In this document: positions 1 to 64,000 of the stretch, in pieces
Numbering within the stretch: the first letter of the stretch is position 1
How the letters are laid out: the number at the start of each line of letters is the position of its first letter
Assembly (NCBI GenBank): GCA_951812895.1
Contig: OX638333.1
Location: 424,366 to 488,365, forward strand
DNA: 64,000 nt
From: an uncultured Roseovarius sp.
GTDB lineage: Bacteria; Pseudomonadota; Alphaproteobacteria; Rhodobacterales; Rhodobacteraceae
Direction: 5' to 3'
Notes under the pieces: generated by a model
The model's database searches: none
Seen by the model: the letters and a program-made list of their open reading frames with translations, nothing else
Told to the model about the DNA's origin: nothing
Translations under genes and position numbers: made by a program

Positions 1-206
1 GTGAAAGCGGTGACACCCCGCCAAAACACGCCCATGTCTTCCGCGATCTCGGGCGGCTTCACAAACAAATGTATCAGGAGCGGGTCGAGGCGCTGAAGGA
101 ATTCCAAACCGAAGTCACTGCCAGAAACTTCCCCTATGGGCCGCAGTCAGTCTCCATGCACGACGGCGAGATGGCCAAACTGCAAGAGGCGCTCGACAAA
201 CTCTGA
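1..206 (+). CDS. panB: Probable 3-methyl-2-oxobutanoate hydroxymethyltransferase, C-terminal end (partial)
   Basis: The window opens inside a plus-strand reading frame (codons in phase with base 3) that stops with TGA at 204-206. About 67 residues are visible. They contain PPKHAHVFRDLG, then a helix, then EVTARNFPYGPQSV, which resembles the C-terminal end of PanB (ketopantoate hydroxymethyltransferase, first step of pantothenate synthesis). The active site lies outside the window. The call therefore rests on the tail motif alone and is moderate. Confidence 0.5.
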   Translation, partial: ESGDTPPKHAHVFRDLGRLHKQMYQERVEALKEFQTEVTARNFPYGPQSVSMHDGEMAKLQEALDKL

Positions 207-236
207 CGCCCCACCTGGCTGCATCCCATCCATTTT

Positions 237-260
237 GGGTATTTCCGGCAAGAAAGAAAC
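237..260 (-). repeat. Dispersed TTTCTTGC...AAATACCC element, copy 1
   Basis: Read on the minus strand this is GTTTCTTTCTTGC followed by CGGAAATACCC. It lies just after the panB-like stop and matches further copies at 395-420, 24759-24784, 42848-42870 and 52551-52573. Confidence 0.55.
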
Positions 261-394
261 AAGGCCGAAGCACCCTGACTGAACACCTGATTAAGGACGT
301 CCGCCAGGGCAGCTTCTTCCTTGCGCGGTCATCGGCTCCCCAGCCTGTACCGCGCATTCAGAGTGTGCTGATTCTGGTTAACAAAATCTTGCGG

Positions 395-420
395 CTTCTT
401 TCTTGCTGAAAATACCCAAT
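395..420 (+). repeat. Dispersed TTTCTTGC...AAATACCC element, copy 2
   Basis: CTTCTTTCTTGC followed by TGAAAATACCCAAT, in the gap before the minus-strand DUF3592 gene. Copies 1 and 2 face each other about 130 bp apart in a gap (207-446) with no convincing gene. Confidence 0.55.
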
Positions 421-446
421 TCCCGACATCAGCAGCAGGCACAGGC

Positions 447-1190
447 TTATTGGCTGAATTCCGGCCGCTCGCCCACATCGCCCACCCACCAGGCGCGTTT
501 CACGCCCTGGTAAATTTCAACCGTGTCGCCTGCCCTATACCCGTCCAGATCACGCCCCTTGCGCATCAGGCTTTTACCTTCGCGGCCTCGGCTATCGGTC
601 CAGATCAGGCGGTAACGCGGGCGATTGTTCACTCGGACGCGCATCCGCCGCACCTCTGTTACCGTGGCCTCTTCGCGCACTCCAAACCGCCGCGCACGCA
701 CCGCCGCCACAGCCCATCCCCCGATCAGCCACAGCAGGCCCAGCCAGATCAAACCAAACACAAGCGCGATAATCTGCCCCACCTTCGCACCGGTCCGGTG
801 GCTGCCCTCCGTCAGTTCGGTCGTCTCCGGTTCGGATTCCAGATAAAGCAGGTCAAACTCACCGCCAACTTCAGCCCGGTTATACTCAGACGATCCGGCC
901 GTGCGCTTGACCGAAATCGCCTCACCAACCTGCGTCGTGAACTCCAGCCCCAGCCAATAGGTCACCGTCCGATCCCCATCGGAATCCGTGCTCTCGGTAA
1001 AGTATTTCTCCACCACAACCGCCGTCGCCTCCCGCCCTTCGGTCTCGAACCGTTTGGCAAGGTTCAGGCTCAGCTGCGAAATCAGCGTCGCGATCAGCAT
1101 CAGCACCGTCAGAATGATCACAATCCACCCGCCCATCTTCCAGAACAGGCGAAAAAACGAAACCGGATGGCGCGGAATGGTCAATGTCAT
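447..1190 (-). CDS. DUF3592-type membrane protein
   Basis: A 247-residue protein starting at the ATG at 1190 (MTLTIPRHPV). The open frame runs much further upstream, but that part is only a shadow of valS. There are two hydrophobic segments, at about residues 19-40 and 138-165. Between and after them lie two similar beta-rich soluble parts (ATAVVVEKYF... and ATVTEVRRMR...), the usual layout of DUF3592 proteins. The C-terminal part ends KRAWWVGDVGERPEFSQ. The molecular function of the family is unknown. It is divergent from valS, so the 126 bp between them should hold both promoters. Confidence 0.65.
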   Translation of the reverse strand: MTLTIPRHPVSFFRLFWKMGGWIVIILTVLMLIATLISQLSLNLAKRFETEGREATAVVVEKYFTESTDSDGDRTVTYWLGLEFTTQVGEAISVKRTAGSSEYNRAEVGGEFDLLYLESEPETTELTEGSHRTGAKVGQIIALVFGLIWLGLLWLIGGWAVAAVRARRFGVREEATVTEVRRMRVRVNNRPRYRLIWTDSRGREGKSLMRKGRDLDGYRAGDTVEIYQGVKRAWWVGDVGERPEFSQ

Positions 1191-1316
1191 ACACCCCAGA
1201 CTGGTCCAATCCGCCCCCCAAAGACAAGCCCCTGTCGCTAACCGCTTCACCTTGGCCCGCACATTCGTTATTCGGGGCGCAACAGCACGGGACTTACGCA
1301 CAAGGATCGCAAAAAG

Positions 1317-4300
1317 ATGGCGATGGACAAGACATTCGATGCAGCCGCGGCCGAGGGCCGGATTTACGAGGCATGGGAAAATTCGGGCAGCTTTGCCGCC
1401 GGGGCCAATGCGCGCGAGGGCGCAAAGCCTTTCTCGATCATGATCCCGCCCCCCAATGTGACCGGCTCGCTGCATATGGGTCATGCCTTCAACAACACAT
1501 TGCAGGATATCCTGATCCGCTGGCACCGCATGCGCGGGTTCGACACGCTCTGGCAACCCGGCACAGACCACGCCGGTATCGCCACCCAGATGGTGACAGA
1601 GCGCGATATGGCCGACAACGGCGAACCCACACGCACCGAGATGGGCCGCGAAGCGTTCGAGAAACGCGTCTGGCAGCAGAAAATCAAATCCCGCGGTACC
1701 ATCATCGGCCAGTTGAAACGCCTCGGCGCCTCCTGCGACTGGTCGCGCGAGGCCTTTACCATGTCCGGTGCCCCCTCTGCGCCAGAGGGCGAAGAGGGCA
1801 ATTTCCACGACGCCGTGATCAAGGTCTTTGTTGATATGTACAACAAGGGGCTGATCTATCGCGGCAAGCGACTGGTCAACTGGGACCCGCATTTTGAAAC
1901 CGCAATTTCCGATCTTGAGGTCGAGAATACCGAGGTGCCGGGGCATATGTGGCACTTCAAATATCCGCTCGCGGGTGGTGCAACCTATACCTATGTTGAA
2001 AAGGATGAGGACGGGAATGTCATCCTTGAGGAGGAGCGCGATTATATCTCCATCGCCACCACCCGGCCCGAAACAATGCTTGGCGATGGCGCGGTGGCGG
2101 TTCATCCGTCGGATGAACGGTATGCGCCAATCGTCGGGAAACTCTGCGAAATCCCGGTGGGTCCAAAAGAGCACCGCCGCCTGATCCCGATCGTCACCGA
2201 TGACTACCCCGATCCACATTTCGGCTCGGGCGCGGTCAAGATCACCGGCGCGCATGACTTCAATGACTACGCTGTCGCCGCGCGCGGCGGCATCCCGATG
2301 TACCGGCTGATGGACACCAAAGGGGCCATGCGGGCCGATGGTGCGCCTTATGCCGAAATGGCCGAGATCGCCATGGCCGTTGCCAAGGGTGAGCGCGAGC
2401 TTTCGGAGGCCGAAGCCGACACCATCAACCTTGTCCCCGATGACCTGCGCGGACTCGACCGGTTTGAGGCGCGCAAACGGGTTATTGACCAGATCACCAG
2501 TGAAGGTTTGGCGGTGATGGTCGAGGTTCCGGACGAAGATGTGGATAACTCCGACGATGGTTCGGAATCTGCAACCAAATGGGTTCCACTTGTGGATAAC
2601 AAGCCAATCATGCAGCCGTTTGGGGACCGCTCAAAAGTGGTGATCGAGCCGATGCTGACCGATCAATGGTTCGTCTACACCGATAAAATCGTAGGCCCGG
2701 CTATTGAGGCGGTCAAATCCGGCGAAACCCGGATCATGCCAGAGGCGGATCGCAAGGTTTATTTCCATTGGCTTGAGAATATCGAGCCATGGTGCATTTC
2801 TCGGCAATTGTGGTGGGGGCACCAGATTCCGGTTTGGTATGGGCCAAAAATAGTTAAGTTGTCTGGAGACGATTTTGAGCTTGATATCTCATACGCTACA
2901 GAGCAATTCTGCGGCTCGAACGAAGTTGAAGCAATTGATTTAGCTGAGAAGTTCTATGGGGCAAAGGTGCGGACCTTTGACACACAAAAAGAGGCTTTCG
3001 AAGCTGCGTCCAGCGTCGGAGAAATAGAATTTTTTCCGATTTGGCGCGACCCCGACGTCCTGGACACCTGGTTTTCTTCCGGCCTTTGGCCCATCGGCAC
3101 GCTTGGCTGGCCCGAGGATACCGATGAACTCAAAAAATACTTCCCCACCAGTGTCTTGATCACCGGCTTTGACATCATCTTCTTCTGGGTCGCCCGGATG
3201 ATGATGATGCAATACGCCGTGGTTGGCGAAAAACCGTTCTCTGACGTCTATGTGCATGCCCTTGTCCGTGATGAGAAGGGCAAGAAAATGTCCAAGAGTC
3301 TCGGCAATGTACTCGACCCTCTTGAACTGATCGATGAATACGGCGCCGACGCGGTACGCTTCACATTGACGGCAATGGCGGCAATGGGACGAGACCTGAA
3401 GCTCTCCACCCAACGCATTGCAGGGTATCGCAATTTCGGAACTAAGCTATGGAACGCCGCCCGTTTCGCCGAAATGAATGGTGCGGTTGGCCACACCGGC
3501 GATACGCCACAACCGAAAGCCACCGTAAACCGCTGGATTCTTGGCGAAACAGCCAAGGCACGGGCCGCCGTCGATTCGTCACTGGCCCAGTACCGTTTTA
3601 ATGACGCCGCCAACACGCTATATGCCTTTGTCTGGGGCAAGGTTTGCGACTGGTATGTCGAGTTCTCCAAGCCGCTCCTGATGGACGCGGATGAGGCGAC
3701 AAAGGCCGAAACACAGGAAACAATGGCCTGGGTGATCGACCAATGCCTGATCCTGCTGCATCCGATCATGCCATTTGTGACTGAAGAACTCTGGGGAACC
3801 CTCGGAGAACGCAGCAAAATGCTGGTTCATGCCGATTGGCCCACATATGGCGAAGACCTGATTGATGCCGAAGCCGACCGCGAAATGAACTGGGCGATTT
3901 CCCTGATCGAGGCGATCCGCTCTGCCCGCCAACAGGTGCATGTGCCTGCGGGTAAATACCTGCCCCTGATCGCAACCCAGCTGAACGATGCGGGTCGCGC
4001 CGCATGGGACCGGAACGAGACGATGATCTCCCGCCTCGCCCGCATTGACGGCCTCAGCGATGCCGATGCCCTGCCCAAGGGCTGTATCACCGTCGCCGTT
4101 GAGGGTGGCAGTTTTGGCATCCCCGTGGCCGACGTGATCGACGTGGCCGAAGAAAAGGCGCGGCTCGAAAAAACCATCGGCAAGCTGGAAAAGGAACTCG
4201 GTGGTTTACGTGGGCGCCTCAACAACCCCAAATTCGTGGCCTCCGCGCCCGAAGAGGTGGTGAACGAGGCCCGCGAAAACCTGGGGCTACGCGAAGAGGA

Positions 4301-4349
4301 AGAGGGCAAACTACGCGCCGCCCTCGACCGGTTGAACGCTCTCGGCTGA
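1317..4349 (+). CDS. valS: Valyl-tRNA synthetase
   Basis: A full-length class I synthetase of 1010 residues that charges tRNA-Val in the cytoplasm. The HIGH-type motif HMGH is at residues 53-56 and KMSKS at 657-661. The tryptophan- and glycine-rich core [18 protein letters not shown] is present, as is a C-terminal coiled-coil arm rich in Glu, Lys and Arg that fits the tRNA-binding arm of ValRS. The ATG at 1317 has AAGGATCG upstream; an ATG two codons later is an alternative. One stretch (about 2841-3045, residues 509-577), between the catalytic halves, is clearly richer in A+T than the rest of the gene. Confidence 0.97.
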
Positions 4350-4363
4350 CCCCAACACAAACC

Positions 4364-4387
4364 GTAGGGTGGGGTTTCACCCCACCA
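4364..4387. repeat. Palindromic repeat, copy 1 (8-bp stem, 3-base loop)
   Basis: GGTGGGGT-TTC-ACCCCACC at 4368-4386, preceded by CCGTA. The same 26-base block recurs at 59305-59330. It sits 15 bp after valS and could act as a terminator-like hairpin, though no T-run follows. The rest of the 220-bp gap up to 4570 shows no gene. Confidence 0.6.
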
Positions 4388-4569
4388 CGCCCGACATCCC
4401 CCCACCGCACGCCGCGTTAACCAATTCACGCAACATTTGATGCTGCACCGTGGCGGTGTACGGGGGGTGCACAGGGGATGTACGGATGTCACCCCCGATT
4501 TCCATGGTTAACCTTCGCACGCGCAGCACCATCTTGCGAAATCTGAGGTAATCGCATTTAGTCGCCCTC

Positions 4570-5679
4570 ATGACCGGTCCCCGCTACACAAAACTCGTCC
4601 AATCCCTGCCCGCCAGTGTGCCATTTGTTGGCCCTGAGCAGCAGGAACGCGCCCGGGGCGCAGAATTCGCTGCGCGCTTAGGTGCCAATGAAAACATCTT
4701 TGGCCCCTCCCCCAAGGCGATCGCGGCCATGCAGGCCGAGACCGTGAATATCTGGAAATACGGCGACCCCACCAGCCACGATCTCAAACAAGCTCTGGCC
4801 GCACAAATGGGTATATCGACCGAAAATATCGTTGTAGGTGAAGGGATTGACGGGCTTTTGGGTTATCTCGCCCGGCTGTTGATCGGGCCCGGCGACGCGG
4901 TGGTGACATCCGACGGGGCCTATCCGACATTCAACTATCACGTGGCTGGCTTTGGCGGGGAAATCCACAAGGTACCCTATCTCCTTGACCACGAAGACCC
5001 TGCCGCATTGTTAACCAAAGCGAAAGAGGTCGGTGCCAAGCTGATCTACATCGCGAATCCCGACAATCCGATGGGAACCTGGCACAAAGGCTCGATTGTT
5101 TCCGCAATGCTGGACCAGCTGCCACCGGGCTGTCTGCTGCTTTTGGACGAGGCATATGTCGAATTCGCGCCCAAAGGCACCGCTGCAGAGGTAGATGTAA
5201 ATGACCCTCGACTGATCAGAATGCGCACCTTTTCAAAGGCATATGGCATGGCCGGCGCGCGCGTTGGTTATGCTGTTGGCGCACCTGACCTGATCCTGAG
5301 TTTCGATAAAATCCGTAACCATTTCGGGATGAACCGTGCTTCGCAGGCTGGTGCTTTGGAAGCTCTTAGCGATTTGAAATGGCTAAATAAAACCCTTGAA
5401 GAGGTCTCTCAATCGCGCGATCGAATTGCCGCTATTGCTGTTGAAAACGGGCTGACACCATTGCCATCAGCAACCAACTTTGTTGCCGTTGATTGTGGCG
5501 AAGATGGTGATTTTGCACGCTTTGTCCTTGCCGTTTTGGTCGCGCGCGGTTTGTTTGTCAGGATGCCATTCGTCGCGCCCCAGGATCGCTGCATTCGCAT
5601 CAGCTGTAGCCGCCCTCAAGATCTTGATATCCTTGCCCAATCCCTTCCCGAGGCACTGGCAGAAGCCCGCCGAAATTAG
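4570..5679 (+). CDS. HisC-like pyridoxal-phosphate aminotransferase (class I/II)
   Basis: A 369-residue fold-type I PLP enzyme. The N-terminal motif RLGANENIFGPSP is the HisC-type substrate and cofactor loop. NPDNPMG and DEAYVEF are present, and the Schiff-base lysine is K223 in RTFSKAYGMAG. The family includes histidinol-phosphate aminotransferase and related aromatic or prephenate aminotransferases. The sequence alone does not separate these, and no his gene is nearby, so no symbol is given. The start ATG at 4570 follows a gap holding a palindromic repeat. A small membrane protein gene follows 52 bp downstream. Confidence 0.85.
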   Translation: MTGPRYTKLVQSLPASVPFVGPEQQERARGAEFAARLGANENIFGPSPKAIAAMQAETVNIWKYGDPTSHDLKQALAAQMGISTENIVVGEGIDGLLGYLARLLIGPGDAVVTSDGAYPTFNYHVAGFGGEIHKVPYLLDHEDPAALLTKAKEVGAKLIYIANPDNPMGTWHKGSIVSAMLDQLPPGCLLLLDEAYVEFAPKGTAAEVDVNDPRLIRMRTFSKAYGMAGARVGYAVGAPDLILSFDKIRNHFGMNRASQAGALEALSDLKWLNKTLEEVSQSRDRIAAIAVENGLTPLPSATNFVAVDCGEDGDFARFVLAVLVARGLFVRMPFVAPQDRCIRISCSRPQDLDILAQSLPEALAEARRN

Positions 5680-5731
5680 GGCTCGCCAAAATGAGAGCTG
5701 ACAGCGCAGCCGTCTGCGCTACATTCGTCTT

Positions 5732-5908
5732 ATGAAGCGAGGCAACCTACCCAAAGCACCCAACTACACCAACGCCGCTCTGGTCATGGGGTTGGTGAAT
5801 TTACTATGGATTTTCATGACTTTGTGGGCATTGTTCGGACTGCCGGTCGTGCTGGGTCTGAGCTATCTTCTCAACCTTTTGATCACCCGGATTGGCGCCC
5901 GCGCCTGA
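5732..5908 (+). CDS. Small membrane protein (58 residues), unknown
   Basis: Starts MKRGNLPKAPNYTNAAL and carries one long hydrophobic stretch, or two adjacent ones, at residues 16-52 before a basic end (ITRIGARA). It lies 52 bp after the aminotransferase on the same strand and may be cotranscribed. Its stop at 5908 is only 4 bp from the convergent stop of the next gene. I do not recognise a named family. Charge distribution and hydrophobicity suggest a real inner-membrane protein. Confidence 0.55.
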   Translation: MKRGNLPKAPNYTNAALVMGLVNLLWIFMTLWALFGLPVVLGLSYLLNLLITRIGARA

Positions 5909-5912
5909 CGAC

Positions 5913-7109
5913 TCAACCCTCTGCTACCACTGCCGCCGCTACCTCTAGCGCACTGGTTCCATGTGGTATTTCCAACGCAGTTAACCCGGCCTGCACTGAT
6001 GCAAGCATCCCCAAAACCATATGAGCATTCACATGCCCCATATGTCCAAACCGGAAGAAACCATCGCCTTCGGGATCTGTTCTATTCGCCATGCCCAAGC
6101 CAATTCCAAGCGTCACACCCGTATTCTGCTCCAGCCATGACCGAAGTCTCGTCCCATCTGGCGACGACAGGCTGAGCGAAGTCACGGCACGGCTGCGATA
6201 ATAGGGATCATCCACGTTAAGACGCAGCGCACCCCCCTGTCCCCATTTTTCGCAAGCTGCCCATATCGCGCTTGCGAGCTGTTCATGCCGCGCCCAGACG
6301 ACTTCGACCCCTTCGTCATGAATCATATCCAGCGCGGTGCGAAGACCATAGAGATGGTGCGTCGGGGCGGTTCCTCCAAAATACTGAACAAACCTCTCTG
6401 GATTGGTTCTTGGGTTCCAGTCCCAATAGGCACTTACCCGTTCAAGTTTGCTTCGCTTCGCAGCGGCTTTGCCATTGAAAAAAACAAATCCCAGCCCCGG
6501 CGGCACCATAAATCCCTTCTGACTGGCTGCAACAGCGACATCAACGCCCCAGTTGTCCATCTCGAAGCGGTCACATCCCATCGATGCGATGCAATCTACC
6601 ATCAAAAGCGCCGGGTGCCCGGTTGTATCCAATGCGTCCCTGAGTGCCGGGATATCGTTGCGTATCGAACTTGACGTGTCTACATGAGTGGTCAATATCG
6701 CTTTGATTTCATGGGATTTGTCAGCTTTCAATGTGGCCGCAACACGCTCTGCATCAACAGGACTGCTTTTGCCGAAATCCATAAGTTCAACTTCGATGCC
6801 TAGCCCGCGTGCCATGGTCGCCCAACCATGACCAAACCAACCGGTGGACGGTACCAGAACCTTGTCTCCAGACTTCAATACGTTTGAGAGTGACGCCTCC
6901 CACGCACCATGGCCGTTACAAATATAGATGGCGACCTGGCCATTAGTTCGTGCCACACGCGCCAGATCGGGTATCAGCCCCTGAGTAAGCTCAAGCAGTT
7001 CCCCCTCATAGATGTTCGGAGCGGCCCGATGCATCGCCTGCAACACGGCATCGGGCATCACTGACGGGCCAGGAATGGCCAAATAGGGACGCCCTGTAGA
7101 AAGAGTCAT
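5913..7109 (-). CDS. Class V PLP aminotransferase, alanine/serine-glyoxylate aminotransferase family
   Basis: A 398-residue protein. The family signature starts YLAIPGPSVMP. GHGAWEASLSNVL forms the phosphate-binding part, VDCIASMG carries the cofactor-binding aspartate and K198 (AASQKGFM) is the Schiff-base lysine. This family moves amino groups between alanine or serine and glyoxylate, typical of glycine/serine metabolism. The ATG at 7109 is preferred over one ten codons upstream because GGGAAAGG lies about 10 bases ahead of it and the conserved part begins there. The exact substrate cannot be told from sequence. Confidence 0.85.
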   Translation of the reverse strand: MTLSTGRPYLAIPGPSVMPDAVLQAMHRAAPNIYEGELLELTQGLIPDLARVARTNGQVAIYICNGHGAWEASLSNVLKSGDKVLVPSTGWFGHGWATMARGLGIEVELMDFGKSSPVDAERVAATLKADKSHEIKAILTTHVDTSSSIRNDIPALRDALDTTGHPALLMVDCIASMGCDRFEMDNWGVDVAVAASQKGFMVPPGLGFVFFNGKAAAKRSKLERVSAYWDWNPRTNPERFVQYFGGTAPTHHLYGLRTALDMIHDEGVEVVWARHEQLASAIWAACEKWGQGGALRLNVDDPYYRSRAVTSLSLSSPDGTRLRSWLEQNTGVTLGIGLGMANRTDPEGDGFFRFGHMGHVNAHMVLGMLASVQAGLTALEIPHGTSALEVAAAVVAEG

Positions 7110-7260
7110 ATCGCAGCCTTTCCCGATTAGTTGGCCCAAACTCTACGCCCGTGGCCCGTGCCGTCAATTCCTCATCTCCGGCTTGCCACGGGTCACGCAT
7201 CCCCCTACATGGGTGCGATACCGCATTACTGGCGGTTCAAACGGAGCGCAGAACCAAAAA

Positions 7261-7944
7261 ATGAAGCTTTTCAAACGGATTACCGATTGGGAACGTAATC
7301 TGCGCGCGTCCTATAACGTGGATCTCTCCACGCCAGAAAACCGCCGTAAAGCGCATATTTACAATCTCTGGTTCGATCACGCGGTTCTACGTAAATTCTG
7401 GACCAATTTTTACGAGGTGGCACCCGGTGTTTACCGTTCAAACCAGCCAACGCATGAACGCTTTGTCAAACTAAAGGAAAAAGGGTTCAAAACCGTTCTC
7501 AACCTGCGTGGGGCGGCTGGTGCTGCGCATTTTCTGGTCGAGCAGGAAAGCTGTCAGGAACTTGGCCTGACCTTGGTCAACGTCACGCTTCACGCCCGCT
7601 TTGCGGCGCCCAAAGAGGATATTCAGGCCGTCATTCGCGCCTTTCGTGAAATTGAAAAGCCCTTTGTCATGCATTGTAAATCTGGGGCCGACCGGGCTGG
7701 ATTTGCCTCTGTACTTTATTTGCTTGTGATCGAGGGGCGACCTCTTTCTGAGGCACGTAAGATGCTGAATATCAAATACATTCATCTGAAATGGAGCAAA
7801 ACAGGCGTGCTTGGCCATATCCTCGACCTTTACGAGGCGCGCAATGATGAGAGCCCCATTTCTTTCGAAGACTGGATCGATACGGAATACGACAATATGG
7901 AAGCGCAGAAAAGCTTTGAGGCAACCCACAAGCCCTGGTTCTAG
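7261..7944 (+). CDS. Tyrosine/dual-specificity phosphatase-like protein
   Basis: A 227-residue protein with the CX5R phosphatase loop HCKSGADRAG (Cys139, Arg145). Before it are GVYRSNQPTHERF and KTVLNLRG, which is the arrangement of DSP-type phosphatases. The N-terminal 50 residues are basic and specific to this protein. Its substrate is unknown. The stop codon overlaps the convergent glycosyltransferase stop: the CTAG at 7941-7944 supplies both. Confidence 0.8.
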   Translation: MKLFKRITDWERNLRASYNVDLSTPENRRKAHIYNLWFDHAVLRKFWTNFYEVAPGVYRSNQPTHERFVKLKEKGFKTVLNLRGAAGAAHFLVEQESCQELGLTLVNVTLHARFAAPKEDIQAVIRAFREIEKPFVMHCKSGADRAGFASVLYLLVIEGRPLSEARKMLNIKYIHLKWSKTGVLGHILDLYEARNDESPISFEDWIDTEYDNMEAQKSFEATHKPWF

Positions 7945-8612
7945 TACCGCCGCGAAAGATCGTCGGGGTCTGCACCCAGGAAGTATTTGGAAAGTAAAGA
8001 CAAGTTTCGAAATCCACGACGAAACCAGCCTTCTCCTTCATATTTTTCAGCACTGGTTGAAATCGTCGCTGGCAAAACACTAAGACGTTTTTTTAGCGAA
8101 CGAACGATCGCCACATCCTCCATGAGCACAATGTCAGGATATCCGCCAATTTGGTCATATTCTTTGCGTCGGATCAAAAGCGCCTGATCACCATAGGGAA
8201 GGCCAAGGTATCGAGATCGGAAATTCGCCCACATAGAGACAAATCGCGGGGCTAATCCAGCTTTGTCGAAACTCAATTTGAAGAATCCAGGCCGACCACA
8301 GGGAAGGTGTGATTTAACGCAGCCAGACCAACCAGTTGGCAAAACGCAATCTGCATGCAGAAACAAAATCCACTCTCCCTGTGCCACCTCCCCACCCCGA
8401 CGCAACTGACCACCGCGCGATGGCGGACCCGATACCAGTTTCGCACCGGCTGCGTCAGCAATCAAAAGGGTTTCGTCCTGCGATCCCCCATCTGAAATCA
8501 CCAGTTCGCGGATCAGACCACACTCCACCCCTTCGGTAAGCGCCGGCAAAGAACGCTCCAATGCGCGCGCTGCGTTCAGCGTCGGGATCACCACCGAAAG
8601 TTTCGCGCGCAT
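7941..8612 (-). CDS. Family 2 glycosyltransferase, TIGR04283-like
   Basis: A 223-residue GT-A fold protein. The N-terminus KLSVVIPTLNAARALERSL is the nucleotide-sugar binding strand. ELVISDGGSQDET and ILFLHADCVLP (the metal-binding acidic motif) follow, and YGDQALLIRR and LMEDV lie further on. TIGR04283 proteins are often named after arsenosugar biosynthesis, but no arsenic methylation gene lies next to it, so the substrate is open. The ATG at 8612 was chosen because the conserved strand begins there, although the open frame continues upstream. Confidence 0.75.
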   Translation of the reverse strand: MRAKLSVVIPTLNAARALERSLPALTEGVECGLIRELVISDGGSQDETLLIADAAGAKLVSGPPSRGGQLRRGGEVAQGEWILFLHADCVLPTGWSGCVKSHLPCGRPGFFKLSFDKAGLAPRFVSMWANFRSRYLGLPYGDQALLIRRKEYDQIGGYPDIVLMEDVAIVRSLKKRLSVLPATISTSAEKYEGEGWFRRGFRNLSLLSKYFLGADPDDLSRRY

Positions 8613-8678
8613 CTCTACACCCCTGTTGCACCTGCTTTCGAGACCTATATTACATGCACAGCAACAGTGGGACAGCGG

Positions 8679-9407
8679 ATGACACGCACGATCTGGGAAA
8701 TCTCCGGCAGTGATGCCAACAGCTTTTTGCAGGGTTTGATCACCAATGATGTGGATCGCATTGATCAAGGGTTGGTTTACGCGGCGCTTCTGACGCCTCA
8801 GGGCAAGTATATTGCTGATTTTTTCCTCCTGCGCCGGGCTGATGTAATCCTGCTGGATGTAAAGTCTGATATCTCCGATAGCCTGTTTCAACGGCTTTCA
8901 ATGTATCGCCTGCGCGCAGATGTGACTATTGAGGAGAGTCCTATTAAGGTTCTGTGCGGCACCTCAGCCCGACCTGAAGGTGCTTTGGCTGATCCAAGAC
9001 ACCCAGACCTTGGTTGGCGGCTATACAGTGCCGAAGAAGGGACAGACGGAACCGATTTCGACGCGATCCGCGTCACTCATTGTGTGCCGGAAACGGGAAT
9101 AGAGCTTACCCCGGATAGTTTCATACTCGAAGCGGGGTTCGAGAGGCTGAATGGTGTGGATTTCCGGAAGGGATGCTATGTTGGTCAGGAAGTTACTGCC
9201 CGGATGAAGCACAAGACCGAGCTACGCAAAGGGTTGGCAGTGGTTGAGATCACAGGAACAGCACCGGTTGGCTCCGAAATACAAAACAACGGAAAAGCGG
9301 CCGGCACTTTATTTACCCAGTCGGGTGGCAGCGCAATCGCATATTTACGCTTTGATCGCGCCAAAGGAACCATGCGGGCAGGGGATGCCACACTCCAGCT
9401 CCCGTAG
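8679..9407 (+). CDS. ygfZ: YgfZ/GcvT-domain folate-binding protein (Fe-S cluster repair)
   Basis: A 242-residue protein with the YgfZ signature KGCYVGQE (Cys166). The N-terminal folate-binding part reads FLQGLITNDV...ALLTPQGKYIADF. YgfZ helps maintain Fe-S enzymes, including the tRNA methylthiotransferase MiaB. The ATG at 8679 matches the usual N-terminus (MTRTIW-ISG); an in-frame GTG lies four codons upstream. It is divergent from the glycosyltransferase, with 66 bp between them. Confidence 0.85.
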   Translation: MTRTIWEISGSDANSFLQGLITNDVDRIDQGLVYAALLTPQGKYIADFFLLRRADVILLDVKSDISDSLFQRLSMYRLRADVTIEESPIKVLCGTSARPEGALADPRHPDLGWRLYSAEEGTDGTDFDAIRVTHCVPETGIELTPDSFILEAGFERLNGVDFRKGCYVGQEVTARMKHKTELRKGLAVVEITGTAPVGSEIQNNGKAAGTLFTQSGGSAIAYLRFDRAKGTMRAGDATLQLP

Positions 9408-9427
9408 ACCGCCAGCTAAAACCCGCG

Positions 9428-9991
9428 TTAAGCCCGTTCAGAATATTCCATCGTTTCGGTGTTGACGATAATATCTTCGTCCTGACCCACGAACGGCGGG
9501 ACCATAACCTTTACGCCATTATCAAGGATTGCTGGCTTAAAGCTGTTGGCGGCTGTCTGACCTTTGACCACGGGCTCTGTTTCGACAATGCGACAGGTCA
9601 CTTTTTGCGGCACCGTGGCATTCAGCGCCTCGTTTTCATAAAACTCAACGACGATGGTCATGCCATCCTGCAAAAACGGACGGCGCTCACCCAACAATTC
9701 GGCAGGCAGTTCGATTTGTTCATAGGTTTCGGCATCCATAAACACCAGCATTCCATCATTTTCATACAGAAATTGCTGGTCTTTCTGTTCCAGCCTCACC
9801 CGCTCAACCTTGTCCGCACTACGGAAACGCTCGTTCAGTTTGGAGCCATTACGCAGGTTGCGCAGTTCTACCTGGGCGAAAGCGCCACCCTTGCCGGGCT
9901 TCACATGATCGACCTTAACCGCACTCCACAGACCTTCATTATGCTCCAGAACATTCCCTGGTCTGATTTCATTTCCATTGATCTTTGGCAT
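9428..9991 (-). CDS. efp: Elongation factor P
   Basis: A 187-residue translation factor that relieves ribosome stalling at polyproline stretches. All three beta-barrel domains are present. The tip loop KPGKGGAF carries K34, the position modified in many bacteria. No modification enzyme gene is visible nearby. The start at 9991 ([12 protein letters not shown]) fits the family. It lies 21 bp from the convergent ygfZ stop. Confidence 0.95.
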
Positions 9992-10096
9992 TGTGTCTAA
10001 ACCATGGCAAAAGGTTGATTGAAATTTGATGAACCCTATATCTGGGGATGTGTTCCCTGGCAAGACAACGATATCTCGTGCTGCACCTGCAGAATG

Positions 10097-10115
10097 CTAT
10101 GCAATATTTGCATAG
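10097..10115. promoter_or_regulatory. Palindrome between efp and the DUF6280 gene
   Basis: CTATGCAA-TAT-TTGCATAG is a perfect 8-bp inverted repeat with a 3-bp spacer. It lies in the 220-bp divergent gap between efp (minus) and the next plus-strand gene. It has the size and symmetry of a dimeric regulator site. The regulator is unknown. Confidence 0.4.
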
Positions 10116-10211
10116 GAGACATGCATCTAAGGCCTATCCGAATCGGTGAAACTTCGTCATAAGAAGCTTCACGCCAGAAACGCAAGAGCAATAAGAATTA
10201 AGGACGAACCC

Positions 10212-10532
10212 ATGAAGGATTTCGTTGACGGCACGGCTTTCAATGCCGAACAGGGCAATCGTGCCCGTAAACTATTCGCAGCGGTTGTACTCGCTGCGCT
10301 GGATGATGCCATTTCTGACGACAAGAAATATGGCAATGGCCCGGAACAAATTGCCCGCTGGGCGCGCTCTCGCGATGGTCGCGAAGTGCTGAGCTGTGCA
10401 GGTATCGACCCTAACGAACGGGTCGTCACAGGATTGATGGATTTTGTTTCCAAAGGCGTGCGCACATCGGTTGCTCTCTCACGCGAAGAAAGCGAACGCC
10501 GGAATGCCGCGGCGCAGGCCGAAGCCGCCTGA
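10212..10532 (+). CDS. DUF6280-type small protein
   Basis: A 106-residue soluble, helix-rich protein starting MKDFVDGTAFNAEQGNRARK with the central stretch KKYGNGPEQIARWARSRDGRE. It looks strongly conserved in style and I associate it with a Rhodobacterales-specific DUF6280 family; the function is unknown. The ATG at 10212 is preferred over an ATG 22 codons upstream because that extension is basic and unconserved in style. A clear intrinsic terminator follows 25 bp after the stop, so the gene is probably monocistronic. Confidence 0.75.
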   Translation: MKDFVDGTAFNAEQGNRARKLFAAVVLAALDDAISDDKKYGNGPEQIARWARSRDGREVLSCAGIDPNERVVTGLMDFVSKGVRTSVALSREESERRNAAAQAEAA

Positions 10533-10557
10533 AGCAACCCGAATTTCGTAAAGCATT

Positions 10558-10588
10558 AGCCCCGCCATCGCTGCGGGGCTTTTTCTTT
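10558..10588 (+). terminator. Intrinsic terminator after the DUF6280 gene
   Basis: AGCCCCGC - 7-base loop - GCGGGGCT followed by TTTTCTTT. A perfect 8-bp GC-rich stem with a T-run. Confidence 0.85.
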
Positions 10589-10690
10589 GCGCGCTTACTA
10601 TGTGCGCAACTTTGGTTCGGGCCGCCTATTCATGTCTTTCCCTAATCTACGACTCGACGTATCACCAGTGTTGCAAGGTGGGGGTGCGCC

Positions 10691-12160
10691 ATGACTCGGG
10701 CAATCATGATACAGGGCGCCGGTTCCAATGTCGGCAAATCCATGGTCGTAGCAGGCCTTGCGCGGGCGTTCACCAATCGTGGCCTGAACGTCGCCCCCTT
10801 TAAACCACAGAACATGTCCAACAACGCCGCCGTAACAATTGATGGTGGCGAGATTGGCCGCGCACAGGCTTTACAGGCCCTCGCTGCCCGCAAACCTGCG
10901 CACACGGATATGAACCCCGTTCTTCTCAAACCCGAATCGGATACTGGTGCACAGGTCATCGTACAGGGGCAGCGCTTTGCAACACTGCGCGCCCGCGATT
11001 ACGCCAAAGCCAAGCCACAGCTGCTTGCTCCAACTTTGGAAAGTTTTGAGCGTTTGTGCAGCGCGGTTGATCTAGTTCTGATCGAAGGTGCGGGTAGTCC
11101 CGCAGAAATCAATCTGCGGGCTGGTGATATTGCCAATATGGGCTTTGCCGAAGCCGCAGACGTACCTGTCATTTTGGTTGGTGATATTGATCGCGGTGGG
11201 GTCATCGCACAAATCGTCGGAACACAATGCATTTTGCCGTCAGATGACGCCAACCGTATAAAGGCCTTCGCAGTTAACAAGTTTCGTGGTGATGTATCCC
11301 TGTTCGAAGAAGGGCTGCGAGAGATTTCAAGCCGAACCAGTTGGCCATCAGTCGGGGTTTTGCCATGGTTTGAACAGGCGTGGCAGCTGCCAGCCGAAGA
11401 TATCATGGATATAAAAGGCAATGATAAGGGTGGATTGCGCATCGCCGTGCCACAGCTGGGCCGGATCGCAAATTTTGATGATCTTGACCCGCTGACATCT
11501 GAACCCGGTGTTTCGGTTGAAATCGTTAAACCGGGTAAGCCACTTCCCGGGGACGCAGATCTCGTCATCATACCCGGAAGCAAAGCAACCATTGCCGATC
11601 TCGCGCATTTCCGTGCCCAAGGCTGGGATATCGACCTGCACGCCCATATCCGCCGTGGCGGGCATGTATTGGGCATTTGCGGCGGATATCAAATGCTTGG
11701 GCAGGAAATTGATGACCCCGACGGGATAGAAGGTGCCCCGGGGAAAGTGCGCGGACTGGGCCATCTGGATATCGTCACGGTCATGAAACCAGAAAAGCGC
11801 CTGTCGCTTACACAAGCAACCTACAGCGCCACGGGGGACAATGTCGAAGGGTATGAAATCCACCTAGGTAAAACGACTGGCTCGGATTGCACCCGTGCGT
11901 GGTTGGACCTGGGGGATCGGAATGAGGGTGCTGCTTCTGCTGATGGTCGGATTAGAGGATGCTACCTGCACGGCCTTTTCTCATCTGACCGGTTTCGCAG
12001 CTCATTTTTGAAAGAGTTGGGCGCCTCTTCCAACTTGGATTACTCCAAGAATGTCGATGACACACTCAATGCTCTTGCGCAGCATCTGGAGCAACACTTG
12101 GATCTTGATCTGATACTTGAGCTTGCTCAAAAACCGGCTTTGCAGACGCAAGTGGGCTGA
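10691..12160 (+). CDS. cobQ: Cobyric acid synthase (glutamine-hydrolysing)
   Basis: A 489-residue enzyme that amidates four carboxylates of adenosyl-cobyrinate a,c-diamide in B12 synthesis. The ATP-binding motif GAGSNVGKS is at residues 9-17 and is followed by [12 protein letters not shown]. The C-terminal class I glutamine amidotransferase domain has its nucleophile C330 in [10 protein letters not shown]. It is separate from the main cobalt/cobalamin cluster at 37.7-47.6 kb. No B12 riboswitch is visible in the roughly 100 bp after the preceding terminator. Confidence 0.95.
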
Positions 12161-12194
12161 ATTTCAGAGCCTCGGCGCAACAACGATTTGAAAA

Positions 12195-13193
12195 TCAATC
12201 GATGTTTTGGCTCATCAACGCTCTATGAATTTCACGGCGCACAAGTTTACGTACGTTCCGGGTAATACGCTCTCCCAACGCCCCTTGCAGTTCTTGGCGG
12301 ACGATCTCGCTCACCAGGTCACGCAATACTTCTTCGTCCAGAACAGCATCTTCACCAAACCATTGTTCATCTTCATCAGCAGTTTCGGCGCTTGTTTCAT
12401 CGGAGCTTTCGGCTGCTTCACTTAAATCCTCCTGATCGTAATCTGGAGTAAGATCTTTCTCGGCCCGCTCTGACTCTGGCTCAGGCTCTATCGTCACCTC
12501 TTCGGCCACAACGTCCACAATATCACCTTGAAAGTCAGGCTCTACCGCGTCTTCATCCCAGGGAAGGGGTGACACCACACTTCCGGAATATTCTTCATCA
12601 GTTGTGCCGTCCGGTTCCCATTGATCATCCGTGGCGGCGACTACTTCTTCAAACCCGGCAACGCGCGCATCAAGCACCGGTTCGTCGTCAAGCGCCGCTC
12701 TCAAATTGGCTTCTGTCGATTCATCGCCGGCATCCTGAGCCCAGTCTTCTTCGTCCGAAGAATTGCTGTCTTCGTCATTCGAATGCTGCCATTCGGCCTC
12801 ATCCGGCTGATCGGAATCGCTATCATCAACCGTTTCAGATTCCGTTTGTTCTGAATGATCAGAACCCGAATCGCCCTCAGAATCTGAGCGCCCGTCAAAA
12901 TGTTCCTGACGTATCTCATCTGGTGACCAATCCGAATCGTCCTGATCATCCTGTGTGTCTGTTTCGACATAACTTTCGGATGTCGCTTCTTGTTCCGCCG
13001 ATCCATCGTCAAAGCTTTCCACCTCGTCGGCAGGGGCTTCATCAATGCGCTGCGACGGCGTCAGAACCAGCTTATCAGCCTCTTCAACAGGCTTTTCTTC
13101 GGGTTCTTTCGTGCTTCGTTCTTCCGCAGAGACCAAGCGCCTTATGGACGATAAAACGTCCTCTATTTCAACATTCGTAACCGGATCGGACAT
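12195..13193 (-). CDS. Acidic PopZ-like protein (candidate polar organising protein)
   Basis: A 332-residue protein with three parts. The first is an N-terminal helix, VEIEDVLSSIRRLVSAEE (residues 8-25). The second is a very acidic, low-complexity linker of about 250 residues rich in Asp, Glu and Ser. The third is a C-terminal helical block (VLRDLVSEIVRQELQGAL ... VRKLVRREIHRAL). Caulobacter PopZ has the same plan: a short N-terminal helix reading EEILASIRRII, an acidic Pro-rich linker and C-terminal oligomerisation helices. The neighbours (TolC-like, then a pcm-like gene) resemble the popZ neighbourhood I recall. The linker is longer and Ser/Asp-rich rather than Pro-rich, so homology is inferred, not shown. 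Confidence 0.55.
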   Translation of the reverse strand: MSDPVTNVEIEDVLSSIRRLVSAEERSTKEPEEKPVEEADKLVLTPSQRIDEAPADEVESFDDGSAEQEATSESYVETDTQDDQDDSDWSPDEIRQEHFDGRSDSEGDSGSDHSEQTESETVDDSDSDQPDEAEWQHSNDEDSNSSDEEDWAQDAGDESTEANLRAALDDEPVLDARVAGFEEVVAATDDQWEPDGTTDEEYSGSVVSPLPWDEDAVEPDFQGDIVDVVAEEVTIEPEPESERAEKDLTPDYDQEDLSEAAESSDETSAETADEDEQWFGEDAVLDEEVLRDLVSEIVRQELQGALGERITRNVRKLVRREIHRALMSQNID

Positions 13194-13265
13194 GTTATTT
13201 TACCACTCTTGCCTCGGCACAGTGTACCTCTGAGCGCTTTTTCACACAACATTTTCAGCGGATTT

Positions 13266-14675
13266 TTAATCTTTTTCCAAAGCGCGCAACACTTTTTCTA
13301 GTTTTTTGCCCTGCGGGCTAATCGGAACAGGCGCGTCTTTGACCAGATCATAATAGGCATTCGGGTCATATGTCTGCACGTTCAGACGCAAATCTTTCGC
13401 TGTAAGTTGGCCAATAGACGACAACACCAGATAGGCCGCGATATAAACATCCGCATCGGCAGAGATCAGATTTGCCTGAGCGTTAAGCAGTTCCTGTTCT
13501 GCATCCAGCACGTCCAGCGTTGTCCGCGCACCGAGCTTTGCTTCTTCCCGCACACCCCGGAATGCCACGCGCGCGGCGCGCACTTCCTGTTGGCTGGCCT
13601 GCCGGCTGGCATTCGCCGCCAAAAGAATGGCATAGGCATTGCCCACATCCTGCAAAACCTGATGCCGAACAACATGCAGGTTGCCCCGCTGGGCATCGCG
13701 TCGCGCCATGGCCTGACGCTTGGCAGAACTCAAAAGCCCGCCCTGATAAATCGGACCACTCAGTTCGATACCAATGCTGCCTGATTGTGTGAGGTCACTG
13801 CCGTTAATTTCCTCACCCACAGCAACCCGGCTACGTAAATTTACAGACGGTTTCATGGCCGCCTCTGCTGCAAGAACGGTCAGATCAGCCGAGGCCACGT
13901 CATGCTGCACGCGAAGCATGTCAGGGTGACCCCGGACCGCAATCACCTTGGCCCCCTCAATATCGCCCGAAAGCTTTGGCAAACGCCCGGGCGCCTGAAG
14001 CTGGCCGGGCTTTCGGCCGACGGCCGCACGAAATTCCTCGATTGCTTGGGTCAGATCACCCTGCGCCGCAGCCAATCCGCTTCGCGCAGAGGCCAAACGC
14101 GCCTCAGCCTGAGCAACATCGGTACGTGTAACTTCGCCGACTTCGAACCGGTCCCGGGCTGCACGCAATTCCTGTCGCAACAGCCGAAGGTTATTTTCAC
14201 GAAGGGCCACAAATTCCCCATTGCGGCGCACATTCATATAGGCTTGCACTGCCCGAAACAAAACTTGCTGTTCGACACTGCGCAACACTTCCCGGGTCGA
14301 CAGAACCGCCTCTTTTGCTGCTTCCTTGCGGTATCCAGTCCGGCCGAAATCAAACAGCAGCAGGTCAAGCGAAAGGCCAATACTGGCGTCGGTCGATCTG
14401 ATAGGCCTAATTACCCCTGACGTCTTGGATTTGCCAAATGTCCGGGTCACATCAGCGGACCAATTCAGGATCGGACGCAGCTCTGATGCGATCAGCGCCA
14501 CATCTTCATCTGCAGCACGCAGCAATGCACGGTTCTGTTCTATCAATCCGCTGTGATTATAGGCACTTGTCAGCGCAGCGGCGAGCGTGTCCGCGCGGGA
14601 CCCATCCGTTGTTATAACTGAACAAATTAACGCCACCGCACCAATACGAAAAACTTTCCCAAAGGCCGAAACCAT
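13266..14675 (-). CDS. TolC family outer-membrane efflux protein
   Basis: A 469-residue protein with a signal peptide (about residues 1-28, ending DGSRADT). It has the two internally repeated TolC-type coiled-coil halves: LRAADEDVALIASELRPILN and GEVTRTDVAQAEARLASARS in the first, GARTTLDVLDAEQELLNAQA in the second. It forms the outer-membrane tunnel of type I secretion or RND efflux systems. No inner-membrane partner is adjacent. It starts 26 bp after the methyltransferase-like gene and is followed by the PopZ-like gene, suggesting one transcription unit. Confidence 0.9.
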   Translation of the reverse strand: MVSAFGKVFRIGAVALICSVITTDGSRADTLAAALTSAYNHSGLIEQNRALLRAADEDVALIASELRPILNWSADVTRTFGKSKTSGVIRPIRSTDASIGLSLDLLLFDFGRTGYRKEAAKEAVLSTREVLRSVEQQVLFRAVQAYMNVRRNGEFVALRENNLRLLRQELRAARDRFEVGEVTRTDVAQAEARLASARSGLAAAQGDLTQAIEEFRAAVGRKPGQLQAPGRLPKLSGDIEGAKVIAVRGHPDMLRVQHDVASADLTVLAAEAAMKPSVNLRSRVAVGEEINGSDLTQSGSIGIELSGPIYQGGLLSSAKRQAMARRDAQRGNLHVVRHQVLQDVGNAYAILLAANASRQASQQEVRAARVAFRGVREEAKLGARTTLDVLDAEQELLNAQANLISADADVYIAAYLVLSSIGQLTAKDLRLNVQTYDPNAYYDLVKDAPVPISPQGKKLEKVLRALEKD

Positions 14676-14701
14676 TTAAACCCCTCTCAGCTGACGAAAC
14701 G

Positions 14702-15355
14702 TCAAAGCACAAATGCCGCGTGACGTTCGAAACCAGGTAGAACCGGCGCACCAGCGTTAAACGAAAAGCGCCAGTTCAATGATCCATCAATCTTGTAACC
14801 GATGCGCACAACACCAAGCGCGCCTTCCATAAACAAGCAGGCGATCCGGCCACCTTCTTTAAGTTGCTCGGTGATGGCATCAGGAAGGTGCTCGACCGCT
14901 CCTTGCACTACAATAACGTCATAAGGGCCATGTTCAGATGCGCCGTCCGTCAACGGGCCTTCGTGCATAATCACGTTGTCCGCGCCGGTCTCATTCAGAA
15001 TTCCCTGCGCTTCGGCAACCATTTCAGCACTGTCTTCAACAGCCACCACAGCCTCGGCCATCCGCGCCATGACCGCTGCCGAATATCCAAGAGCACTGCC
15101 GATATCCAGCACAAGCTCATCACCGCGTATATCCAATGCGTCGAGCATTTTAGCCAACGTACGTGGCTCAAGAATGACACGGCCACTGCCCAGATCCACG
15201 TTTTCCCCGATATAGGCGGCTTCCCGCAAATGACGCGGCACAAAGGCTTCACGCGGGACCGAAAGCATCGTGTCGATGATCGGGAATTTCGTCACATCAG
15301 ATGGCCGGATTTGGGTGTCGACCATCATGGTACGGCGGGCGGTGTAGTCAGTCAT
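14702..15355 (-). CDS. Protein-L-isoaspartate O-methyltransferase family protein
   Basis: A 217-residue SAM-dependent methyltransferase-fold protein. IRPSDVTKFPIIDTM and VPREAFVP form the family N-terminus. VLDIGSALGYSAAVMA is SAM motif I, and PYDVIVVQGAVEHLP is the later motif. The true PCMT motif is usually GTGSGY; here it is GSALGY, so activity on isoaspartate is not certain. Many Rhodobacterales encode this protein next to tolC. Confidence 0.75.
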   Translation of the reverse strand: MTDYTARRTMMVDTQIRPSDVTKFPIIDTMLSVPREAFVPRHLREAAYIGENVDLGSGRVILEPRTLAKMLDALDIRGDELVLDIGSALGYSAAVMARMAEAVVAVEDSAEMVAEAQGILNETGADNVIMHEGPLTDGASEHGPYDVIVVQGAVEHLPDAITEQLKEGGRIACLFMEGALGVVRIGYKIDGSLNWRFSFNAGAPVLPGFERHAAFVL

Positions 15356-15500
15356 CGGCTAAACTCATGTGTTCATAAATCTGTTTGCCTGTTTTGACAC
15401 AGATGCGATGTCCGAACAATGCCCATCGGGATGCGAAAACCCGCACCAGCACCCTTGCGCTGATTTTGGGGATCAGATAATGCGATGCAACCACAACGGC

Positions 15501-15574
15501 GGCGAGTTGGCGGAGTGGTGACGCAGCGGATTGCAAATCCGTGTACACCGGTTCGATTCCGGTACTCGCCTCCA
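15501..15574 (+). tRNA. tRNA-Cys (GCA), CCA encoded
   Basis: The acceptor stem is GGCGAGT (15501-15507) with ACTCGCC (15564-15570), followed by T and CCA. The anticodon loop TTGCAAA carries GCA at 15533-15535. The T-arm CCGGTTCGATTCCGG is intact. An integrase gene follows convergently, so this tRNA is the probable integration target of the adjoining element. Confidence 0.95.
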
Positions 15575-15654
15575 ATCTTTTCAATGGGTTACAAATCTGT
15601 TCTCTCATGGGGTATCACCTCAGGTATCAGGTTTCGTTTTTGGTCGTGTTCTGT

Positions 15655-16665
15655 TCACCGCCGCTTTTCTGCAGCTTGTTGGGCTCTCATCTTCTGACGC
15701 GCCTCTCCCGCATACTTCACAATCATTGCCTTTGTCGTATGGCCACTATAGCTAGCGATCTCATCGTCAGTGCATTCAGCCCAGGCCAATTCCATCACGC
15801 CACGGTATCGCAACGCATGTTGATCAAAGGCAGTCAGCCCCAATCGCTTGCGCTCGGCCAGCATTATCCTGGCCATGTCGTGGTACCCCATTGCGCTCCC
15901 ATCGGACTTCGAGAGGATGTGCCGGGATGGGTGCGGAGAAACCAACAGCCGCGCACGCTCGCCATCCAAAGCGGCTTTTAAAGTCTTCGTACAGGGGAGC
16001 TCTAGAGGCACGTCTGTCTTGTTCTGGCGCAGCCTGAGGCATAGACCATCGTAATCACCCCAAGTAAAACCGACCCAGTCGCCTGGACGTTGAACGCTGC
16101 CTACACCAATCTCAAAGATCAGCCGCGCCTCGTGACTCCCATCGGCCCGCATCTTCTCGACAGCCCAATCTGGCCAGGGCATGTGGGGTTTTTCCCGGTC
16201 CTTGGGAACTTTCATCTTCTCGATGTCAATCGCTGGGTTGTCGAGCCTCCAGCGCTTCCGAATCGCTAATTTCGATAACATGGAAACCGCGGTGGGGATG
16301 TAGTTTGCGAATCTCACACGGTGTCGGTTCTTTTCCATCGCATCATATATGTCGGGTTGGCTTAAGCGGGAAACATCCTTCTTCCCGATCTTGTCCTCAA
16401 GGTATTCAAAGACTGGCTCTAGGTCGCGACGGTACCGTGGCGAGAAGCCCGCCCAGCGGTCACTTTGGCGAAAATGTCCGATGATCGCGGACCAGGATCG
16501 TTTGGCTTCAGCTCGTTTGCCTGAACGAATTTCCCAATACAAACGATCGAACTCTGCTGTGCCCGGCTCAGCCTTAATACGGACATAGCGCAGCCTACCA
16601 TCCTGGTTGCGGCGGAAGTACCAGCGGCCACTTGTGTGTTGCCAGATGTAAGGCTTATTCACCAT
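15655..16665 (-). CDS. Tyrosine-type site-specific integrase
   Basis: A 336-residue phage-type integrase with an N-terminal DNA-binding part (YIWQHTSGRWYFRR...). The catalytic domain has Arg in SVQRPGDWVGF, the His-x-x-Arg box in QHALRYRGVME, and the late His and Tyr in YSGHTTKAMIVKYA. The ATG at 16665 has GGAAG ahead of it and overlaps the preceding gene's stop by 7 bp, so the two are probably translationally coupled. It points at the tRNA-Cys 3' end, as expected for an element using that tRNA as attachment site. Confidence 0.88.
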   Translation of the reverse strand: MVNKPYIWQHTSGRWYFRRNQDGRLRYVRIKAEPGTAEFDRLYWEIRSGKRAEAKRSWSAIIGHFRQSDRWAGFSPRYRRDLEPVFEYLEDKIGKKDVSRLSQPDIYDAMEKNRHRVRFANYIPTAVSMLSKLAIRKRWRLDNPAIDIEKMKVPKDREKPHMPWPDWAVEKMRADGSHEARLIFEIGVGSVQRPGDWVGFTWGDYDGLCLRLRQNKTDVPLELPCTKTLKAALDGERARLLVSPHPSRHILSKSDGSAMGYHDMARIMLAERKRLGLTAFDQHALRYRGVMELAWAECTDDEIASYSGHTTKAMIVKYAGEARQKMRAQQAAEKRR

Positions 16666-16853
16666 TCGATACTTCCGGCAGCGTCTGCTGCCTCCCCGCT
16701 TGCGATCGCTTTGATCTGCTCCATGTCCCATCGCTCGAAATCGCCCAAGTGGCATGGAGGAGGTAGAATGCCTTCACTCACCAGCTGGCGAAACTCATCT
16801 GGTTTCAAATCCAGCAGCTTTGCCGCTTTGTTTGCCCCCGCGAAGAGAGGCAT
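16659..16853 (-). CDS. Small helix-turn-helix protein, excisionase-like
   Basis: About 64 residues starting MPLFAGANKAAKLLDLKPDEF. This is a helix-turn-helix of the kind found in phage Xis/AlpA proteins, with a recognition-like part LVSEGILPPPCHLGDFERWD. The ATG at 16853 has AGGGGG six bases upstream; another ATG two codons earlier is possible. It overlaps the integrase start by 7 bp. A role in excision or in control of the integrase is inferred from context. Confidence 0.55.
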   Translation of the reverse strand: MPLFAGANKAAKLLDLKPDEFRQLVSEGILPPPCHLGDFERWDMEQIKAIASGEAADAAGSIEW

Positions 16854-16866
16854 TGGCATCCCCCTA

Positions 16867-17094
16867 TCACGCAGCCTCAGGATCGACGTTTGGGTTAGCC
16901 GCTTCCGCAAGCTGAGCTAAATAGTTGGCAACGTCAATTTCGCGCCATCTATTCTGGCGCCCAACTTTCATCGGAGATGGGAATCCGTTCGTTGAAACAA
17001 GGTTGTAGATTTGACGCTGCGAAACGCGAAGACGCGAAGCGACATCGCCAGGGGTCAATAAATTTTCGTCACGGCAAGTCGATTTCTGGGTCAT
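16867..17094 (-). CDS. Excisionase/AlpA-like DNA-binding protein
   Basis: A 75-residue protein with a clear MerR/Xis-type helix-turn-helix: LTPGDVASRLRVSQRQIYNL followed by a wing (FPSPMKVGRQNRWREIDVANYL). This is the classic excisionase (DNA-binding domain, excisionase family) pattern. It lies at the head of the xis-like/integrase run on the minus strand, with 13 bp to the next gene. Confidence 0.7.
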   Translation of the reverse strand: MTQKSTCRDENLLTPGDVASRLRVSQRQIYNLVSTNGFPSPMKVGRQNRWREIDVANYLAQLAEAANPNVDPEAA

Positions 17095-17197
17095 TCCCGA
17101 ACCTTTCTTCGTTTCACTTACCCTTCATCGCATTTCTTAACCTTACATTCCTCTGGCGGTTCCCCCACGCTCAACAAGCGTAATGTTCGACCCGTCG

Positions 17198-17500
17198 TCA
17201 GAGATTGTTGTCTACCAACATGCGAGCCTCGGCCCACATGTCGTTCGTATGCCAAGTGAAGAGCATGTCAGTTTCACAAACCTCCACAATTGCCTTAGCG
17301 GCAAAATCTGCGGCGGTTTCAGAGCGTAGCGACATCATTTCCATTTTGAGGATGGTCAATCTTTCGAGATGTGTTTCCAAATCATCATCAGCCAGATGGT
17401 TCGGTAGACTGTTTATCCATGCTCGAAGTTCCTGATGTTGCTCAAATAGAGCGAGTATCGGCGACTTGCGAAATTGTTTTTGGAGAGAGTACCATCGCAC
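17198..17500 (-). CDS. Unknown protein of the integrase island (100 residues)
   Basis: A hydrophilic, helix-rich protein (LFEQHQELRAWINSLPNHLA, then HLERLTILKMEMMSL). No family is recognised. Its start at 17500 lies within the end of the upstream gene (59-bp overlap, different frame). The two may be cotranscribed island cargo. A later start would remove the overlap, but none has a good ribosome site. Confidence 0.4.
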   Translation of the reverse strand: MRWYSLQKQFRKSPILALFEQHQELRAWINSLPNHLADDDLETHLERLTILKMEMMSLRSETAADFAAKAIVEVCETDMLFTWHTNDMWAEARMLVDNNL

Positions 17501-17804
17501 TTAGATCACCGCGAAAAATCCAATCGAAAGATGCTCCCTCATGGGTCATGTAGTCGTACAATTCTTCTGTCAATTCAACTTTCCCCTTTGCATCGAGCTC
17601 GAGGGGCGGAAGTTTCGTTTTGGTTATCTCCGCGAACTCACCCAACCGTTCAGCTGCAGATTTGACGTCTTTGCTTTTGCCTTTCAGCGCTGGGAGCGAT
17701 GCCTTGGAATTGCTCGGCGAGGCATCACAAACCGCAGCCATCGGTGCAAGGGCGACGAGGTACGGCGAAACGGATGTGTTCGCGCAAGCGCGGTCTTTAG
17801 TCAT
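17442..17804 (-). CDS. Unknown protein of the integrase island (120 residues)
   Basis: Starts MTKDRACANTSVSPYLVALA at the ATG at 17804, with GGGAG about 10 bases upstream. The N-terminal stretch is moderately hydrophobic and may be an export signal (LVALAPMAAVCDASPS). The rest is soluble and charged. It is divergent from the XRE repressor, with 56 bp and a palindrome between them, so it is probably controlled by that repressor. Function unknown. Confidence 0.45.
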   Translation of the reverse strand: MTKDRACANTSVSPYLVALAPMAAVCDASPSNSKASLPALKGKSKDVKSAAERLGEFAEITKTKLPPLELDAKGKVELTEELYDYMTHEGASFDWIFRGDLSAMVLSPKTISQVADTRSI

Positions 17805-17827
17805 TGTCAGAGTCTCCCGATATGTTA

Positions 17828-17844
17828 TGATAGAATAACTATCA
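17828..17844. promoter_or_regulatory. Putative operator: TGATAG-AATAA-CTATCA
   Basis: A perfect 6-bp inverted repeat with a 5-bp spacer in the divergent gap between an unknown gene (minus) and the XRE repressor (plus). A further CTATCA half-site lies at 17876-17881. The placement fits repressor autoregulation. Confidence 0.55.
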
Positions 17845-17860
17845 AATACAGGGGCACCTT

Positions 17861-18115
17861 TTGTCAATAGAAAATCTATCAATTCGACAAGTTAAAGCAG
17901 CAAGAGCGCTGCTTGCATGGTCGCAGCATGACCTCGCAAACGCATCTGGGGTTTCCTATCCAACGATTGCTCGATTGGAAAAAGAAGATGGCCCGTTGGG
18001 CGGACGACGTGGAACCATAGTTGCTATCCAGTCAACTTTTGAAGCAGCTGGTGTTGTGTTCATCCAAGAAAACGGCGGAGGTGCGGGAGTGCGCCTGGCA
18101 ACGAAAGGGCTTTGA
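17861..18115 (+). CDS. XRE-family transcriptional regulator
   Basis: An 84-residue protein with a Cro/C1-type helix-turn-helix, QVKAARALLAWSQHDLANAS followed by GVSYPTIARLEKEDG. It ends VVFIQENGGGAGVRL, a tail common to many small alphaproteobacterial XRE proteins. The start is TTG at 17861 with GGGG six bases upstream. It lies next to a palindrome and divergent from island genes, so it is the likely repressor of the integrase island. Confidence 0.8.
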   Translation: MSIENLSIRQVKAARALLAWSQHDLANASGVSYPTIARLEKEDGPLGGRRGTIVAIQSTFEAAGVVFIQENGGGAGVRLATKGL

Positions 18116-18846
18116 AGTGGTAAAGATTCTAAGCCCGGCGGATTGGATGAGGTGTCTTGTAAAGACCCGGCTCAAAAAACTGAGCAAATGTTGCAAGGCA
18201 CACCTACACGATACACGACTCAATTTCCAAAGCCAGAAACAAAGGAGCTCTAACTCAATCAAATTTCATCATTCAGCTTGCATCGCTAAATTGTACTGTC
18301 ACCCTATCACACGCCGATTCATCGATTTATCTAGGGCCGAGCCCTGAGCCACTCGTCAATCTACGGGAAATACCCAGCGCAGATGCGCTCTGGCATTTGC
18401 GTGCTGGCAGTAAATTCCGAACCTCACCGATGGGCACCCGAAGTGTAAGATTGTTTCGCAGACCAGACTTACTTCCAAAGGTTTAGTACAGCGAATATTC
18501 TCCGGTTTGCGGTCTCTGGCGTTGGACATCAGCTTCTAAACTTGGGATTGCTTGGCGTCGGTTCGCCTCTGGGCGAAGCAGCGGCTCGGGTTGCACAGGA
18601 AGAGGCTTCAACTGAAAGCAATACACAAAAGATTCGACCTATTGAAGCGGTCCGATTTTGTCGTCTAACACTCTATCTATAATTCGCAATGCGTGCCGCC
18701 GAAGCCGCTGTTTGTATAATACGCAACATAGCCGGAGCTTAAGCACTGGAACCGCGGGCAAGATCTGTCATCTCTCACAGCAATGTAAATGGCCGGTTCG
18801 CGGGACTTAGCTGCCTCTCCTAGTTCGAATTCGAATGTCCGCTTCA
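18116..18846. other. AT-richer stretch without a convincing gene
   Basis: About 730 bp between the XRE gene and a doubtful small gene. A plus-strand frame from about 18450 to 18682 is open without a normal start codon. It could be translated from ...QRFSTANILRFAV to ...FCRLTLYL, so it may be a remnant. Nothing else is recognisable. Confidence 0.4.
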
Positions 18847-18847
18847 T
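18677..18847 (-). CDS. Doubtful small protein (56 residues)
   Basis: Starts MKRTFEFELGEAAKSREPAI with GGAG a few bases upstream and contains three cysteines near the end. No family is recognised. It lies between the integrase island and the IS1595-type transposon. It could equally be a chance frame. Confidence 0.22.
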   Translation of the reverse strand: MKRTFEFELGEAAKSREPAIYIAVRDDRSCPRFQCLSSGYVAYYTNSGFGGTHCEL

Positions 18848-18995
18848 TTGACTCCAGTCGCCTTTGAAACAAGATTGCTGGTCGTGCGGCGGTTCCACGA
18901 AGCCTCCCGAAGTGGTTCAATCCGATGTGTCGCGATAACGTTCCAGCGCCAGCACGGCCAGAGCCAGATCTCCCAGGGCATGACCCCGAAAAATA

Positions 18996-19020
18996 AGGGA
19001 ATTATATACCAAAGTCACAT
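18996..19020 (+). repeat. Left terminal inverted repeat of the IS1595-type transposon
   Basis: Begins AGGGAATTATATACC and continues AAAGTCACAT. It is complementary to 23518-23542 with one mismatch. Confidence 0.8.
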
Positions 19021-19035
19021 ATCGATTGACAGTGC

Positions 19036-19122
19036 ATTCATAGTGCGGAATTGGTAGACGCAGCGGCCTTGTAAGCCGAAGTCCTAAGCGGGACGTGCCG
19101 GTTCGAATCCGGCTGCGGGTAC
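19036..19122 (+). tRNA. Class II tRNA-like sequence, UGU anticodon (possible pseudo-tRNA)
   Basis: The D-arm GCGGAATTGGTAGACGC is typical of tRNA-Leu. The anticodon loop CTTGTAA gives UGU (Thr). A long variable arm (GTCC...GGAC) and a perfect T-arm (GCCGG-TTCGAAT-CCGGC, 19097-19113) follow. The acceptor halves ATTCATA (19036-19042) and TGCGGGT (19114-19120) pair at 6 of 7 positions, but with three G-U pairs and one A-C mismatch. The 3' end reads ACGA rather than CCA. It sits just inside the left end of the transposon, ahead of the winged-helix gene. Confidence 0.4.
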
Positions 19123-19311
19123 GATGATCATTGTTTACCGAAGGGAAAGGAAATGGCTAATGCTCGGGAGCATTTAAAAATGCTGAATGATGAATTAGAG
19201 CGCGTTCGGAGGCAAATAGCAGAGTTGAAAATCGAGGAAGCGTTGCTTGCGAAAATGCTTCGTCGTATGGGAGACGACAGCGCGAAGAAGAAGCCCACAA
19301 ATCGTGCATTA

Positions 19312-20476
19312 TACCAAGCGCGAGAATTTCTGACTCTTTTAGGATTCCCAATCTGTGTTTGATCTGATTCAGTCTGGCAAAGGAGATTTGTCATGGGATC
19401 AGCAGTTCCACTTCGATGTGATTATACAGCGGTTGAGTTGCGTCGGTTGGCGCGTCGGTGCCGCGGCAATAGACAGATACGGCGGTTGCTTGCGCTGGCA
19501 GCGGTTTATGATGGGATGAACCGTACCGAAGCAGCGCGGGTTGGTGGGATGGATCGGCAGACGTTGCGCGACTGGGTTCATCAGTTCAATACATACGGAC
19601 CCGATGGTCTGACCAACGCCAAAGGGGCTGGTCGCCCTCGTTCGCTCAATGCCGAGCAAATGCTGATACTGGCTCAAATTGTCGAAACCGGGCCTAACCC
19701 ACACACGGATGGCGTGGTTCGCTGGCGGTGTATTGACCTGGTTCGGGTCATCGCCGAACGGTTTGGCGTTGAATGTTCTGAGCGATCCATGTCGGATTAT
19801 CTGGCCGAACTGGGCTTCTCCAATATCTCCGGTCGTCCCCGGCACCCCAAGCAGGATGCCCGTGTGATTGAGGCTTTCAAAAAAACTTCACCGATACGCT
19901 CGCAGCACACGTAGCCGACCTGCCTGAAGGAACACCTGTCGAAATATGGTTTCAGGATGAGGCAAGGATTGGCCAAAAGAACGGTCAGGTGCGCATCTGG
20001 GCGAAACAAGGAACCCGGCCACGCCTGCCTGCCGATCAGCGCTATGACAACACCTATCTGTTCGGGGCTATCTGCCCGAAACGTGGAACGGGTGCAGCCC
20101 TCGTTCTTCCCAAAGCTAACACTGAGGCGATGCAATTGCATCTCGACGAGATCAGCAAATATGTTGCTCACAAAGCTCACGCCGTTGTTCTGATGGATCG
20201 GGCCGGATGGCACAGCACCAGCAAGTTAATCCTGCCGAAGAACCTGACAATCATCCTGCTGCCGTCAAAATCACCCGAACTCAACCCGGTTGAGAACATC
20301 TGGCAATATCTGCGTTCAAACTATCTCTCAAACCGCATCTTCAACGATTACAACGCCATCGTCGAGGCAGCCTGCGACGCATGGAACGCGCCGATCGAAA
20401 AACCCAAGACAATCAAATCAATCGGAATGAGGGAATGGGCTCATCCTTGATCGGTCAGTATTTCTCGCGCTTAGTA
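19312..20476 (+). mobile_element. IS630-family insertion sequence
   Basis: The ends are imperfect inverted repeats. The left reads TACCAAGCGCGAGAATTTCTGAC; the right, read inward, begins TACTAAGCGCGAGAAATACTGAC. The element is flanked by TTA on both sides (19309-19311 and 20477-20479), consistent with the TA target duplication of IS630/Tc1 elements. It carries one transposase in two frames. Confidence 0.85.
19393..20450 (+). CDS. IS630-family transposase (two frames, -1 frameshift)
   Basis: The first frame (19393-19914) encodes the helix-turn-helix part (LRRLARRCRGNRQIRRLLAL, DRQTLRDWVHQFNTYGPDGL). It ends shortly after a run of seven A (19879-19885). A -1 shift there continues as NFTDTLAAHVADLPEG into the DDE domain: D in WFQDEARIG, D in VVLMDRAGWH, E in SPELNPVENIW. 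This is the usual programmed frameshift of the family. AGGAG precedes the ATG. Confidence 0.88.
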
Positions 20477-20730
20477 TTAGGCGTCAAATCGGCTGTCCTG
20501 AATTTTGCGTTCGAAGCCAGTGGAGATGGCGTTACGACCGAAGAAATGCGCGATGCGGTTGAGCGGGCGATCCCCGAAGTCGCAAAAGACACCGTGCGGT
20601 CAGTGCTCTCGCGATTGAAGAGCGACGGTGCTTTGGCTTTTGTAAGAGGGCGGTATTACGTGAAAGAGTTTGCGCCGCAGGAAGAAGACCGCCCTAATGT
20701 AACTCCCCTGCGTTCTGGTTAGTAACGGTC

Positions 20731-20759
20731 GGAGAGGCCGGGATTTTCCCGGCCTCTCC
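20731..20759. terminator. Strong hairpin between winged-helix gene and tRNA-like sequence
   Basis: A perfect 12-bp stem (GGAGAGGCCGGG / CCCGGCCTCTCC) with loop ATTTT, 8 bp after the winged-helix stop. No T-run follows, so it may terminate inefficiently or act as an RNA processing or stability structure. Confidence 0.6.
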
Positions 20760-20826
20760 CAAGCGGTTAGTCTGGCATCGGACTCCAAATCTGACATGCC
20801 GAGGGTTCGATTCCCTTCGTCCGCTC
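20760..20826 (+). other. Second tRNA-like sequence (CCA anticodon, Trp-like), no 5' acceptor half
   Basis: The D-arm-like AAGCGGTTAGTCTGGCA is followed by a 5-bp anticodon stem with loop CTCCAAA (CCA at 20785-20787). Then come a T-arm GAGGG-TTCGATT-CCCTT (20801-20817) and CGTCCGC as a 3' acceptor half. The matching 5' half is absent; the hairpin at 20731-20759 occupies its place. It looks like a truncated or reshaped tRNA. Confidence 0.4.
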
Positions 20827-20907
20827 CCTTTGGAAACGCAGATGCCTAAGCGGGACAGATCATTGCTTCCAACAAGCATGATGGCCTTGGAGACCCCTAA
20901 ACGCACG

Positions 20908-21069
20908 TCAATTCGGTTTTCTTGCGTCATCCCGAATCAACTTGACAGGCTTGAGAACAGAATCTGCGAGTTCGTCAGGCGTTGCATCGATTCTTACGTC
21001 TTCAAGCATTTCCTTCTTACCAGGTTGATAAGTATTTGGTCGCAGTCGGATTTCCGGTTTATCGGTCAT
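20908..21069 (-). CDS. 53-residue protein coupled to the methyltransferase-HNH gene
   Basis: Starts MTDKPEIRLRPNTYQPGKKE and ends VLKPVKLIRDD then six more residues. The ATG at 21069 overlaps the TGA of the methyltransferase gene (ATGA), so it is translated from the same transcript as transposase and methyltransferase. The sequence is hydrophilic and ordered-looking (RIDATPDELADSVLKP), which suggests a conserved accessory protein. Function unknown. Confidence 0.6.
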   Translation of the reverse strand: MTDKPEIRLRPNTYQPGKKEMLEDVRIDATPDELADSVLKPVKLIRDDARKPN

Positions 21070-22484
21070 TGCGTTGCTCTCCATTCGGCCATGGTGCGTC
21101 CACCCTTGCTTCGATTGCAGCCAGAGCAGAGCAGTTGCAGGTTATCGGGATGGTCCGTGCCGCCTTTTACACGCGGAAGAATGTGATCAACTTCCATGAC
21201 GCGGAACGGGAAGTGTGTTTTGCATCCGACGCAGACCCCTTCCTGTTCCCCGTAGAGCCTATGCCGATGGGTCCGGTAGTTGGGAAGTTCGCCAAGATCG
21301 GTGCGTTTCGGCGGCTCCGTCAAAGCCGTTGCACCGCCCCACAGACCGCGTTCCTCAGCAATTCGCTCATCCACCAGTTTGATGGCAAGCGGGGAGAGGT
21401 CAATCCCCGCCCATTGGCGCTGCAACCGGTCGGCGGCAACCAGCGTAGTTGCGCAACCGCAGAATGGATCGAGCACCAGATCGCCTTCGTCTGAACTGGC
21501 CTTGATGATCCGTTGCAGCAAAGCCAGCGGCTTCTGTGTGGGATAGCCCGTGCGTTCGCGGGCTTGAGAATTGACCGGCGGGATATCGACCCAAACATCG
21601 GGAGGCACCTGACCGGGGTTTGCTTCGAGATATCGCTTCAGGCGGGGCGTACCCTTTGATGTAAACAGGATCAGCCCCGCCTCGTGAAGCAAGTCCAGCC
21701 GCTTCAGAATACCGTCTTCCTTCAGATACCCGTGGATGAGACTACCATCAATCCAGCGGGCGTAATCACCGGTGCGCGGTACACTCCAGTGCCGCCCGAT
21801 ATCGGTTGGGTTCCAGCCCTGCCACGCGGTTCCGGCCTCGCCGTCGCTGACGCCAGGACCGGTGAGGTCGTCGCTGCTATATGCTCCTCTTTCGTCACTG
21901 TGGCGGTACTTTGAAGCGACATTCTGATCGCTGAGCGGTATCCGCACGGCGTTTCGGTGAATGTCCTGCCCGTAAAACAGAAGATGGTCCGCCGTTCGCC
22001 CGAAACGCCCACCATCGTTGTGATTGCCAATCCGTTTCCAGATCAGGTGATTACGAAACGCACTTTTGCTGAATAGCCCATCCATAAGCACACGCAGCCA
22101 ATGCGCAGCAGTATCGTCACAATGCAGATAAACGCTGCCAGTGGGCTTCAACACCCGCCGCATTTCCAGAAGCCGCACGGCCATGAAGATCAGGTAGGAT
22201 TGCATCGATTTGCCTTGGGCCTGACGCGCCGCCTCAATGACAGCGTAGGCTGCCGGGTTGCGGTCAGCCATCTCGCCGTGTTCGTACACATCAACGTCAT
22301 CCAGTGTCCATGTATCCTTGAACGCAGCGCCGGCCGCTTTTGAGCCTATCGGGGCCTCATAGGTACGGTTGGAGTTGAACGGCGGATCAAGGTAGATCAG
22401 GTCCACGCAGGCGTCGTTCATGCCGCGCAGGACGGCCAGATTGTCGCCGGTCCAGATTGTGCCGCTGGCGAAGTTCGCAGTCAT
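21066..22484 (-). CDS. DNA methyltransferase fused to an HNH nuclease domain
   Basis: A 472-residue protein. The N-terminal amino-methyltransferase (N4/N6, beta-type order) has the catalytic DPPF at 33-36 (IYLDPPFNSN) and the SAM-binding DPFCG at 339-343. Between them is the target-recognition region. The C-terminal 60 residues form an HNH module: CxxC from C418, VDHILPR with D433-H434, N448, then CSGCN (C453, C456, N457). The ATG overlaps the transposase stop (ATGA at 22481-22484). The family could modify and cut DNA with one polypeptide; whether the HNH part is active is unknown. Confidence 0.85.
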   Translation of the reverse strand: MTANFASGTIWTGDNLAVLRGMNDACVDLIYLDPPFNSNRTYEAPIGSKAAGAAFKDTWTLDDVDVYEHGEMADRNPAAYAVIEAARQAQGKSMQSYLIFMAVRLLEMRRVLKPTGSVYLHCDDTAAHWLRVLMDGLFSKSAFRNHLIWKRIGNHNDGGRFGRTADHLLFYGQDIHRNAVRIPLSDQNVASKYRHSDERGAYSSDDLTGPGVSDGEAGTAWQGWNPTDIGRHWSVPRTGDYARWIDGSLIHGYLKEDGILKRLDLLHEAGLILFTSKGTPRLKRYLEANPGQVPPDVWVDIPPVNSQARERTGYPTQKPLALLQRIIKASSDEGDLVLDPFCGCATTLVAADRLQRQWAGIDLSPLAIKLVDERIAEERGLWGGATALTEPPKRTDLGELPNYRTHRHRLYGEQEGVCVGCKTHFPFRVMEVDHILPRVKGGTDHPDNLQLLCSGCNRSKGGRTMAEWRATQ

Positions 22485-23458
22485 GTCGCTGGTTTCGCGC
22501 CGCTGGCTAATCCTGTATGCGCAATTAAGTCGCTATACCGAAGACGCTTGCCAACCATACCCGCAGCCATTCGGCCCATCTGGTCAGCGGTATCTTTGGA
22601 CCGGATGTTGTGACGCCCGGAGAATTCAATCACATAGCGGTCAAGGTGCTTTGGTGACATCTTGTGGTACACACCATCATGACCACGTTTCAGACCGGAC
22701 CAGAAACTTTCCATGCCGTTGGTGTGCGCCATGTCGCGGACATATTCGCCCACCGAATGCTTGACCGCCTCGTGCGGTCTGTCGATCCCTTTGTAGGCGC
22801 TGGCTTCGTCCGTGTAGACTTGTGCCCCTTCGGCGGTGTGATCGGTGACAAAGCCTTGAAGCGTTTCTGCGTCCGTCTTATGGACAACCTTGGCGACAAC
22901 ATGGTTAGTCTCGCGGTCTTTTGTTCCGGCCACAGCAGTTTTCCCTACAGCGCCACGACCCGCTTTTAGCTTCTTCTTGTTGTGCTTGTTCTTTTCCTTG
23001 CCGCCTATGTAGGTTTCATCGGCCTCAACAGGGCCGTTGAACAAAGGCTTTCCCGCCCTGTGCGCTTCTCTAAGGCGATGGGCCAAGTGCCAAGCGCTTT
23101 TCTGGGTGATCTCAAGGTCGCGATGCAGCTTCATGCTGGACACACCCTTGAGATTGGTTGTCACAAGGTAGATGGCGATTGCCCAAGTCTGATAGCCAAG
23201 TTTCGTCCCTTGCATCACATTGCCCGTTTTGAGGCTGAACATCGGGCGGTCAGGGCAATCACGGCAGCGATGGGTCATCGTCTTGTGCTTGATGTTTGAT
23301 TGCACTTCAAAAGACCCGCAATGGGGACAATAGGGGCCGTCCGGCCATATTTTGCCCGCAAACCACTTTTTGGCAGCTGCGTCATCTGGGAACATGCGAA
23401 GAAGTTGGATCAGGCTTATGCCTTCACGATCTGACTTGCCGGGTGCCTTATGCGCCAT
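22481..23458 (-). CDS. IS1595-family (ISXO2-like) transposase
   Basis: A 325-residue transposase with an N-terminal zinc ribbon (C44, C47, C65, C68; YCPHCGSF...CRDC). The catalytic domain has D148 (PVEADETYIGGKEKNKH), D217 (VYTDEAS) and the HTNGMESFWS motif (N247/E250). It lies inside the right terminal repeat of the element and heads a three-gene run with the methyltransferase and the 53-residue protein. A second copy of the TIR core (TGTGACTTTAATATA) is at 23473-23487, just upstream of the start, and may be a transposase or promoter site. Confidence 0.9.
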   Translation of the reverse strand: MAHKAPGKSDREGISLIQLLRMFPDDAAAKKWFAGKIWPDGPYCPHCGSFEVQSNIKHKTMTHRCRDCPDRPMFSLKTGNVMQGTKLGYQTWAIAIYLVTTNLKGVSSMKLHRDLEITQKSAWHLAHRLREAHRAGKPLFNGPVEADETYIGGKEKNKHNKKKLKAGRGAVGKTAVAGTKDRETNHVVAKVVHKTDAETLQGFVTDHTAEGAQVYTDEASAYKGIDRPHEAVKHSVGEYVRDMAHTNGMESFWSGLKRGHDGVYHKMSPKHLDRYVIEFSGRHNIRSKDTADQMGRMAAGMVGKRLRYSDLIAHTGLASGAKPAT

Positions 23459-23517
23459 ATCTTGCCCTCCGTTGTGACTTTAATATAAACCACCTTCGCA
23501 GTCAGGGCAAGCTTAAA

Positions 23518-23542
23518 ATGTGACTTTAGTATATAATTCCCT
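23518..23542 (-). repeat. Right terminal inverted repeat of the IS1595-type transposon
   Basis: The complement of the left repeat with one mismatch. The adjoining sequence TGTGACTTTAGTATA repeats an internal copy at 23473-23487. Confidence 0.8.
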
Positions 23543-23642
23543 AATATTGGCGAAAGGCATATCCGATTTATGGAAAGACAGTTTTCGATAATCGTCGTAA
23601 TCTTGGGCGTAATTATTGGAGGATCGTTATTTGACCGTTGTA

Positions 23643-23700
23643 AAAACGTCCCGCTAAGAAATTAATGTTGCTCCGTTTCCCTAAACCTGATGTCTTAGGT
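23643..23700. repeat. Partial, diverged copy of the MITE found at 45348-45462
   Basis: AAAACGTCCCGC, then ATGTTGCTCCGTTTC, then AAACCTGATG...TTGCGAA occur in the same order and spacing as in the 45.4-kb element. The outer ends are not preserved. Confidence 0.5.
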
Positions 23701-23715
23701 ATTTTGCGAACCGCA

Positions 23716-23967
23716 TTAGTTCGGGATCTCAGTCAGCGTAATCGAAAAACACGCCCCGCCATAATACTCTGACGAATATTTCACGTTGCGGGTGGAAACC
23801 GGCTGCAGGAACAGATCAAAGGTTGTGACTTCGTAGTCGTAATGATTTGTCCATGTCCCGCCACAGCCATAGCTGTTATCCGCAGCACGCGCATTTTTTG
23901 TGCTCAAGACCAAATCCCCCTCCGGGCTGGTCCTCTCGTTTTTTTCCGGCCAATATCCGGGGTCGCC
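23716..23967 (-). pseudogene. 3' end of an unknown gene, apparently truncated
   Basis: A minus-strand frame with good codon usage and a protein-like end (YGCGGTWTNHYDYEVTTFDL ... GGACFSITLTEIPN). It has no start codon in a suitable place and runs into the region that codes on the other strand for the next gene. A truncated remnant next to the transposon border is the simplest reading; a non-ATG start further up cannot be excluded. Confidence 0.35.
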
Positions 23968-24735
23968 ATGTTCGGCGATTGGACGGGTCTGTTCAAAGCC
24001 ACAAATCTGGAGCTGCGCATTGCAGAATATGATTTCAATATCGATTTCAAATGCAGCGCGCTCGACCCCTGCCTCCAGGGCTGGGTTGACCAAATGAAAC
24101 CCATGCTCGCGAATATGGTCGAACAGGAAAGAAAGGTGCGCGAGGCCAAAGAAAAGGATGAATTGCACCTTCTCGAGATCCCGGCAATCGCGGTCGAAGG
24201 CATGCTCGACGGCATCGCCACTGCCATCGCGGCCGGTACCGCCTATGGGGGATTATTGGTCATCGACAAGCTCTTTATGGGTATCGACTATGGCATGCAA
24301 ATCAACGAACCTGAGGAAGGTGAAATTACGATTGCCCTGCCGGACAAGGAGATCGGAGTTGAGAAATTTTTGGAAGAGGCGGAAATGTCCATAGACCCTG
24401 ATGGCAGCCTGATCCTGACCATGCCGCGTTCCACATTTCTTGAGGCAGAAGGTTATTACGAAGTGGATGGCAAAATTGAAAAAACCTCCACCGGCGCCCG
24501 GCTGAGCGTCAATGTGCTGGTCAGCGCATCCAACTACACGACTTCATTCAGACTCGGATTTACAGCTGATATGATCCCCGGCATTCCGGACATGGGACCA
24601 CTAAGTGACAAGTACATGGCCGAATTTGAGAATTCCTTGGATAATCCGCCCGCCAGAGTTCTGAAATATTTTCCGCCGCTAGATGCCTACATGGACAAAC
24701 TCGGCATCGACCCGCCCTTCAGCCCGGGCAATTAG
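23968..24735 (+). CDS. Unknown protein (255 residues)
   Basis: Starts MFGDWTGLFKATNLELRIAE, with CCGGGG about 8 bases upstream. The frame is open further upstream, but that part overlaps a minus-strand remnant. There is an acidic, soluble middle, a helix with small residues (MLDGIATAIAAGTAYGGLLV), and the C-terminal end DAYMDKLGIDPPFSPGN. No family is recognised. It lies between the transposon and the CoA-transferase operon. Confidence 0.5.
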   Translation: MFGDWTGLFKATNLELRIAEYDFNIDFKCSALDPCLQGWVDQMKPMLANMVEQERKVREAKEKDELHLLEIPAIAVEGMLDGIATAIAAGTAYGGLLVIDKLFMGIDYGMQINEPEEGEITIALPDKEIGVEKFLEEAEMSIDPDGSLILTMPRSTFLEAEGYYEVDGKIEKTSTGARLSVNVLVSASNYTTSFRLGFTADMIPGIPDMGPLSDKYMAEFENSLDNPPARVLKYFPPLDAYMDKLGIDPPFSPGN

Positions 24736-24758
24736 GCACCGGGACTGCAAACCCAGCT

Positions 24759-24784
24759 GCTTCTTTCTTGCTAAAAATACCCAA
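24759..24784 (+). repeat. Dispersed TTTCTTGC...AAATACCC element, copy 3
   Basis: GCTTCTTTCTTGC followed by TAAAAATACCCAA, 24 bp after the preceding gene stop. Confidence 0.55.
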
Positions 24785-24818
24785 ATCCTAACCGGTCAGA
24801 TCGGCGCAGGATTCTGGG

Positions 24819-24883
24819 TTGTGTACATCATGCACACACAGTTCGAAAAAACGCATGTACAATTTGTACGAATTGTACAAATT
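24819..24883. promoter_or_regulatory. Two adjacent palindromes after the CoA-transferase gene
   Basis: The first is GTGTACAT-C-ATGCACAC (24821-24837). The second is AATTTGTAC-GAATT-GTACAAATT (24861-24883, perfect). A related pair lies after the epimerase gene at 59355-59405. They sit at the 3' ends of minus-strand genes and could be transcription terminators or protein sites. Confidence 0.4.
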
Positions 24884-24897
24884 TCAAAGACCACCTT

Positions 24898-26085
24898 TCA
24901 GCCGTCCTCGGGCCCGTTCAACTGTCCCAAAACCTCTTCGGTATGCTCACCAAACCGTGGCGGCGGGCGGCGATAATCAACGGGAGTTGCGGAAAACTTC
25001 AAAGGGTTGCCCAGCAGTTTGACAGTGCCACCAGCGACATCTTCCCGCGCCATCTCCAACACCATTTCCCGCGCTTCTGCCTGATCAGATTCAAGCGCCC
25101 GATCCAATGTGTTCACCGGCCCCACCGGCACCTTCACCGCCTCAAGCCCGGCGATGACTTCGTCCAGAGTGCGCTTGCTTAGCTCCTCTGAAACAACGGG
25201 AATTAATACCTCACGGTTGGCCAGCCTTGCAGGATTAGTAGCATAATCAGCATTCTCGGCCAAATCGGGCCGGGCGATGAAATCGCAAAAACGCCTGAAC
25301 TGAGCATCATTTCCCACGGCGATGATCACGTGCCCATCATTCACCGCGAAAACCTCGTATGGCACGATATTCGGGTGCCCGTTCCCACGCCGTACCGGCA
25401 GATCGCCTGAAGTCAGAAAATTCACCCCCTCATTGATCAGCCACGCCAGCTGCGTATCTACCAGCGCCACCTCCACATACTGTCCTTCCCCCGTCTGATC
25501 CCGATGCCTGAGCGCTGCCAAGATCCCAATCGTTGCATACATCCCACACACAACATCCGAGATCCCGACGCCCACCTTCATCGGTGCGCCATCTGCCTCT
25601 CCGGTCAGGCTCATGATGCCGCCAAACCCCTGTGCCATAAGGTCATAACCGGGTTTCTCTCTATTTGGTCCGGTCTGGCCGAACCCTGAAACAGAGCAGT
25701 AAATAAGTCCCGGATGCGCCGCGCGCAGACTGGCATGATCCAGCCCGTATTTGGCCAGACCCCCCGGTTTGAAATTCTCGATCACAACATCAGCGCGTGC
25801 GGCCAATTGCCGGATCGTCTCCTGGCCTTCGTCAGAAGCCAGATCAACGGCGACTGACTGTTTATTGCGGTTTGTGCTCATAAAGTAAGCGCTCAGATCT
25901 GTGGGGGCACCATCCACCCCGGCCACAAAGGGTGGGCCCCAGCTGCGCGTATCGTCGCCATTGGTCAGGGGGTTTTCGATCTTCCAGACCGTCGCCCCCA
26001 GATCGCCAAGCATCTGCGTTGCCGTCGGTCCCGCCAAGATCCGCGTCAGATCAAGCACAACCAGCCCATCAAGCGCACCAGCCAT
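24898..26085 (-). CDS. Family III CoA-transferase (CaiB/BaiF type)
   Basis: A 395-residue protein. GLVVLDLTRILAGPTATQML is the family N-terminus. RNKQSVAVDL and VIENFKPGGLAKYGL follow, and the catalytic Asp is D148 in KPGYDLMAQG. The enzyme moves CoA between carboxylates; the acid is unknown. The ATG at 26085 overlaps the stop of the upstream TPP enzyme by one base (TGATG), so the two form an operon. The pairing recalls oxalate or 2-hydroxyacyl-CoA systems but is not enough to assign a substrate. Confidence 0.88.
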   Translation of the reverse strand: MAGALDGLVVLDLTRILAGPTATQMLGDLGATVWKIENPLTNGDDTRSWGPPFVAGVDGAPTDLSAYFMSTNRNKQSVAVDLASDEGQETIRQLAARADVVIENFKPGGLAKYGLDHASLRAAHPGLIYCSVSGFGQTGPNREKPGYDLMAQGFGGIMSLTGEADGAPMKVGVGISDVVCGMYATIGILAALRHRDQTGEGQYVEVALVDTQLAWLINEGVNFLTSGDLPVRRGNGHPNIVPYEVFAVNDGHVIIAVGNDAQFRRFCDFIARPDLAENADYATNPARLANREVLIPVVSEELSKRTLDEVIAGLEAVKVPVGPVNTLDRALESDQAEAREMVLEMAREDVAGGTVKLLGNPLKFSATPVDYRRPPPRFGEHTEEVLGQLNGPEDG

Positions 26086-27710
26086 CAAATTCTCCCATCA
26101 TAGCTGCCTCGGTCAATCACCGCTGCAATCACTGTAAAACACTCTGCTGTCATCGCAGCTGAAAGCGCCGCCGCCAGCTCCTCGCGGTTGGAAACAGTAT
26201 GTCCCTCACCGCCAAAACTACGTCCGATCGCGGCGTAATCATGGCTGTCAAAATCCACCCCACGATTTTTCATCTGGCGTTGACGTTGTTTAAGCTCAAT
26301 CAGCGCCAGAGAGCAATCAACAAGCACCACAAAAATGGTCCTGAGACCCAACTCTTTCGCCGTCGCCAATTCCCCTGTGGTCATCAAAAATCCCGCGTCA
26401 CCGCAAACGGAAACCGACACTCGGTCTGGTGCCGCTATTGAGGCCCCCATCGCCAGCGGCATGGCACATCCCATTGTACACAATGCCGCGGATTGCATCA
26501 GCGTGGCCGGCGCGTGACAGGTCCACATTTGCGACATTAGAATCCGGTGTGCACCGCTATCGGCTGACACGATCGCATCCTCGGGCAGATGTTTCTGACA
26601 TTCATCAAACACCGCCCCCGGGCCCCAGTCATCATCAGCAGGAAAGGCCTTTTGCAACGCTGCCCGCGCCGCCTCAACTTCACTGCTGGCCCAGGTTTCA
26701 CGCCCGGTCAAACCTTCCGACAATGCCTTTAATGCAGGGCCTGTCTGACACACAAAATTCAACGTTGCCTGATGCATGTAATGCGTGTTGGGTTCCGCAG
26801 AAATGTCGATCACGTTGACCCGTGCCGGATCCCAGATTTGTTGCCAGCCGGGGCGCATTTCTATGGGATCGTAACCGGCACAAATGATCAGATCCGCCGA
26901 CTGAACAAAAGGAACCAGAACCTTGTCCGCCAAAGGCGAAAGCCCCGCTCCGCCAAGGCATTGTGGATGGGTTTCCGGCATCACCCCCTTGGCCTTATAG
27001 GACGTGATAACTGGGATGCCGTACGTTTCAGCAAAGGCGCATAACTCCGCACCTGCCCTTTCATTCAGCACATCCACTCCCGCGATCACCACCGGGCGTT
27101 TGGCCGATGCCAGCCAACCGCGTGCCCGCTCAAGATCAGGGCCAGCAGGGGCAACCGCGCTGGCTTTGACACGACGTTGATATGGCGTGTCCGCGACCAA
27201 CGCGTCAGCAACTCCAACCGGTACATCAATCAGAACCGGACCAGGTCGTCCTTCCAGTGCGATACCAACCGCTTTGTCTGTCGCTACATCAGCACTTTCC
27301 GCGGACAGACGAAACGTGGCTTTGGTCACCGGTTCAAACACCTTTTGGTGGTCCAGCACCTGATGCGTGTAGCAAAGCGCGTCATCCGCATCGACGCACC
27401 CGGTCAGCATGATCAGCGGCACCCGGTCCTGATGCGCATTGGCAATGGTGTTCACTGCGTTCATTGCTCCGGGTCCGATTGTAGCGACCACAATTCCCGG
27501 TGCACCGGTATGATGCCAGATCGCCTCGGCCATAAAACCAGCGGCATTTTCGTGTTTGACCAGGGTGAATTTGATCCCGGCGCGTTCCAGCGCATCCAGC
27601 ACGGTCAGAACTTCCCCACCCGGCATTCCGAACGCATGCCGGCAACCGGCCTCATACAAACGCAGCGCCAGTACATCAGCTGCACGCAGATTACGATTGG
27701 CGTGTTCCAT
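26085..27710 (-). CDS. Thiamine-pyrophosphate-dependent enzyme, acetolactate-synthase-like
   Basis: A 541-residue, three-domain TPP enzyme. The N-terminal PYR domain has AFGMPGGEVLTVLDALE and the activating glutamate E54 (KHENAAGF). A central domain has RPVVIAGVDVL. The C-terminal PP domain has SVSVCGDAGFLMTTGEL, where the usual GDG is GDA, and VVLVDCSLALI where the family normally has Asn-Asn or similar. These changes near the metal site suggest an altered reaction or weak activity. It lies directly upstream of and coupled to a CoA-transferase. Confidence 0.8.
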   Translation of the reverse strand: MEHANRNLRAADVLALRLYEAGCRHAFGMPGGEVLTVLDALERAGIKFTLVKHENAAGFMAEAIWHHTGAPGIVVATIGPGAMNAVNTIANAHQDRVPLIMLTGCVDADDALCYTHQVLDHQKVFEPVTKATFRLSAESADVATDKAVGIALEGRPGPVLIDVPVGVADALVADTPYQRRVKASAVAPAGPDLERARGWLASAKRPVVIAGVDVLNERAGAELCAFAETYGIPVITSYKAKGVMPETHPQCLGGAGLSPLADKVLVPFVQSADLIICAGYDPIEMRPGWQQIWDPARVNVIDISAEPNTHYMHQATLNFVCQTGPALKALSEGLTGRETWASSEVEAARAALQKAFPADDDWGPGAVFDECQKHLPEDAIVSADSGAHRILMSQMWTCHAPATLMQSAALCTMGCAMPLAMGASIAAPDRVSVSVCGDAGFLMTTGELATAKELGLRTIFVVLVDCSLALIELKQRQRQMKNRGVDFDSHDYAAIGRSFGGEGHTVSNREELAAALSAAMTAECFTVIAAVIDRGSYDGRI

Positions 27711-27913
27711 ACAGAACCTTCCTTGTCATCAAATTAGAATCTTCCGGCGCGTTCGCGGCACTCTCTCATTCCATCATTTCACCAATTCGGGGGAGCGCAA
27801 CCACCAATATCTCAAGCGATTGTGATGATCATATCGGCCTGCCCGGTTTGTCTTTTAGGGTCGCTCAATTTAGGTTTTGCAAAACCATTCCCTTCTGAGG
27901 AAGGATTATTCAG

Positions 27914-28357
27914 ATGAAACGTCGTACATTTCTAATTGCCGCCTCGGTGGCGGCGGTGGCTACCGGTGGCGCAACATTTGCTTATATCCGCCGCGACCGG
28001 TTTGAAGGGGCTGTGCTGACACCTCCGCAGGCCGCTGAATTAGCACAGTCGGGTGAGATCACACTTATCGACATCCGCCGCCCCGATGAATGGGACAAAA
28101 CCGGCGTGCCCGCCGGTGGTCACCCGATTGATATGCGCCGGGACGATTTTGTTGCGGCGTTGGATGCGCTTGTGGATGCAGACAAAGACAGCCCAATTGC
28201 GCTTATTTGCGCACGGGGCGTGCGGTCCGACAGGCTAAGCGCGCGACTGACCGAAGCAGGTTTTACCAATATTATTGATATTCCCGAGGGGATGCTCGGG
28301 TCTTCCGCCGGGCCGGGCTGGCTAGAACGTGGCCTGCCGGTTACGAAAGGTAGCTGA
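27914..28357 (+). CDS. Exported or membrane-anchored rhodanese-like protein
   Basis: A 147-residue protein starting with KRR and a hydrophobic stretch (residues 5-24), either a signal peptide or an anchor. A single rhodanese domain follows, with active-site Cys99 in ICARGVRSDRLS and the early motif LIDIRRPDEW. Rhodaneses transfer sulfane sulfur. It is next to a secreted hydrolase whose GTG start is 2 bp after this stop. Confidence 0.85.
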   Translation: MKRRTFLIAASVAAVATGGATFAYIRRDRFEGAVLTPPQAAELAQSGEITLIDIRRPDEWDKTGVPAGGHPIDMRRDDFVAALDALVDADKDSPIALICARGVRSDRLSARLTEAGFTNIIDIPEGMLGSSAGPGWLERGLPVTKGS

Positions 28358-28358
28358 G

Positions 28359-29225
28359 GTGATCCGGTCCAATTTTACGGCAGCCGCCTTTGCCGCACTC
28401 AGTCTGACTCTTACGGCTTCCGAAGCCAATGCAGGTTGTCTGGATGCACCAGATCCATGTGAAATCCCTTCTGGTGTGTATCACATCGAACTACCCGAAG
28501 GTGCCGCAGATGAGCCGTTACCAGTTGTGGTTTTTCTGCATGGATACGGTAGCCACGGTGGCAACACCATTGGCAACCGCAAGCTGGTGCAGCCTATTCT
28601 TGACCGCGGTTATGCAATGATTGCCCCAAGCGGGCTACCCCGACGCAACGGGCGCGGATCAAGCTGGGTGTTTCACCCCGATCAGGAACAGCGCCGCGAC
28701 GAGTTGGTATTTATCAACGCTGTACTGGATGACGCCACCAAGATGGGGATCGACCGCAACCGTGTGCTGTTGGCCGGTTTTTCTGAAGGTGCTTTTATGA
28801 CCACCTATCTTGCTTGCCGCGCGCCGGATGCATTTTCGGCCTACGCCCCGCTTGCCGGAGGCTTCTGGCGGCCACATCCGGAAACCTGCGCAGGGCCGGT
28901 AAAACTGTTTCAAACCCATGGCTGGTCTGATGGCACGGTGCCGCTGGAGGGACGCCCATTGGCGGGGGGGAAATACCTGCAGGGCGACATCTTCCAAACC
29001 CTTCAAATCTGGCGTGACGCCAATTCTTGTGATCAGATGCGTGCCGATGAGCGCCGTACAGGCGGCGACTACTGGGTGCGCAAGTGGACCCATTGCGCGC
29101 CTGATTCCGCGCTAGAGTTTGCTATGCACCCCGGCGGGCATGTCCTGCCCCATGGCTGGCCGGATATGGCCCTCGATTGGTTCGAATCTCTTCCAGCGGA
29201 TGCCGCGACAACACCGGGAAACTGA
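28359..29225 (+). CDS. Secreted alpha/beta hydrolase, PHB-depolymerase/esterase (LpqC-like) type
   Basis: A 288-residue protein starting with GTG at 28359, with AAAGG about 8 bases upstream. It has a signal peptide cleaved near EANA-GC (residue 25). VVVFLHGYGSHGGNT is the oxyanion region, the nucleophile is S142 in LAGFSEGAF, and a late His is in HPGGHVLPHGWP. Polyester or feruloyl-type esters are typical substrates. It is probably cotranscribed with the rhodanese. An imperfect inverted repeat follows it. Confidence 0.85.
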   Translation: MIRSNFTAAAFAALSLTLTASEANAGCLDAPDPCEIPSGVYHIELPEGAADEPLPVVVFLHGYGSHGGNTIGNRKLVQPILDRGYAMIAPSGLPRRNGRGSSWVFHPDQEQRRDELVFINAVLDDATKMGIDRNRVLLAGFSEGAFMTTYLACRAPDAFSAYAPLAGGFWRPHPETCAGPVKLFQTHGWSDGTVPLEGRPLAGGKYLQGDIFQTLQIWRDANSCDQMRADERRTGGDYWVRKWTHCAPDSALEFAMHPGGHVLPHGWPDMALDWFESLPADAATTPGN

Positions 29226-29531
29226 AATATTTCACCCAAACTGCCCGAAATAGATTGAAACATTTCGCGGTAGTTTGGCCAAAATCACGAAATATCAGAC
29301 TGATACCAGACCTTCGGCAGGCAGTATTCTGCCGGGCAAAAGGGGAATATGAGCGGCTTTACCCTCAAATATGAGCTATTGCGAAAACAATTGCTGACTT
29401 TGTTGTGCAATTGATCCCCTCATTCTCGCGACAGGTAAAAACGCCGTTACTTCTGCCCGCCGCCGGTGTTGTCAGGCGCCGCAGTCGTTATCCTTTATAC
29501 CAACAACCGCGTGTCGAATAAGGATGACCGA
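29226..29531. other. Intergenic region with an imperfect inverted repeat
   Basis: CCAAACTGCCCGAAAT (29236-29251) and ATTTCGCGGTAGTTTGG (29262-29278) can form a long imperfect hairpin directly after the hydrolase, probably its terminator. The rest of the 306 bp shows no gene. Confidence 0.5.
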
Positions 29532-30905
29532 ATGCATAGTGACTTGTTTGGTGGTGATGTCTCGTTGACCTCTGCTAATTCTGTGAAGGCCTGGAACGAC
29601 ATGCAGATGGCGTTTCTCGCCCATAGTGCGGCAACGCCCACGCATCTGGGGGCTGTGCTTCAGGCAGAACCAGGTTTTGCAATGGGACACGCGATCAAGG
29701 GTATTTTTTGCCAGATGCTCGGTCGGGCGGAAATGACCAAAGCCGCATCTGAAGCGCTTGTTTCGGCACAGGCAGCACTGGCTTCGGGTCAGGCCACCGC
29801 GCGAGAGCGGCTTTATGTGGAGGCGCTGACCGAATACCTTAGGGGAAGCCTGACCGGTGCCATCGCCAAGATGGAGCATGTTTTAAAACTTCACCCGCAG
29901 GATAGCCTTGCGCTCAAGATCAGTCATGCCATCCGTTTCATTCTCGGCGATGCCACTGGCATGCGCTCCTCAATTGAATCCGTTTTACCCGCGTACGATC
30001 CCAGCCACCCAGCGTGGGGCTATGTTCGCGGCTGTCATTCATTCTCACTTGAAGAAACCGGTGAATATGCCCGCGCCGAAACCGCGGGCCGTCAGGCAGT
30101 AGCGCATACACCAGACGATGCCTGGGGGCTTCACGCGGTTGCTCATGTTTATGACATGACAGCAAATTCTGCCGCTGGAATCGAATGGCTCAACGGTCGT
30201 GAAGCCGCTTGGTCGCATTGCAACAACTTCCGTTACCACGTCTGGTGGCACAAGGCTTTGATGCATCTTGATCTGGGCCAGCACGACGAAGTGCTCGCAC
30301 TTTACGATGCCGAGATCAGAAAGGATCAGACGGACGATTACCGCGATATTTCCAACGGCACCTCGCTGCTTATGCGGCTGGAGCTTGATGGCGTCGATGT
30401 CGGTGAACGTTGGGAAGAGATGGCCTCAATCAGTTCAGACCGGGCCGAAGATGGCAGCCTGATTTTTGCCGATCTGCATTACCTGCTGGCGTTGATGGGT
30501 GGGCGCCGTGAAACTGCGCTGAAAACCATGATTTCGCGTATCCATTCCGACGCGCAGCGCAGCAAGACCGATCACGAGACCCGCTTTGCCAACCCCGGTG
30601 TGGCCGCTGCCGCAGGCCTCGAGGCATTTGGCGAAGGCGATTACAGATCGGCCTTCCTAAACCTCGCGCACGCACGCCATGTCATGCCCAATGTCGGCGG
30701 CAGCCACGCGCAACGCGACGTATTCGAACGCCTGACCATCGATGCCGGAATTCGCGCCGGGTTCCTTGACGACGCCAAGGCTATTCTGGATGACCGCAAG
30801 TCACGGCGTGGCGGAAACGAAGATGGATATGCCGCCGCCCGCTACCAGATAATCGCCGACAACCATCATCATACGCCCGAGGGCTTGCGTCTGCCCGCTG
30901 AATAG
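29532..30905 (+). CDS. Tetratricopeptide-repeat protein (TTC38-like)
   Basis: A 457-residue soluble protein starting MHSDLFGGDVSLTSANSVKA. AAGGA lies about 8 bases before the ATG at 29532, so this start is preferred over an upstream one. The helical repeat pattern runs through most of the length (ERLYVEALTEYLRGSLTGAI, WGLHAVAHVYDMT, FRYHVWWHKALMHLDLGQHD). The HAVAHVYEM and WHxALxxLxxG motifs are typical of TTC38-type proteins, whose function is unknown. It lies just upstream of the opg operon, with 55 bp between. Confidence 0.8.
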   Translation: MHSDLFGGDVSLTSANSVKAWNDMQMAFLAHSAATPTHLGAVLQAEPGFAMGHAIKGIFCQMLGRAEMTKAASEALVSAQAALASGQATARERLYVEALTEYLRGSLTGAIAKMEHVLKLHPQDSLALKISHAIRFILGDATGMRSSIESVLPAYDPSHPAWGYVRGCHSFSLEETGEYARAETAGRQAVAHTPDDAWGLHAVAHVYDMTANSAAGIEWLNGREAAWSHCNNFRYHVWWHKALMHLDLGQHDEVLALYDAEIRKDQTDDYRDISNGTSLLMRLELDGVDVGERWEEMASISSDRAEDGSLIFADLHYLLALMGGRRETALKTMISRIHSDAQRSKTDHETRFANPGVAAAAGLEAFGEGDYRSAFLNLAHARHVMPNVGGSHAQRDVFERLTIDAGIRAGFLDDAKAILDDRKSRRGGNEDGYAAARYQIIADNHHHTPEGLRLPAE

Positions 30906-30960
30906 GATCAGGAACAGCCTGCAACAACAAAATGGACGATTGCCCGGAGACTGGCACATA

Positions 30961-32199
30961 ATGACGACCGTGACGACTAATAGCCCCCAACCCCAAGCCA
31001 GCCCATCTGTGGCTGTTGCTGGCGTGGTCCCGACCGTTCGGGACCCGCGGCTTGATTTTTATCGTGGGCTCGCGATGTTCATTATTCTGGCGGCCCATAC
31101 GCCACGCAATTTCTTTACCTCGTGGATTCCCGCGCGATGGGGATTTTCGGACGCCACGGAAATTTTCGTGTTTTGCTCTGGCATGGCCTCGGCCATCGCT
31201 TTTGGCAAAGTCTATGCCGAACGCAGCTGGTTTCTGGGAACCGCGCGCGTCGCGTTCCGGGTCTGGCAGGTCTACTGGGCGCATATCGGCCTGTTCTTCG
31301 CTGTCGCGATGACAATGGCTGCAATCGACAGCACCGAGCTTTTTGACAAAAGCTATATCGGGTCGCTTAATCTCTGGCCGTTTTTCAAGAACACCCAGGA
31401 TCAGCTTATTGGCCTGATGACTCTGAGCTACGTACCGAACTATTTCGACATCCTGCCTATGTATCTGGTGATCCTCGCGATGATGCCCATCGTTGTTGGC
31501 CTCAGCCGGGTGCATCTGGGCCTTGTGTTTATGTTCATGGCCGTGGTTTGGGTGTTCGCACAGCGCAGCATTCTGGAACCGCTTGGGCTGATAGACTGGC
31601 ATCTTGGATTTGGGGCAGAGCCGTGGTCGGAACGTAAATGGTTCTTCAACCCGTTCGGCTGGCAATTGGTGTTCTTCACCGGATTTGCATTCATGCGAGG
31701 CTGGTTGCCAAAGCCGCCTGTGCATTGGATTGTCGCCACAATCGCCGGTGTGATTGTTATCGCCAACATTCCCTTCTCAAATATCGGCATGCGGGAATTC
31801 GGCTTTGATTGGGCGCGTGACTGGCGCATCGCAAATCGCGGGCTGATCAACAAATCCGACTTCGGCATCCTGCGCTATGTACACTTCCTGTCGCTGGCCT
31901 ATCTCGGCTGGTACGTGGCGGGCGAAAAAGGCGCAAACCTCGTGGCGCGCGGTACAAACCTGTTGGCCCAAATATGGCGAATTTTGCTCACGCTGATTGT
32001 GAAAGTTGGTCAGCAATCCCTGGCAGTATTCGTTTTTTCCATGTGGTTTGCCCGCCTCATCGGCTTCACCTACGACAATATCGGTCGGGACACGACGACC
32101 GTTGTTATCGGCAATTTCATCGGCTTTGCGGCGTTAATCGCGGTTGCCTATGGCGCTGGCTGGTTCAAATCCCAGCCCTGGCGTGCAAGGCGGGGTTAG
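30961..32199 (+). CDS. opgC: OpgC-type membrane acyltransferase for periplasmic glucans
   Basis: A 412-residue polytopic membrane protein of the OpgC family (about ten hydrophobic segments). RDPRLDFYRGLAMFIILAAH begins the acyltransferase core and EIFVFCSGMASAIAFG follows. OpgC adds acyl groups such as succinyl to osmoregulated periplasmic glucans. The ATG at 30961 is used, with GGAG about 11 bases upstream. It is first in an opgC-opgG-opgH run on the same strand. Confidence 0.88.
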   Translation: MTTVTTNSPQPQASPSVAVAGVVPTVRDPRLDFYRGLAMFIILAAHTPRNFFTSWIPARWGFSDATEIFVFCSGMASAIAFGKVYAERSWFLGTARVAFRVWQVYWAHIGLFFAVAMTMAAIDSTELFDKSYIGSLNLWPFFKNTQDQLIGLMTLSYVPNYFDILPMYLVILAMMPIVVGLSRVHLGLVFMFMAVVWVFAQRSILEPLGLIDWHLGFGAEPWSERKWFFNPFGWQLVFFTGFAFMRGWLPKPPVHWIVATIAGVIVIANIPFSNIGMREFGFDWARDWRIANRGLINKSDFGILRYVHFLSLAYLGWYVAGEKGANLVARGTNLLAQIWRILLTLIVKVGQQSLAVFVFSMWFARLIGFTYDNIGRDTTTVVIGNFIGFAALIAVAYGAGWFKSQPWRARRG

Positions 32200-32247
32200 A
32201 TCAGATGCCTTACATTCATATCCATCTTGTTCTGAAGGCGGGCCAAA

Positions 32248-33795
32248 ATGCTGCGGCGTGAGATTCTGAAATATCTCACCGGCGTTGCAGCTGCTGCGGT
32301 GGTGCCTTCTGCGCTACCTGCGCAGGCATCAGGGGCTTACACGGCACCTCGCCTCTCGGAAGCGCAGCCATTTTCGCATGACGCGTTGCTGGCTCACGCG
32401 CGTGATCTGGCCAAACAACCCTACCAAGCCCGCTTTGAAGTACCTGTTGCTTGGCAGGAACTGGATTATGATCAGTATCGCGCCATCCGGTTCAAAACCA
32501 AAACCTCGGCGCTGTGGACCGGGACTAACACGCCCTACCGGATGGATTTCTTTCACCCCGGCCTCTATTTCCCCCACGCGGTTCAGATCAACGTGGTTGA
32601 GGGGGACATGGCCCAGCGGGTAGAATTCGACCTCAATCTTTTCGAAATGGGTGAGATCGTTCCAGACCTGCCGTCTGGTGGTGCTCTGGGATTCTCTGGC
32701 TTTCGCCTGCGCACTGAACTGCGCAAGCCCGGACAGTTCCATGAATTCTTTGTCATGCAGGGCGCCAGCTATTTCCGCGCGATCGGCCGCGATCACGTCT
32801 ATGGATTGTCAGCTCGGGGGCTGGCGATCAACACCGCCGATGGCGCAGGCGAGGAATTTCCCGACTTTACTGAATTCTGGATCGAACGACCCGAACCTGG
32901 CGAAACTGATATCACTGTGCACGCCTTGCTAGACAGCCCATCGACCACCGGGGTTTACAGCTTTCTGGTAAAGCCCGGCACAGACACCGATATCGATGTT
33001 ATGGCCCATGTGATACCCCGCGCCGATATTAATCACGTTGGCATTGCACCCCTGACGTCAATGTTCCTGTTCGACGAAACCAACCGCAACCGGTTCGACG
33101 ATTTCCGCCCGGCAGTACATGACAATGACGGGTTGCAAATTCGTAATGGCAACGGCGAAACCCTGTGGCGTCCACTGGCAAACCCCACTCGCCTTCAGGT
33201 GTCCAGCTTTGTTGACAATAACCCGGCCGGCTTTGGTCTGATGCAACGGGCCGACAAGTTTTCCGATTTCGCCGACCTTGAAGCACTTTACCACAAACGT
33301 CCGGGCCTCTGGATAACTCCCAAGGGCGACTGGGGCCGCGGATCGGTCACGCTGGTTGAAATACCCGCCGACCGCGAAATCTACGACAATATCGTCGCCT
33401 ACTGGCGGCCCCGTAACGGGCTCAAGGCAGGCGAGGAATATCAGTTCGGCTACAACATGAGCTGGGGCAAGGATGCGCCCGATCCGTTGCCCGTAGCACA
33501 GGTGCTCAACACCCGCATCGGCAAGCGGTTCCGCGGCGGCTATATCGCCGCAATTGACTTCGCCCCGAATGCGGTGCTGCCGGAAGATCTGGAGGACCTA
33601 ACCATCCACCTTGCCAGCAACCGTGGCACCCATTCGGATGGCATTCTGCAGCGCAATCCCGAAACAGGCGGGCCACGGCTGGCCTTTACCTTTGACCCCG
33701 AGGATGCCAGCGCCGTCGAAATGCGCGCCCAGCTTCGGTACAATAAAAAGATGGTTAGCGAAGTCTGGCTTTACCGTTGGACCGCGGCCACATGA
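32248..33795 (+). CDS. opgG: Periplasmic glucan biosynthesis protein OpgG/MdoG
   Basis: A 515-residue exported protein. The N-terminus MLRREILKYLTGVAAAAVVP is followed by SALPAQA, a signal peptide with a near-Tat pattern. The MdoG domain covers nearly the full length: FSHDALLAHARDLAKQPY, YFRAIGRDHVYGLSARGLAI, FPDFTEFWIERP and GYIAAIDFAPN. It is needed for backbone synthesis or branching of periplasmic glucans. Its stop overlaps the opgH start (ATGA). Confidence 0.93.
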   Translation: MLRREILKYLTGVAAAAVVPSALPAQASGAYTAPRLSEAQPFSHDALLAHARDLAKQPYQARFEVPVAWQELDYDQYRAIRFKTKTSALWTGTNTPYRMDFFHPGLYFPHAVQINVVEGDMAQRVEFDLNLFEMGEIVPDLPSGGALGFSGFRLRTELRKPGQFHEFFVMQGASYFRAIGRDHVYGLSARGLAINTADGAGEEFPDFTEFWIERPEPGETDITVHALLDSPSTTGVYSFLVKPGTDTDIDVMAHVIPRADINHVGIAPLTSMFLFDETNRNRFDDFRPAVHDNDGLQIRNGNGETLWRPLANPTRLQVSSFVDNNPAGFGLMQRADKFSDFADLEALYHKRPGLWITPKGDWGRGSVTLVEIPADREIYDNIVAYWRPRNGLKAGEEYQFGYNMSWGKDAPDPLPVAQVLNTRIGKRFRGGYIAAIDFAPNAVLPEDLEDLTIHLASNRGTHSDGILQRNPETGGPRLAFTFDPEDASAVEMRAQLRYNKKMVSEVWLYRWTAAT

Positions 33796-35720
33796 ACCGA
33801 CTTGTCACCATAGAGCCGCATATGCCGGCGCCCGCACCGCTTGACATGCCTGTGCAGGATCTGCGGACACACACACCACCAACGGTGCGGCCAACCCGTT
33901 GGCGCACAGCATTTTGCCGTGCAATTGTATTTATACCGGCACTGGTCACAACCGCACTGCTTTTGTCGGCCTTCGTCGACTGGATGTCCGGCGGCGGCCT
34001 GACCGAAATGGAGCTGTTGCTGATCTCACTGGTCGGGCTGACCTTTGTCTGGATCTCGCTTTATGTCAGCGCAGCCACCCTTGGGTTTCTGTCGCATTTT
34101 CGACTGCTGAGCCGCGCACCGGTTCCGCTGGCCCCACAGGCATCCCTGAACGTTGCAATCCTTGTCCCGATTTATTCAGAAGATCCCGTCACGGTCTTTG
34201 GCAATGCCACCGCAATGGCCCATGATCTTGCGCAATCACAGACCGAACACAGGTTTGATTTCTATATCCTGTCCGACACCCAGGACCCTGTCGTGGCAGA
34301 ACAAGAGCTATTGGCCTTTGAATTGCTGCGCGCCAGCCTGCCCAACGGGGTTGAAGCATGGTATCGCCGCAGACCCAAAAACGTTGATAAGAAAAGCGGC
34401 AACATCGCTGACTGGCTTAGCCGCTGGGGCGCACGCCACGATGCGATGCTGGTCCTGGATGCCGACAGCCTGATGTCGGCCCATTCAATGATAGCGCTTA
34501 CCGATGCCCTTTCTGCGGACCCGGAGGCTGGCCTGATCCAGTCACAGCCACGGCTTTACGCTGCCCGGTCGCCGTTTTCCCGGATGCAGCAATTTGCCGG
34601 GGTTACCTATGGTTTCCTTCTGTCGCGTGGCCTAGCACTCTGGACCGGGCGTGAAGGGAATTTCTGGGGACATAATGCGATCATGCGAACCCACGCGTTT
34701 GCACAATCTGCCGCCCTGCCCAAAATCCGCGGACTGCGCAGCCGCCAGACGCTGATCATGTCACACGATATCGTCGAGGCGGGTCTCCTGCGCCGGGCCG
34801 GTTGGTCCGTTCGCTTCCTGCCGGAAATACAGGGCAGCTATGAAGAAGCCCCTCAGACACTGATCGACTTTTCCCTGCGCGACCGCCGCTGGTGTGCGGG
34901 CAATATGCAGCATCTGCGCGTGATGTGGGCACGTGGCCTGCACTGGGTATCTCGCTTTCACATGTTGCACGGGGCGATGGGCTACCTGCTTTCCCCGGTC
35001 TGGTTTTCGCTGCTGGTGATCTGGACACTCATGGGCCGGGGCGAAGACGCCAACCTGATCTCTTATTTCAGCGCGCAAAACCCGCTTTATCCGCTCTGGC
35101 CGGAACAAAGCATGGTGAACTCATTCTACCTTCTTTTGTTCATGTACTCGATGCTGCTCACCCCCAAGTTAATGGGCGTGTTCACTATTGCCATCACGCC
35201 CGGAGCCATCACCCGCTTCGGTGGGGCATTCCGATTTGTCCTGTCTTTCTTAACAGAGCTGGCAACATCGGTTCTGGTGGCCCCGATCCTGATGGTTCAG
35301 CAAACCATTTCCGTCGCGCGCAGCCTGTTGGGAATTCGCGCCGCCTGGAACCCTCAACGCCGCACCGGCGGGTGCTATCCATTTGGGACGCTGGTCAAAT
35401 TTCACACTATTGAAACCTTGCTCGGTACGCTTTTGCTCGCCGGTATGGTTCTGGGCATTGTATCGCTTTGGATGATGCCGATTATGGTTAGCCTTCTCGG
35501 CGCCGTGCCGCTGTCCGCACTTAGCGGCCTTAACCTCGGCAACAGTGCTTTGATGGTCACTCCGGAAGAACGCGAAACCCCTGACATCGTCCGCGCCGCA
35601 GCCCGTGAAAAACAGGTCTTTGCCCAGATGCTGAACCCTCCCGCACCAGTGCTGCAAACATTGACCAGCAATGTTCCCACGCGGATACAAACTTCTTTAA
35701 GCACCGTCCCGAAAACCTGA
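33792..35720 (+). CDS. opgH: Glucan glucosyltransferase OpgH/MdoH
   Basis: A 642-residue inner-membrane glycosyltransferase family 2 enzyme that makes the glucan backbone from UDP-glucose. The cytoplasmic GT domain has VAILVPIYSEDPVTVFG, HRFDFYILSDTQDP, DKKSGNIADWL and the DADSLMS acidic motif. LRDRRWCAGNMQHLRVM is the QxxRW-like acceptor motif. Membrane segments lie on both sides. The ATG overlaps the opgG stop by 4 bp. It is shorter than the enterobacterial protein, mainly at the N-terminus. Confidence 0.93.
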   Translation: MNRLVTIEPHMPAPAPLDMPVQDLRTHTPPTVRPTRWRTAFCRAIVFIPALVTTALLLSAFVDWMSGGGLTEMELLLISLVGLTFVWISLYVSAATLGFLSHFRLLSRAPVPLAPQASLNVAILVPIYSEDPVTVFGNATAMAHDLAQSQTEHRFDFYILSDTQDPVVAEQELLAFELLRASLPNGVEAWYRRRPKNVDKKSGNIADWLSRWGARHDAMLVLDADSLMSAHSMIALTDALSADPEAGLIQSQPRLYAARSPFSRMQQFAGVTYGFLLSRGLALWTGREGNFWGHNAIMRTHAFAQSAALPKIRGLRSRQTLIMSHDIVEAGLLRRAGWSVRFLPEIQGSYEEAPQTLIDFSLRDRRWCAGNMQHLRVMWARGLHWVSRFHMLHGAMGYLLSPVWFSLLVIWTLMGRGEDANLISYFSAQNPLYPLWPEQSMVNSFYLLLFMYSMLLTPKLMGVFTIAITPGAITRFGGAFRFVLSFLTELATSVLVAPILMVQQTISVARSLLGIRAAWNPQRRTGGCYPFGTLVKFHTIETLLGTLLLAGMVLGIVSLWMMPIMVSLLGAVPLSALSGLNLGNSALMVTPEERETPDIVRAAAREKQVFAQMLNPPAPVLQTLTSNVPTRIQTSLSTVPKT

Positions 35721-35785
35721 ACAGGGACAATGGCTGGTCTTCTGTCGAAGCAGAACTCCGGCACAAAACAGTGCGTCCGACTTGC

Positions 35786-36817
35786 TCACGCCACCGCCTG
35801 CCATGCCACCCCAGCCAGCACCGCGCCAATCACGGCAAAGCCCAGATAGGCCGCAAACACCCGCGGCTTGACCAGAGCCCAGACCGCGATCGCCGCCGGA
35901 ATACAGCTTACACCGCCTGCAATGACGAAACTCATCGCTGCACCCTGGCTCATCCCCTGCGCCAATAGCGCGTCCACCAGCGGTACTGCCGCGTAACCGT
36001 TGAGGTAGGCAGGTGCTCCGACAAAGGCCCCTAAAATGATCGGCCACAGTCCCTCGCCACCCAGGACACGCGCCACCACATCTGCCGGTATGTATTCCAG
36101 CATCAGCGCCTCGATCACATAGGCCAGCGCAAGCCACTTCAACAGGAACATGGCGTTGTCGACAGCTGACTTGCGAAACGCCTCTCGACGCGGGGCTTGT
36201 GCCCAGAACCGCCACACCGGTTTACCCTCAAACGGTTTGTCACTGCTACAGCACCCGCCGCATCCCTGCTTTGCGTCGCGCAGTGGGTTTGCGAACACCA
36301 CTGACCGCGCCGCCAACATCGTGGCAAACCCGCCGAACAGGCCAATGCCAACAGCAGATATGGTTTTGGCCACCGCAAAGTCCCAGCCCAATGTGCCCGA
36401 GGTAATCAGAAACATCGCCGGATCCATCAATGGCGACGCCAACCAGAATGCCATCACAGCTGCCAGCGGCGCACCAAGTGCCAGCATCGCAGCGATAAAG
36501 GGAATAACTTCACAGCTGCAAAACGGCGACAATCCACCCAGTAGTGCCGCCAGCACAATCATCCGCGTCTGCCGCCCCTCAAAGGCTTTGGCCAGCAATG
36601 ATTCAGCGCCGGACGCCTTCATATAGGCCACCGCCAGCACTGCAAACGCGATAAACGGGGCTGTGTGCCACAGCGCGCCCGCGCCAAACTCGACTGTCGG
36701 CCATAGCTGTGGCAGATCAAATACCGCCACCAACACCAATATCACCACCAACGCCAGCCACGCCTTGTCAACCTGCCGCCAGCTGCGCGGCACCTGAGGG
36801 AATGAAATATCAGTCAT
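35786..36817 (-). CDS. YraQ/DUF318-type permease
   Basis: A 343-residue polytopic protein with the family motif LSPFCSCEVIPFIAAML, a second GAFVGAPAYLNGYAAVPL block, and a Cys-rich cytoplasmic loop (QGCGGCCSS). Members include predicted metal or organoarsenical exporters. The ATG at 36817 lies inside the last codons of the ArsR gene (8-bp overlap), so both are one transcript. The metal or metalloid is not determined by sequence. Confidence 0.85.
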   Translation of the reverse strand: MTDISFPQVPRSWRQVDKAWLALVVILVLVAVFDLPQLWPTVEFGAGALWHTAPFIAFAVLAVAYMKASGAESLLAKAFEGRQTRMIVLAALLGGLSPFCSCEVIPFIAAMLALGAPLAAVMAFWLASPLMDPAMFLITSGTLGWDFAVAKTISAVGIGLFGGFATMLAARSVVFANPLRDAKQGCGGCCSSDKPFEGKPVWRFWAQAPRREAFRKSAVDNAMFLLKWLALAYVIEALMLEYIPADVVARVLGGEGLWPIILGAFVGAPAYLNGYAAVPLVDALLAQGMSQGAAMSFVIAGGVSCIPAAIAVWALVKPRVFAAYLGFAVIGAVLAGVAWQAVA

Positions 36818-37154
36818 GGGTGTGATCCTCATGGTGTGTGGCACTGTCCGCACAGCATTCGCGCAACAAAAATTCGGAAAGGCTGCGCAGCTCGTCATAG
36901 GCCACCGCAGCGCAGATGATGCTGCGGCCCTGCTTTTCCTGCCGGACCAATCCGGCCTGTGTCAGAATTTTCATGTGATGGGTCAGGGTCGACCCGGTCA
37001 CGCCGGTCCGATCTCCCAAGGATCCGATGCTCAGCCCTTCGGGGCCCGCTCTTACCAGACTGCGCAGCACCGCAAGGCGCTGCTCACTGCCCAATGCAGC
37101 AAAGGTAGAGGCCGTTACAGCCAGGTCGGCGTCAGTGATATCGGTTTGTTTCAT
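36810..37154 (-). CDS. ArsR-family metal-responsive repressor
   Basis: A 114-residue winged-helix protein (FAALGSEQRLAVLRSLVRAG, LGDRTGVTGSTLTHHMKILT, RQEKQGRSIICAAV). The C-terminal end carries CCADSATHHEDHTHD, a Cys/His cluster likely to bind metal. It is first in an operon with the permease and probably controls it. Confidence 0.9.
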   Translation of the reverse strand: MKQTDITDADLAVTASTFAALGSEQRLAVLRSLVRAGPEGLSIGSLGDRTGVTGSTLTHHMKILTQAGLVRQEKQGRSIICAAVAYDELRSLSEFLLRECCADSATHHEDHTHD

Positions 37155-37215
37155 ATTTCGAGAAGTATAGAAGTAATTCGATTAGCACAAGCCATATTTC
37201 GATATTTTTCGAATT
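37152..37215. promoter_or_regulatory. Putative ArsR operator/promoter region
   Basis: CATATTTCGA occurs twice in direct orientation (37152-37161, over the start codon, and 37193-37202). AATTCGA (37175-37181) and TCGAATT (37209-37215) form an inverted pair. The position fits autorepression by the ArsR protein. Confidence 0.4.
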
Positions 37216-37719
37216 AAAAACGCCCACCGATCTCATAACCCGCAAATGTTTCTGAACAGCCCGCATTTAGCAATCATAAGGATAAACAGGTCAGACAACG
37301 ATAACGCTCCTCGCCCACAGAAACTTACCAACGACGAAGTTTCAGAATTGGATGATGCTAACATCGGCCCGAACGAACAAATTTCTGCCACGACTTTGAA
37401 AAAGTGCAATTGGGGATATTGGATACAAGTCAAATACTCTGGCGTAAACAGCTGCGCAGCCGAAGCGCCCGAAGATAGCGGCTATGGCTGGAAACTTAAG
37501 TCCTGCTGACAATGAATCCAATCAGGTGCACTGTTTAAGATTCAGCTCCGGCAATCTGGAACCAATCGACGAATGGCCTCATTGCAGCTGTTGAGCGATC
37601 ACCTCAAGCCGCGCGGGCGGTAGAAATTGCGAAAACATAGCGATACCTCTTTGGCGCAGACGGCATATACCAGGTCGGAATCCTCCTTGACGGAACTCGA
37701 ACCTGCCTGCATACCGGTT
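37216..37719. other. Intergenic stretch, one doubtful small frame
   Basis: About 500 bp between the ArsR gene and the riboswitch. A plus-strand frame (37246-37509, 87 residues, ending EDSGYGWKLKSC) has no recognised family and poor start context. I do not annotate it as a gene. Confidence 0.4.
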
Positions 37720-37915
37720 CATGTAAGGGTCCCTAACAGGGTGCAAAGCATCCAAGGGATAATTTGGGAATGACGTGACGGTGGACCCATGTCGGGCGCT
37801 TAATCGTCAGCCGCCCCCGCGACTGTAAGCGGAGAGCCCCTGCCACATGCCACCGGATATTCCGGGAAGGCGGCAGATCAGGCTGCGACCCGCGAGCCAG
37901 GAGACCAGCCTTTAC
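37720..37915 (+). promoter_or_regulatory. Cobalamin (B12) riboswitch
   Basis: The conserved core is present: GCCGCCCCCGCGACTGTAAG (37809-37828), then a variable stem with CCGGATATTCCGG. The B12 box GCGAGCCAGGAGACCAGCC is at 37892-37910. It lies upstream of cbtB and would repress cobalt uptake when adenosylcobalamin is plentiful. The ends are approximate. Confidence 0.9.
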
Positions 37916-37963
37916 ATGGATATCATCAGCACCTCGGGTGAGAGGTGTAGAAGGAGAAAAACT

Positions 37964-38128
37964 ATGACTGCACTGGTTCAAACCGCCGCAAAATCCACCG
38001 TTCTTCCATTTGCTGCCGCCATTATCCTTGGCTTTGGCATCGTCACACTGGCCGGCCACGTTCAGGCTGGCGCTCTGCACGATGCCGCCCATGATGTGCG
38101 CCACGCAACCGGCTTTCCCTGCCACTAA
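37964..38128 (+). CDS. cbtB: Cobalt transporter subunit CbtB
   Basis: A 54-residue protein with one membrane segment (VLPFAAAIILGFGIVTLAG) and the C-terminal signature HDAAHDVRHATGFPCH, the histidine-rich end typical of CbtB. AAGGAGA stands upstream of the ATG. It is 3 bp from cbtA and directly under the B12 riboswitch. Confidence 0.92.
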   Translation: MTALVQTAAKSTVLPFAAAIILGFGIVTLAGHVQAGALHDAAHDVRHATGFPCH

Positions 38129-38131
38129 GCC

Positions 38132-38812
38132 ATGTTCCAGAAAATTCTGACCAGCGCGTTGTTCGCTGGATTCTGCGCGGGGCTGATCGCGGCCGCGCTG
38201 CAGTTTATGTTTGTACAGCCCGTACTACTGCATGCGGAACTGTATGAAGGCGGAGATCTTGTGCATTTCGGTGCCGACGCTGTCAGCGCCCACCCCGAAT
38301 TGCCGGGATTTGACCTTTTGCGGGACGGGCTGAGCATTCTGTTCTCGGCACTGATCTACGTGGGTTATGCCTTTATACTTGTCGCTGCCATGGGTATGGC
38401 CGCTGAACGCGGCGCAGACATCAATGCGCGCACCGGCCTGCTATGGGGTCTGGGCGGGTTCATCGCCTTTCATTTCGCACCGGGATTTTCACTGCCGCCA
38501 GAAGTACCGGGTGTTGCCGCCGCTGATGTCGGTGAACGTCAGCTCTGGTGGTGGGGCACGGTTGCCGCAACCGCAATAGCGCTGGCTCTCATTGCCTTCG
38601 GCAAGTCGCCCATTGCGTGGGTTGCAGCCGTGGTTTTGTTGCTTACCCCACACGTGATCGGCGCACCACACCCGGACACTCTGGCCGGATCGGTCCCGCC
38701 AGAAATCGCCTCGCTCTTCGCGTCGCGCGCATTGGGCGTCGGCCTTGCGGTGTGGTCCGTTCTTGGGCTGCTTGCCGGATATTTCTGGCAAAAGGAAAGC
38801 GCTGAGGCCTGA
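38132..38812 (+). CDS. cbtA: Cobalt transporter subunit CbtA
   Basis: A 226-residue protein with five predicted membrane segments. FAGFCAGLIAAALQFMFVQP opens it, GLLWGLGGFIAFHFAPGFSL and LPPEVPG are CbtA signatures, and PHVIGAPHP follows. Together with CbtB it is the predicted cobalt importer regulated by B12. Confidence 0.92.
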   Translation: MFQKILTSALFAGFCAGLIAAALQFMFVQPVLLHAELYEGGDLVHFGADAVSAHPELPGFDLLRDGLSILFSALIYVGYAFILVAAMGMAAERGADINARTGLLWGLGGFIAFHFAPGFSLPPEVPGVAAADVGERQLWWWGTVAATAIALALIAFGKSPIAWVAAVVLLLTPHVIGAPHPDTLAGSVPPEIASLFASRALGVGLAVWSVLGLLAGYFWQKESAEA

Positions 38813-38873
38813 ACTTTCCAATCATCCCCGGCGGTGCTATGCCGCCGGGATCGCAATTTCTGGGAAATCCGAC

Positions 38874-39374
38874 ATGCCCAAAACATTCATGTTTCTCATC
38901 ATCGGCCTGTTTTTCGGCTTTGGCGGCGGCGTTTTAGTGGCCGCCTCGACCGGCGTGCAGATGGAAGCGCATGATCACAGCGATCCCACGCAACATGGCG
39001 GCACCACCGGCGATCACGACGCAGACCACGACGGGATGGATCACAGCAAACTGACCGAGATCAAAGGCCCGGCGCCGGAGCTGTCAATAACCCTGCACCC
39101 TGATGGCGCGTCCAGCCGCAACCTGCAGATCAACGTGTCAAATTTCCGCTTCAGCCCGGATAATGTTAATGGCGCCAATATGCCCGGTGAAGGACACGCA
39201 CATATCTATGTCAACGGAGTAAAACTGGCCCGCATTTATGGGTCGTGGTTCCACCTCTCTGACCTGTCCGCCGGAGAGCATGAAATCCGCGTGACCCTCA
39301 ACGCCAATGATCACAGCCATTTGGCAGTGGACGGCAAAGCAATTGAAGCCGTCACAAAAGTGACCATCGAATGA
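38874..39374 (+). CDS. His-rich periplasmic protein, probably metal-binding
   Basis: A 166-residue protein with a hydrophobic N-terminal segment (residues 4-25, signal or anchor). A His/Asp-rich stretch HDHSDPTQHGG...DHDADHDGMDHSK follows. The beta domain contains GHAHIYVNGVKLARIYGSWF and NANDHSHLAVDG. Placement after cbtBA suggests a role in binding cobalt or another divalent metal in the periplasm. The start at 38874 begins just before the hydrophobic segment. Confidence 0.7.
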   Translation: MPKTFMFLIIGLFFGFGGGVLVAASTGVQMEAHDHSDPTQHGGTTGDHDADHDGMDHSKLTEIKGPAPELSITLHPDGASSRNLQINVSNFRFSPDNVNGANMPGEGHAHIYVNGVKLARIYGSWFHLSDLSAGEHEIRVTLNANDHSHLAVDGKAIEAVTKVTIE

Positions 39375-39378
39375 TCCT

Positions 39379-39708
39379 TCAGGCCGGAACCCGCCCGATC
39401 AGGCAAAATCTCAGGCGACCCGCACCGCGGGCGTCTTCGATCCAGCCATCGGGGCTTTCGGCATACATCTTTGCAAACGCCAGCGTATCGTCCAGATCCT
39501 GTGCCGGATCGACATCACCAAACAGATATGTCGCCTTGTCAGCGGCTGAAAACGCAACACTTTGGGGTCGCGAACAGTTCGACATACATTCGTGTTCCTG
39601 CACCTCGAAATCCAGCGCATGCGCAGCAATTTCCACCCGCAGCCGCGCGGCAAAATCCACGCCATCCGTACCTTCGCATGTGGTGCAGACCACGATCCGA
39701 TGCGCCAT
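39379..39708 (-). CDS. DUF1636 family metal-binding protein
   Basis: A 109-residue protein with the family's cysteine pattern: VVCTTCEGTDG near the start and HECMSNCSRPQSVAFS in the middle. This resembles a thioredoxin-like Fe-S or metal site. DUF1636 genes tend to occur in cobalamin loci, as here. The ATG at 39708 has GGGAG ahead of it. It is convergent with the His-rich protein gene and divergent from cobW. Confidence 0.8.
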   Translation of the reverse strand: MAHRIVVCTTCEGTDGVDFAARLRVEIAAHALDFEVQEHECMSNCSRPQSVAFSAADKATYLFGDVDPAQDLDDTLAFAKMYAESPDGWIEDARGAGRLRFCLIGRVPA

Positions 39709-39780
39709 TGCCAACTCCCTTTCGCGAAAGCCCCTAATTCAAGCGCTGCATACGTGCAAGCCTGCCAAGGAGACCTCCTG

Positions 39781-40857
39781 ATGCCTGCAAAAATACCCGC
39801 CACCGTTGTCACCGGCTTTCTCGGCGCCGGAAAAACCACGCTGATCCGCCATATGCTGGAACATTCCAACGGGCGCCGCATTGCCCTCATTATCAACGAA
39901 TTCGGCGATCTTGGCGTCGATGGAGATATCCTCAAAGGCTGCGGCGATGAAACTTGCACCGAGGATGACATTATGGAACTTTCCAACGGCTGCATCTGCT
40001 GCACCGTGGCAGAGGATTTCGTGCCAACCATGCAAAAACTGCTCGACCGCGAAGACAAGCCTGATCACATCGTGATCGAAACCTCCGGCCTCGCCCTGCC
40101 CCAGCCATTGGTCCGCGCCTTCAACTGGCCGGAAATTTCCACCCGCGTAACCGTCGACGGAGTGGTCACCGTGGTCGATGGCAAGGCCGTAACCGAAGGC
40201 CGCTTTGCCCATGACATCGCTGCTGTGGATGCACAGCGCAAACAGGACGAAAACCTTGATCACGAAACACCCTTGTCAGAGCTGTTCGAAGATCAGGTTG
40301 CCTGCGCCGATATGATCGTAGTCAACAAATCCGACCTGCTGGCGGGGGATGAGGCTGACACTCTGGTCACTCAACTGCGCAACGAAAGCCGCGATGGCGT
40401 GCAGGTGGTTAAGTCCTCAATGGGCGCGCTGCCTGTGGATGTGCTTCTGGGTCAGGGGGTAGGGGCCGAGCATGACCTCGACGCCAGGCACGAGGTGCAT
40501 CACCACCACCACGATCATGACGACGAAGATCACCATGAAGACGACCATGACCACCACCATCACGACCATGATGAGTTCGACAGCTTTGTCATCAACCGTG
40601 CAGAAGTTGACGACGCGAATGCCTTTGCCAACCACGTCGCCGACGTGATCCGCGCCCATGATATCCTGCGCCTCAAGGGATTTGTTGCGGTTAAAGGCAA
40701 GCCGATGCGCCTGACAATTCAGGCGGTCGGACCACGTGTGGACACCTATTTCGATCAGCCCTTTGGCACTCAACCCCGTGAAACCCGGCTTGTTGTGATC
40801 GGTCAGGCCGGTCTTGATCGTGTCGCCATCGAAACCGCACTGAACGCTGCATGCTGA
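39781..40857 (+). CDS. cobW: CobW GTPase with a His-rich loop (metallochaperone)
   Basis: A 358-residue G3E GTPase. The P-loop is GFLGAGKTT (12-20) and ELSNGCICC has the metal-binding CxCC at 71-74. IVVNKSDL is the base-specificity motif. A long His/Asp-rich loop lies at about residues 240-265, and a C-terminal CobW domain follows. CobW is thought to deliver cobalt to the CobN chelatase. AAGGAG precedes the ATG. It overlaps the next GNAT gene by 7 bp. Confidence 0.95.
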   Translation: MPAKIPATVVTGFLGAGKTTLIRHMLEHSNGRRIALIINEFGDLGVDGDILKGCGDETCTEDDIMELSNGCICCTVAEDFVPTMQKLLDREDKPDHIVIETSGLALPQPLVRAFNWPEISTRVTVDGVVTVVDGKAVTEGRFAHDIAAVDAQRKQDENLDHETPLSELFEDQVACADMIVVNKSDLLAGDEADTLVTQLRNESRDGVQVVKSSMGALPVDVLLGQGVGAEHDLDARHEVHHHHHDHDDEDHHEDDHDHHHHDHDEFDSFVINRAEVDDANAFANHVADVIRAHDILRLKGFVAVKGKPMRLTIQAVGPRVDTYFDQPFGTQPRETRLVVIGQAGLDRVAIETALNAAC

Positions 40858-41303
40858 TCGTCGAAACCGCAGACCCAAGATCGCCGGGCCCGCGTGCCCT
40901 GCTGGAATCCAGCCATGCGCTGATGCAGGCGCTTTATCCGCCCGAGGACAATTTCGCCCTCGATGTTGATGACCTTTGCGCGCCCGACATCCACTTCTTT
41001 GTCGCGCGTGACGGGGAAACGACGCTCGGCACAGCCGCACTTGTCGCCAAAGACGGCTATGGAGAGCTGAAATCCATGTTCACCGCGCCCGAGGCCCGGG
41101 GCAAAGGTGTCGCTGCGGCCCTGCTGCGCCAGATCGAAGATCAGGCATGCAGCCTTGGACTGACATCAGTGAAACTTGAAACCGGCAATGAACTCGCCTC
41201 CGCCATTCGCCTTTACGAACGCCATGGCTATGTTCGTTGCGGCCCATTTGGTACATATCAGCCGGCGCCGCTCAGCGTGTTCATGGAAAAGCCGATCACC
41301 TGA
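40851..41303 (+). CDS. GNAT-family N-acetyltransferase
   Basis: A 150-residue acetyltransferase with acetyl-CoA motif APEARGKGVAAALLRQIED (R/QxxGxG/A form) and SAIRLYERHGYVRCG. The substrate is unknown. It starts 7 bp before the cobW stop, and a repeat-bearing gap of 75 bp separates it from cobN. Confidence 0.85.
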   Translation: MLIVETADPRSPGPRALLESSHALMQALYPPEDNFALDVDDLCAPDIHFFVARDGETTLGTAALVAKDGYGELKSMFTAPEARGKGVAAALLRQIEDQACSLGLTSVKLETGNELASAIRLYERHGYVRCGPFGTYQPAPLSVFMEKPIT

Positions 41304-41307
41304 GAGA

Positions 41308-41343
41308 CCCTTGCACTTTCATTGTTCTGAAAATACTCAACGG
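41308..41343 (+). repeat. 36-base repeat, copy 1
   Basis: Starts CCCTTGCACTTTCATTGTTC and ends AAATACTCAACGG. It matches 55331-55366 at about 30 of 36 positions. Its end (AAATACTCAA) recalls the AAATACCC element. Confidence 0.55.
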
Positions 41344-41378
41344 CGTCACATCCGCCATCGTCGAAAGACCTGATCCCG

Positions 41379-44300
41379 ATGCACCTCCTCGCAGCCACTC
41401 CCGGCGCCATTGATGACGGAAACGAACCGGTTGATCCTGGCCAGACACCGGCCGATCTGGTGTTCATTTCCGCCGCCGATACAGAGCTTGCGGGGCTAAG
41501 TGAAGCACGGGCAGAAATGGACAACCCGCCCACCCTGCGGCTGGCAAACCTGACACATTTACAGCATCCGATGTCGGCAGACCTGCATTTAGATAATTGT
41601 GCCACGGGATCGCGCCTCGTGGTTGCACGTGTACTGGGTGGGGTTGGCTATTGGAAATACGGCGCCGAACAATACGCCGCTCGCTGTCACGAAGCGGGCG
41701 TGCCGCTGGCCCTCCTTCCCGGCGATGACAAACCTGATGCCGAACTGCGCGGTCTCTCAACCGTGTCTGATGCGGACTATGATGCGCTTTGGGCCTATCT
41801 GGTCGAAGGCGGGCCGGAAAATGCCGCCAACTTCCTCAGCTACGCACGCGCCATGCTCGACAATACGGAAAAACCTGCCGCCGCCAGCCCGCTCCTGCGC
41901 GCCGGTGTCTACTGGCCCGGCGCCGGTGTTGCTGATCTCAGCGCCGCGCAATCGGCATGGACCGATGGTCAACCGGTCGTACCGCTGATCTTCTACCGCG
42001 CTCTGGTTCAGGGCGCAGGTCTCAACCCCATCAACCGGATGGTGCGGGCGCTCCTGCGTGCGGGCCTTAACCCGTTGCCGGCCTTTGTTGCCTCGCTAAA
42101 AGATCCCGTTTCGGTCGCCACGCTGGATCACCTTTTCACCACCGCAGCCCCTTCCGTCATCCTCAACTGCACCTCTTTTGCCGTAGGTTCTTCTCATACC
42201 GGCGACGAAAGTCCCGGCAACCCGCTCACTATGGCGTCGGCAAATGCCGCCCCAGTGTTTCAGGTCGTGCTCGCTGGCTCATCCGAAGAAGCATGGTCAG
42301 AGGGTCTGACCGGTCTCTCAGCCCGTGACATCGCTATGAACGTCGCCCTGCCAGAGGTTGACGGGCGCATTCTGTCGCGCGCGATCAGCTTCAAGGGTGA
42401 GGCATTTTTTGACGAAGCGACCCAATGCCCCATCGCCACTTACCGCGCCCAGGGCGATCGGGTGGAATTTGTGGCCCAACTGGCACAAAACTGGTCCCGG
42501 CTGCGCCGCACCCCTGAGGCAGATCGCAAGGTCGCCCTGATACTGGCCAATTACCCCAACAAAGATGGTCGCCTTGCCAACGGCGTGGGCCTCGACACAC
42601 CTGCCGCGACTGTACACGCGCTCAATCTGCTGTCCGAATCTGGATACGCCGTAACCGGCGCTCCGGCAGACATCGACGCCCTGATGCAATCCATCATGGA
42701 CGGACCCACGAACTGGCTGACTGACCGGGCAGACAAAGATGGTGGTGAAACTCTCCCGCTTGATATCTACCTTCAGTATTTCAACGCTCTGCCATGGGAG
42801 CTGAAAGAACAAATGACCTCCCGCTGGGGCAAGCCAGAAGATGATCCTTTCTTCTTGCCCCAAATATCCCCGCCGGAGGCGCCCGCCGCAGGCGGGTTCA
42901 AACTCTCAATCCTGACCTATGGCAACGCTGTTGTCGGCCTCCAGCCCGCGCGCGGCTATAACATCGACCCCACAGACACCTACCATTCCCCAGACCTTGT
43001 CCCGCCGCATAACTATCTCGCCTTCTATTTCTGGCTCCGGCACCAGTTCGGCGCGCATGCCATTGTGCATATGGGCAAACACGGCAATCTGGAATGGCTT
43101 CCGGGCAAAGCGCTGGCATTGTCGCATACATGTTGGCCAGAGGTTGTGCTCGGCCCCGCCTGCCATGTTTACCCCTTCATCGTGAACGACCCGGGCGAGG
43201 GCACCCAGGCCAAACGCCGCGCACAGGCAGTGATCATTGACCATCTGACGCCGCCCCTCACCCGCGCCGAAACCTATGGGCCGTTGCGCGATCTTGAAGC
43301 ACTGGTTGATGAATATTACGAAGCCGCGGGCGTTGACCCACGCCGCATCGACCATTTACGCCGCGAAATTCTGACACTCACATCCGCCACCGGCCTGGAC
43401 AAGGATGTCGGGATGAGCGGGACAGATGAAGACACCGACCTTGCCAAGCTCGACGCATATCTGTGTGAATTGAAAGAGGCCCAGATCCGCGATGGGCTGC
43501 ATATCTTTGGACGGTCCCCTGAGGGCGAGCAAGAACGCGATCTGGCGATCGCACTTGCGCGCGTGCCACGCGGCGAAGGTAAGGGTGGGGATGCTTCACT
43601 TATCCGCGCTTTGGCGCAGGATCTGAACCTGTCTCTCGACCCGCTCGACTGTGATATGGCCGCCACCGCCGCAGAAAAACCCGACGCGCTTGCTCAGCTC
43701 ACAAGCGATTCCTGGCGTTCGAACGGCGATACAATCGAACGTCTCGAGCTGTTGGCACAACGCCTGTTGCGGGACGGCGGGAGGGGCGATGTGGCGGATT
43801 TGGCCCTGCCAAATCTGGAACGAGCGACCGCCGTCCTGAATGAAATAGACACCCGTATCCGCCCCGCTATTGCCGCCTGCGGCCCGGACGAAGGTGCGGG
43901 CCTCCTCACCGCCCTCTCGGGGCAGTTCGTCGCCCCGGCGCCCTCCGGCGCGCCCACCCGTGGACGCCTGGATACCCTGCCCACCGGGCGCAATTTCTTT
44001 TCCGTCGACAGCCGCGCAGTGCCTACTCCCACGGCTTGGGCTCTTGGATGGAAATCTGCCAACCTGTTGATCGAAAAGCACCTTCAGACCCATGGTGACT
44101 GGCCCCGCACCATGCTGCTCACCGCCTGGGGCACTGCCAATATGCGCACAGGCGGTGACGACATCGCCCAGGCTCTGGCGCTGATGGGCGTCAAACCGAA
44201 ATGGGATGCTGCCAACCGCCGCGTGACCGGGTTCGAGGTTCTGCCGCAAGGCGTACTGAGCCGACCCCGCGTTGACGTCACCCTGCGTATCTCCGGCTTT

Positions 44301-45113
44301 TTTCGCGATGCCTTCCCCCAGCTCATCGCACTGGTGGATTCCGCCGCCCGTGCTGTCATGGCGCTCGATGAATCCGACGATCTTAATCCCGCTGCCGCGC
44401 GTGCCCGCACCGAAGGGGCAAAAGCGCGGGTTTATGGCTCAAAACCCGGGGCCTACGGTGCCGGCCTTCAGGCGATGATCGACGAGCGGCTTTGGGCGGA
44501 CAAATCCGATCTGGCAGAGGCATATCTCACCTGGGGCTCCTACGCCTATGGCGCAAAGGACGAAGGTACTCCGGACCGCGCCGGGTTTGAGACCCGCCTG
44601 AAACAGACAGAGGCGATTGTCCAAAATCAGGACAACCGCGAACACGACATTCTGGATTCCGACGACTACTACCAGTTCGAAGGCGGTGCTGCCGCCGCGG
44701 TCAGCACATTGCAGGGGCAGGATCGCCCGATCTATCACAACGATCACTCCCGTCCCGAACGCCCGGTCATCCGCACGCTGGATGATGAGATCGGGCGCGT
44801 TGTCCGCTCCCGCGTCGTAAACCCCAAATGGATCGACGGGATAAAGCGACACGGCTATAAAGGTGCCTTTGAAATCGCGGCAACTGTAGACTACCTGTTT
44901 GCCTTTTCCGCCACCACAGGTGCGGTTCAGGGACATCATTTCGATCTGGTCGAGGCAGCGTTTCTCGAAGATGATGACACCCGCGACTTTATCGAAGACC
45001 ACAATGCCCCAGCTCTGCGAGAGATTGCTGAACGGCTGCAAGAGGCTATCGACCGCGGTCTTTGGACCCCACGTTCCAATTCGGCTCGCGCACGGATCGA
45101 GGCGCTTTTGTGA
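41379..45113 (+). CDS. cobN: Cobaltochelatase large subunit CobN
   Basis: A 1244-residue subunit that inserts cobalt into hydrogenobyrinate a,c-diamide in the aerobic B12 pathway. Family motifs include PASGVVGLQ-like NAVVGLQPARGYNIDP, HMGKHGNLEWLPGK and YPFIVNDPGEGTQAKRRAQA. Around residues 490-505 an extra segment (LPQISPPEAPAAGG) is encoded by a copy of the dispersed CTTGCCCCAAATA element, inserted in frame. CobS/CobT partners are outside the window. The stop is followed at once by a GTG start (GTGA) of a broken GNAT gene. Confidence 0.95.
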   Translation: MHLLAATPGAIDDGNEPVDPGQTPADLVFISAADTELAGLSEARAEMDNPPTLRLANLTHLQHPMSADLHLDNCATGSRLVVARVLGGVGYWKYGAEQYAARCHEAGVPLALLPGDDKPDAELRGLSTVSDADYDALWAYLVEGGPENAANFLSYARAMLDNTEKPAAASPLLRAGVYWPGAGVADLSAAQSAWTDGQPVVPLIFYRALVQGAGLNPINRMVRALLRAGLNPLPAFVASLKDPVSVATLDHLFTTAAPSVILNCTSFAVGSSHTGDESPGNPLTMASANAAPVFQVVLAGSSEEAWSEGLTGLSARDIAMNVALPEVDGRILSRAISFKGEAFFDEATQCPIATYRAQGDRVEFVAQLAQNWSRLRRTPEADRKVALILANYPNKDGRLANGVGLDTPAATVHALNLLSESGYAVTGAPADIDALMQSIMDGPTNWLTDRADKDGGETLPLDIYLQYFNALPWELKEQMTSRWGKPEDDPFFLPQISPPEAPAAGGFKLSILTYGNAVVGLQPARGYNIDPTDTYHSPDLVPPHNYLAFYFWLRHQFGAHAIVHMGKHGNLEWLPGKALALSHTCWPEVVLGPACHVYPFIVNDPGEGTQAKRRAQAVIIDHLTPPLTRAETYGPLRDLEALVDEYYEAAGVDPRRIDHLRREILTLTSATGLDKDVGMSGTDEDTDLAKLDAYLCELKEAQIRDGLHIFGRSPEGEQERDLAIALARVPRGEGKGGDASLIRALAQDLNLSLDPLDCDMAATAAEKPDALAQLTSDSWRSNGDTIERLELLAQRLLRDGGRGDVADLALPNLERATAVLNEIDTRIRPAIAACGPDEGAGLLTALSGQFVAPAPSGAPTRGRLDTLPTGRNFFSVDSRAVPTPTAWALGWKSANLLIEKHLQTHGDWPRTMLLTAWGTANMRTGGDDIAQALALMGVKPKWDAANRRVTGFEVLPQGVLSRPRVDVTLRISGFFRDAFPQLIALVDSAARAVMALDESDDLNPAAARARTEGAKARVYGSKPGAYGAGLQAMIDERLWADKSDLAEAYLTWGSYAYGAKDEGTPDRAGFETRLKQTEAIVQNQDNREHDILDSDDYYQFEGGAAAAVSTLQGQDRPIYHNDHSRPERPVIRTLDDEIGRVVRSRVVNPKWIDGIKRHGYKGAFEIAATVDYLFAFSATTGAVQGHHFDLVEAAFLEDDDTRDFIEDHNAPALREIAERLQEAIDRGLWTPRSNSARARIEALL
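42848..42897 (+). repeat. Dispersed repeat inside cobN (in frame), copy 4
   Basis: TTTCTTCTTGCCCCAAATAT, then CCCCGCCGGAGGCGCC, then hairpin CCCGCC-GCA-GGCGGG. It aligns with the intergenic copy at 52551-52590 and keeps the cobN reading frame. Confidence 0.6.
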
Positions 45114-45705
45114 CCCCGGCCCGGGCAGGAGACGGTACCAACTGGGAGGCGGTCAGACAGCTGCTCGTGGCATCTTTCGCATATATGGAACCAAGGCTTG
45201 GCCATCCGTCTCGCGCCGCACAATCTACGGCCTCTGATCTCGCCGACGAAGCAAGGCAGGGAACGTGTTGGATCATTTCCGATCAGGCTAGGCTGTTGGC
45301 CTGCCTCTTTACGCGCCCGTCTCGCGACCACCCCACCGCATACTACCTAAAGCGGTTTTCGTTAAACCTGAATCAGGTCTGGCGAAAAACGTCCCGCCAA
45401 CGCATTGATGTTGCACCGTTTCTCAAAAACCTGATGCCTCAGGTTTATTGCGAAACGCTCTAGGCAAGCTGGCCGTGGCTGTTGCAGCGCGCGGCAGAGG
45501 GTTGGCACGCATGTTGGTAGAAACCGCCGCCGTTGAAGCACGACAGGCCCGCTACGAGGCTCTGACCCTTGATACCGGCAACGCTTTCCCCGAGCTTCAC
45601 GAAACCTTTGCCCGGCTCGGCTTTGGTGCACCCATACCTCGCAAAGGCGAGCCGGGGACCGTTACGTTAATGCAACCTCTCAAAATTGCTCGCCGCCATG
45701 GCTGA
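45110..45705 (+). pseudogene. GNAT acetyltransferase gene broken by a MITE
   Basis: Starts with GTG overlapping the cobN stop (GTGA) and encodes NWEAVRQLLVASFAYMEP onwards. The frame enters the inserted repeat after HPTAYYL and stops at 45461-45463. After the repeat, a GNAT tail continues: GKLAVAVAARGRGLARMLVE (acetyl-CoA motif) and FARLGFGAPIP. Removing 45350-45462 joins the halves into one 160-residue frame. It was presumably cotranscribed with cobN. Confidence 0.85.
45348..45462. mobile_element. MITE-like palindromic element with TA flanks (115 bp)
   Basis: The ends are imperfect inverted repeats. The left reads TAAAGCGGTTTTCGTTAAAC; the right, read inward, is TAGAGCGTTTCGCAATAAAC. Both continue CTGA-...-AGGT. 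TA stands at both borders, fitting mobilisation by an IS630/Tc1-type transposase. It has no coding capacity. A diverged partial relative lies at 23643-23700. Confidence 0.75.
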
Positions 45706-45746
45706 CACTGGCGTCTTAGCAAGCTGCACAACGAAACAAGCAAATC

Positions 45747-46686
45747 CTATTCCGCATCCTCGGCAATAAACTGAAATAACCTGTCCGCACGCTTCTTCAA
45801 AAGCGCCTGACCATCCCTTTCAGACCAGTCGTAAATGCCTTTTCCCGTTTTCAGGCCAAAATGCCCCGCCTTGACCAACTCAGTCACCGCCTCAGGCGAT
45901 TCAGTGATATTGTCCAGCGACGGGAACAGAAATTCCGCAAACGTATGGATAATGTCCAGTCCCCCAGCCTCGGCCGATTCAATCGGCCCCGTATCGGAGT
46001 ATCGCCGTCCGAGGGTCAACCGCATCGAGGCGTCAATCGCTTCTGCAGACGCGATCCCGTTTGCCCACATCGACCACGCTTCACGGATCAGCGCGAATTG
46101 AAGTCGATTGACGATAAACCCATCCACTTCCTTTTCCATCAGCGCAGGTGTCTGACCCACCGATTTTAAAAAACCACAGGTCCAGTCGATCACTTCACGT
46201 GATGTCTTTTCTCCGCCGCACACCTCTACCAGCGGCATCAGCTGTGCGGGATAAACAAAATGCGCTGCAATCGCGCGTTCAGGGTGGCGCAAGTTGCCCA
46301 CCATCAGGCTGATCGGTTGACCCGCCGTAGAACCAAGTACGACATCGGGCGCGCAAACACGGTCCAAACGTCCAAAAACCTCGATCTGTGTCTCACGAAC
46401 AGCCGGCACCGCCTCGATAACAAAATCCGCCTCGCCCGCGGCGTCATATTCCGTAGTGGGGGTGATCCGTGCTATCGCTGATGCGGCGTCTTCCGGGGAG
46501 CATAGTTCGCGCTCAACAAAGGCCGTAAAATTAGCCTCAACAGTTTGCATGGCACGCCCAAGGCTTTCCTCGCGACGCCCAATCAGATGCACGGACTTAC
46601 CCGCGGGAAAACACCTGCGCAATGCCCTGCCCCATCAGACCGTTCCCGATAATCGCAATGGTTTTCGTTTCTTCAAAGCTTTTCAT
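45747..46686 (-). pseudogene. 3-hydroxyacyl-CoA dehydrogenase, frameshifted near the N-terminus
   Basis: The ATG at 46686 begins MKSFEETKTIAIIGNGLMGQ, the NAD-binding strand and glycine motif (GxGxxG form). That frame ends at TAA after VFSRG. The protein continues in another frame from GKSVHLIGRREESLG through FVIEAVPAVRETQ, AAHFVYPAQLMPLVEV and GKGIYDWSERDG, all typical of HAD NAD-binding and C-terminal domains. The shift lies at about 46600-46613, next to short T, C and G runs. It could be a true inactivation or a sequencing error. Confidence 0.75.
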
Positions 46687-47025
46687 AATGTCTCCTGTTG
46701 AGCAAAGATAATTCTGCACGGCATCAAATCCGCCCAATTCAAAAGCACTAAATCAGCCTGCAACCGATGTGCTGTGCAACAACGGTTTTGCGCATCCGCG
46801 ATGTCTGCCAGATTTTCGCTGGTTATGTTAATTGCATAATTTCGAAGGAAAATATCGGAATTAGCTGAATGTTCCCCCGCTGTTTTCCCGCTCTGGATCA
46901 GTTTCGGCAATCCAAAGGGATACCTGCCGCTCCAAGGCAAACAAACCCTCGAAAGCCGCGCGAAAACGCTTGCATCCCCTGCGCCGCTTGCCCACTCTCT
47001 GCTTCGAAGACCGCAGGAGAATACA
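46687..47025. other. Divergent gap between the dehydrogenase and cobO
   Basis: About 340 bp with no convincing gene. I found no cobalamin riboswitch core here, so cobO is not obviously under direct B12 riboswitch control. Confidence 0.5.
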
Positions 47026-47634
47026 ATGACCGTAGACGCCGAACGCCACGCGATGAAGATGGCCAAGAAAAAGGCCGCCCGGGACAAGATCATGGCGACC
47101 AAGACCGATAAAAAGGGCCTGATCATCGTCCATACCGGCAAGGGCAAGGGCAAATCCTCTGCCGCTTTCGGCATGATATTCCGCTGCATCGCCCATGACA
47201 TGAAATGCGCCGTGGTGCAGTTTATCAAGGGCGGGATGTCGACGGGTGAGCGCGATCTGATCCTCGGCAAATTCTCCGACGCCTGCGCCTTTCACACCAT
47301 GGGCGAAGGCTTCACCTGGGAGACCCAGGACCGCGACCGCGACACCGAAATGGCGCAGGCCGCTTGGGAAAAAGCCAAGGAACTGATCCGCGATGAAAGC
47401 AACAAGATGGTGCTCTTGGATGAGATTAACATCGCCCTGCGCTACGACTATCTGGATATCGACGAGGTGGTACAGTTCCTGGTCGAGGAAAAGCCGGATA
47501 TGACCCACGTGGTCCTGACGGGGCGCAACGCCAAGGACGACCTGATCGAAATCGCCGATCTGGTGACTGAAATGGAACTGGTCAAACATCCCTTCCGGTC
47601 GGGGGTCAAGGCGCAGATCGGGGTGGAGTTTTAA
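47026..47634 (+). CDS. cobO: Cob(I)yrinic acid a,c-diamide adenosyltransferase
   Basis: A 202-residue corrinoid adenosyltransferase (CobO/BtuR/CobA type) that attaches the 5'-deoxyadenosyl ligand using ATP. The P-loop HTGKGKGKSSAA is at 36-47. QFIKGGMSTGE, HTMGEGFTWETQDRDRD and VLLDEINIALRYDYLD are the conserved blocks. It belongs functionally with cobQ and cobN in this window. Confidence 0.95.
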   Translation: MTVDAERHAMKMAKKKAARDKIMATKTDKKGLIIVHTGKGKGKSSAAFGMIFRCIAHDMKCAVVQFIKGGMSTGERDLILGKFSDACAFHTMGEGFTWETQDRDRDTEMAQAAWEKAKELIRDESNKMVLLDEINIALRYDYLDIDEVVQFLVEEKPDMTHVVLTGRNAKDDLIEIADLVTEMELVKHPFRSGVKAQIGVEF

Positions 47635-47819
47635 TTAATTAATGCCACCTTTATTGCTTGCATAATTTAAGTCTGCTCAGCAGGCTCTCGACGATGGGCT
47701 GCAGCAAAACTCGTTTGATCTGACTAACCAGTATTCGGGCTTGGGGGCTTGAATTCGCACAAGACGACCCTCAAACCAAAGGACTTCACAGATTTATTTT
47801 CCGGTGTGGAAAGTCCAGC

Positions 47820-48341
47820 TCAATAGAAACCTTTGACGCCCATATGGCTGGATTTCTTTATCGCTGTCTGCGCTGGCATGCGTTCAAATACGGGTCTACC
47901 AATCAAAATTCCTGTACCAATCGAACAGCTGACATATACAACCGAACCCTCCGAAAGATTCACAATCGTATTTTTCTCTTCTTCGGTGGTGGCTGATATA
48001 TTGTGTTCACCCGGCGCCAGGTCGACAACGAATGCTGAACCCGGAACGCAACGACCGGTTTCTCTCCCATCGACAAATACCTTTGGCTGGAGCGCGAGCC
48101 CCCATAAAGAGCTTCGATAAACAACCAAACGTGCCTTCCCTTTGGGCGCAGCAGATAGCGACGATACCGTAACCTTGTCGCTCTTTTCTGCCTTCGGTTC
48201 CGTGGTTTGCTTGGTTTCAGCCTGAAGCGTCGCAGTTGCTTCCGTGGCATCCGGTTTTTGCGTTACTTGCTCCGATGGCGTGTCACAACCAGCCAAGATA
48301 AGAAAACCAAGTACAACTGCGGGTAAGCGGTATGGAAACAT
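47820..48341 (-). CDS. DUF2846-type lipoprotein
   Basis: A 173-residue protein with lipobox LILAGC (Cys19). A Thr/Lys/Glu-rich linker follows, then a beta domain (ARLVVYRSSLWGLALQPKVF, LAPGEHNISATTEEEKN, VYVSCSIG) of the DUF2846 kind. It is probably anchored in the outer or inner membrane. Function unknown. Confidence 0.7.
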   Translation of the reverse strand: MFPYRLPAVVLGFLILAGCDTPSEQVTQKPDATEATATLQAETKQTTEPKAEKSDKVTVSSLSAAPKGKARLVVYRSSLWGLALQPKVFVDGRETGRCVPGSAFVVDLAPGEHNISATTEEEKNTIVNLSEGSVVYVSCSIGTGILIGRPVFERMPAQTAIKKSSHMGVKGFY

Positions 48342-48736
48342 CGGACCTCCGGGGAATTAACGAACCACTCCCTTTAGGAGAGATTTCAGACTGAATCTCG
48401 CGCTCTAATAGTGAGCGGATTCGGTGCCGTCAATCGCAAATTAAAACAACAAGCCGCTCTTCAACCACCTCCGGAAAATACTCCAGTCTGGCAGGATAGC
48501 ACGCTGATTGCCAAAGCAACTGCGAAAATTCCCGCCACGTATTATGCAAACTTTGATTGGTTGTGCTGACTAAGGCCTTTTAACGCTTTCCCATGACACC
48601 TCTGCAAGGTGCAAGTCCACGTTAGGAATGTCTTCGGGTGATGAGAAAACACTCTGGGAGTTCATGTAAAATTCCACTTACGGCCCGGCGGATCGTACCC
48701 TAATCTCTTCTTGAATCTTATCACAGGAAAACCCCC
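48342..48736. other. Intergenic region, nothing recognised
   Basis: About 395 bp with the promoters of a lipoprotein gene (minus) and a TPP enzyme gene (plus). I saw no RNA gene, clear repeat or coding frame. Confidence 0.5.
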
Positions 48737-50293
48737 ATGAACGGCGCCACCTCCCTCGTCAAAACGCTTCTGCAAAACGGCGTGGACACCGTATTCGCCA
48801 ATCCCGGCACCTCAGAGATGCATTTTGTCGCCGCGCTTGATGATCATCCTGAAATGAACTGTGTGCTGTGCCTGTTCGAAGGCGGCACAACCGGCGCGGC
48901 GGATGGCTACTACCGGATGAAACGTGATGTTGCGGGCACGCTCCTGCATCTCGCCCCCGGCTTTGGCAATGCTTTCGCCAACCTGCACAATGCCCGCAAA
49001 TCCGGCTCCGGCATCCTGAATGTCGTCGGCGATCACGCCACCCATCACCTGCGCTATGAAAGCCCGCTCAAGGGCGACATCACCGGGGTCAGCCAGGCGG
49101 TCAGCCACTGGACCCGCGTTTCCTCGGATGCGAACGCCGTGGCCGAAGATGGTGCTGCCGCCATACGAGCCGCCCGCGCAAACAATGGCCAGATCGCAAC
49201 CCTTGTCCTTCCGGCCAATACGGCCTGGGATCCCGCAGATGGCCCCGCCCTTAGTGCACCATCCCCGGCACTGCACCGTCCAGCAATGGCCGATATTGAG
49301 GCCGCAGCACATAGGCTGACCACCAAAGGGGCCGTTTTGCTGATCGGCGGGCCGGCGCTATTTGGGCCACTGCGCGAATTGGCCGGGAAAATTGCGGCCA
49401 AAACCGGATGCCGCCTGATGGCCGACACGCTGATCCCCCGCATCTCCAAAGGCGCAGGCGCCGCCCGACTGGAACAACTTGTCTATCCAATCACTCCGAA
49501 AATAGAACAGCTTCAGGGCACATCATCCATCACCCTGATCGGCACAGACCGCCCGGTCGCTTTTTTCTCTTATCCCGGAAAACCCAGCCTGCCCGAACCT
49601 GCGGATTGTGTCATGGCTGAGCTTTGCGCCTCTACCGACGATATCGCATGGACACTTGAGGCGTTGGCAGAAGCAGCTGGCGTCACCACTGCCACCCAAC
49701 CAGATACCTTTCCCCTCGATCTGCCCGCACTTCCCACCGGGGATCTCACACTGGAAAAGGTCGGGCAGGCATTGGCTGCCCTGATCCCGGAAAACGCAAT
49801 CCTGTGCAACGAATCCGTGACATCCGGCTTCCATGTCATCCCCCCAACCGCCACGGCTCGCCCGCATGACCTGCTTGCCGGAACGGGTGGGGCCATCGGT
49901 CTCTGCCTGCCCTGCGCCACGGGTGCCGCCACCGCCTGTCCGGACAGAAAGGTCATTGCCCTGACCGGCGACGGGTCGGCCATGTACACTCTGCAATCAC
50001 TGTGGACGATGGCGCGGGATAACCTCGACATTACGGTGGTCGTCTTCGCCAACCGCGGATACCAGATCCTGCGTGATGAACTGGCCAATGTCGGCGTTGA
50101 AAGCTACGGCCGCAACGCCCAGGTCATGTTCGACGTCGAAAACCCAACACTCGACTGGGTGGCGCTGGCCAAAGGTCACGGGCTTCCGGCCACTCGTACG
50201 GCGGACATGGAAAGCTTCAACCGCGCTCTGCAGGGTGGGCTGCAACAGGGTGGCCCCTCTCTCATCGAAGTCATCTGCCCGTATCCGGCATAA
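48737..50293 (+). CDS. TPP-dependent enzyme, acetolactate-synthase-like
   Basis: A 518-residue TPP enzyme. DTVFANPGTSEMHFVAALDD and the catalytic glutamate E48 (CLFEGGTTGAADGY) mark the PYR domain. VIALTGDGSAMYTLQSLWTM followed by VVVFANRGYQIL is a near-canonical PP-domain metal motif (GDG...N). It is closer to benzoylformate decarboxylase/MdlC-like and unassigned IlvB-like proteins than to true acetolactate synthase. A methanethiol-oxidase-like gene follows after 167 bp. Confidence 0.8.
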   Translation: MNGATSLVKTLLQNGVDTVFANPGTSEMHFVAALDDHPEMNCVLCLFEGGTTGAADGYYRMKRDVAGTLLHLAPGFGNAFANLHNARKSGSGILNVVGDHATHHLRYESPLKGDITGVSQAVSHWTRVSSDANAVAEDGAAAIRAARANNGQIATLVLPANTAWDPADGPALSAPSPALHRPAMADIEAAAHRLTTKGAVLLIGGPALFGPLRELAGKIAAKTGCRLMADTLIPRISKGAGAARLEQLVYPITPKIEQLQGTSSITLIGTDRPVAFFSYPGKPSLPEPADCVMAELCASTDDIAWTLEALAEAAGVTTATQPDTFPLDLPALPTGDLTLEKVGQALAALIPENAILCNESVTSGFHVIPPTATARPHDLLAGTGGAIGLCLPCATGAATACPDRKVIALTGDGSAMYTLQSLWTMARDNLDITVVVFANRGYQILRDELANVGVESYGRNAQVMFDVENPTLDWVALAKGHGLPATRTADMESFNRALQGGLQQGGPSLIEVICPYPA

Positions 50294-50460
50294 CCGGAAC
50301 ATTTCCCCAATATTCGCGCCGCATCCGGAACATCAACCTCAATGTTTCTCCGCGGATGGAAAAAATTTCAATTGTCTGACATTTGAGTTCGTGCCAGCAT
50401 TCCCCCAAGGCGTTTCCGGAAAACAGCCCCGAGAACGCGCCGCAAAGGGAGGAAAACTCA

Positions 50461-51861
50461 ATGAATCTAAGGCCTGATCCAACTTTTCACGCGACACCCA
50501 AGCTGGCGATGGAGGCACCCGCCGAATCGCTCGCCTTCACACTGATGCTCAGCCCGGATGGCTCGCAACCCGATGGGCTGGCGATTGTTGACGTCGATCC
50601 CACGTCGAAAAAATACGGCCAGATCGTACATCAGGTGATCATGCCCAACACTGGCGACGAATTTCACCATTTCGGATGGAACGCCTGTTCATCGGCTTTA
50701 TCACCGCTCACCGGGCACGCATTTCTGGAACGCCGCTATCTGATTATCCCCGGTATCCGCTCGTCGCGCATCTATGTCATCGACGTAAAGGAACCGCTCA
50801 AGGCGAAAATCCACAAGATTATCGAACCCGAAGAGGTGTTCGCCAAAACCGGCTATTCGCGTCCCCACACCATCCATTGTGGTCCTGAAGGTATCTATGT
50901 TTCCACCCTTGGCGGTGGCGGCGAGGATGGCACTGATGGCCCTCCGGGCATCTTCATCATGGATTGCGAAACCTTCGAGATCCTTGGCCGCTACGAGATG
51001 GACCGCGGCATTCAGGACAAGCACTATGATTTCTGGTGGAACCTGCCGCGCGACTACATGGTCAGCTCGGAATGGGGTCTGCCGCCACAGTTCGAAAATG
51101 GCATCGTTGCCGAAGACCTTCTGTCAAACAAATACGGTCACACGATCCATTTCTGGGATCTGCGCGCGCGCAAGAACGTCCAGTCAATCGACCTCGGCGA
51201 AAATCACCAGATGGCACTGGAAATCCGCCCTGCGCATGACCCGGCCAAAGAATATGGCTTCTGCGGCGTTGTGGTCGATACGACCAACCTGCAAGGTGCG
51301 ATCTTTACCTGGTGGCGCAACGAGGACGGAACGTTCGAGGCCAAGAAAACAGTCACCATCGACCCACACCCGGCCGATCCGGCAGACCTGCCGCCATTGC
51401 TTCAGGGCTTCTCTGCCGTCCCGCCTTTGGTGACAGATATCGACCTCAGCCTTGATGACAAATACCTCTACGTGGCCTGCTGGGGTCAGGGCGAGATGCA
51501 TCAATATGATGTCAGTGACCCGATGAACCCGGTTCTGGCCGGCAAGGTCGAAATCGGCGGCATCGTCAAAAAGACACCGCACCCCAATGGCAAGACCTTT
51601 GGCTATGGCCCGCAGATGGTTGAAATCAGCCGCGACGGCAAGCGCGTCTACTGGACCAACTCGCTCTATTCGACATGGGATGATCAGTTCTACCCGGGCG
51701 AAGGCGGCGCAGCCATGGTGATGGCCAATGTCGGTGAAAATGGCGGGCTGACGCTGGATGAAAACTTCTGGGTGGAATTCCCCGAAGGCTATCGCAGCCA
51801 CCAGATCAGGCTCGAAGGCGGCGATTGCTCGACTGACAGCTTCTGCTACCCCTCCGTCTAG
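50461..51861 (+). CDS. Selenium-binding protein / methanethiol oxidase family (SBP56)
   Basis: A 466-residue seven-bladed propeller-type protein with GGAGG before the ATG at 50461. Family motifs are HHFGWNACSSALS, YSRPHTIHCGPEGIYVSTLG, DFWWNLPRDYMVSSEWG, GHTIHFWDLR and FCYPSV at the end. Bacterial members oxidise methanethiol to formaldehyde, H2S and H2O2 in dimethylsulfide degradation, a trait common in marine bacteria. No signal peptide is evident, whereas known MtoX is exported, so the enzymatic role is inferred. Confidence 0.85.
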   Translation: MNLRPDPTFHATPKLAMEAPAESLAFTLMLSPDGSQPDGLAIVDVDPTSKKYGQIVHQVIMPNTGDEFHHFGWNACSSALSPLTGHAFLERRYLIIPGIRSSRIYVIDVKEPLKAKIHKIIEPEEVFAKTGYSRPHTIHCGPEGIYVSTLGGGGEDGTDGPPGIFIMDCETFEILGRYEMDRGIQDKHYDFWWNLPRDYMVSSEWGLPPQFENGIVAEDLLSNKYGHTIHFWDLRARKNVQSIDLGENHQMALEIRPAHDPAKEYGFCGVVVDTTNLQGAIFTWWRNEDGTFEAKKTVTIDPHPADPADLPPLLQGFSAVPPLVTDIDLSLDDKYLYVACWGQGEMHQYDVSDPMNPVLAGKVEIGGIVKKTPHPNGKTFGYGPQMVEISRDGKRVYWTNSLYSTWDDQFYPGEGGAAMVMANVGENGGLTLDENFWVEFPEGYRSHQIRLEGGDCSTDSFCYPSV

Positions 51862-51864
51862 GAC

Positions 51865-52524
51865 GTGGCTGACATAACGACAATGACGGCCCTTTGGTGG
51901 GCCGTCATTGCCTCGGGCATCTATCACGGGATCAATCCCGGCATGGGCTGGCCGCTGGCCGTGTCTGCCGCGCTGATGGAGCGAGATTACGGCAACCTCT
52001 ACAAGGCACTGGCGGCTCTCGCTTTGGGGCACCTGCTGGCTATGTCGGCGATCCTTTTTCCCTTCTCGGCCCTGTTGGTTCTGGTCCAGTGGCAGCGCGA
52101 AATTCAGATCGGCGCGGCGGTTCTGGTTATAGCGCTTGGCATCTATCTGCTGATCAACCGCCGCCATCCCCGCTTTCTGGCGCGCGTACCGCCCTCGCGT
52201 CTGGCGCTCTGGTCGTTTCTGGCGGCGATGGCCCACGGCGCGGGATTGATGCTTGTCCCGATCTATCTGGGCATCTGCAATCTGGCTCAGCAAGAGGCAG
52301 GACACCAGGCCGCCTATGCGCTGATGGGCAATTCCGCGATCAGCGCCGCCCTCGTGGCACTGACCCACACTGCCGCCATGATGCTGTCAGGCGGGGCGCT
52401 TGCGGTGGGCGTCTATCATTGGCTGGGGCTGAAGTTCCTCTCGAAGGGCTGGTTCAACCTCGATCTCGTCTGGGCTCTCAGCCTGATTGCCGTAGGTGCA
52501 ATATCACTCGCAACATTGCACTGA
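51865..52524 (+). CDS. Polytopic membrane protein following the SBP56 gene
   Basis: A 219-residue protein with about six membrane segments. It starts with GTG 3 bp after the SBP56 stop (VADITTMTALWWAVIASGIYHG). The histidines in IYHGINPGMGWPL and MAHGAGLMLVPIYLG suggest metal or cofactor sites. The tight spacing points to a function with the SBP56 protein. I do not recognise a named family. Confidence 0.75.
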   Translation: MADITTMTALWWAVIASGIYHGINPGMGWPLAVSAALMERDYGNLYKALAALALGHLLAMSAILFPFSALLVLVQWQREIQIGAAVLVIALGIYLLINRRHPRFLARVPPSRLALWSFLAAMAHGAGLMLVPIYLGICNLAQQEAGHQAAYALMGNSAISAALVALTHTAAMMLSGGALAVGVYHWLGLKFLSKGWFNLDLVWALSLIAVGAISLATLH

Positions 52525-52550
52525 CCCATTTATTGACCTCACCAGTCACG

Positions 52551-52590
52551 TTTCTTTCTTGCCCCAAATACCCCCGGGTAAGGCGCCTCC
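52551..52590 (+). repeat. Dispersed CTTGCCCCAAATACCC element, copy 5
   Basis: TTTCTTTCTTGCCCCAAATA, then CCCCCGGGTAAGGCGCC, between two convergent genes. It is the nearest relative of the cobN-internal copy. Confidence 0.6.
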
Positions 52591-52650
52591 AATGCCGCGC
52601 CAGCTGATCACGTTGCTCAGGCTTACCCGAAAAGGCGGGCTGATCCCGCC

Positions 52651-54114
52651 TCAGCGACAGCTTGACTCATCGACCTGCGCATTCAACATCACACAGTTGC
52701 ACTCTGGCGAAAGCAACGTTGTACTTTCTGTGGCCCCGACACATTCAAGCTCTGCAACCGCGTTACACTTCGCACCATTCTCGGCGGTAACCGTCACCGG
52801 CACATTCGAATGGGTGCCGTCACAAGTTGAGTTGCCAATACCGTCCTCGCAGAAATAGGCCATATACTCGACCGATGCGATGCCCGAACTCATATGCCCA
52901 CAGGCCTGATCCGCCACCCCACCCGGCGCGTCCAATTGGCTGGTCAGCTCGGCCTGAACAGACTCCAAATTCGCCTGGCTCAATCCCTGACCGTCAATGC
53001 CGACAACGCCTATATTCCCACTCCCGCTTATGCCAAAGGGATTTGTCATAGAAACCTGCTCGCCTACGGTGATACCGCCGGTGTATTCAAACAGACGGGA
53101 CATTTCACCCGGCAGCCTCTGGTGAATCGCGGCGGTCCGGCATAGCGCGTTCGCCGTTTGAACCCCGGATTGCACATCCGGCCCGCAACTCGACGAAAAT
53201 CCTGATGCGCCCTCGCTGGTTGTCGCAAGCAAACCTGCGAAGCTGTGACCTTCCGCACGCCAGCAATTGGAACCAGGCACCGCGACCACCGGTTGCAAAC
53301 TTCGCGACAGCCCCGGCACGCGCGCACCGGCACGGGTCAGCAGCAGCTCGATTTCCGTCTTAACAACACCGGTCTCATTGGCGGAATAGGCCGACGATTG
53401 GGCACACATACGACAGGTCTCGCCGACACAGCTGAGCGATGACCCGTTTTCAATCACACCCAACCCGCAAATACCCTCGTCAATACATGTGCAGTTCCCG
53501 CGATCCCCGGACCCGGACGTAAAATCGTGCGGATTGCCAACACAAATCTCACCTGACACATCAAAGGTCGGGTTCCGGATCTGGCTCTCTGATCGCTCGA
53601 ATTCCAGCGTTTGCTCGACCAGCAATTGCGGCAGCTGGCCGGGTGCAAACCCCTCTGTCACCTGTTCATAGACAAGGCGGCCATTGGACTTGGGTGTTAT
53701 GCTGACAACTGACCGCAGGGCTACCGGATACTCTCCGCGCGACGGTGTTCCTTGGGTCAGGTTGAGCGGTGCCTCGCGCCCGGAATTGCCTTTGGCCCAT
53801 GCTTCTGGGATCAGTATCGTCAATGTCCGAATGCGGCCGATCTGCGCCTTCTCCGTCAGAACTGCAGACCCGCCACATATTTTCGGGTCAGCCGATCTGA
53901 TCTGACAGCCGGTCACTTCAAGCAATTCGGCACGGTGCGGGACCAGGTTGCGGAAAAAACGATAGCCGCGGCACGCGCCGTCAAAAAAGATTTTGCTCCC
54001 GCTGCAGGAGAGTTGCAAATTCTCGGTGCCCCTGCTGACAGTTTGCGCAACTACTGGTACCGCACCGGAAAGCATCGGAAAAATTAGAGCAAAAAATACA
54101 AAGTAGCACCGCAT
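52651..54114 (-). CDS. Cys-rich secreted protein, unknown (487 residues)
   Basis: A clear signal peptide (FVFFALIFPMLSGAVPVVAQ). The mature protein has more than twenty cysteines in local clusters (NCTCIDEGICGLG, CVGETCRMCAQ, CWRAEGHSFAG, ECNCVMLNAQV). This suggests many disulfides in the periplasm or on the surface. The cysteine-rich layout recalls conjugation (TraN-like) or adhesin proteins, but no transfer gene is near and I cannot assign a family. It is a single gene with its own upstream region. Confidence 0.7.
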   Translation of the reverse strand: MRCYFVFFALIFPMLSGAVPVVAQTVSRGTENLQLSCSGSKIFFDGACRGYRFFRNLVPHRAELLEVTGCQIRSADPKICGGSAVLTEKAQIGRIRTLTILIPEAWAKGNSGREAPLNLTQGTPSRGEYPVALRSVVSITPKSNGRLVYEQVTEGFAPGQLPQLLVEQTLEFERSESQIRNPTFDVSGEICVGNPHDFTSGSGDRGNCTCIDEGICGLGVIENGSSLSCVGETCRMCAQSSAYSANETGVVKTEIELLLTRAGARVPGLSRSLQPVVAVPGSNCWRAEGHSFAGLLATTSEGASGFSSSCGPDVQSGVQTANALCRTAAIHQRLPGEMSRLFEYTGGITVGEQVSMTNPFGISGSGNIGVVGIDGQGLSQANLESVQAELTSQLDAPGGVADQACGHMSSGIASVEYMAYFCEDGIGNSTCDGTHSNVPVTVTAENGAKCNAVAELECVGATESTTLLSPECNCVMLNAQVDESSCR

Positions 54115-54279
54115 ATTGATCTCCCTAACAACCAGGGGCAGTTTGAATATCGCCGCATAACACGTCTAGAGATTTTTACTTTCCCGCAAACATGGGCAAT
54201 TTTCGGCAACGGCAATTTCAACATGCGCGGATTGGGAATATCCAGTTAGCTTAAACCTGCCCTGCAGCACCCTGTTGGG

Positions 54280-55197
54280 TCAGGGCAACGGCACTGGATC
54301 GTCACTCATCGTTCTCAGATATGCGATCAACGCTATGCGTTCGGCCTCATCGGGCACGTGACCTGCCAGCATCGCCGTCCCGGGCACAGTTCCAGCCGGA
54401 TCAGCCAGAAACCCGTTCAGCCGCTCAAAGGACCATGTGCCCTCTTGTGCCCGCATCGCATCTGAATAGGGAAACCCCTCCAGCGATGCAATCGGGCGCC
54501 CGAGCACGCCCCACAGCAACGGACCGGCGACCTGCGGTATGTCGCCCGCCCGTAACGCATCTCGATCAACCAGATGGCAATTACCGCATTCCAGCGCCCT
54601 GATCCTGCCCTTTTCAATATCAGCGTCGCCCAGAAATTCCGAAATCAACCCCACCTGCACCGGCGCGGCCCCCGCTTCTTTCAGGAATTCAACAAACTCG
54701 GCCCTGTTTTTCTTAGCCGCAAAATGGATAGGCGGCTGAAACCACCGGTTCCGCGCATTCACATCCGCGCCGAATTTCAGCAGCAGTTTTCCAACCTCAA
54801 CATCACCCTTTATGGCAGCGTCCTGCATCGGCGTGTTAAGATAATCCCCGCCCTTGGCATTTGAATCAGAACCCTGATCCAGCAAAGCCCTGACAATCTC
54901 AACATGGCCCCTACGGGCCGCGATATGCAGCGGTGTGCCCCATTGCGACAAAGCGCTCGGATCGGCTCCGGCTTCCAGCAACATCTTGGATATCTCCAGA
55001 TGCCCGGATTGCGCAGCAAAATAGAGGGGCGTTGCGATCCCCGGCGGGTCAACCTCTGCCCCGCTGGCCAAAAGCGCCTGAACCTTTTCGGCATCACCAC
55101 CACGCGCCGCGATCATCAGCTCGGCCGGCTGTGCTCTGGCAATCAAAGGTAACAAATTCACTATAAACACCAACACAAACAATGTTAGTTTCGTCAT
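54280..55197 (-). CDS. Ankyrin-repeat protein fused to a cytochrome c domain
   Basis: A 305-residue exported protein. There is a signal peptide (1-22) and about five ankyrin repeats (28-180; TPLYFAAQSGHLEISKMLLE, TPLHIAARRGHVEIVRALLD, QDAAIKGDVEVGKLLLKFGA). The C-terminal cytochrome c domain has heme motif CGNCH (204-208) and candidate axial Met276 in PGTAML. The ankyrin part is probably a periplasmic protein-binding module. The ATG at 55197 is preferred because the signal peptide starts there. Confidence 0.85.
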   Translation of the reverse strand: MTKLTLFVLVFIVNLLPLIARAQPAELMIAARGGDAEKVQALLASGAEVDPPGIATPLYFAAQSGHLEISKMLLEAGADPSALSQWGTPLHIAARRGHVEIVRALLDQGSDSNAKGGDYLNTPMQDAAIKGDVEVGKLLLKFGADVNARNRWFQPPIHFAAKKNRAEFVEFLKEAGAAPVQVGLISEFLGDADIEKGRIRALECGNCHLVDRDALRAGDIPQVAGPLLWGVLGRPIASLEGFPYSDAMRAQEGTWSFERLNGFLADPAGTVPGTAMLAGHVPDEAERIALIAYLRTMSDDPVPLP

Positions 55198-55330
55198 TGA
55201 TCTATCCCCCGGATCAATGAATCCTACCAAATTTTGCGCCAAGCGTCGAATTTCGGCCCTGCACTACCCGTTAATTGATGGAAACCACACTGCTCGAAAC
55301 AACTGGCCAGCCCCTCATCACTGATCCCTT

Positions 55331-55366
55331 CCCTTGCACTTTCAGTGTTCCGCAAATACTCAATTC
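55331..55366 (+). repeat. 36-base repeat, copy 2
   Basis: CCCTTGCACTTTCAGTGTTC followed by CGCAAATACTCAATTC; relative of 41308-41343. It stands 40 bp before the Lin0512 pair. Confidence 0.55.
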
Positions 55367-55405
55367 CCAACGGATCAAAAACGTGAACCCGCCAAGGATA
55401 AAGCC

Positions 55406-55756
55406 ATGCCCAAACACCGCGTCCTGACCGAATTTGGCATGGGGTCTTCCCTGCGCCGCCAGGATTATACCGAGGCCGCCCGCCGCGCGCTCAAAGATGC
55501 GCTTTGGCATAATTCCATCAACATGGCGGAACTCTTCGGTTTCGAAAAAGAGGCGATGCTGATCGACGTTGAAATCGCGGTCCAGCAACCCGATCGGGTG
55601 GACTGTAATGCGCTGAAATCGATCTTTCCCTACGGCCAGATCAGCGTATCCGCCACCCATGGCGGGCTCGACATTCCCCGTCCAACCGGCAATCCCACTG
55701 TAATCGCCAATGCCGCCATCTCGGTCAGCTTTGACATGGAGCGCGCCAATGACTGA
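55406..55756 (+). CDS. Lin0512-family protein, first of a tandem pair
   Basis: A 116-residue protein: HRVLTEFGMGSSLRRQDYTE, ALWHNSINMAELFGF, FPYGQISVSATHGGLDIP. This matches the TIGR02058/Lin0512 pattern (function unknown). It overlaps the second copy by 8 bp. The ATG at 55406 follows a repeat. Confidence 0.8.
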   Translation: MPKHRVLTEFGMGSSLRRQDYTEAARRALKDALWHNSINMAELFGFEKEAMLIDVEIAVQQPDRVDCNALKSIFPYGQISVSATHGGLDIPRPTGNPTVIANAAISVSFDMERAND

Positions 55757-56123
55757 TCAGCGTTTTATCATCGAAATGGGCATGGGCAACGATCTGCACG
55801 GGATGGACTACCAAAAGGCCGCCACCCGCGCTATCGAGGATGCCTTTCGCCATTCCACCCTGCCGATCTTTCAGGCCACGGGCATCGACCACACTGAAAT
55901 GCGGGTGCAGGTCACGGTGGGTGTGCAGGAGCCAGATAGACTTGATACCGCTGCTCTTGCAGCGGTTCTGCCACGTGGGCGCGCGACCGTCAGTGCAGTG
56001 CAGGGCGGACAGAATGTCACCAATCCCGACACTAAAGAGGTGCTCGTGATCGCCACCGCCGCGATCGAGGCATTCCTTCCCAATCAAAGCCACCGCTGGC
56101 GCCTGAACCACGATGCAGTATGA
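55749..56123 (+). CDS. Lin0512-family protein, second of a tandem pair
   Basis: A 124-residue paralogue of the preceding protein: FIIEMGMGNDLHGMDYQKAA, LPRGRATVSAVQGGQNV. It starts 8 bp before the first copy ends, and its own end overlaps the CPBP gene by 11 bp. The chain suggests one operon and probably a hetero-oligomer. Confidence 0.8.
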   Translation: MTDQRFIIEMGMGNDLHGMDYQKAATRAIEDAFRHSTLPIFQATGIDHTEMRVQVTVGVQEPDRLDTAALAAVLPRGRATVSAVQGGQNVTNPDTKEVLVIATAAIEAFLPNQSHRWRLNHDAV

Positions 56124-56973
56124 CCCGCACGAGGCGTTGACTGCTCCGGCGCGGGCTTCGGCAAACCCGCTCCGGCTGGTGGCCGGGATCGTGCTGATCA
56201 TTGCGGCTTTTCTTGCACTTGCCGGCTTTTACAACGGATTTGTCACGGGGCTGTTTGGCACAATTGCCGACAACAACAGTCCCCTTGGCATTGTCCTGTC
56301 TCTTTCTGGCTTTGTCTGTCTGACGACAGCTTTGGCATTTACGCTTCAGATCATACACAAACGCCGCCTGATGGGCCTGATAGGAACAACCGACCTGGCC
56401 CTACAGCAATTTCGCACCTGTTGCCTCGCCCTGCTACCATTTTACGCGTTCATCACTCTGCTGCCCTCTTCCGAAGGAACTGAACTTTCAGCGCATCTTC
56501 CTCTGGCCACATGGCTTCTATGGCTACCTCTGGCCCTGCCCGCGCTTCTTATCCAGATCAGCGCCGAAGAGTTGATATTCCGAGGATATCTACAAAGCCA
56601 GCTTGCTGCCCGGTTTTCCCATCCCCTGATCTGGATCGGCCTGCCCTCGGCCCTGTTTGGCCTGATCCACTATGATCCCACGGTCGCAGGTGAAAACGCA
56701 TGGATGCTGGCCGCCTGGGCGGGGCTTTTCGGCCTCGCTGCTGCGGATCTCACTGCCCGTGCGGGCACACTTGGCCCCGCACTGGCCCTGCACTTTATCA
56801 ACAACATATTCGCATTTCTGATCACCTCACCGCAAAACGATTTCGACGGGCTTGCCCTCTACACCTTCCCGATGGCACTGGATGATCCGGATCTGCCTTG
56901 GCACGTATTTGCCGCTGAGATGCTGCTGGTCCTCTGTGTCTGGCTCATCCTGCGTCTTAAACTACGCCGCTGA
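56113..56973 (+). CDS. CPBP-family intramembrane glutamic protease
   Basis: A 286-residue polytopic protein with about eight membrane segments. The motif [13 protein letters not shown] is the glutamate-pair/arginine active site, and LFGLIHYDP and ALALHFINN supply the other two conserved blocks of the CAAX/CPBP family. Substrates are unknown in bacteria of this type. It is cotranscribed with the Lin0512 pair. Confidence 0.85.
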
Positions 56974-57034
56974 TTGCAATTCGCGCGTCGCACCTTTATT
57001 TCAGACCTTCAAGGATAATTTTGGAAAGCCACCG

Positions 57035-57991
57035 ATGAACTGGATCACCAACTACGTTCGCCCGCGGATTAACTCTATCTTTTCGCGCCGCGAGGTCCCG
57101 GAAAACCTTTGGTCCAAATGCGAAGGCTGCGGCACAATGCTGTTCCACCGTGAGCTTTCGGATAACCTGAATGTCTGCACCAGCTGCGACCACCATATGG
57201 GCATCACACCCCGCGCCCGATTCGAGGCGCTGTTTGATGGCGGCGTCTTTGCAGAAGTGAATGTCCCGGCCCCCACCACCGACCCGTTGCATTTCCGTGA
57301 CCAGAAAAAATATCCCGACCGGATGAAATCCGCCCAAAAATCCACCGGTGAAAAAGAAGCGATGCTTGTCGTCGCTGGCGAAATTGGCCGCACTCCGATC
57401 GTGGCCGCGGCGCAGGATTTCTCGTTCATGGCCGGATCCATGGGCATGTATGTGGGCAACGCCATCATCGCCGCCGCCGAAGAAGCGACAAAGCTAAAGC
57501 GCCCTCTCATCCTGTTTTCCGCCGCTGGTGGCGCCCGGATGCAAGAGGGGATTCTTTCGCTCATGCAAATGCCCCGCACCACGGTCGCACTGCAGCTGCT
57601 GAAAGAGGCCGGGCTGCCCTATATCGTTGTCCTCACCCACCCCACGACCGGTGGCGTAACCGCGTCTTACGCAATGCTGGGCGATGTGCAGATCGCCGAA
57701 CCCAACGCCCTGATCTGTTTCGCCGGGCCACGTGTCATTGAACAGACCATTCGCGAAAAACTGCCCGAAGGGTTCCAGCGCGCCGAATACTTGCTTGATC
57801 ACGGCATGCTTGATCGGGTGACATCGCGCACGAAGATGCGCGAAGAGCTGATAACAATCACCCGCATGCTGCTTGGACTGCCCCGGGCAATCGCGGGCGA
57901 CCTGCCTGCTCCGGATGCAAATGAAAAAGCAATCCCGACGGAAAAACCCGCCGACAAAACGGCAGAGCCCGAGGCCAAGGCAAAGAAATGA
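57035..57991 (+). CDS. accD: Acetyl-CoA carboxylase carboxyltransferase subunit beta
   Basis: A 318-residue protein with an N-terminal zinc ribbon (C29, C32, C48, C51) and the crotonase-like carboxyltransferase domain: [48 protein letters not shown]. It forms malonyl-CoA with AccA in fatty-acid synthesis. The C-terminal tail is Ala/Lys/Pro-rich. It is coupled to folC through an ATGA overlap, the usual accD-folC arrangement. Confidence 0.96.
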
Positions 57992-59262
57992 CCGGCCCCA
58001 CATCCGACGTCATCCTTGAGCGGATGATGTCCCTGCACCCAAAGATCATGGATCTCGTCCTCGATCGAGTCTGGCACCTGCTTGACGCGCTCGGGAACCC
58101 CCAGAACGACCTGCCCCCCGTGATCCACATCGCAGGCACCAACGGCAAAGGCTCGACCCAGGCGATGATCCGCGCGGGGCTCGAAGCCGCAGGCCACCGC
58201 GTTCACGCCTATACCTCGCCGCATCTGGCCCGGTTCCACGAACGTATCCGGCTGGCGGGGGATTTGATTTCCGAGGATGACCTCACCGCAGTGCTGGATG
58301 AATGCTACGCCGCCAATCACGGTGAGCAGATCACCTATTTCGAAATCACCACCTGCGCGGCGATTCTGGCCATGTCTCGGGTTCAGGCCGATTTCACCTT
58401 GCTTGAGGTCGGGCTTGGCGGGCGACTGGATGCAACTAATGTTGTCGCCCAGCCGGAACTGACCATCATCACGCCCGTATCCATCGACCATGAACAGTTC
58501 CTTGGCGACACCCTTGCCAAGATCGCCTTTGAAAAGGCCGGAATTCTGAAACGCCGCGTCCCTTGCGTCGTCGCCCCCCAGCCGGAAGAAGCGCTTGAAG
58601 TCATTGAAAAACAGGCTGCCCGACTAGGCGCGCCACTGTTGGCCCACGGCCAGCACTGGCATGTTATGGAAGAACGCGGTCGTCTGGTCTTTCAGGATGA
58701 AACCGGCCTGCGCGATCTCCCCCTGCCCAACCTGCCGGGCGCGCATCAGATTGAAAATGCGGGCACCGCCCTCGCCGCCCTACGTCATTTGCAGATGGGC
58801 GATGCGGCATATGAGGCCGCAGTCTCCTCCGCCCAATGGCCCGCCCGGATGCAGCGGCTTGCAACCGGACCCTTGGTCGACGCCGCTCCCGAGGCAGAGC
58901 TTTGGCTCGACGGCGGTCATAACTCGGCTGCAGGTCAGGCGCTTGGCCGACATCTTGCCAGCTTGCCATCCAGACCCACGCATCTGATTTGCGGCATGCT
59001 GAACACCAAAGATATCTCGGGCTATCTCACCCCATTGGCGGCCCACTCGGACAGCCTCACCGCAATTTCCATCCCCGGCGAAGCCAGCACATTGCCTGCC
59101 GAGGACACCGCTGCTGCAGCCACGGCAGTTGGGATGACCGCCGCGGTCGCCCCCAACGCACTGGCCGCTGTTCGCCAAATCGCTGAAACCGAACCCCGCG
59201 CCCGCATCTTGATCTGCGGCTCGCTCTATCTGGCTGGGACGATCCTGCGCGAGAACGGGTGA
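57988..59262 (+). CDS. folC: Folylpolyglutamate synthase / dihydrofolate synthase
   Basis: A 424-residue Mur-ligase-type enzyme. The P-loop is [42 protein letters not shown] (family signature), [20 protein letters not shown] and DGGHNSAAG follow. It adds glutamate to dihydropteroate or folate. The start overlaps the accD stop. Confidence 0.95.
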
Positions 59263-59304
59263 TATTCTTACTGACGATGCTGGCTCCGATGGAGCGCCCA
59301 CCCG

Positions 59305-59330
59305 CCGTAGGGTGGGGTTTCACCCCACCA
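59305..59330. repeat. Palindromic repeat, copy 2
   Basis: Identical over 26 bases to the copy at 4362-4387 (GGTGGGGT-TTC-ACCCCACC at 59311-59329). It lies between folC and the convergent epimerase gene. Confidence 0.6.
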
Positions 59331-59354
59331 ACTCCCAAGCCTGAAAAACTCTTT

Positions 59355-59405
59355 TTGTGCGCATCATGCGCAAAAATCCCGAAGCACGCCCCGATCTTTG
59401 TACAA
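59355..59405. promoter_or_regulatory. Palindrome plus TTGTACAAA block after the epimerase gene
   Basis: TGCGCAT-C-ATGCGCA with flanking T and A runs, then TTTGTACAAAA just before the epimerase stop codon. It resembles 24819-24883 in sequence and placement. A bidirectional terminator is the simplest role. Confidence 0.4.
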
Positions 59406-59408
59406 AAT

Positions 59409-60266
59409 TCAGCCCTGCTCAGACTTCAATAACGCGCGCAATCCATCGCGGTAATTCGGGTAAATCAATTCCACCCCCAAATCCGATTTGATCCGGGCAT
59501 TGCGAACACGTTTCGACTCCGCGTAAAAGCTGCGTGCCATAGGCGTTAAGTCTGCTTTTTCAAAGGGTATTTCGGGTGGAAGCGGCACCTCCAGCAGTTC
59601 TGCTGCAAAGCCAATGACATCCTGCGGCGGAGCCGGATCATCATCGCACAGATTGTAAATCGCTCCAGGATCAGGCCGTGCAATGGATGCCTCCAGAACT
59701 TGCGCGATATCCTCTACATGAATTCTGCTAAACACTTGGTTTTCTTTGATTATCCTGCGCGCCGTTCCTTGCAGTACTTTTTCGAATGGTCCCCTCCCGG
59801 GTCCATAAATTCCAGCTAGTCTGAAGATATGCAAAGGAAGGGAGGGTACTGATTTCCAGTCATTTTCCGCCGCGACACGCATCTGACCACGCTTTGTTGC
59901 CGGGGTAAGTGCAGTATTTTCATCCACCCATCTCCCCTGATGATCCCCGTAAACCCCCGTGGTGGACAAATAACCAACCCATTCCAATCTTGGCGCCACT
60001 TCGTTGATTTTACTTCCGTATTTCAACAGTACCGGATCACCATCCGCATCCGGGCTGGCGGAAATCAACACATGACTTGCCCGATCAAGCGCCTCTGACA
60101 AATCACCGTCCGGCCACAGCTCAGGAATGACGCCATCCCCCTCCAACTCTTTGAACTTGCTTTCTTTTCTCGTCGTTCCGTAAATCGTCCAGCCCTGCGG
60201 AACCAACCGCCGCGCCAATGCACGGGCCGAGTATCCATGCCCAAATGAAAGAAGTGTTTTGCCCAT
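59409..60266 (-). CDS. SDR-type NAD(P)-dependent epimerase (YeeZ-like)
   Basis: A 285-residue extended short-chain dehydrogenase with the N-terminal motif LLSFGHGYSARALARRL in place of the standard GxxGxxG. VGYLSTTGVYGDHQGRWVDE and FRLAGIYGPGRGPFEKV carry the catalytic YxxxN-like parts. Function unknown; related proteins are annotated as nucleoside-diphosphate-sugar epimerases. Confidence 0.8.
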   Translation of the reverse strand: MGKTLLSFGHGYSARALARRLVPQGWTIYGTTRKESKFKELEGDGVIPELWPDGDLSEALDRASHVLISASPDADGDPVLLKYGSKINEVAPRLEWVGYLSTTGVYGDHQGRWVDENTALTPATKRGQMRVAAENDWKSVPSLPLHIFRLAGIYGPGRGPFEKVLQGTARRIIKENQVFSRIHVEDIAQVLEASIARPDPGAIYNLCDDDPAPPQDVIGFAAELLEVPLPPEIPFEKADLTPMARSFYAESKRVRNARIKSDLGVELIYPNYRDGLRALLKSEQG

Positions 60267-60294
60267 AGCGCGGATAACCTGTTGGATTTATTGA

Positions 60295-60717
60295 TTACTT
60301 CAGGGGTAGCGATGCAACCCAGACATAGCCGTTTTCACAAACAATGAATGTTTCGCGTATCCCATGCGGTTTATCGGCCGGAGGCTGCAATACATAAGCC
60401 CCTGACTCTTCTGCCTTTTCTGCGGCCGCATCAGGATCAGTGTGGAACAGGTGCATCTGCGCCCCCGGGCCTCTTGGCCCGGATTCTGGCAGCAATCCCA
60501 GCAAAGGATGGCTGTGATAGGTATGATCGGCGTGCACCTGCATGATGTGGTTGTGATAGGTTACAATTGCAAAATCTTGTGTGACCTGGTGGGCTTTCAT
60601 TCCAAACACGTTTTTCAGAAACGCCACCTGCGCCTTTACATCCCGCACCAGAATGTTCAGTCCCATTCCTTTTAAAGAGGCTCCGAACTCGTCGGCTTCG
60701 ACTGTTTCAAAATCCAA
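60295..60717 (-). CDS. VOC-family glyoxalase-like protein
   Basis: A 140-residue protein with a paired beta-alpha-beta layout: MGLNILVRDVKAQVAFLKNV, FGMKAHQV and QMHLFHTDPDAAAEKAEESG. Candidate metal ligands are in HNHIMQVHADHTYHSHP. The substrate is unknown. It lies 28 bp upstream of the epimerase on the same strand. Confidence 0.75.
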   Translation of the reverse strand: MDFETVEADEFGASLKGMGLNILVRDVKAQVAFLKNVFGMKAHQVTQDFAIVTYHNHIMQVHADHTYHSHPLLGLLPESGPRGPGAQMHLFHTDPDAAAEKAEESGAYVLQPPADKPHGIRETFIVCENGYVWVASLPLK

Positions 60718-60803
60718 TTTACATCCCCCGTTTCACCCCCAGCTTGATCCCCTTCCCCAGACGTGTCAACGTGGTCGAAACAAGAAAAAGAGCAAATAAA
60801 TCA

Positions 60804-62288
60804 ATGCATCGCGCCTCTCCTCCCACAAAGATCAAGATGCCTAAAACGCTTGATCCTCAGATGTTTAGTGATGCCTCTGGGGCGGTTGATCATCTGATCA
60901 CACTTTATGATGACGCGTCTCAATTCCTGTGCCGCGAATTCAACCAGGCACTTGCGCAGGGCGCACCGGATCAACGCATCCGCGCCTTTTATCCCGAGAT
61001 TCGCATCACAACGACCAGCTTTGCCCAGGTAGACAGCCGCCTCAGTTTTGGCCACTTGGCCGAACCTGGCACCTATGCCGCCACGGTCACACGGCCGCGT
61101 CTGTTTCAGAATTACTTACGCCAGCAGATTGAAATCATTACGAAAAACCATGATGTAGAGGTCTGCATCCAACCTTCTGACACCCCCATGCCAGTACATT
61201 TTGCCGTGGCTAACGATGCCACCACCTCAGTCCCGCAAGAGGGTGCAGCCGAATTTACTCTACGCGATTTCTTTGACGTGCCTGAACTCAGCACCACCAA
61301 TGACGACATCGTTAATGGCACTTTCAAACCCGCCGCCGAAGACCCCGGCGCCCTCGCCCCCTTTACAGCACAACGCGTGGACTATTCCCTCGCCCGGCTG
61401 ACCCATTATACCGATACCGACCCTACCCATTTTCAGAACCATGTGCTCTTTACTAATTATCAGTTTTATGTCGCTGAGTTCGAAGCTTACGCCCGCAAAA
61501 TGCTTGCAGATTCTGACAGCGGGTATAGTTCGTTTGTCAGCACCGGAAATGTGGAAATATTTGATTCTAAATCTGAAATTCCGCCGCTCTCTAAGATGCC
61601 GCAAATGCCGACCTATCACCTAAAGCGTGAGGATGGTTCCGGAATCAGCCTCGTGAACATCGGCGTCGGGCCGTCCAATGCTAAGACTGCAACCGATCAT
61701 ATCGCTGTCTTACGCCCCCATGCTTGGATCATGGTGGGTCATTGTGCGGGGCTGCGAAACTCGCAATCTCTTGGTGATTTCGTGCTGGCCCATGCATATC
61801 TGCGAGAGGATGGGGTGCTTGACGATGACCTTCCCGCTTGGGTTCCGATCCCGGCACTTGCAGAAATCCAGATCGCGCTGCAGGAGGCCGTTGCTGTTGA
61901 AACCCGCTTGCAAGGCTATGACCTCAAGCAAATCATGCGCACCGGTACCGTCGCCAGTTTCGATAACCGAAATTGGGAACTGCGTGATCAGTCCGGCCCG
62001 GTTCAGCGGCTCAGCCAAAGCCGAGCCATTGCTCTTGATATGGAAAGCGCCACAATCGCCGCAAATGGATTTCGGTTTCGCGTACCTTATGGCACGCTGT
62101 TATGCGTAAGTGACAAACCGCTCCATGGCGAGTTGAAGCTTCCCGGTATGGCCAGCGATTTTTACAAAACACAGGTGTCCCGTCACCTGATGATTGGCAT
62201 ACGAGCGATGGAATCCCTGCGGAAAATGCCGCTTGAACGCATTCACAGCCGAAAATTACGCAGTTTTGACGAAACGGCGTTCCTCTGA
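60804..62288 (+). CDS. amn: AMP nucleosidase
   Basis: A 494-residue enzyme that splits AMP into adenine and ribose-5-phosphate. The regulatory N-terminal domain (YPEIRITTTSFAQVDSRLSF) is followed by the phosphorylase-like domain: LVNIGVGPSNAKTATDHIAV, HAWIMVGHCAGLRNSQSLGD, ALDMESATIAANGFRFRVPY and LLCVSDKPLHGELK. The start is uncertain: ATG at 60804, or a second ATG 11 codons later at 60837. Neither has a strong ribosome site. Confidence 0.92.
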   Translation: MHRASPPTKIKMPKTLDPQMFSDASGAVDHLITLYDDASQFLCREFNQALAQGAPDQRIRAFYPEIRITTTSFAQVDSRLSFGHLAEPGTYAATVTRPRLFQNYLRQQIEIITKNHDVEVCIQPSDTPMPVHFAVANDATTSVPQEGAAEFTLRDFFDVPELSTTNDDIVNGTFKPAAEDPGALAPFTAQRVDYSLARLTHYTDTDPTHFQNHVLFTNYQFYVAEFEAYARKMLADSDSGYSSFVSTGNVEIFDSKSEIPPLSKMPQMPTYHLKREDGSGISLVNIGVGPSNAKTATDHIAVLRPHAWIMVGHCAGLRNSQSLGDFVLAHAYLREDGVLDDDLPAWVPIPALAEIQIALQEAVAVETRLQGYDLKQIMRTGTVASFDNRNWELRDQSGPVQRLSQSRAIALDMESATIAANGFRFRVPYGTLLCVSDKPLHGELKLPGMASDFYKTQVSRHLMIGIRAMESLRKMPLERIHSRKLRSFDETAFL

Positions 62289-62417
62289 CATTCAAAAATC
62301 TGCGTAAAAAGTACGAATATCACTTATTTTCTTACACTATTCATTGTGTTTGCCCACAAGATACAGTTAGATTACGTCCATGAGGCCCAATAAATGGGCA
62401 GTTGAGGAGACCATGAA

Positions 62418-62705
62418 ATGGCAAAACCTATGACCAAAACCCAGCTTGTTGCGGCCCTGGCCGAGGAAATGGGCAGCGATAAAAAGACAGCCGGCGGTGC
62501 ACTGGATGCCGTTATTTCGATCATCACACGCGAAGTTTCAGGCGGCGGTGCTGTGACCCTTCCAGGTGTCGGCAAAATTTACTGCCGCGAGCGTCCGGCA
62601 CGTATGGTACGCAATCCTGCCACAGGTGAGCAGATCCACAAAGACGCCGACAAGGTTGTCAAAATGTCGATCGCCAAGGCACTGAAAGACAGCGTTAACG
62701 GCTGA
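62418..62705 (+). CDS. HU-family DNA-binding protein
   Basis: A 95-residue histone-like protein: MTKTQLVAALAEEMGSDKKT, VTLPGVGKIYCRERPARMVR, NPATGEQI (the DNA-binding beta arm region, with the conserved RNPATGE turn) and a C-terminal helix. A terminator follows 26 bp after the stop, so it is monocistronic. Confidence 0.9.
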   Translation: MAKPMTKTQLVAALAEEMGSDKKTAGGALDAVISIITREVSGGGAVTLPGVGKIYCRERPARMVRNPATGEQIHKDADKVVKMSIAKALKDSVNG

Positions 62706-62731
62706 TCTTGTAATCACCACGAGTTTCGGAA

Positions 62732-62759
62732 AGGGTCGCCCACAAGGGGCGGCCCTTTT
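62732..62759 (+). terminator. Intrinsic terminator after the HU gene
   Basis: AGGGTCGCCC - ACAAG - GGGCGGCCCT (one G-U pair) followed by TTT. Confidence 0.8.
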
Positions 62760-62777
62760 CAGTTGCGGAGGTTGGGT

Positions 62778-63650
62778 GTGGACATTCGGGCAATATTGAT
62801 GGGCCTGGCATTTGCCGTCATGTGGTCCAGTGCTTTTACTTCGGCCCGGATCATTGTCGCGTCGGCGCCGCCGGTCAGCGCATTAGCATTGCGGTTTCTG
62901 ATCTCCGGATTGTTGGGTGTTCTGATCGCCTGGATGCTGGGTCAAAGCTGGCGCTTAACACCAGCACAATGGCGGGCCACTATCATATTTGGAGTTTGCC
63001 AGAATGCTCTTTATCTCGGCCTCAACTTTGTCGCGATGCAGACAATCGAGGCCTCACTGGCCGCGATTATTGCCTCTACCATGCCGCTTCTGGTGGGGCT
63101 GGCAAGTTGGATCATCTTTCGGGAACGCATCGGCATTGTCGGGTTTTCCGGCCTCATCGCAGGTATTGTAGGTGTTGCGATCATTATGGGCTCACGCCTG
63201 CAAGGTGGTGTCGACCTTTATGGGCTGACACTCTGTGTCGCAGGCGTCATTGCACTAACATTCGCCACGCTGGCGGTTCGCGGTGCGATTTCAGGCGGAA
63301 ATTTCCTTATGATCGTTGGGCTGCAAATGCTTGTCGGAAGTGCTGTACTGGGTGCGGTTGCTGCGGCAACTGAAACGCTGGTGATCAGCTGGAGCTGGCA
63401 GCTCGTCGCTGCGTTTGCTTATACAACACTCATTCCTGGGCTGGCTGCCACACTCGTCTGGTTTCAGCTGGTAAATCGTATCGGCGCCATCCGCGCCGCA
63501 ACGTTTCATTTCCTCAATCCGTTCCTGGGGGTCGCAATTGCTGCATTGATTCTAAGCGAATCCTTAGGCATGTGGGATTTGATCGGGGTATTGATAGTTA
63601 TGGCTGGAATTCTGGCCGTACAGCTTTCACGGCAACAGCGAGCGCGATAA
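62778..63650 (+). CDS. EamA-family (DMT) exporter
   Basis: A 290-residue protein with ten membrane segments in two EamA repeats: LAFAVMWSSAFTSARIIV, IIASTMPLLVGLASWIIFRE and TFHFLNPFLGVAIAALILSE. The start is GTG at 62778 with GGAGG six bases before it; an in-frame TTG lies five codons upstream. Drug/metabolite transporters of this kind export amino acids or nucleosides; the substrate is unknown. Confidence 0.85.
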   Translation: MDIRAILMGLAFAVMWSSAFTSARIIVASAPPVSALALRFLISGLLGVLIAWMLGQSWRLTPAQWRATIIFGVCQNALYLGLNFVAMQTIEASLAAIIASTMPLLVGLASWIIFRERIGIVGFSGLIAGIVGVAIIMGSRLQGGVDLYGLTLCVAGVIALTFATLAVRGAISGGNFLMIVGLQMLVGSAVLGAVAAATETLVISWSWQLVAAFAYTTLIPGLAATLVWFQLVNRIGAIRAATFHFLNPFLGVAIAALILSESLGMWDLIGVLIVMAGILAVQLSRQQRAR

Positions 63651-63685
63651 AAACACCGTGATAAAGCGCGAATCGCCTGAGTTGA

Positions 63686-64000
63686 CTAAACCGTCTCGTC
63701 TTCGAGGTGCAGCTTCATATCGATCAACACCTGCTGCAATGCGGATGTTTCTTTTAACAGGCGCTTTGCTTCGTTCACCGTGATTATGCCATCTTCGATG
63801 GATTGCTGATATTCCGCCATGAGCATGGCAAACCGCTGGCTAAGCGCGATCACATCGCTGTTCACACCACCTTTATCTTCGGTATTTCTGCGGCTCTTTT
63901 CGAACGACAGGCTGATACCCTTCAACTCAGACAAAGCGCCTGTAACGTGGGGGTAAGAGGCCGCTTCTTCCAGCGCTGCAACCGCATCAATCGGCATAAA
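63686..64000 (-). CDS. Partial unknown protein at the window edge
   Basis: The minus-strand frame is open up to the end of the window. It encodes PIDAVAALEEAASYPHVTGA near its visible start and a helical C-terminus (LLKETSALQQVLIDMKLHLE). It looks like the C-terminal part of a phage-regulatory-like (CII-type) protein family found in Rhodobacterales, but the DNA-binding N-terminus is not in view. Confidence 0.5.
   Translation of the reverse strand, partial: FMPIDAVAALEEAASYPHVTGALSELKGISLSFEKSRRNTEDKGGVNSDVIALSQRFAMLMAEYQQSIEDGIITVNEAKRLLKETSALQQVLIDMKLHLEDETV

Follow-up and report, generated by a model that had tools for sequence, protein, structure and literature searches.

The window, a 64,000-nucleotide stretch of DNA, holds a 4,545-bp element (18997-23541) bounded by 24-bp inverted repeats that begin with GG and match at 23 of 24 positions (Table 1). 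Three minus-strand genes, encoding an IS1595-family transposase, an N6_N4 DNA methyltransferase joined to an HNH domain in one chain, and a 53-residue protein, are chained by ATGA overlaps at both junctions, as the first-pass annotation had described, and both domains that it had named in the fusion were recovered. The remainder of the element is a tail with a broken gene, an IS630-family insertion, a hairpin, and two tRNA-like sequences. This gene make-up was observed directly. Inverted-repeat pairs of such quality are expected ~4e-6 times per 5.6 kb under equal base use. The repeats had earlier been read as 25 bp long with 24 matches; their pairing stands, but the 25th base (18996/23542) lies outside the element, since the other three copies in the genome differ there.

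Table 1. Features of the element, with positions in the window.
Feature	Position	Strand	Basis
Left terminal inverted repeat	18997..19020	+	23/24 against right repeat; boundary fixed by four copies
tRNA-like 1, degenerate tRNA-Leu, anticodon UGU	19036..19122	+	ARAGORN; Rfam 36 bits
Coiled-coil-like start of broken gene	19153..19311	+	Open frame; weak matches to coiled-coil families
IS630-family insertion, TA on both sides	19314..20474	+	orfA 19393-19914; orfB to 20450, in a different frame
Winged-helix end of broken gene (predicted)	20477..20722	+	Predicted H-H-H-strand-strand; pLDDT 73, single-sequence model
Hairpin, 13 bp perfect	20731..20759		Fold z = -5.6 for 20726-20764
tRNA-like 2, 3' part resembling tRNA-Gly T-arm and acceptor	20762..20825	+	26 bits, cut-off 47
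53-residue hallmark protein	20908..21069	-	Start by ATGA overlap with fusion; relatives in 43/58 elements
DNA methyltransferase-HNH fusion, 472 aa	21066..22484	-	PF01555 2.8e-38, PF01844 4.6e-12; start overlaps transposase stop (ATGA)
Variable middle of fusion gene, probable target-recognition part	21557..22108	-	Differs in sister element L089
IS1595-family transposase, 325 aa	22481..23458	-	PF12762 6.6e-39, PF12760 1.8e-8, NF033547 1.3e-51
Right terminal inverted repeat, transposase side	23518..23541	-	23/24 against left repeat; boundary by four copies

The 4.54-Mb genome, a single contig, contains four full copies of the element, three of them identical and the fourth differing by one base. 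A perfect 8-bp target duplication brackets the copy on the minus strand (L004). Around the other three, three 8-bp duplications occur in permuted order, namely AAAAATAA/TAATATTG, AAAACTAT/AAAAATAA, and TAATATTG/AAAACTAT. A 4.5-kb unit bounded by the repeats, with 8-bp duplications as a check, had been proposed from the window, and both were borne out by these copies. The four near-identical copies and their duplications indicate that the unit moved recently as a whole, together with its cargo and tail, and its boundaries and mobility are direct observations. When an empty site was sought, the left flank had no counterpart in 35 other genomes of the genus, except for two short matches in one of them.

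The transposase scored above the cut-offs of PF12762 (133.8 bits), PF12760, a zinc ribbon (34.6 bits), and NF033547 (175.5 bits). With DDE_Tnp_IS1595 and zinc-ribbon domains, 8-bp duplications, paired GG-starting inverted repeats, and cargo genes, the unit is the passenger-bearing IS1595-type transposon that it had been taken for, perhaps of the ISPna2 group within that family. Some members of the family carry passenger genes. The same genome holds a second IS1595 transposase in six copies, at a locus whose ends were not delimited; as read in L104, that locus encodes an MT-A70 methyltransferase whose start overlaps the transposase stop, a BglII-type restriction enzyme, and a match to the small protein, and L105 is 99.97% identical to L104 across the 6.6-kb unit.

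At E ≤1e-40, the transposase was matched in 51 and the fusion, whole or in part, in 20 of 385 genomes of the class (own genome included), and at least 79 further loci came from a species-wide genome collection. We scanned 97 transposase loci for inverted repeats and 8-bp duplications and delimited 58 elements; the other 39 loci were left uncounted, their ends being missing or not of the family type, or as duplicates (L112, L121). The ends of L089, whose flanks do not match, were placed manually, and L090 and L091, both among the 58, come from one genome. Perfect 8-bp duplications flank 49 of the 58 elements, whose lengths range from 1,503 to 7,441 bp (median 2,935 bp), and no bare element was found among them. 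On plasmids, two transposase matches were found at E ≤1e-50 (42-48% identical). Genome labels assigned 43 of the 58 to six phyla, with Pseudomonadota accounting for 22, and the six labels need 11 changes on a quick transposase tree, a number that is not proof of transfer because the genomes are bins. Bin names suggest that many of the 58 come from marine sponges; in the available text of PMC8163846, restriction-modification genes are described as enriched in sponge symbionts, with lateral transfers among symbionts.

A full or nearly full-length DNA methyltransferase was present in 25 of the 58 elements, 24 of which also encode a nuclease. Twenty-one belong to the N6_N4 class (L089 to L094, L103, L115, L128 to L133, L135, L147, L148, L169, L175, L185, and the window's element), two to the C5 class (L123, L178), and two to N6_Mtase (L168, L171). 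An HNH domain is fused to the methyltransferase in 15 elements (14 scanned with Pfam, L148 by profile only) and a Mrr-type domain in three (L132, L135, and L185, the match in L132 lying below the Pfam cut-off). Separate nucleases are of the HNH (L103), BglII (L090, L091), NgoFVII (L123), and HindVP (L178) kinds, L168 is type I-like, with HSDR_N next to a methylase and a specificity subunit, and no recognised nuclease was found beside the methyltransferase of L171. The assignments of L091, L148, and several HNH ends come from profile or identity, not from their own Pfam table, and a weak match in L095 was left out of the 25. The methyltransferase gene changes frame near its start in L132 and runs opposite to the transposase in L133 and L175, and in six further elements the fusion survives as remnants only (L109, L110, L111, L164, L177, L183). 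Other cargo comprises a PIN-domain protein with a partner (L089, L110), an EamA transporter (L102), a metallopeptidase-like protein (L176), and a weak ParE-like match (L174). Since 33 of the 58 elements are without such a methyltransferase, it is a frequent and not an obligatory cargo. In one seven-row clade of the tree (SH-aLRT 98), all seven members carry restriction-modification-type cargo of four kinds: C5 with NgoFVII, C5 with HindVP, a Mrr fusion, and HNH fusions.

Comparison with distant IS1595 elements showed how far this habit extends. The 34 controls, whose transposases are 34-51% identical, comprised 15 elements delimited from 20 distant loci of the class (1.96-4.3 kb; L235, L236, L237, L243, and L245 were dropped) and 19 delimited from 80 loci on viral contigs (1.83-2.77 kb; two identical). 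An initial idea that distant elements are bare was wrong: eight of the 34 carry methyltransferases (L244, L270, L271, L283, L285, L295, L301, L311, with L283 identical to L285), and GmrSD-type, PIN, HEPN, PemK, and Mom matches were also found. The Pfam scan gave N6_N4 in three and C5 in four of 89 frames, and L295 was added by profile. With Pfam applied to both sets, 25 of 58 against eight of 34 was not a significant difference (Fisher p = 0.07), which weakens methyltransferase cargo as a mark of the element's clade. Carrying restriction, modification, and toxin-like cargo is therefore a habit shared by the wider group rather than one confined to the clade.

Within the fusion, the motifs DPPF, DPFCGC, DH/N/N, and CxxC are all present, so that methyltransferase and nuclease domains with catalytic motifs stand in a single chain. 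Across 16 aligned fusions, 14 in elements and two (L106, L107) outside transposons, with no IS1595 transposase within the 12 kb examined, DPPF was found in 15 (L147 is without it), DPFxGC in all 16, and the HNH catalytic residues and zinc cysteines in all 16. Against the sister L089, blastn identity breaks at element position 1434 and restarts at 1985; in 40-column windows the proteins are 90-100% identical outside this variable middle and 38-55% within it. L092 and L093, from one genome, are likewise 95-100% identical outside the recognition part and 5-65% inside. Both the exchange of recognition parts and the sharing of the fusion's slot with canonical restriction-modification pairs are direct observations. 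Because of that slot, the swapped middle, and the catalytic motifs kept in the aligned fusions, the protein is most likely a single-chain, type IIC-like restriction-modification enzyme, as judged from sequence.

The methyltransferase part also resembles phage methyltransferases (PHROG 67; Streptomyces and Mycobacterium phages), to which residues 10-380 are 39-41% identical among the 12 matches listed of 25. That likeness would fit an orphan methyltransferase whose HNH tail is vestigial or structural and which shields the element from host restriction without restricting anything itself, as would the homologue in L089, which matches the type II, type III, and orphan classes of PADLOC equally. 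We consider this unlikely, given that the HNH catalytic residues and zinc cysteines are intact throughout the alignment and that in related elements this slot holds methyltransferases paired with true restriction enzymes. The phage proteins differ from the fusion in that none of the 25 covers 80% of it and the 12 listed end at residue 380, short of the HNH domain. In the fusion, the HNH part might act as a nickase or as a structure-specific nuclease.

Under the restriction-modification reading, the cargo enzyme would be translated from the transposase message through the stop-start overlap, as a DNA methyltransferase of the N6/N4 class (beta order) whose target-recognition part is exchangeable and which carries an HNH nuclease at its C-terminus. 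The newly made enzyme would methylate its own sites in host DNA, and the HNH part would cut unmarked DNA, be it that of phages, of plasmids, or of the chromosome of cells left without the element after its loss, giving the element defence and/or addiction value. The cutting, the methylation, and the benefit to the element are inferred. The first-pass suggestion that the element brings its own modification/nuclease module in the transposase message is supported by the ATGA chain, and the canonical pairs that occupy the same slot in relatives add to this support.

The same overlap of the fusion start with the transposase stop could instead point to a methyltransferase that controls transposition by marking the element's own ends. 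Dam regulates the transposition of IS10 and Tn5 in this manner. An ORF of at least 45 residues starts at -4 to 0 of the transposase stop in 17 of the 58 elements, yet the coupled gene varies (methyltransferases, a 133-147-residue protein, and others), the recognition part differs among sisters with similar ends, and 33 of the 58 elements are without such a methyltransferase; we regard such control as improbable. We put the probability at roughly two in three that the preferred reading holds as a whole, namely that the element is an IS1595-family transposon of recent activity, that its transposase mobilises all DNA lying between the inverted repeats, and that this DNA includes the gene for a single-chain modification and cutting enzyme.

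The 53-residue protein, noted at first pass as part of the unit, proved to be conserved. A profile search found relatives in 43 of the 58 elements at E ≤0.01 (44 in a rerun), 31 of them at ≤1e-10; of the 31 strong matches, 30 run in the transposase direction, and 17 of these 30 stop no more than 102 bp from the far end. In the 34 distant IS1595 elements the profile found no relative (Fisher 1e-8 using the 31 strong matches alone), a comparison that favours the element's clade because the profile was retrained twice on the same elements, which also makes the 12 weaker matches less sure. Seven of 190 genomes of the class, the own genome included, had matches at 22 places, 16 of them adjoining a transposase; at the other six, one strong (L208, 2e-11) and five weaker (L210, L213, L214, L215, L218), no transposase was found within the 2-3 kb examined. 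The protein had no match at E ≤0.1 in Pfam, NCBIfam, or PHROGs, and its fold model (pLDDT 81, pTM 0.41) had a best structural match of E 3.5. It belongs to the core of the element, where it most likely plays an accessory part in transposition or in the cargo operon, and it may serve end pairing or cargo exchange.

The tail had been described as a coiled-coil/winged-helix gene with a strong hairpin and two tRNA-like sequences. Both parts of the gene are there, but it is broken by an IS630-family insertion that had been overlooked between them. This 1,161-bp insertion (HTH_33 2.5e-20; DDE_3 8.3e-22; NF033545 93.9 and 112.7 bits, cut-off 100) has a DDE_3 transposase, inverted ends, and a TA duplication; it resembles IS630 in its HTH_33 and DDE_3 domains, flanking TA, and two frames, and differs in being a secondary insertion inside another element. 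It occurs in the genome only inside the four element copies and so probably entered before they spread. The winged-helix identity of the downstream part is a prediction with weak E-values: the other four models scored 47.5-59.5, and structural neighbours were largely winged-helix DNA-binding proteins (best E 0.014). No relatives were found outside the four copies in 142 genomes of the class, and none were confirmed in viral contigs. The hairpin is as strong as had been claimed and is possibly the terminator of the winged-helix gene.

The tRNA-like sequences resemble tRNA, but neither is a good tRNA gene. The first exceeds the Rfam cut-off of 29 bits and is 75-79% identical to six tRNA-Leu genes from other genomes, yet its minimum-energy fold is not a cloverleaf (z = 0.1); the second falls under its cut-off. 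An origin of the tRNA-like pieces as copies from the own genome was considered and rejected: tRNA-like 1 matches only 18 bases outside the element copies, and tRNA-like 2 has 28 bases (93%) in common with a tRNA-Gly gene. Starting where the fusion gene ends, and on across the small gene and the following non-coding DNA, the element is ~87% identical to L089 up to ~20802, inside the T-arm of tRNA-like 2; beyond that point, blastn finds the last 23 bases only. L110 has the tail of L089, L109 and L111 share another, and all have the T-arm and acceptor end. With this shared end ahead of differing tails, the tRNA-Gly-like 3' end marks the joint at which the tails were added.

The first-pass annotation had named homologous units that leave the tRNA-like and winged-helix region outside as evidence against its reading. 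That region is indeed replaced in the closest relatives, but all four own copies include it, so the tail moves with the element. Its retention, together with tRNA genes inside the related elements L098 and L145, would suit a functional RNA or regulator cassette, such as one supplying a tRNA decoy against nucleases. We think this very improbable: the winged-helix gene is disrupted by IS630 in every copy, tRNA-like 1 does not fold into a cloverleaf, and L089, L109, L110, and L111 retain the T-arm end only before diverging. The decoy RNAs first proposed are not supported, and the idea was rejected, given the break in identity to L089 inside the T-arm of tRNA-like 2, the degenerate tRNA-like 1, and the broken gene. 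We read the tail, with its tRNA-like pieces, hairpin, winged-helix gene, and IS630, as a later accretion in which the tRNA-like pieces need no function.

Restriction-modification systems move between bacteria, often by a vehicle that is unclear. Here, small transposons carry seemingly complete systems beside the transposase in hosts labelled as six phyla, and two elements of one genome (L092 and L093) have near-identical enzymes that differ in the recognition part; together, these make spread and specificity change testable. Tentatively, and with somewhat less than even confidence, we propose that IS1595-group transposons are a small but major vehicle of restriction-modification systems, and that the group includes an undescribed chassis lineage with the transposase at one end, a dedicated accessory protein of 50 residues at the opposite end, and an intervening slot where entire systems, of at least six kinds, and their recognition parts are swapped across bacterial phyla. 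Restriction-modification cargo adjoining the transposase and exchanged between elements of different phyla looks new. So does the small protein that the element's clade conserves at the far end, a new candidate for an accessory factor in IS1595 transposition. A literature search, judged by titles and the beginnings of abstracts, found no prior paper on restriction-modification cargo of IS1595 among those listed, and a prior description is possible.

Compared with known systems, the element shares with the IS1595 family a transposase with zinc-ribbon and DDE_Tnp_IS1595 domains, GG-starting inverted repeats, and 8-bp duplications. The available text of PMC8101967 describes IS1595 members with a single transposase gene; unlike these, the element's group often carries restriction-modification cargo, and in its clade the far end holds a conserved small protein that none of the scanned libraries names. 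Type IIC restriction-modification systems, as presented in the available part of PMC12707154, combine both activities in one polypeptide, and the fusion is like them in having a methyltransferase, a swappable middle, and a nuclease domain in one chain. This probable enzyme differs from those described there in that its HNH is C-terminal and that it is transposase-coupled cargo of a small transposon.

The element of the window is not the only IS1595 element to carry tRNA sequences, because an Rfam scan of six loci placed tRNA matches of 37 to 62 bits within the related transposons L098 and L145. The methyltransferase-HNH gene was reduced to remnants in six related loci (L109, L110, L111, L164, L177, and L183), and in three of these (L111, L177, and L183) the first and last parts of the gene were what remained. 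Chromosomal relatives of this gene were identified at L106 and L107, where the 12 kb examined contained no IS1595 transposase. A protein of 133 to 155 residues was encoded immediately 3' of the transposase in L093, L094, L099, L101, L129, L147, and L175, directly preceding a methyltransferase-HNH gene in four of the seven; the two members tabulated in the analysis had no Pfam match.

Within the genome of the window, the three same-direction copies of the element (L001, which is the window copy, L003, and L002) had permuted 8-bp duplications, and the segments between them measured about 573 and 368 kb. The permutation looks as if these segments had exchanged places through recombination between copies, or as if they had been swapped by an assembly error. 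The second IS1595 transposase locus of this genome, read in L104, had a system of MT-A70 plus BglII-type enzymes and sat within a 6.6-kb repeated unit; judged by eye, a tRNA-like sequence and an integrase-like frame stand at the start of this unit.

Coordinates of features in the loci discussed
Feature	Locus	Position	Remark
Methyltransferase-HNH relative	L106	4931-6397	66-67%, chromosomal
Methyltransferase-HNH relative	L107	5520-6893	66-67%, chromosomal
tRNA matches	L098	2947-3019; 4245-4317	Rfam
tRNA matches	L145	9106-9264	Rfam
Second IS1595 transposase locus	L104	3197-4684	Five other transposase copies in same genome
250-313-residue protein + PIN-domain protein	L089	6725-8165	
250-313-residue protein + PIN-domain protein	L110	9394-10747	

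The module pairing a 250- to 313-residue protein with a PIN-domain protein was recurrent cargo, present in L089 and L110 and, as judged by eye, also in the distant elements L233 and L244. In L089, the partner of the PIN-domain protein had no Pfam match; the arrangement of the pair is toxin-antitoxin-like. Two further distant IS1595 elements, L230 and L234, carried a GmrSD restriction domain, joined in L230 by an HNH domain, and this cargo represents type IV-like restriction aboard IS1595 elements.
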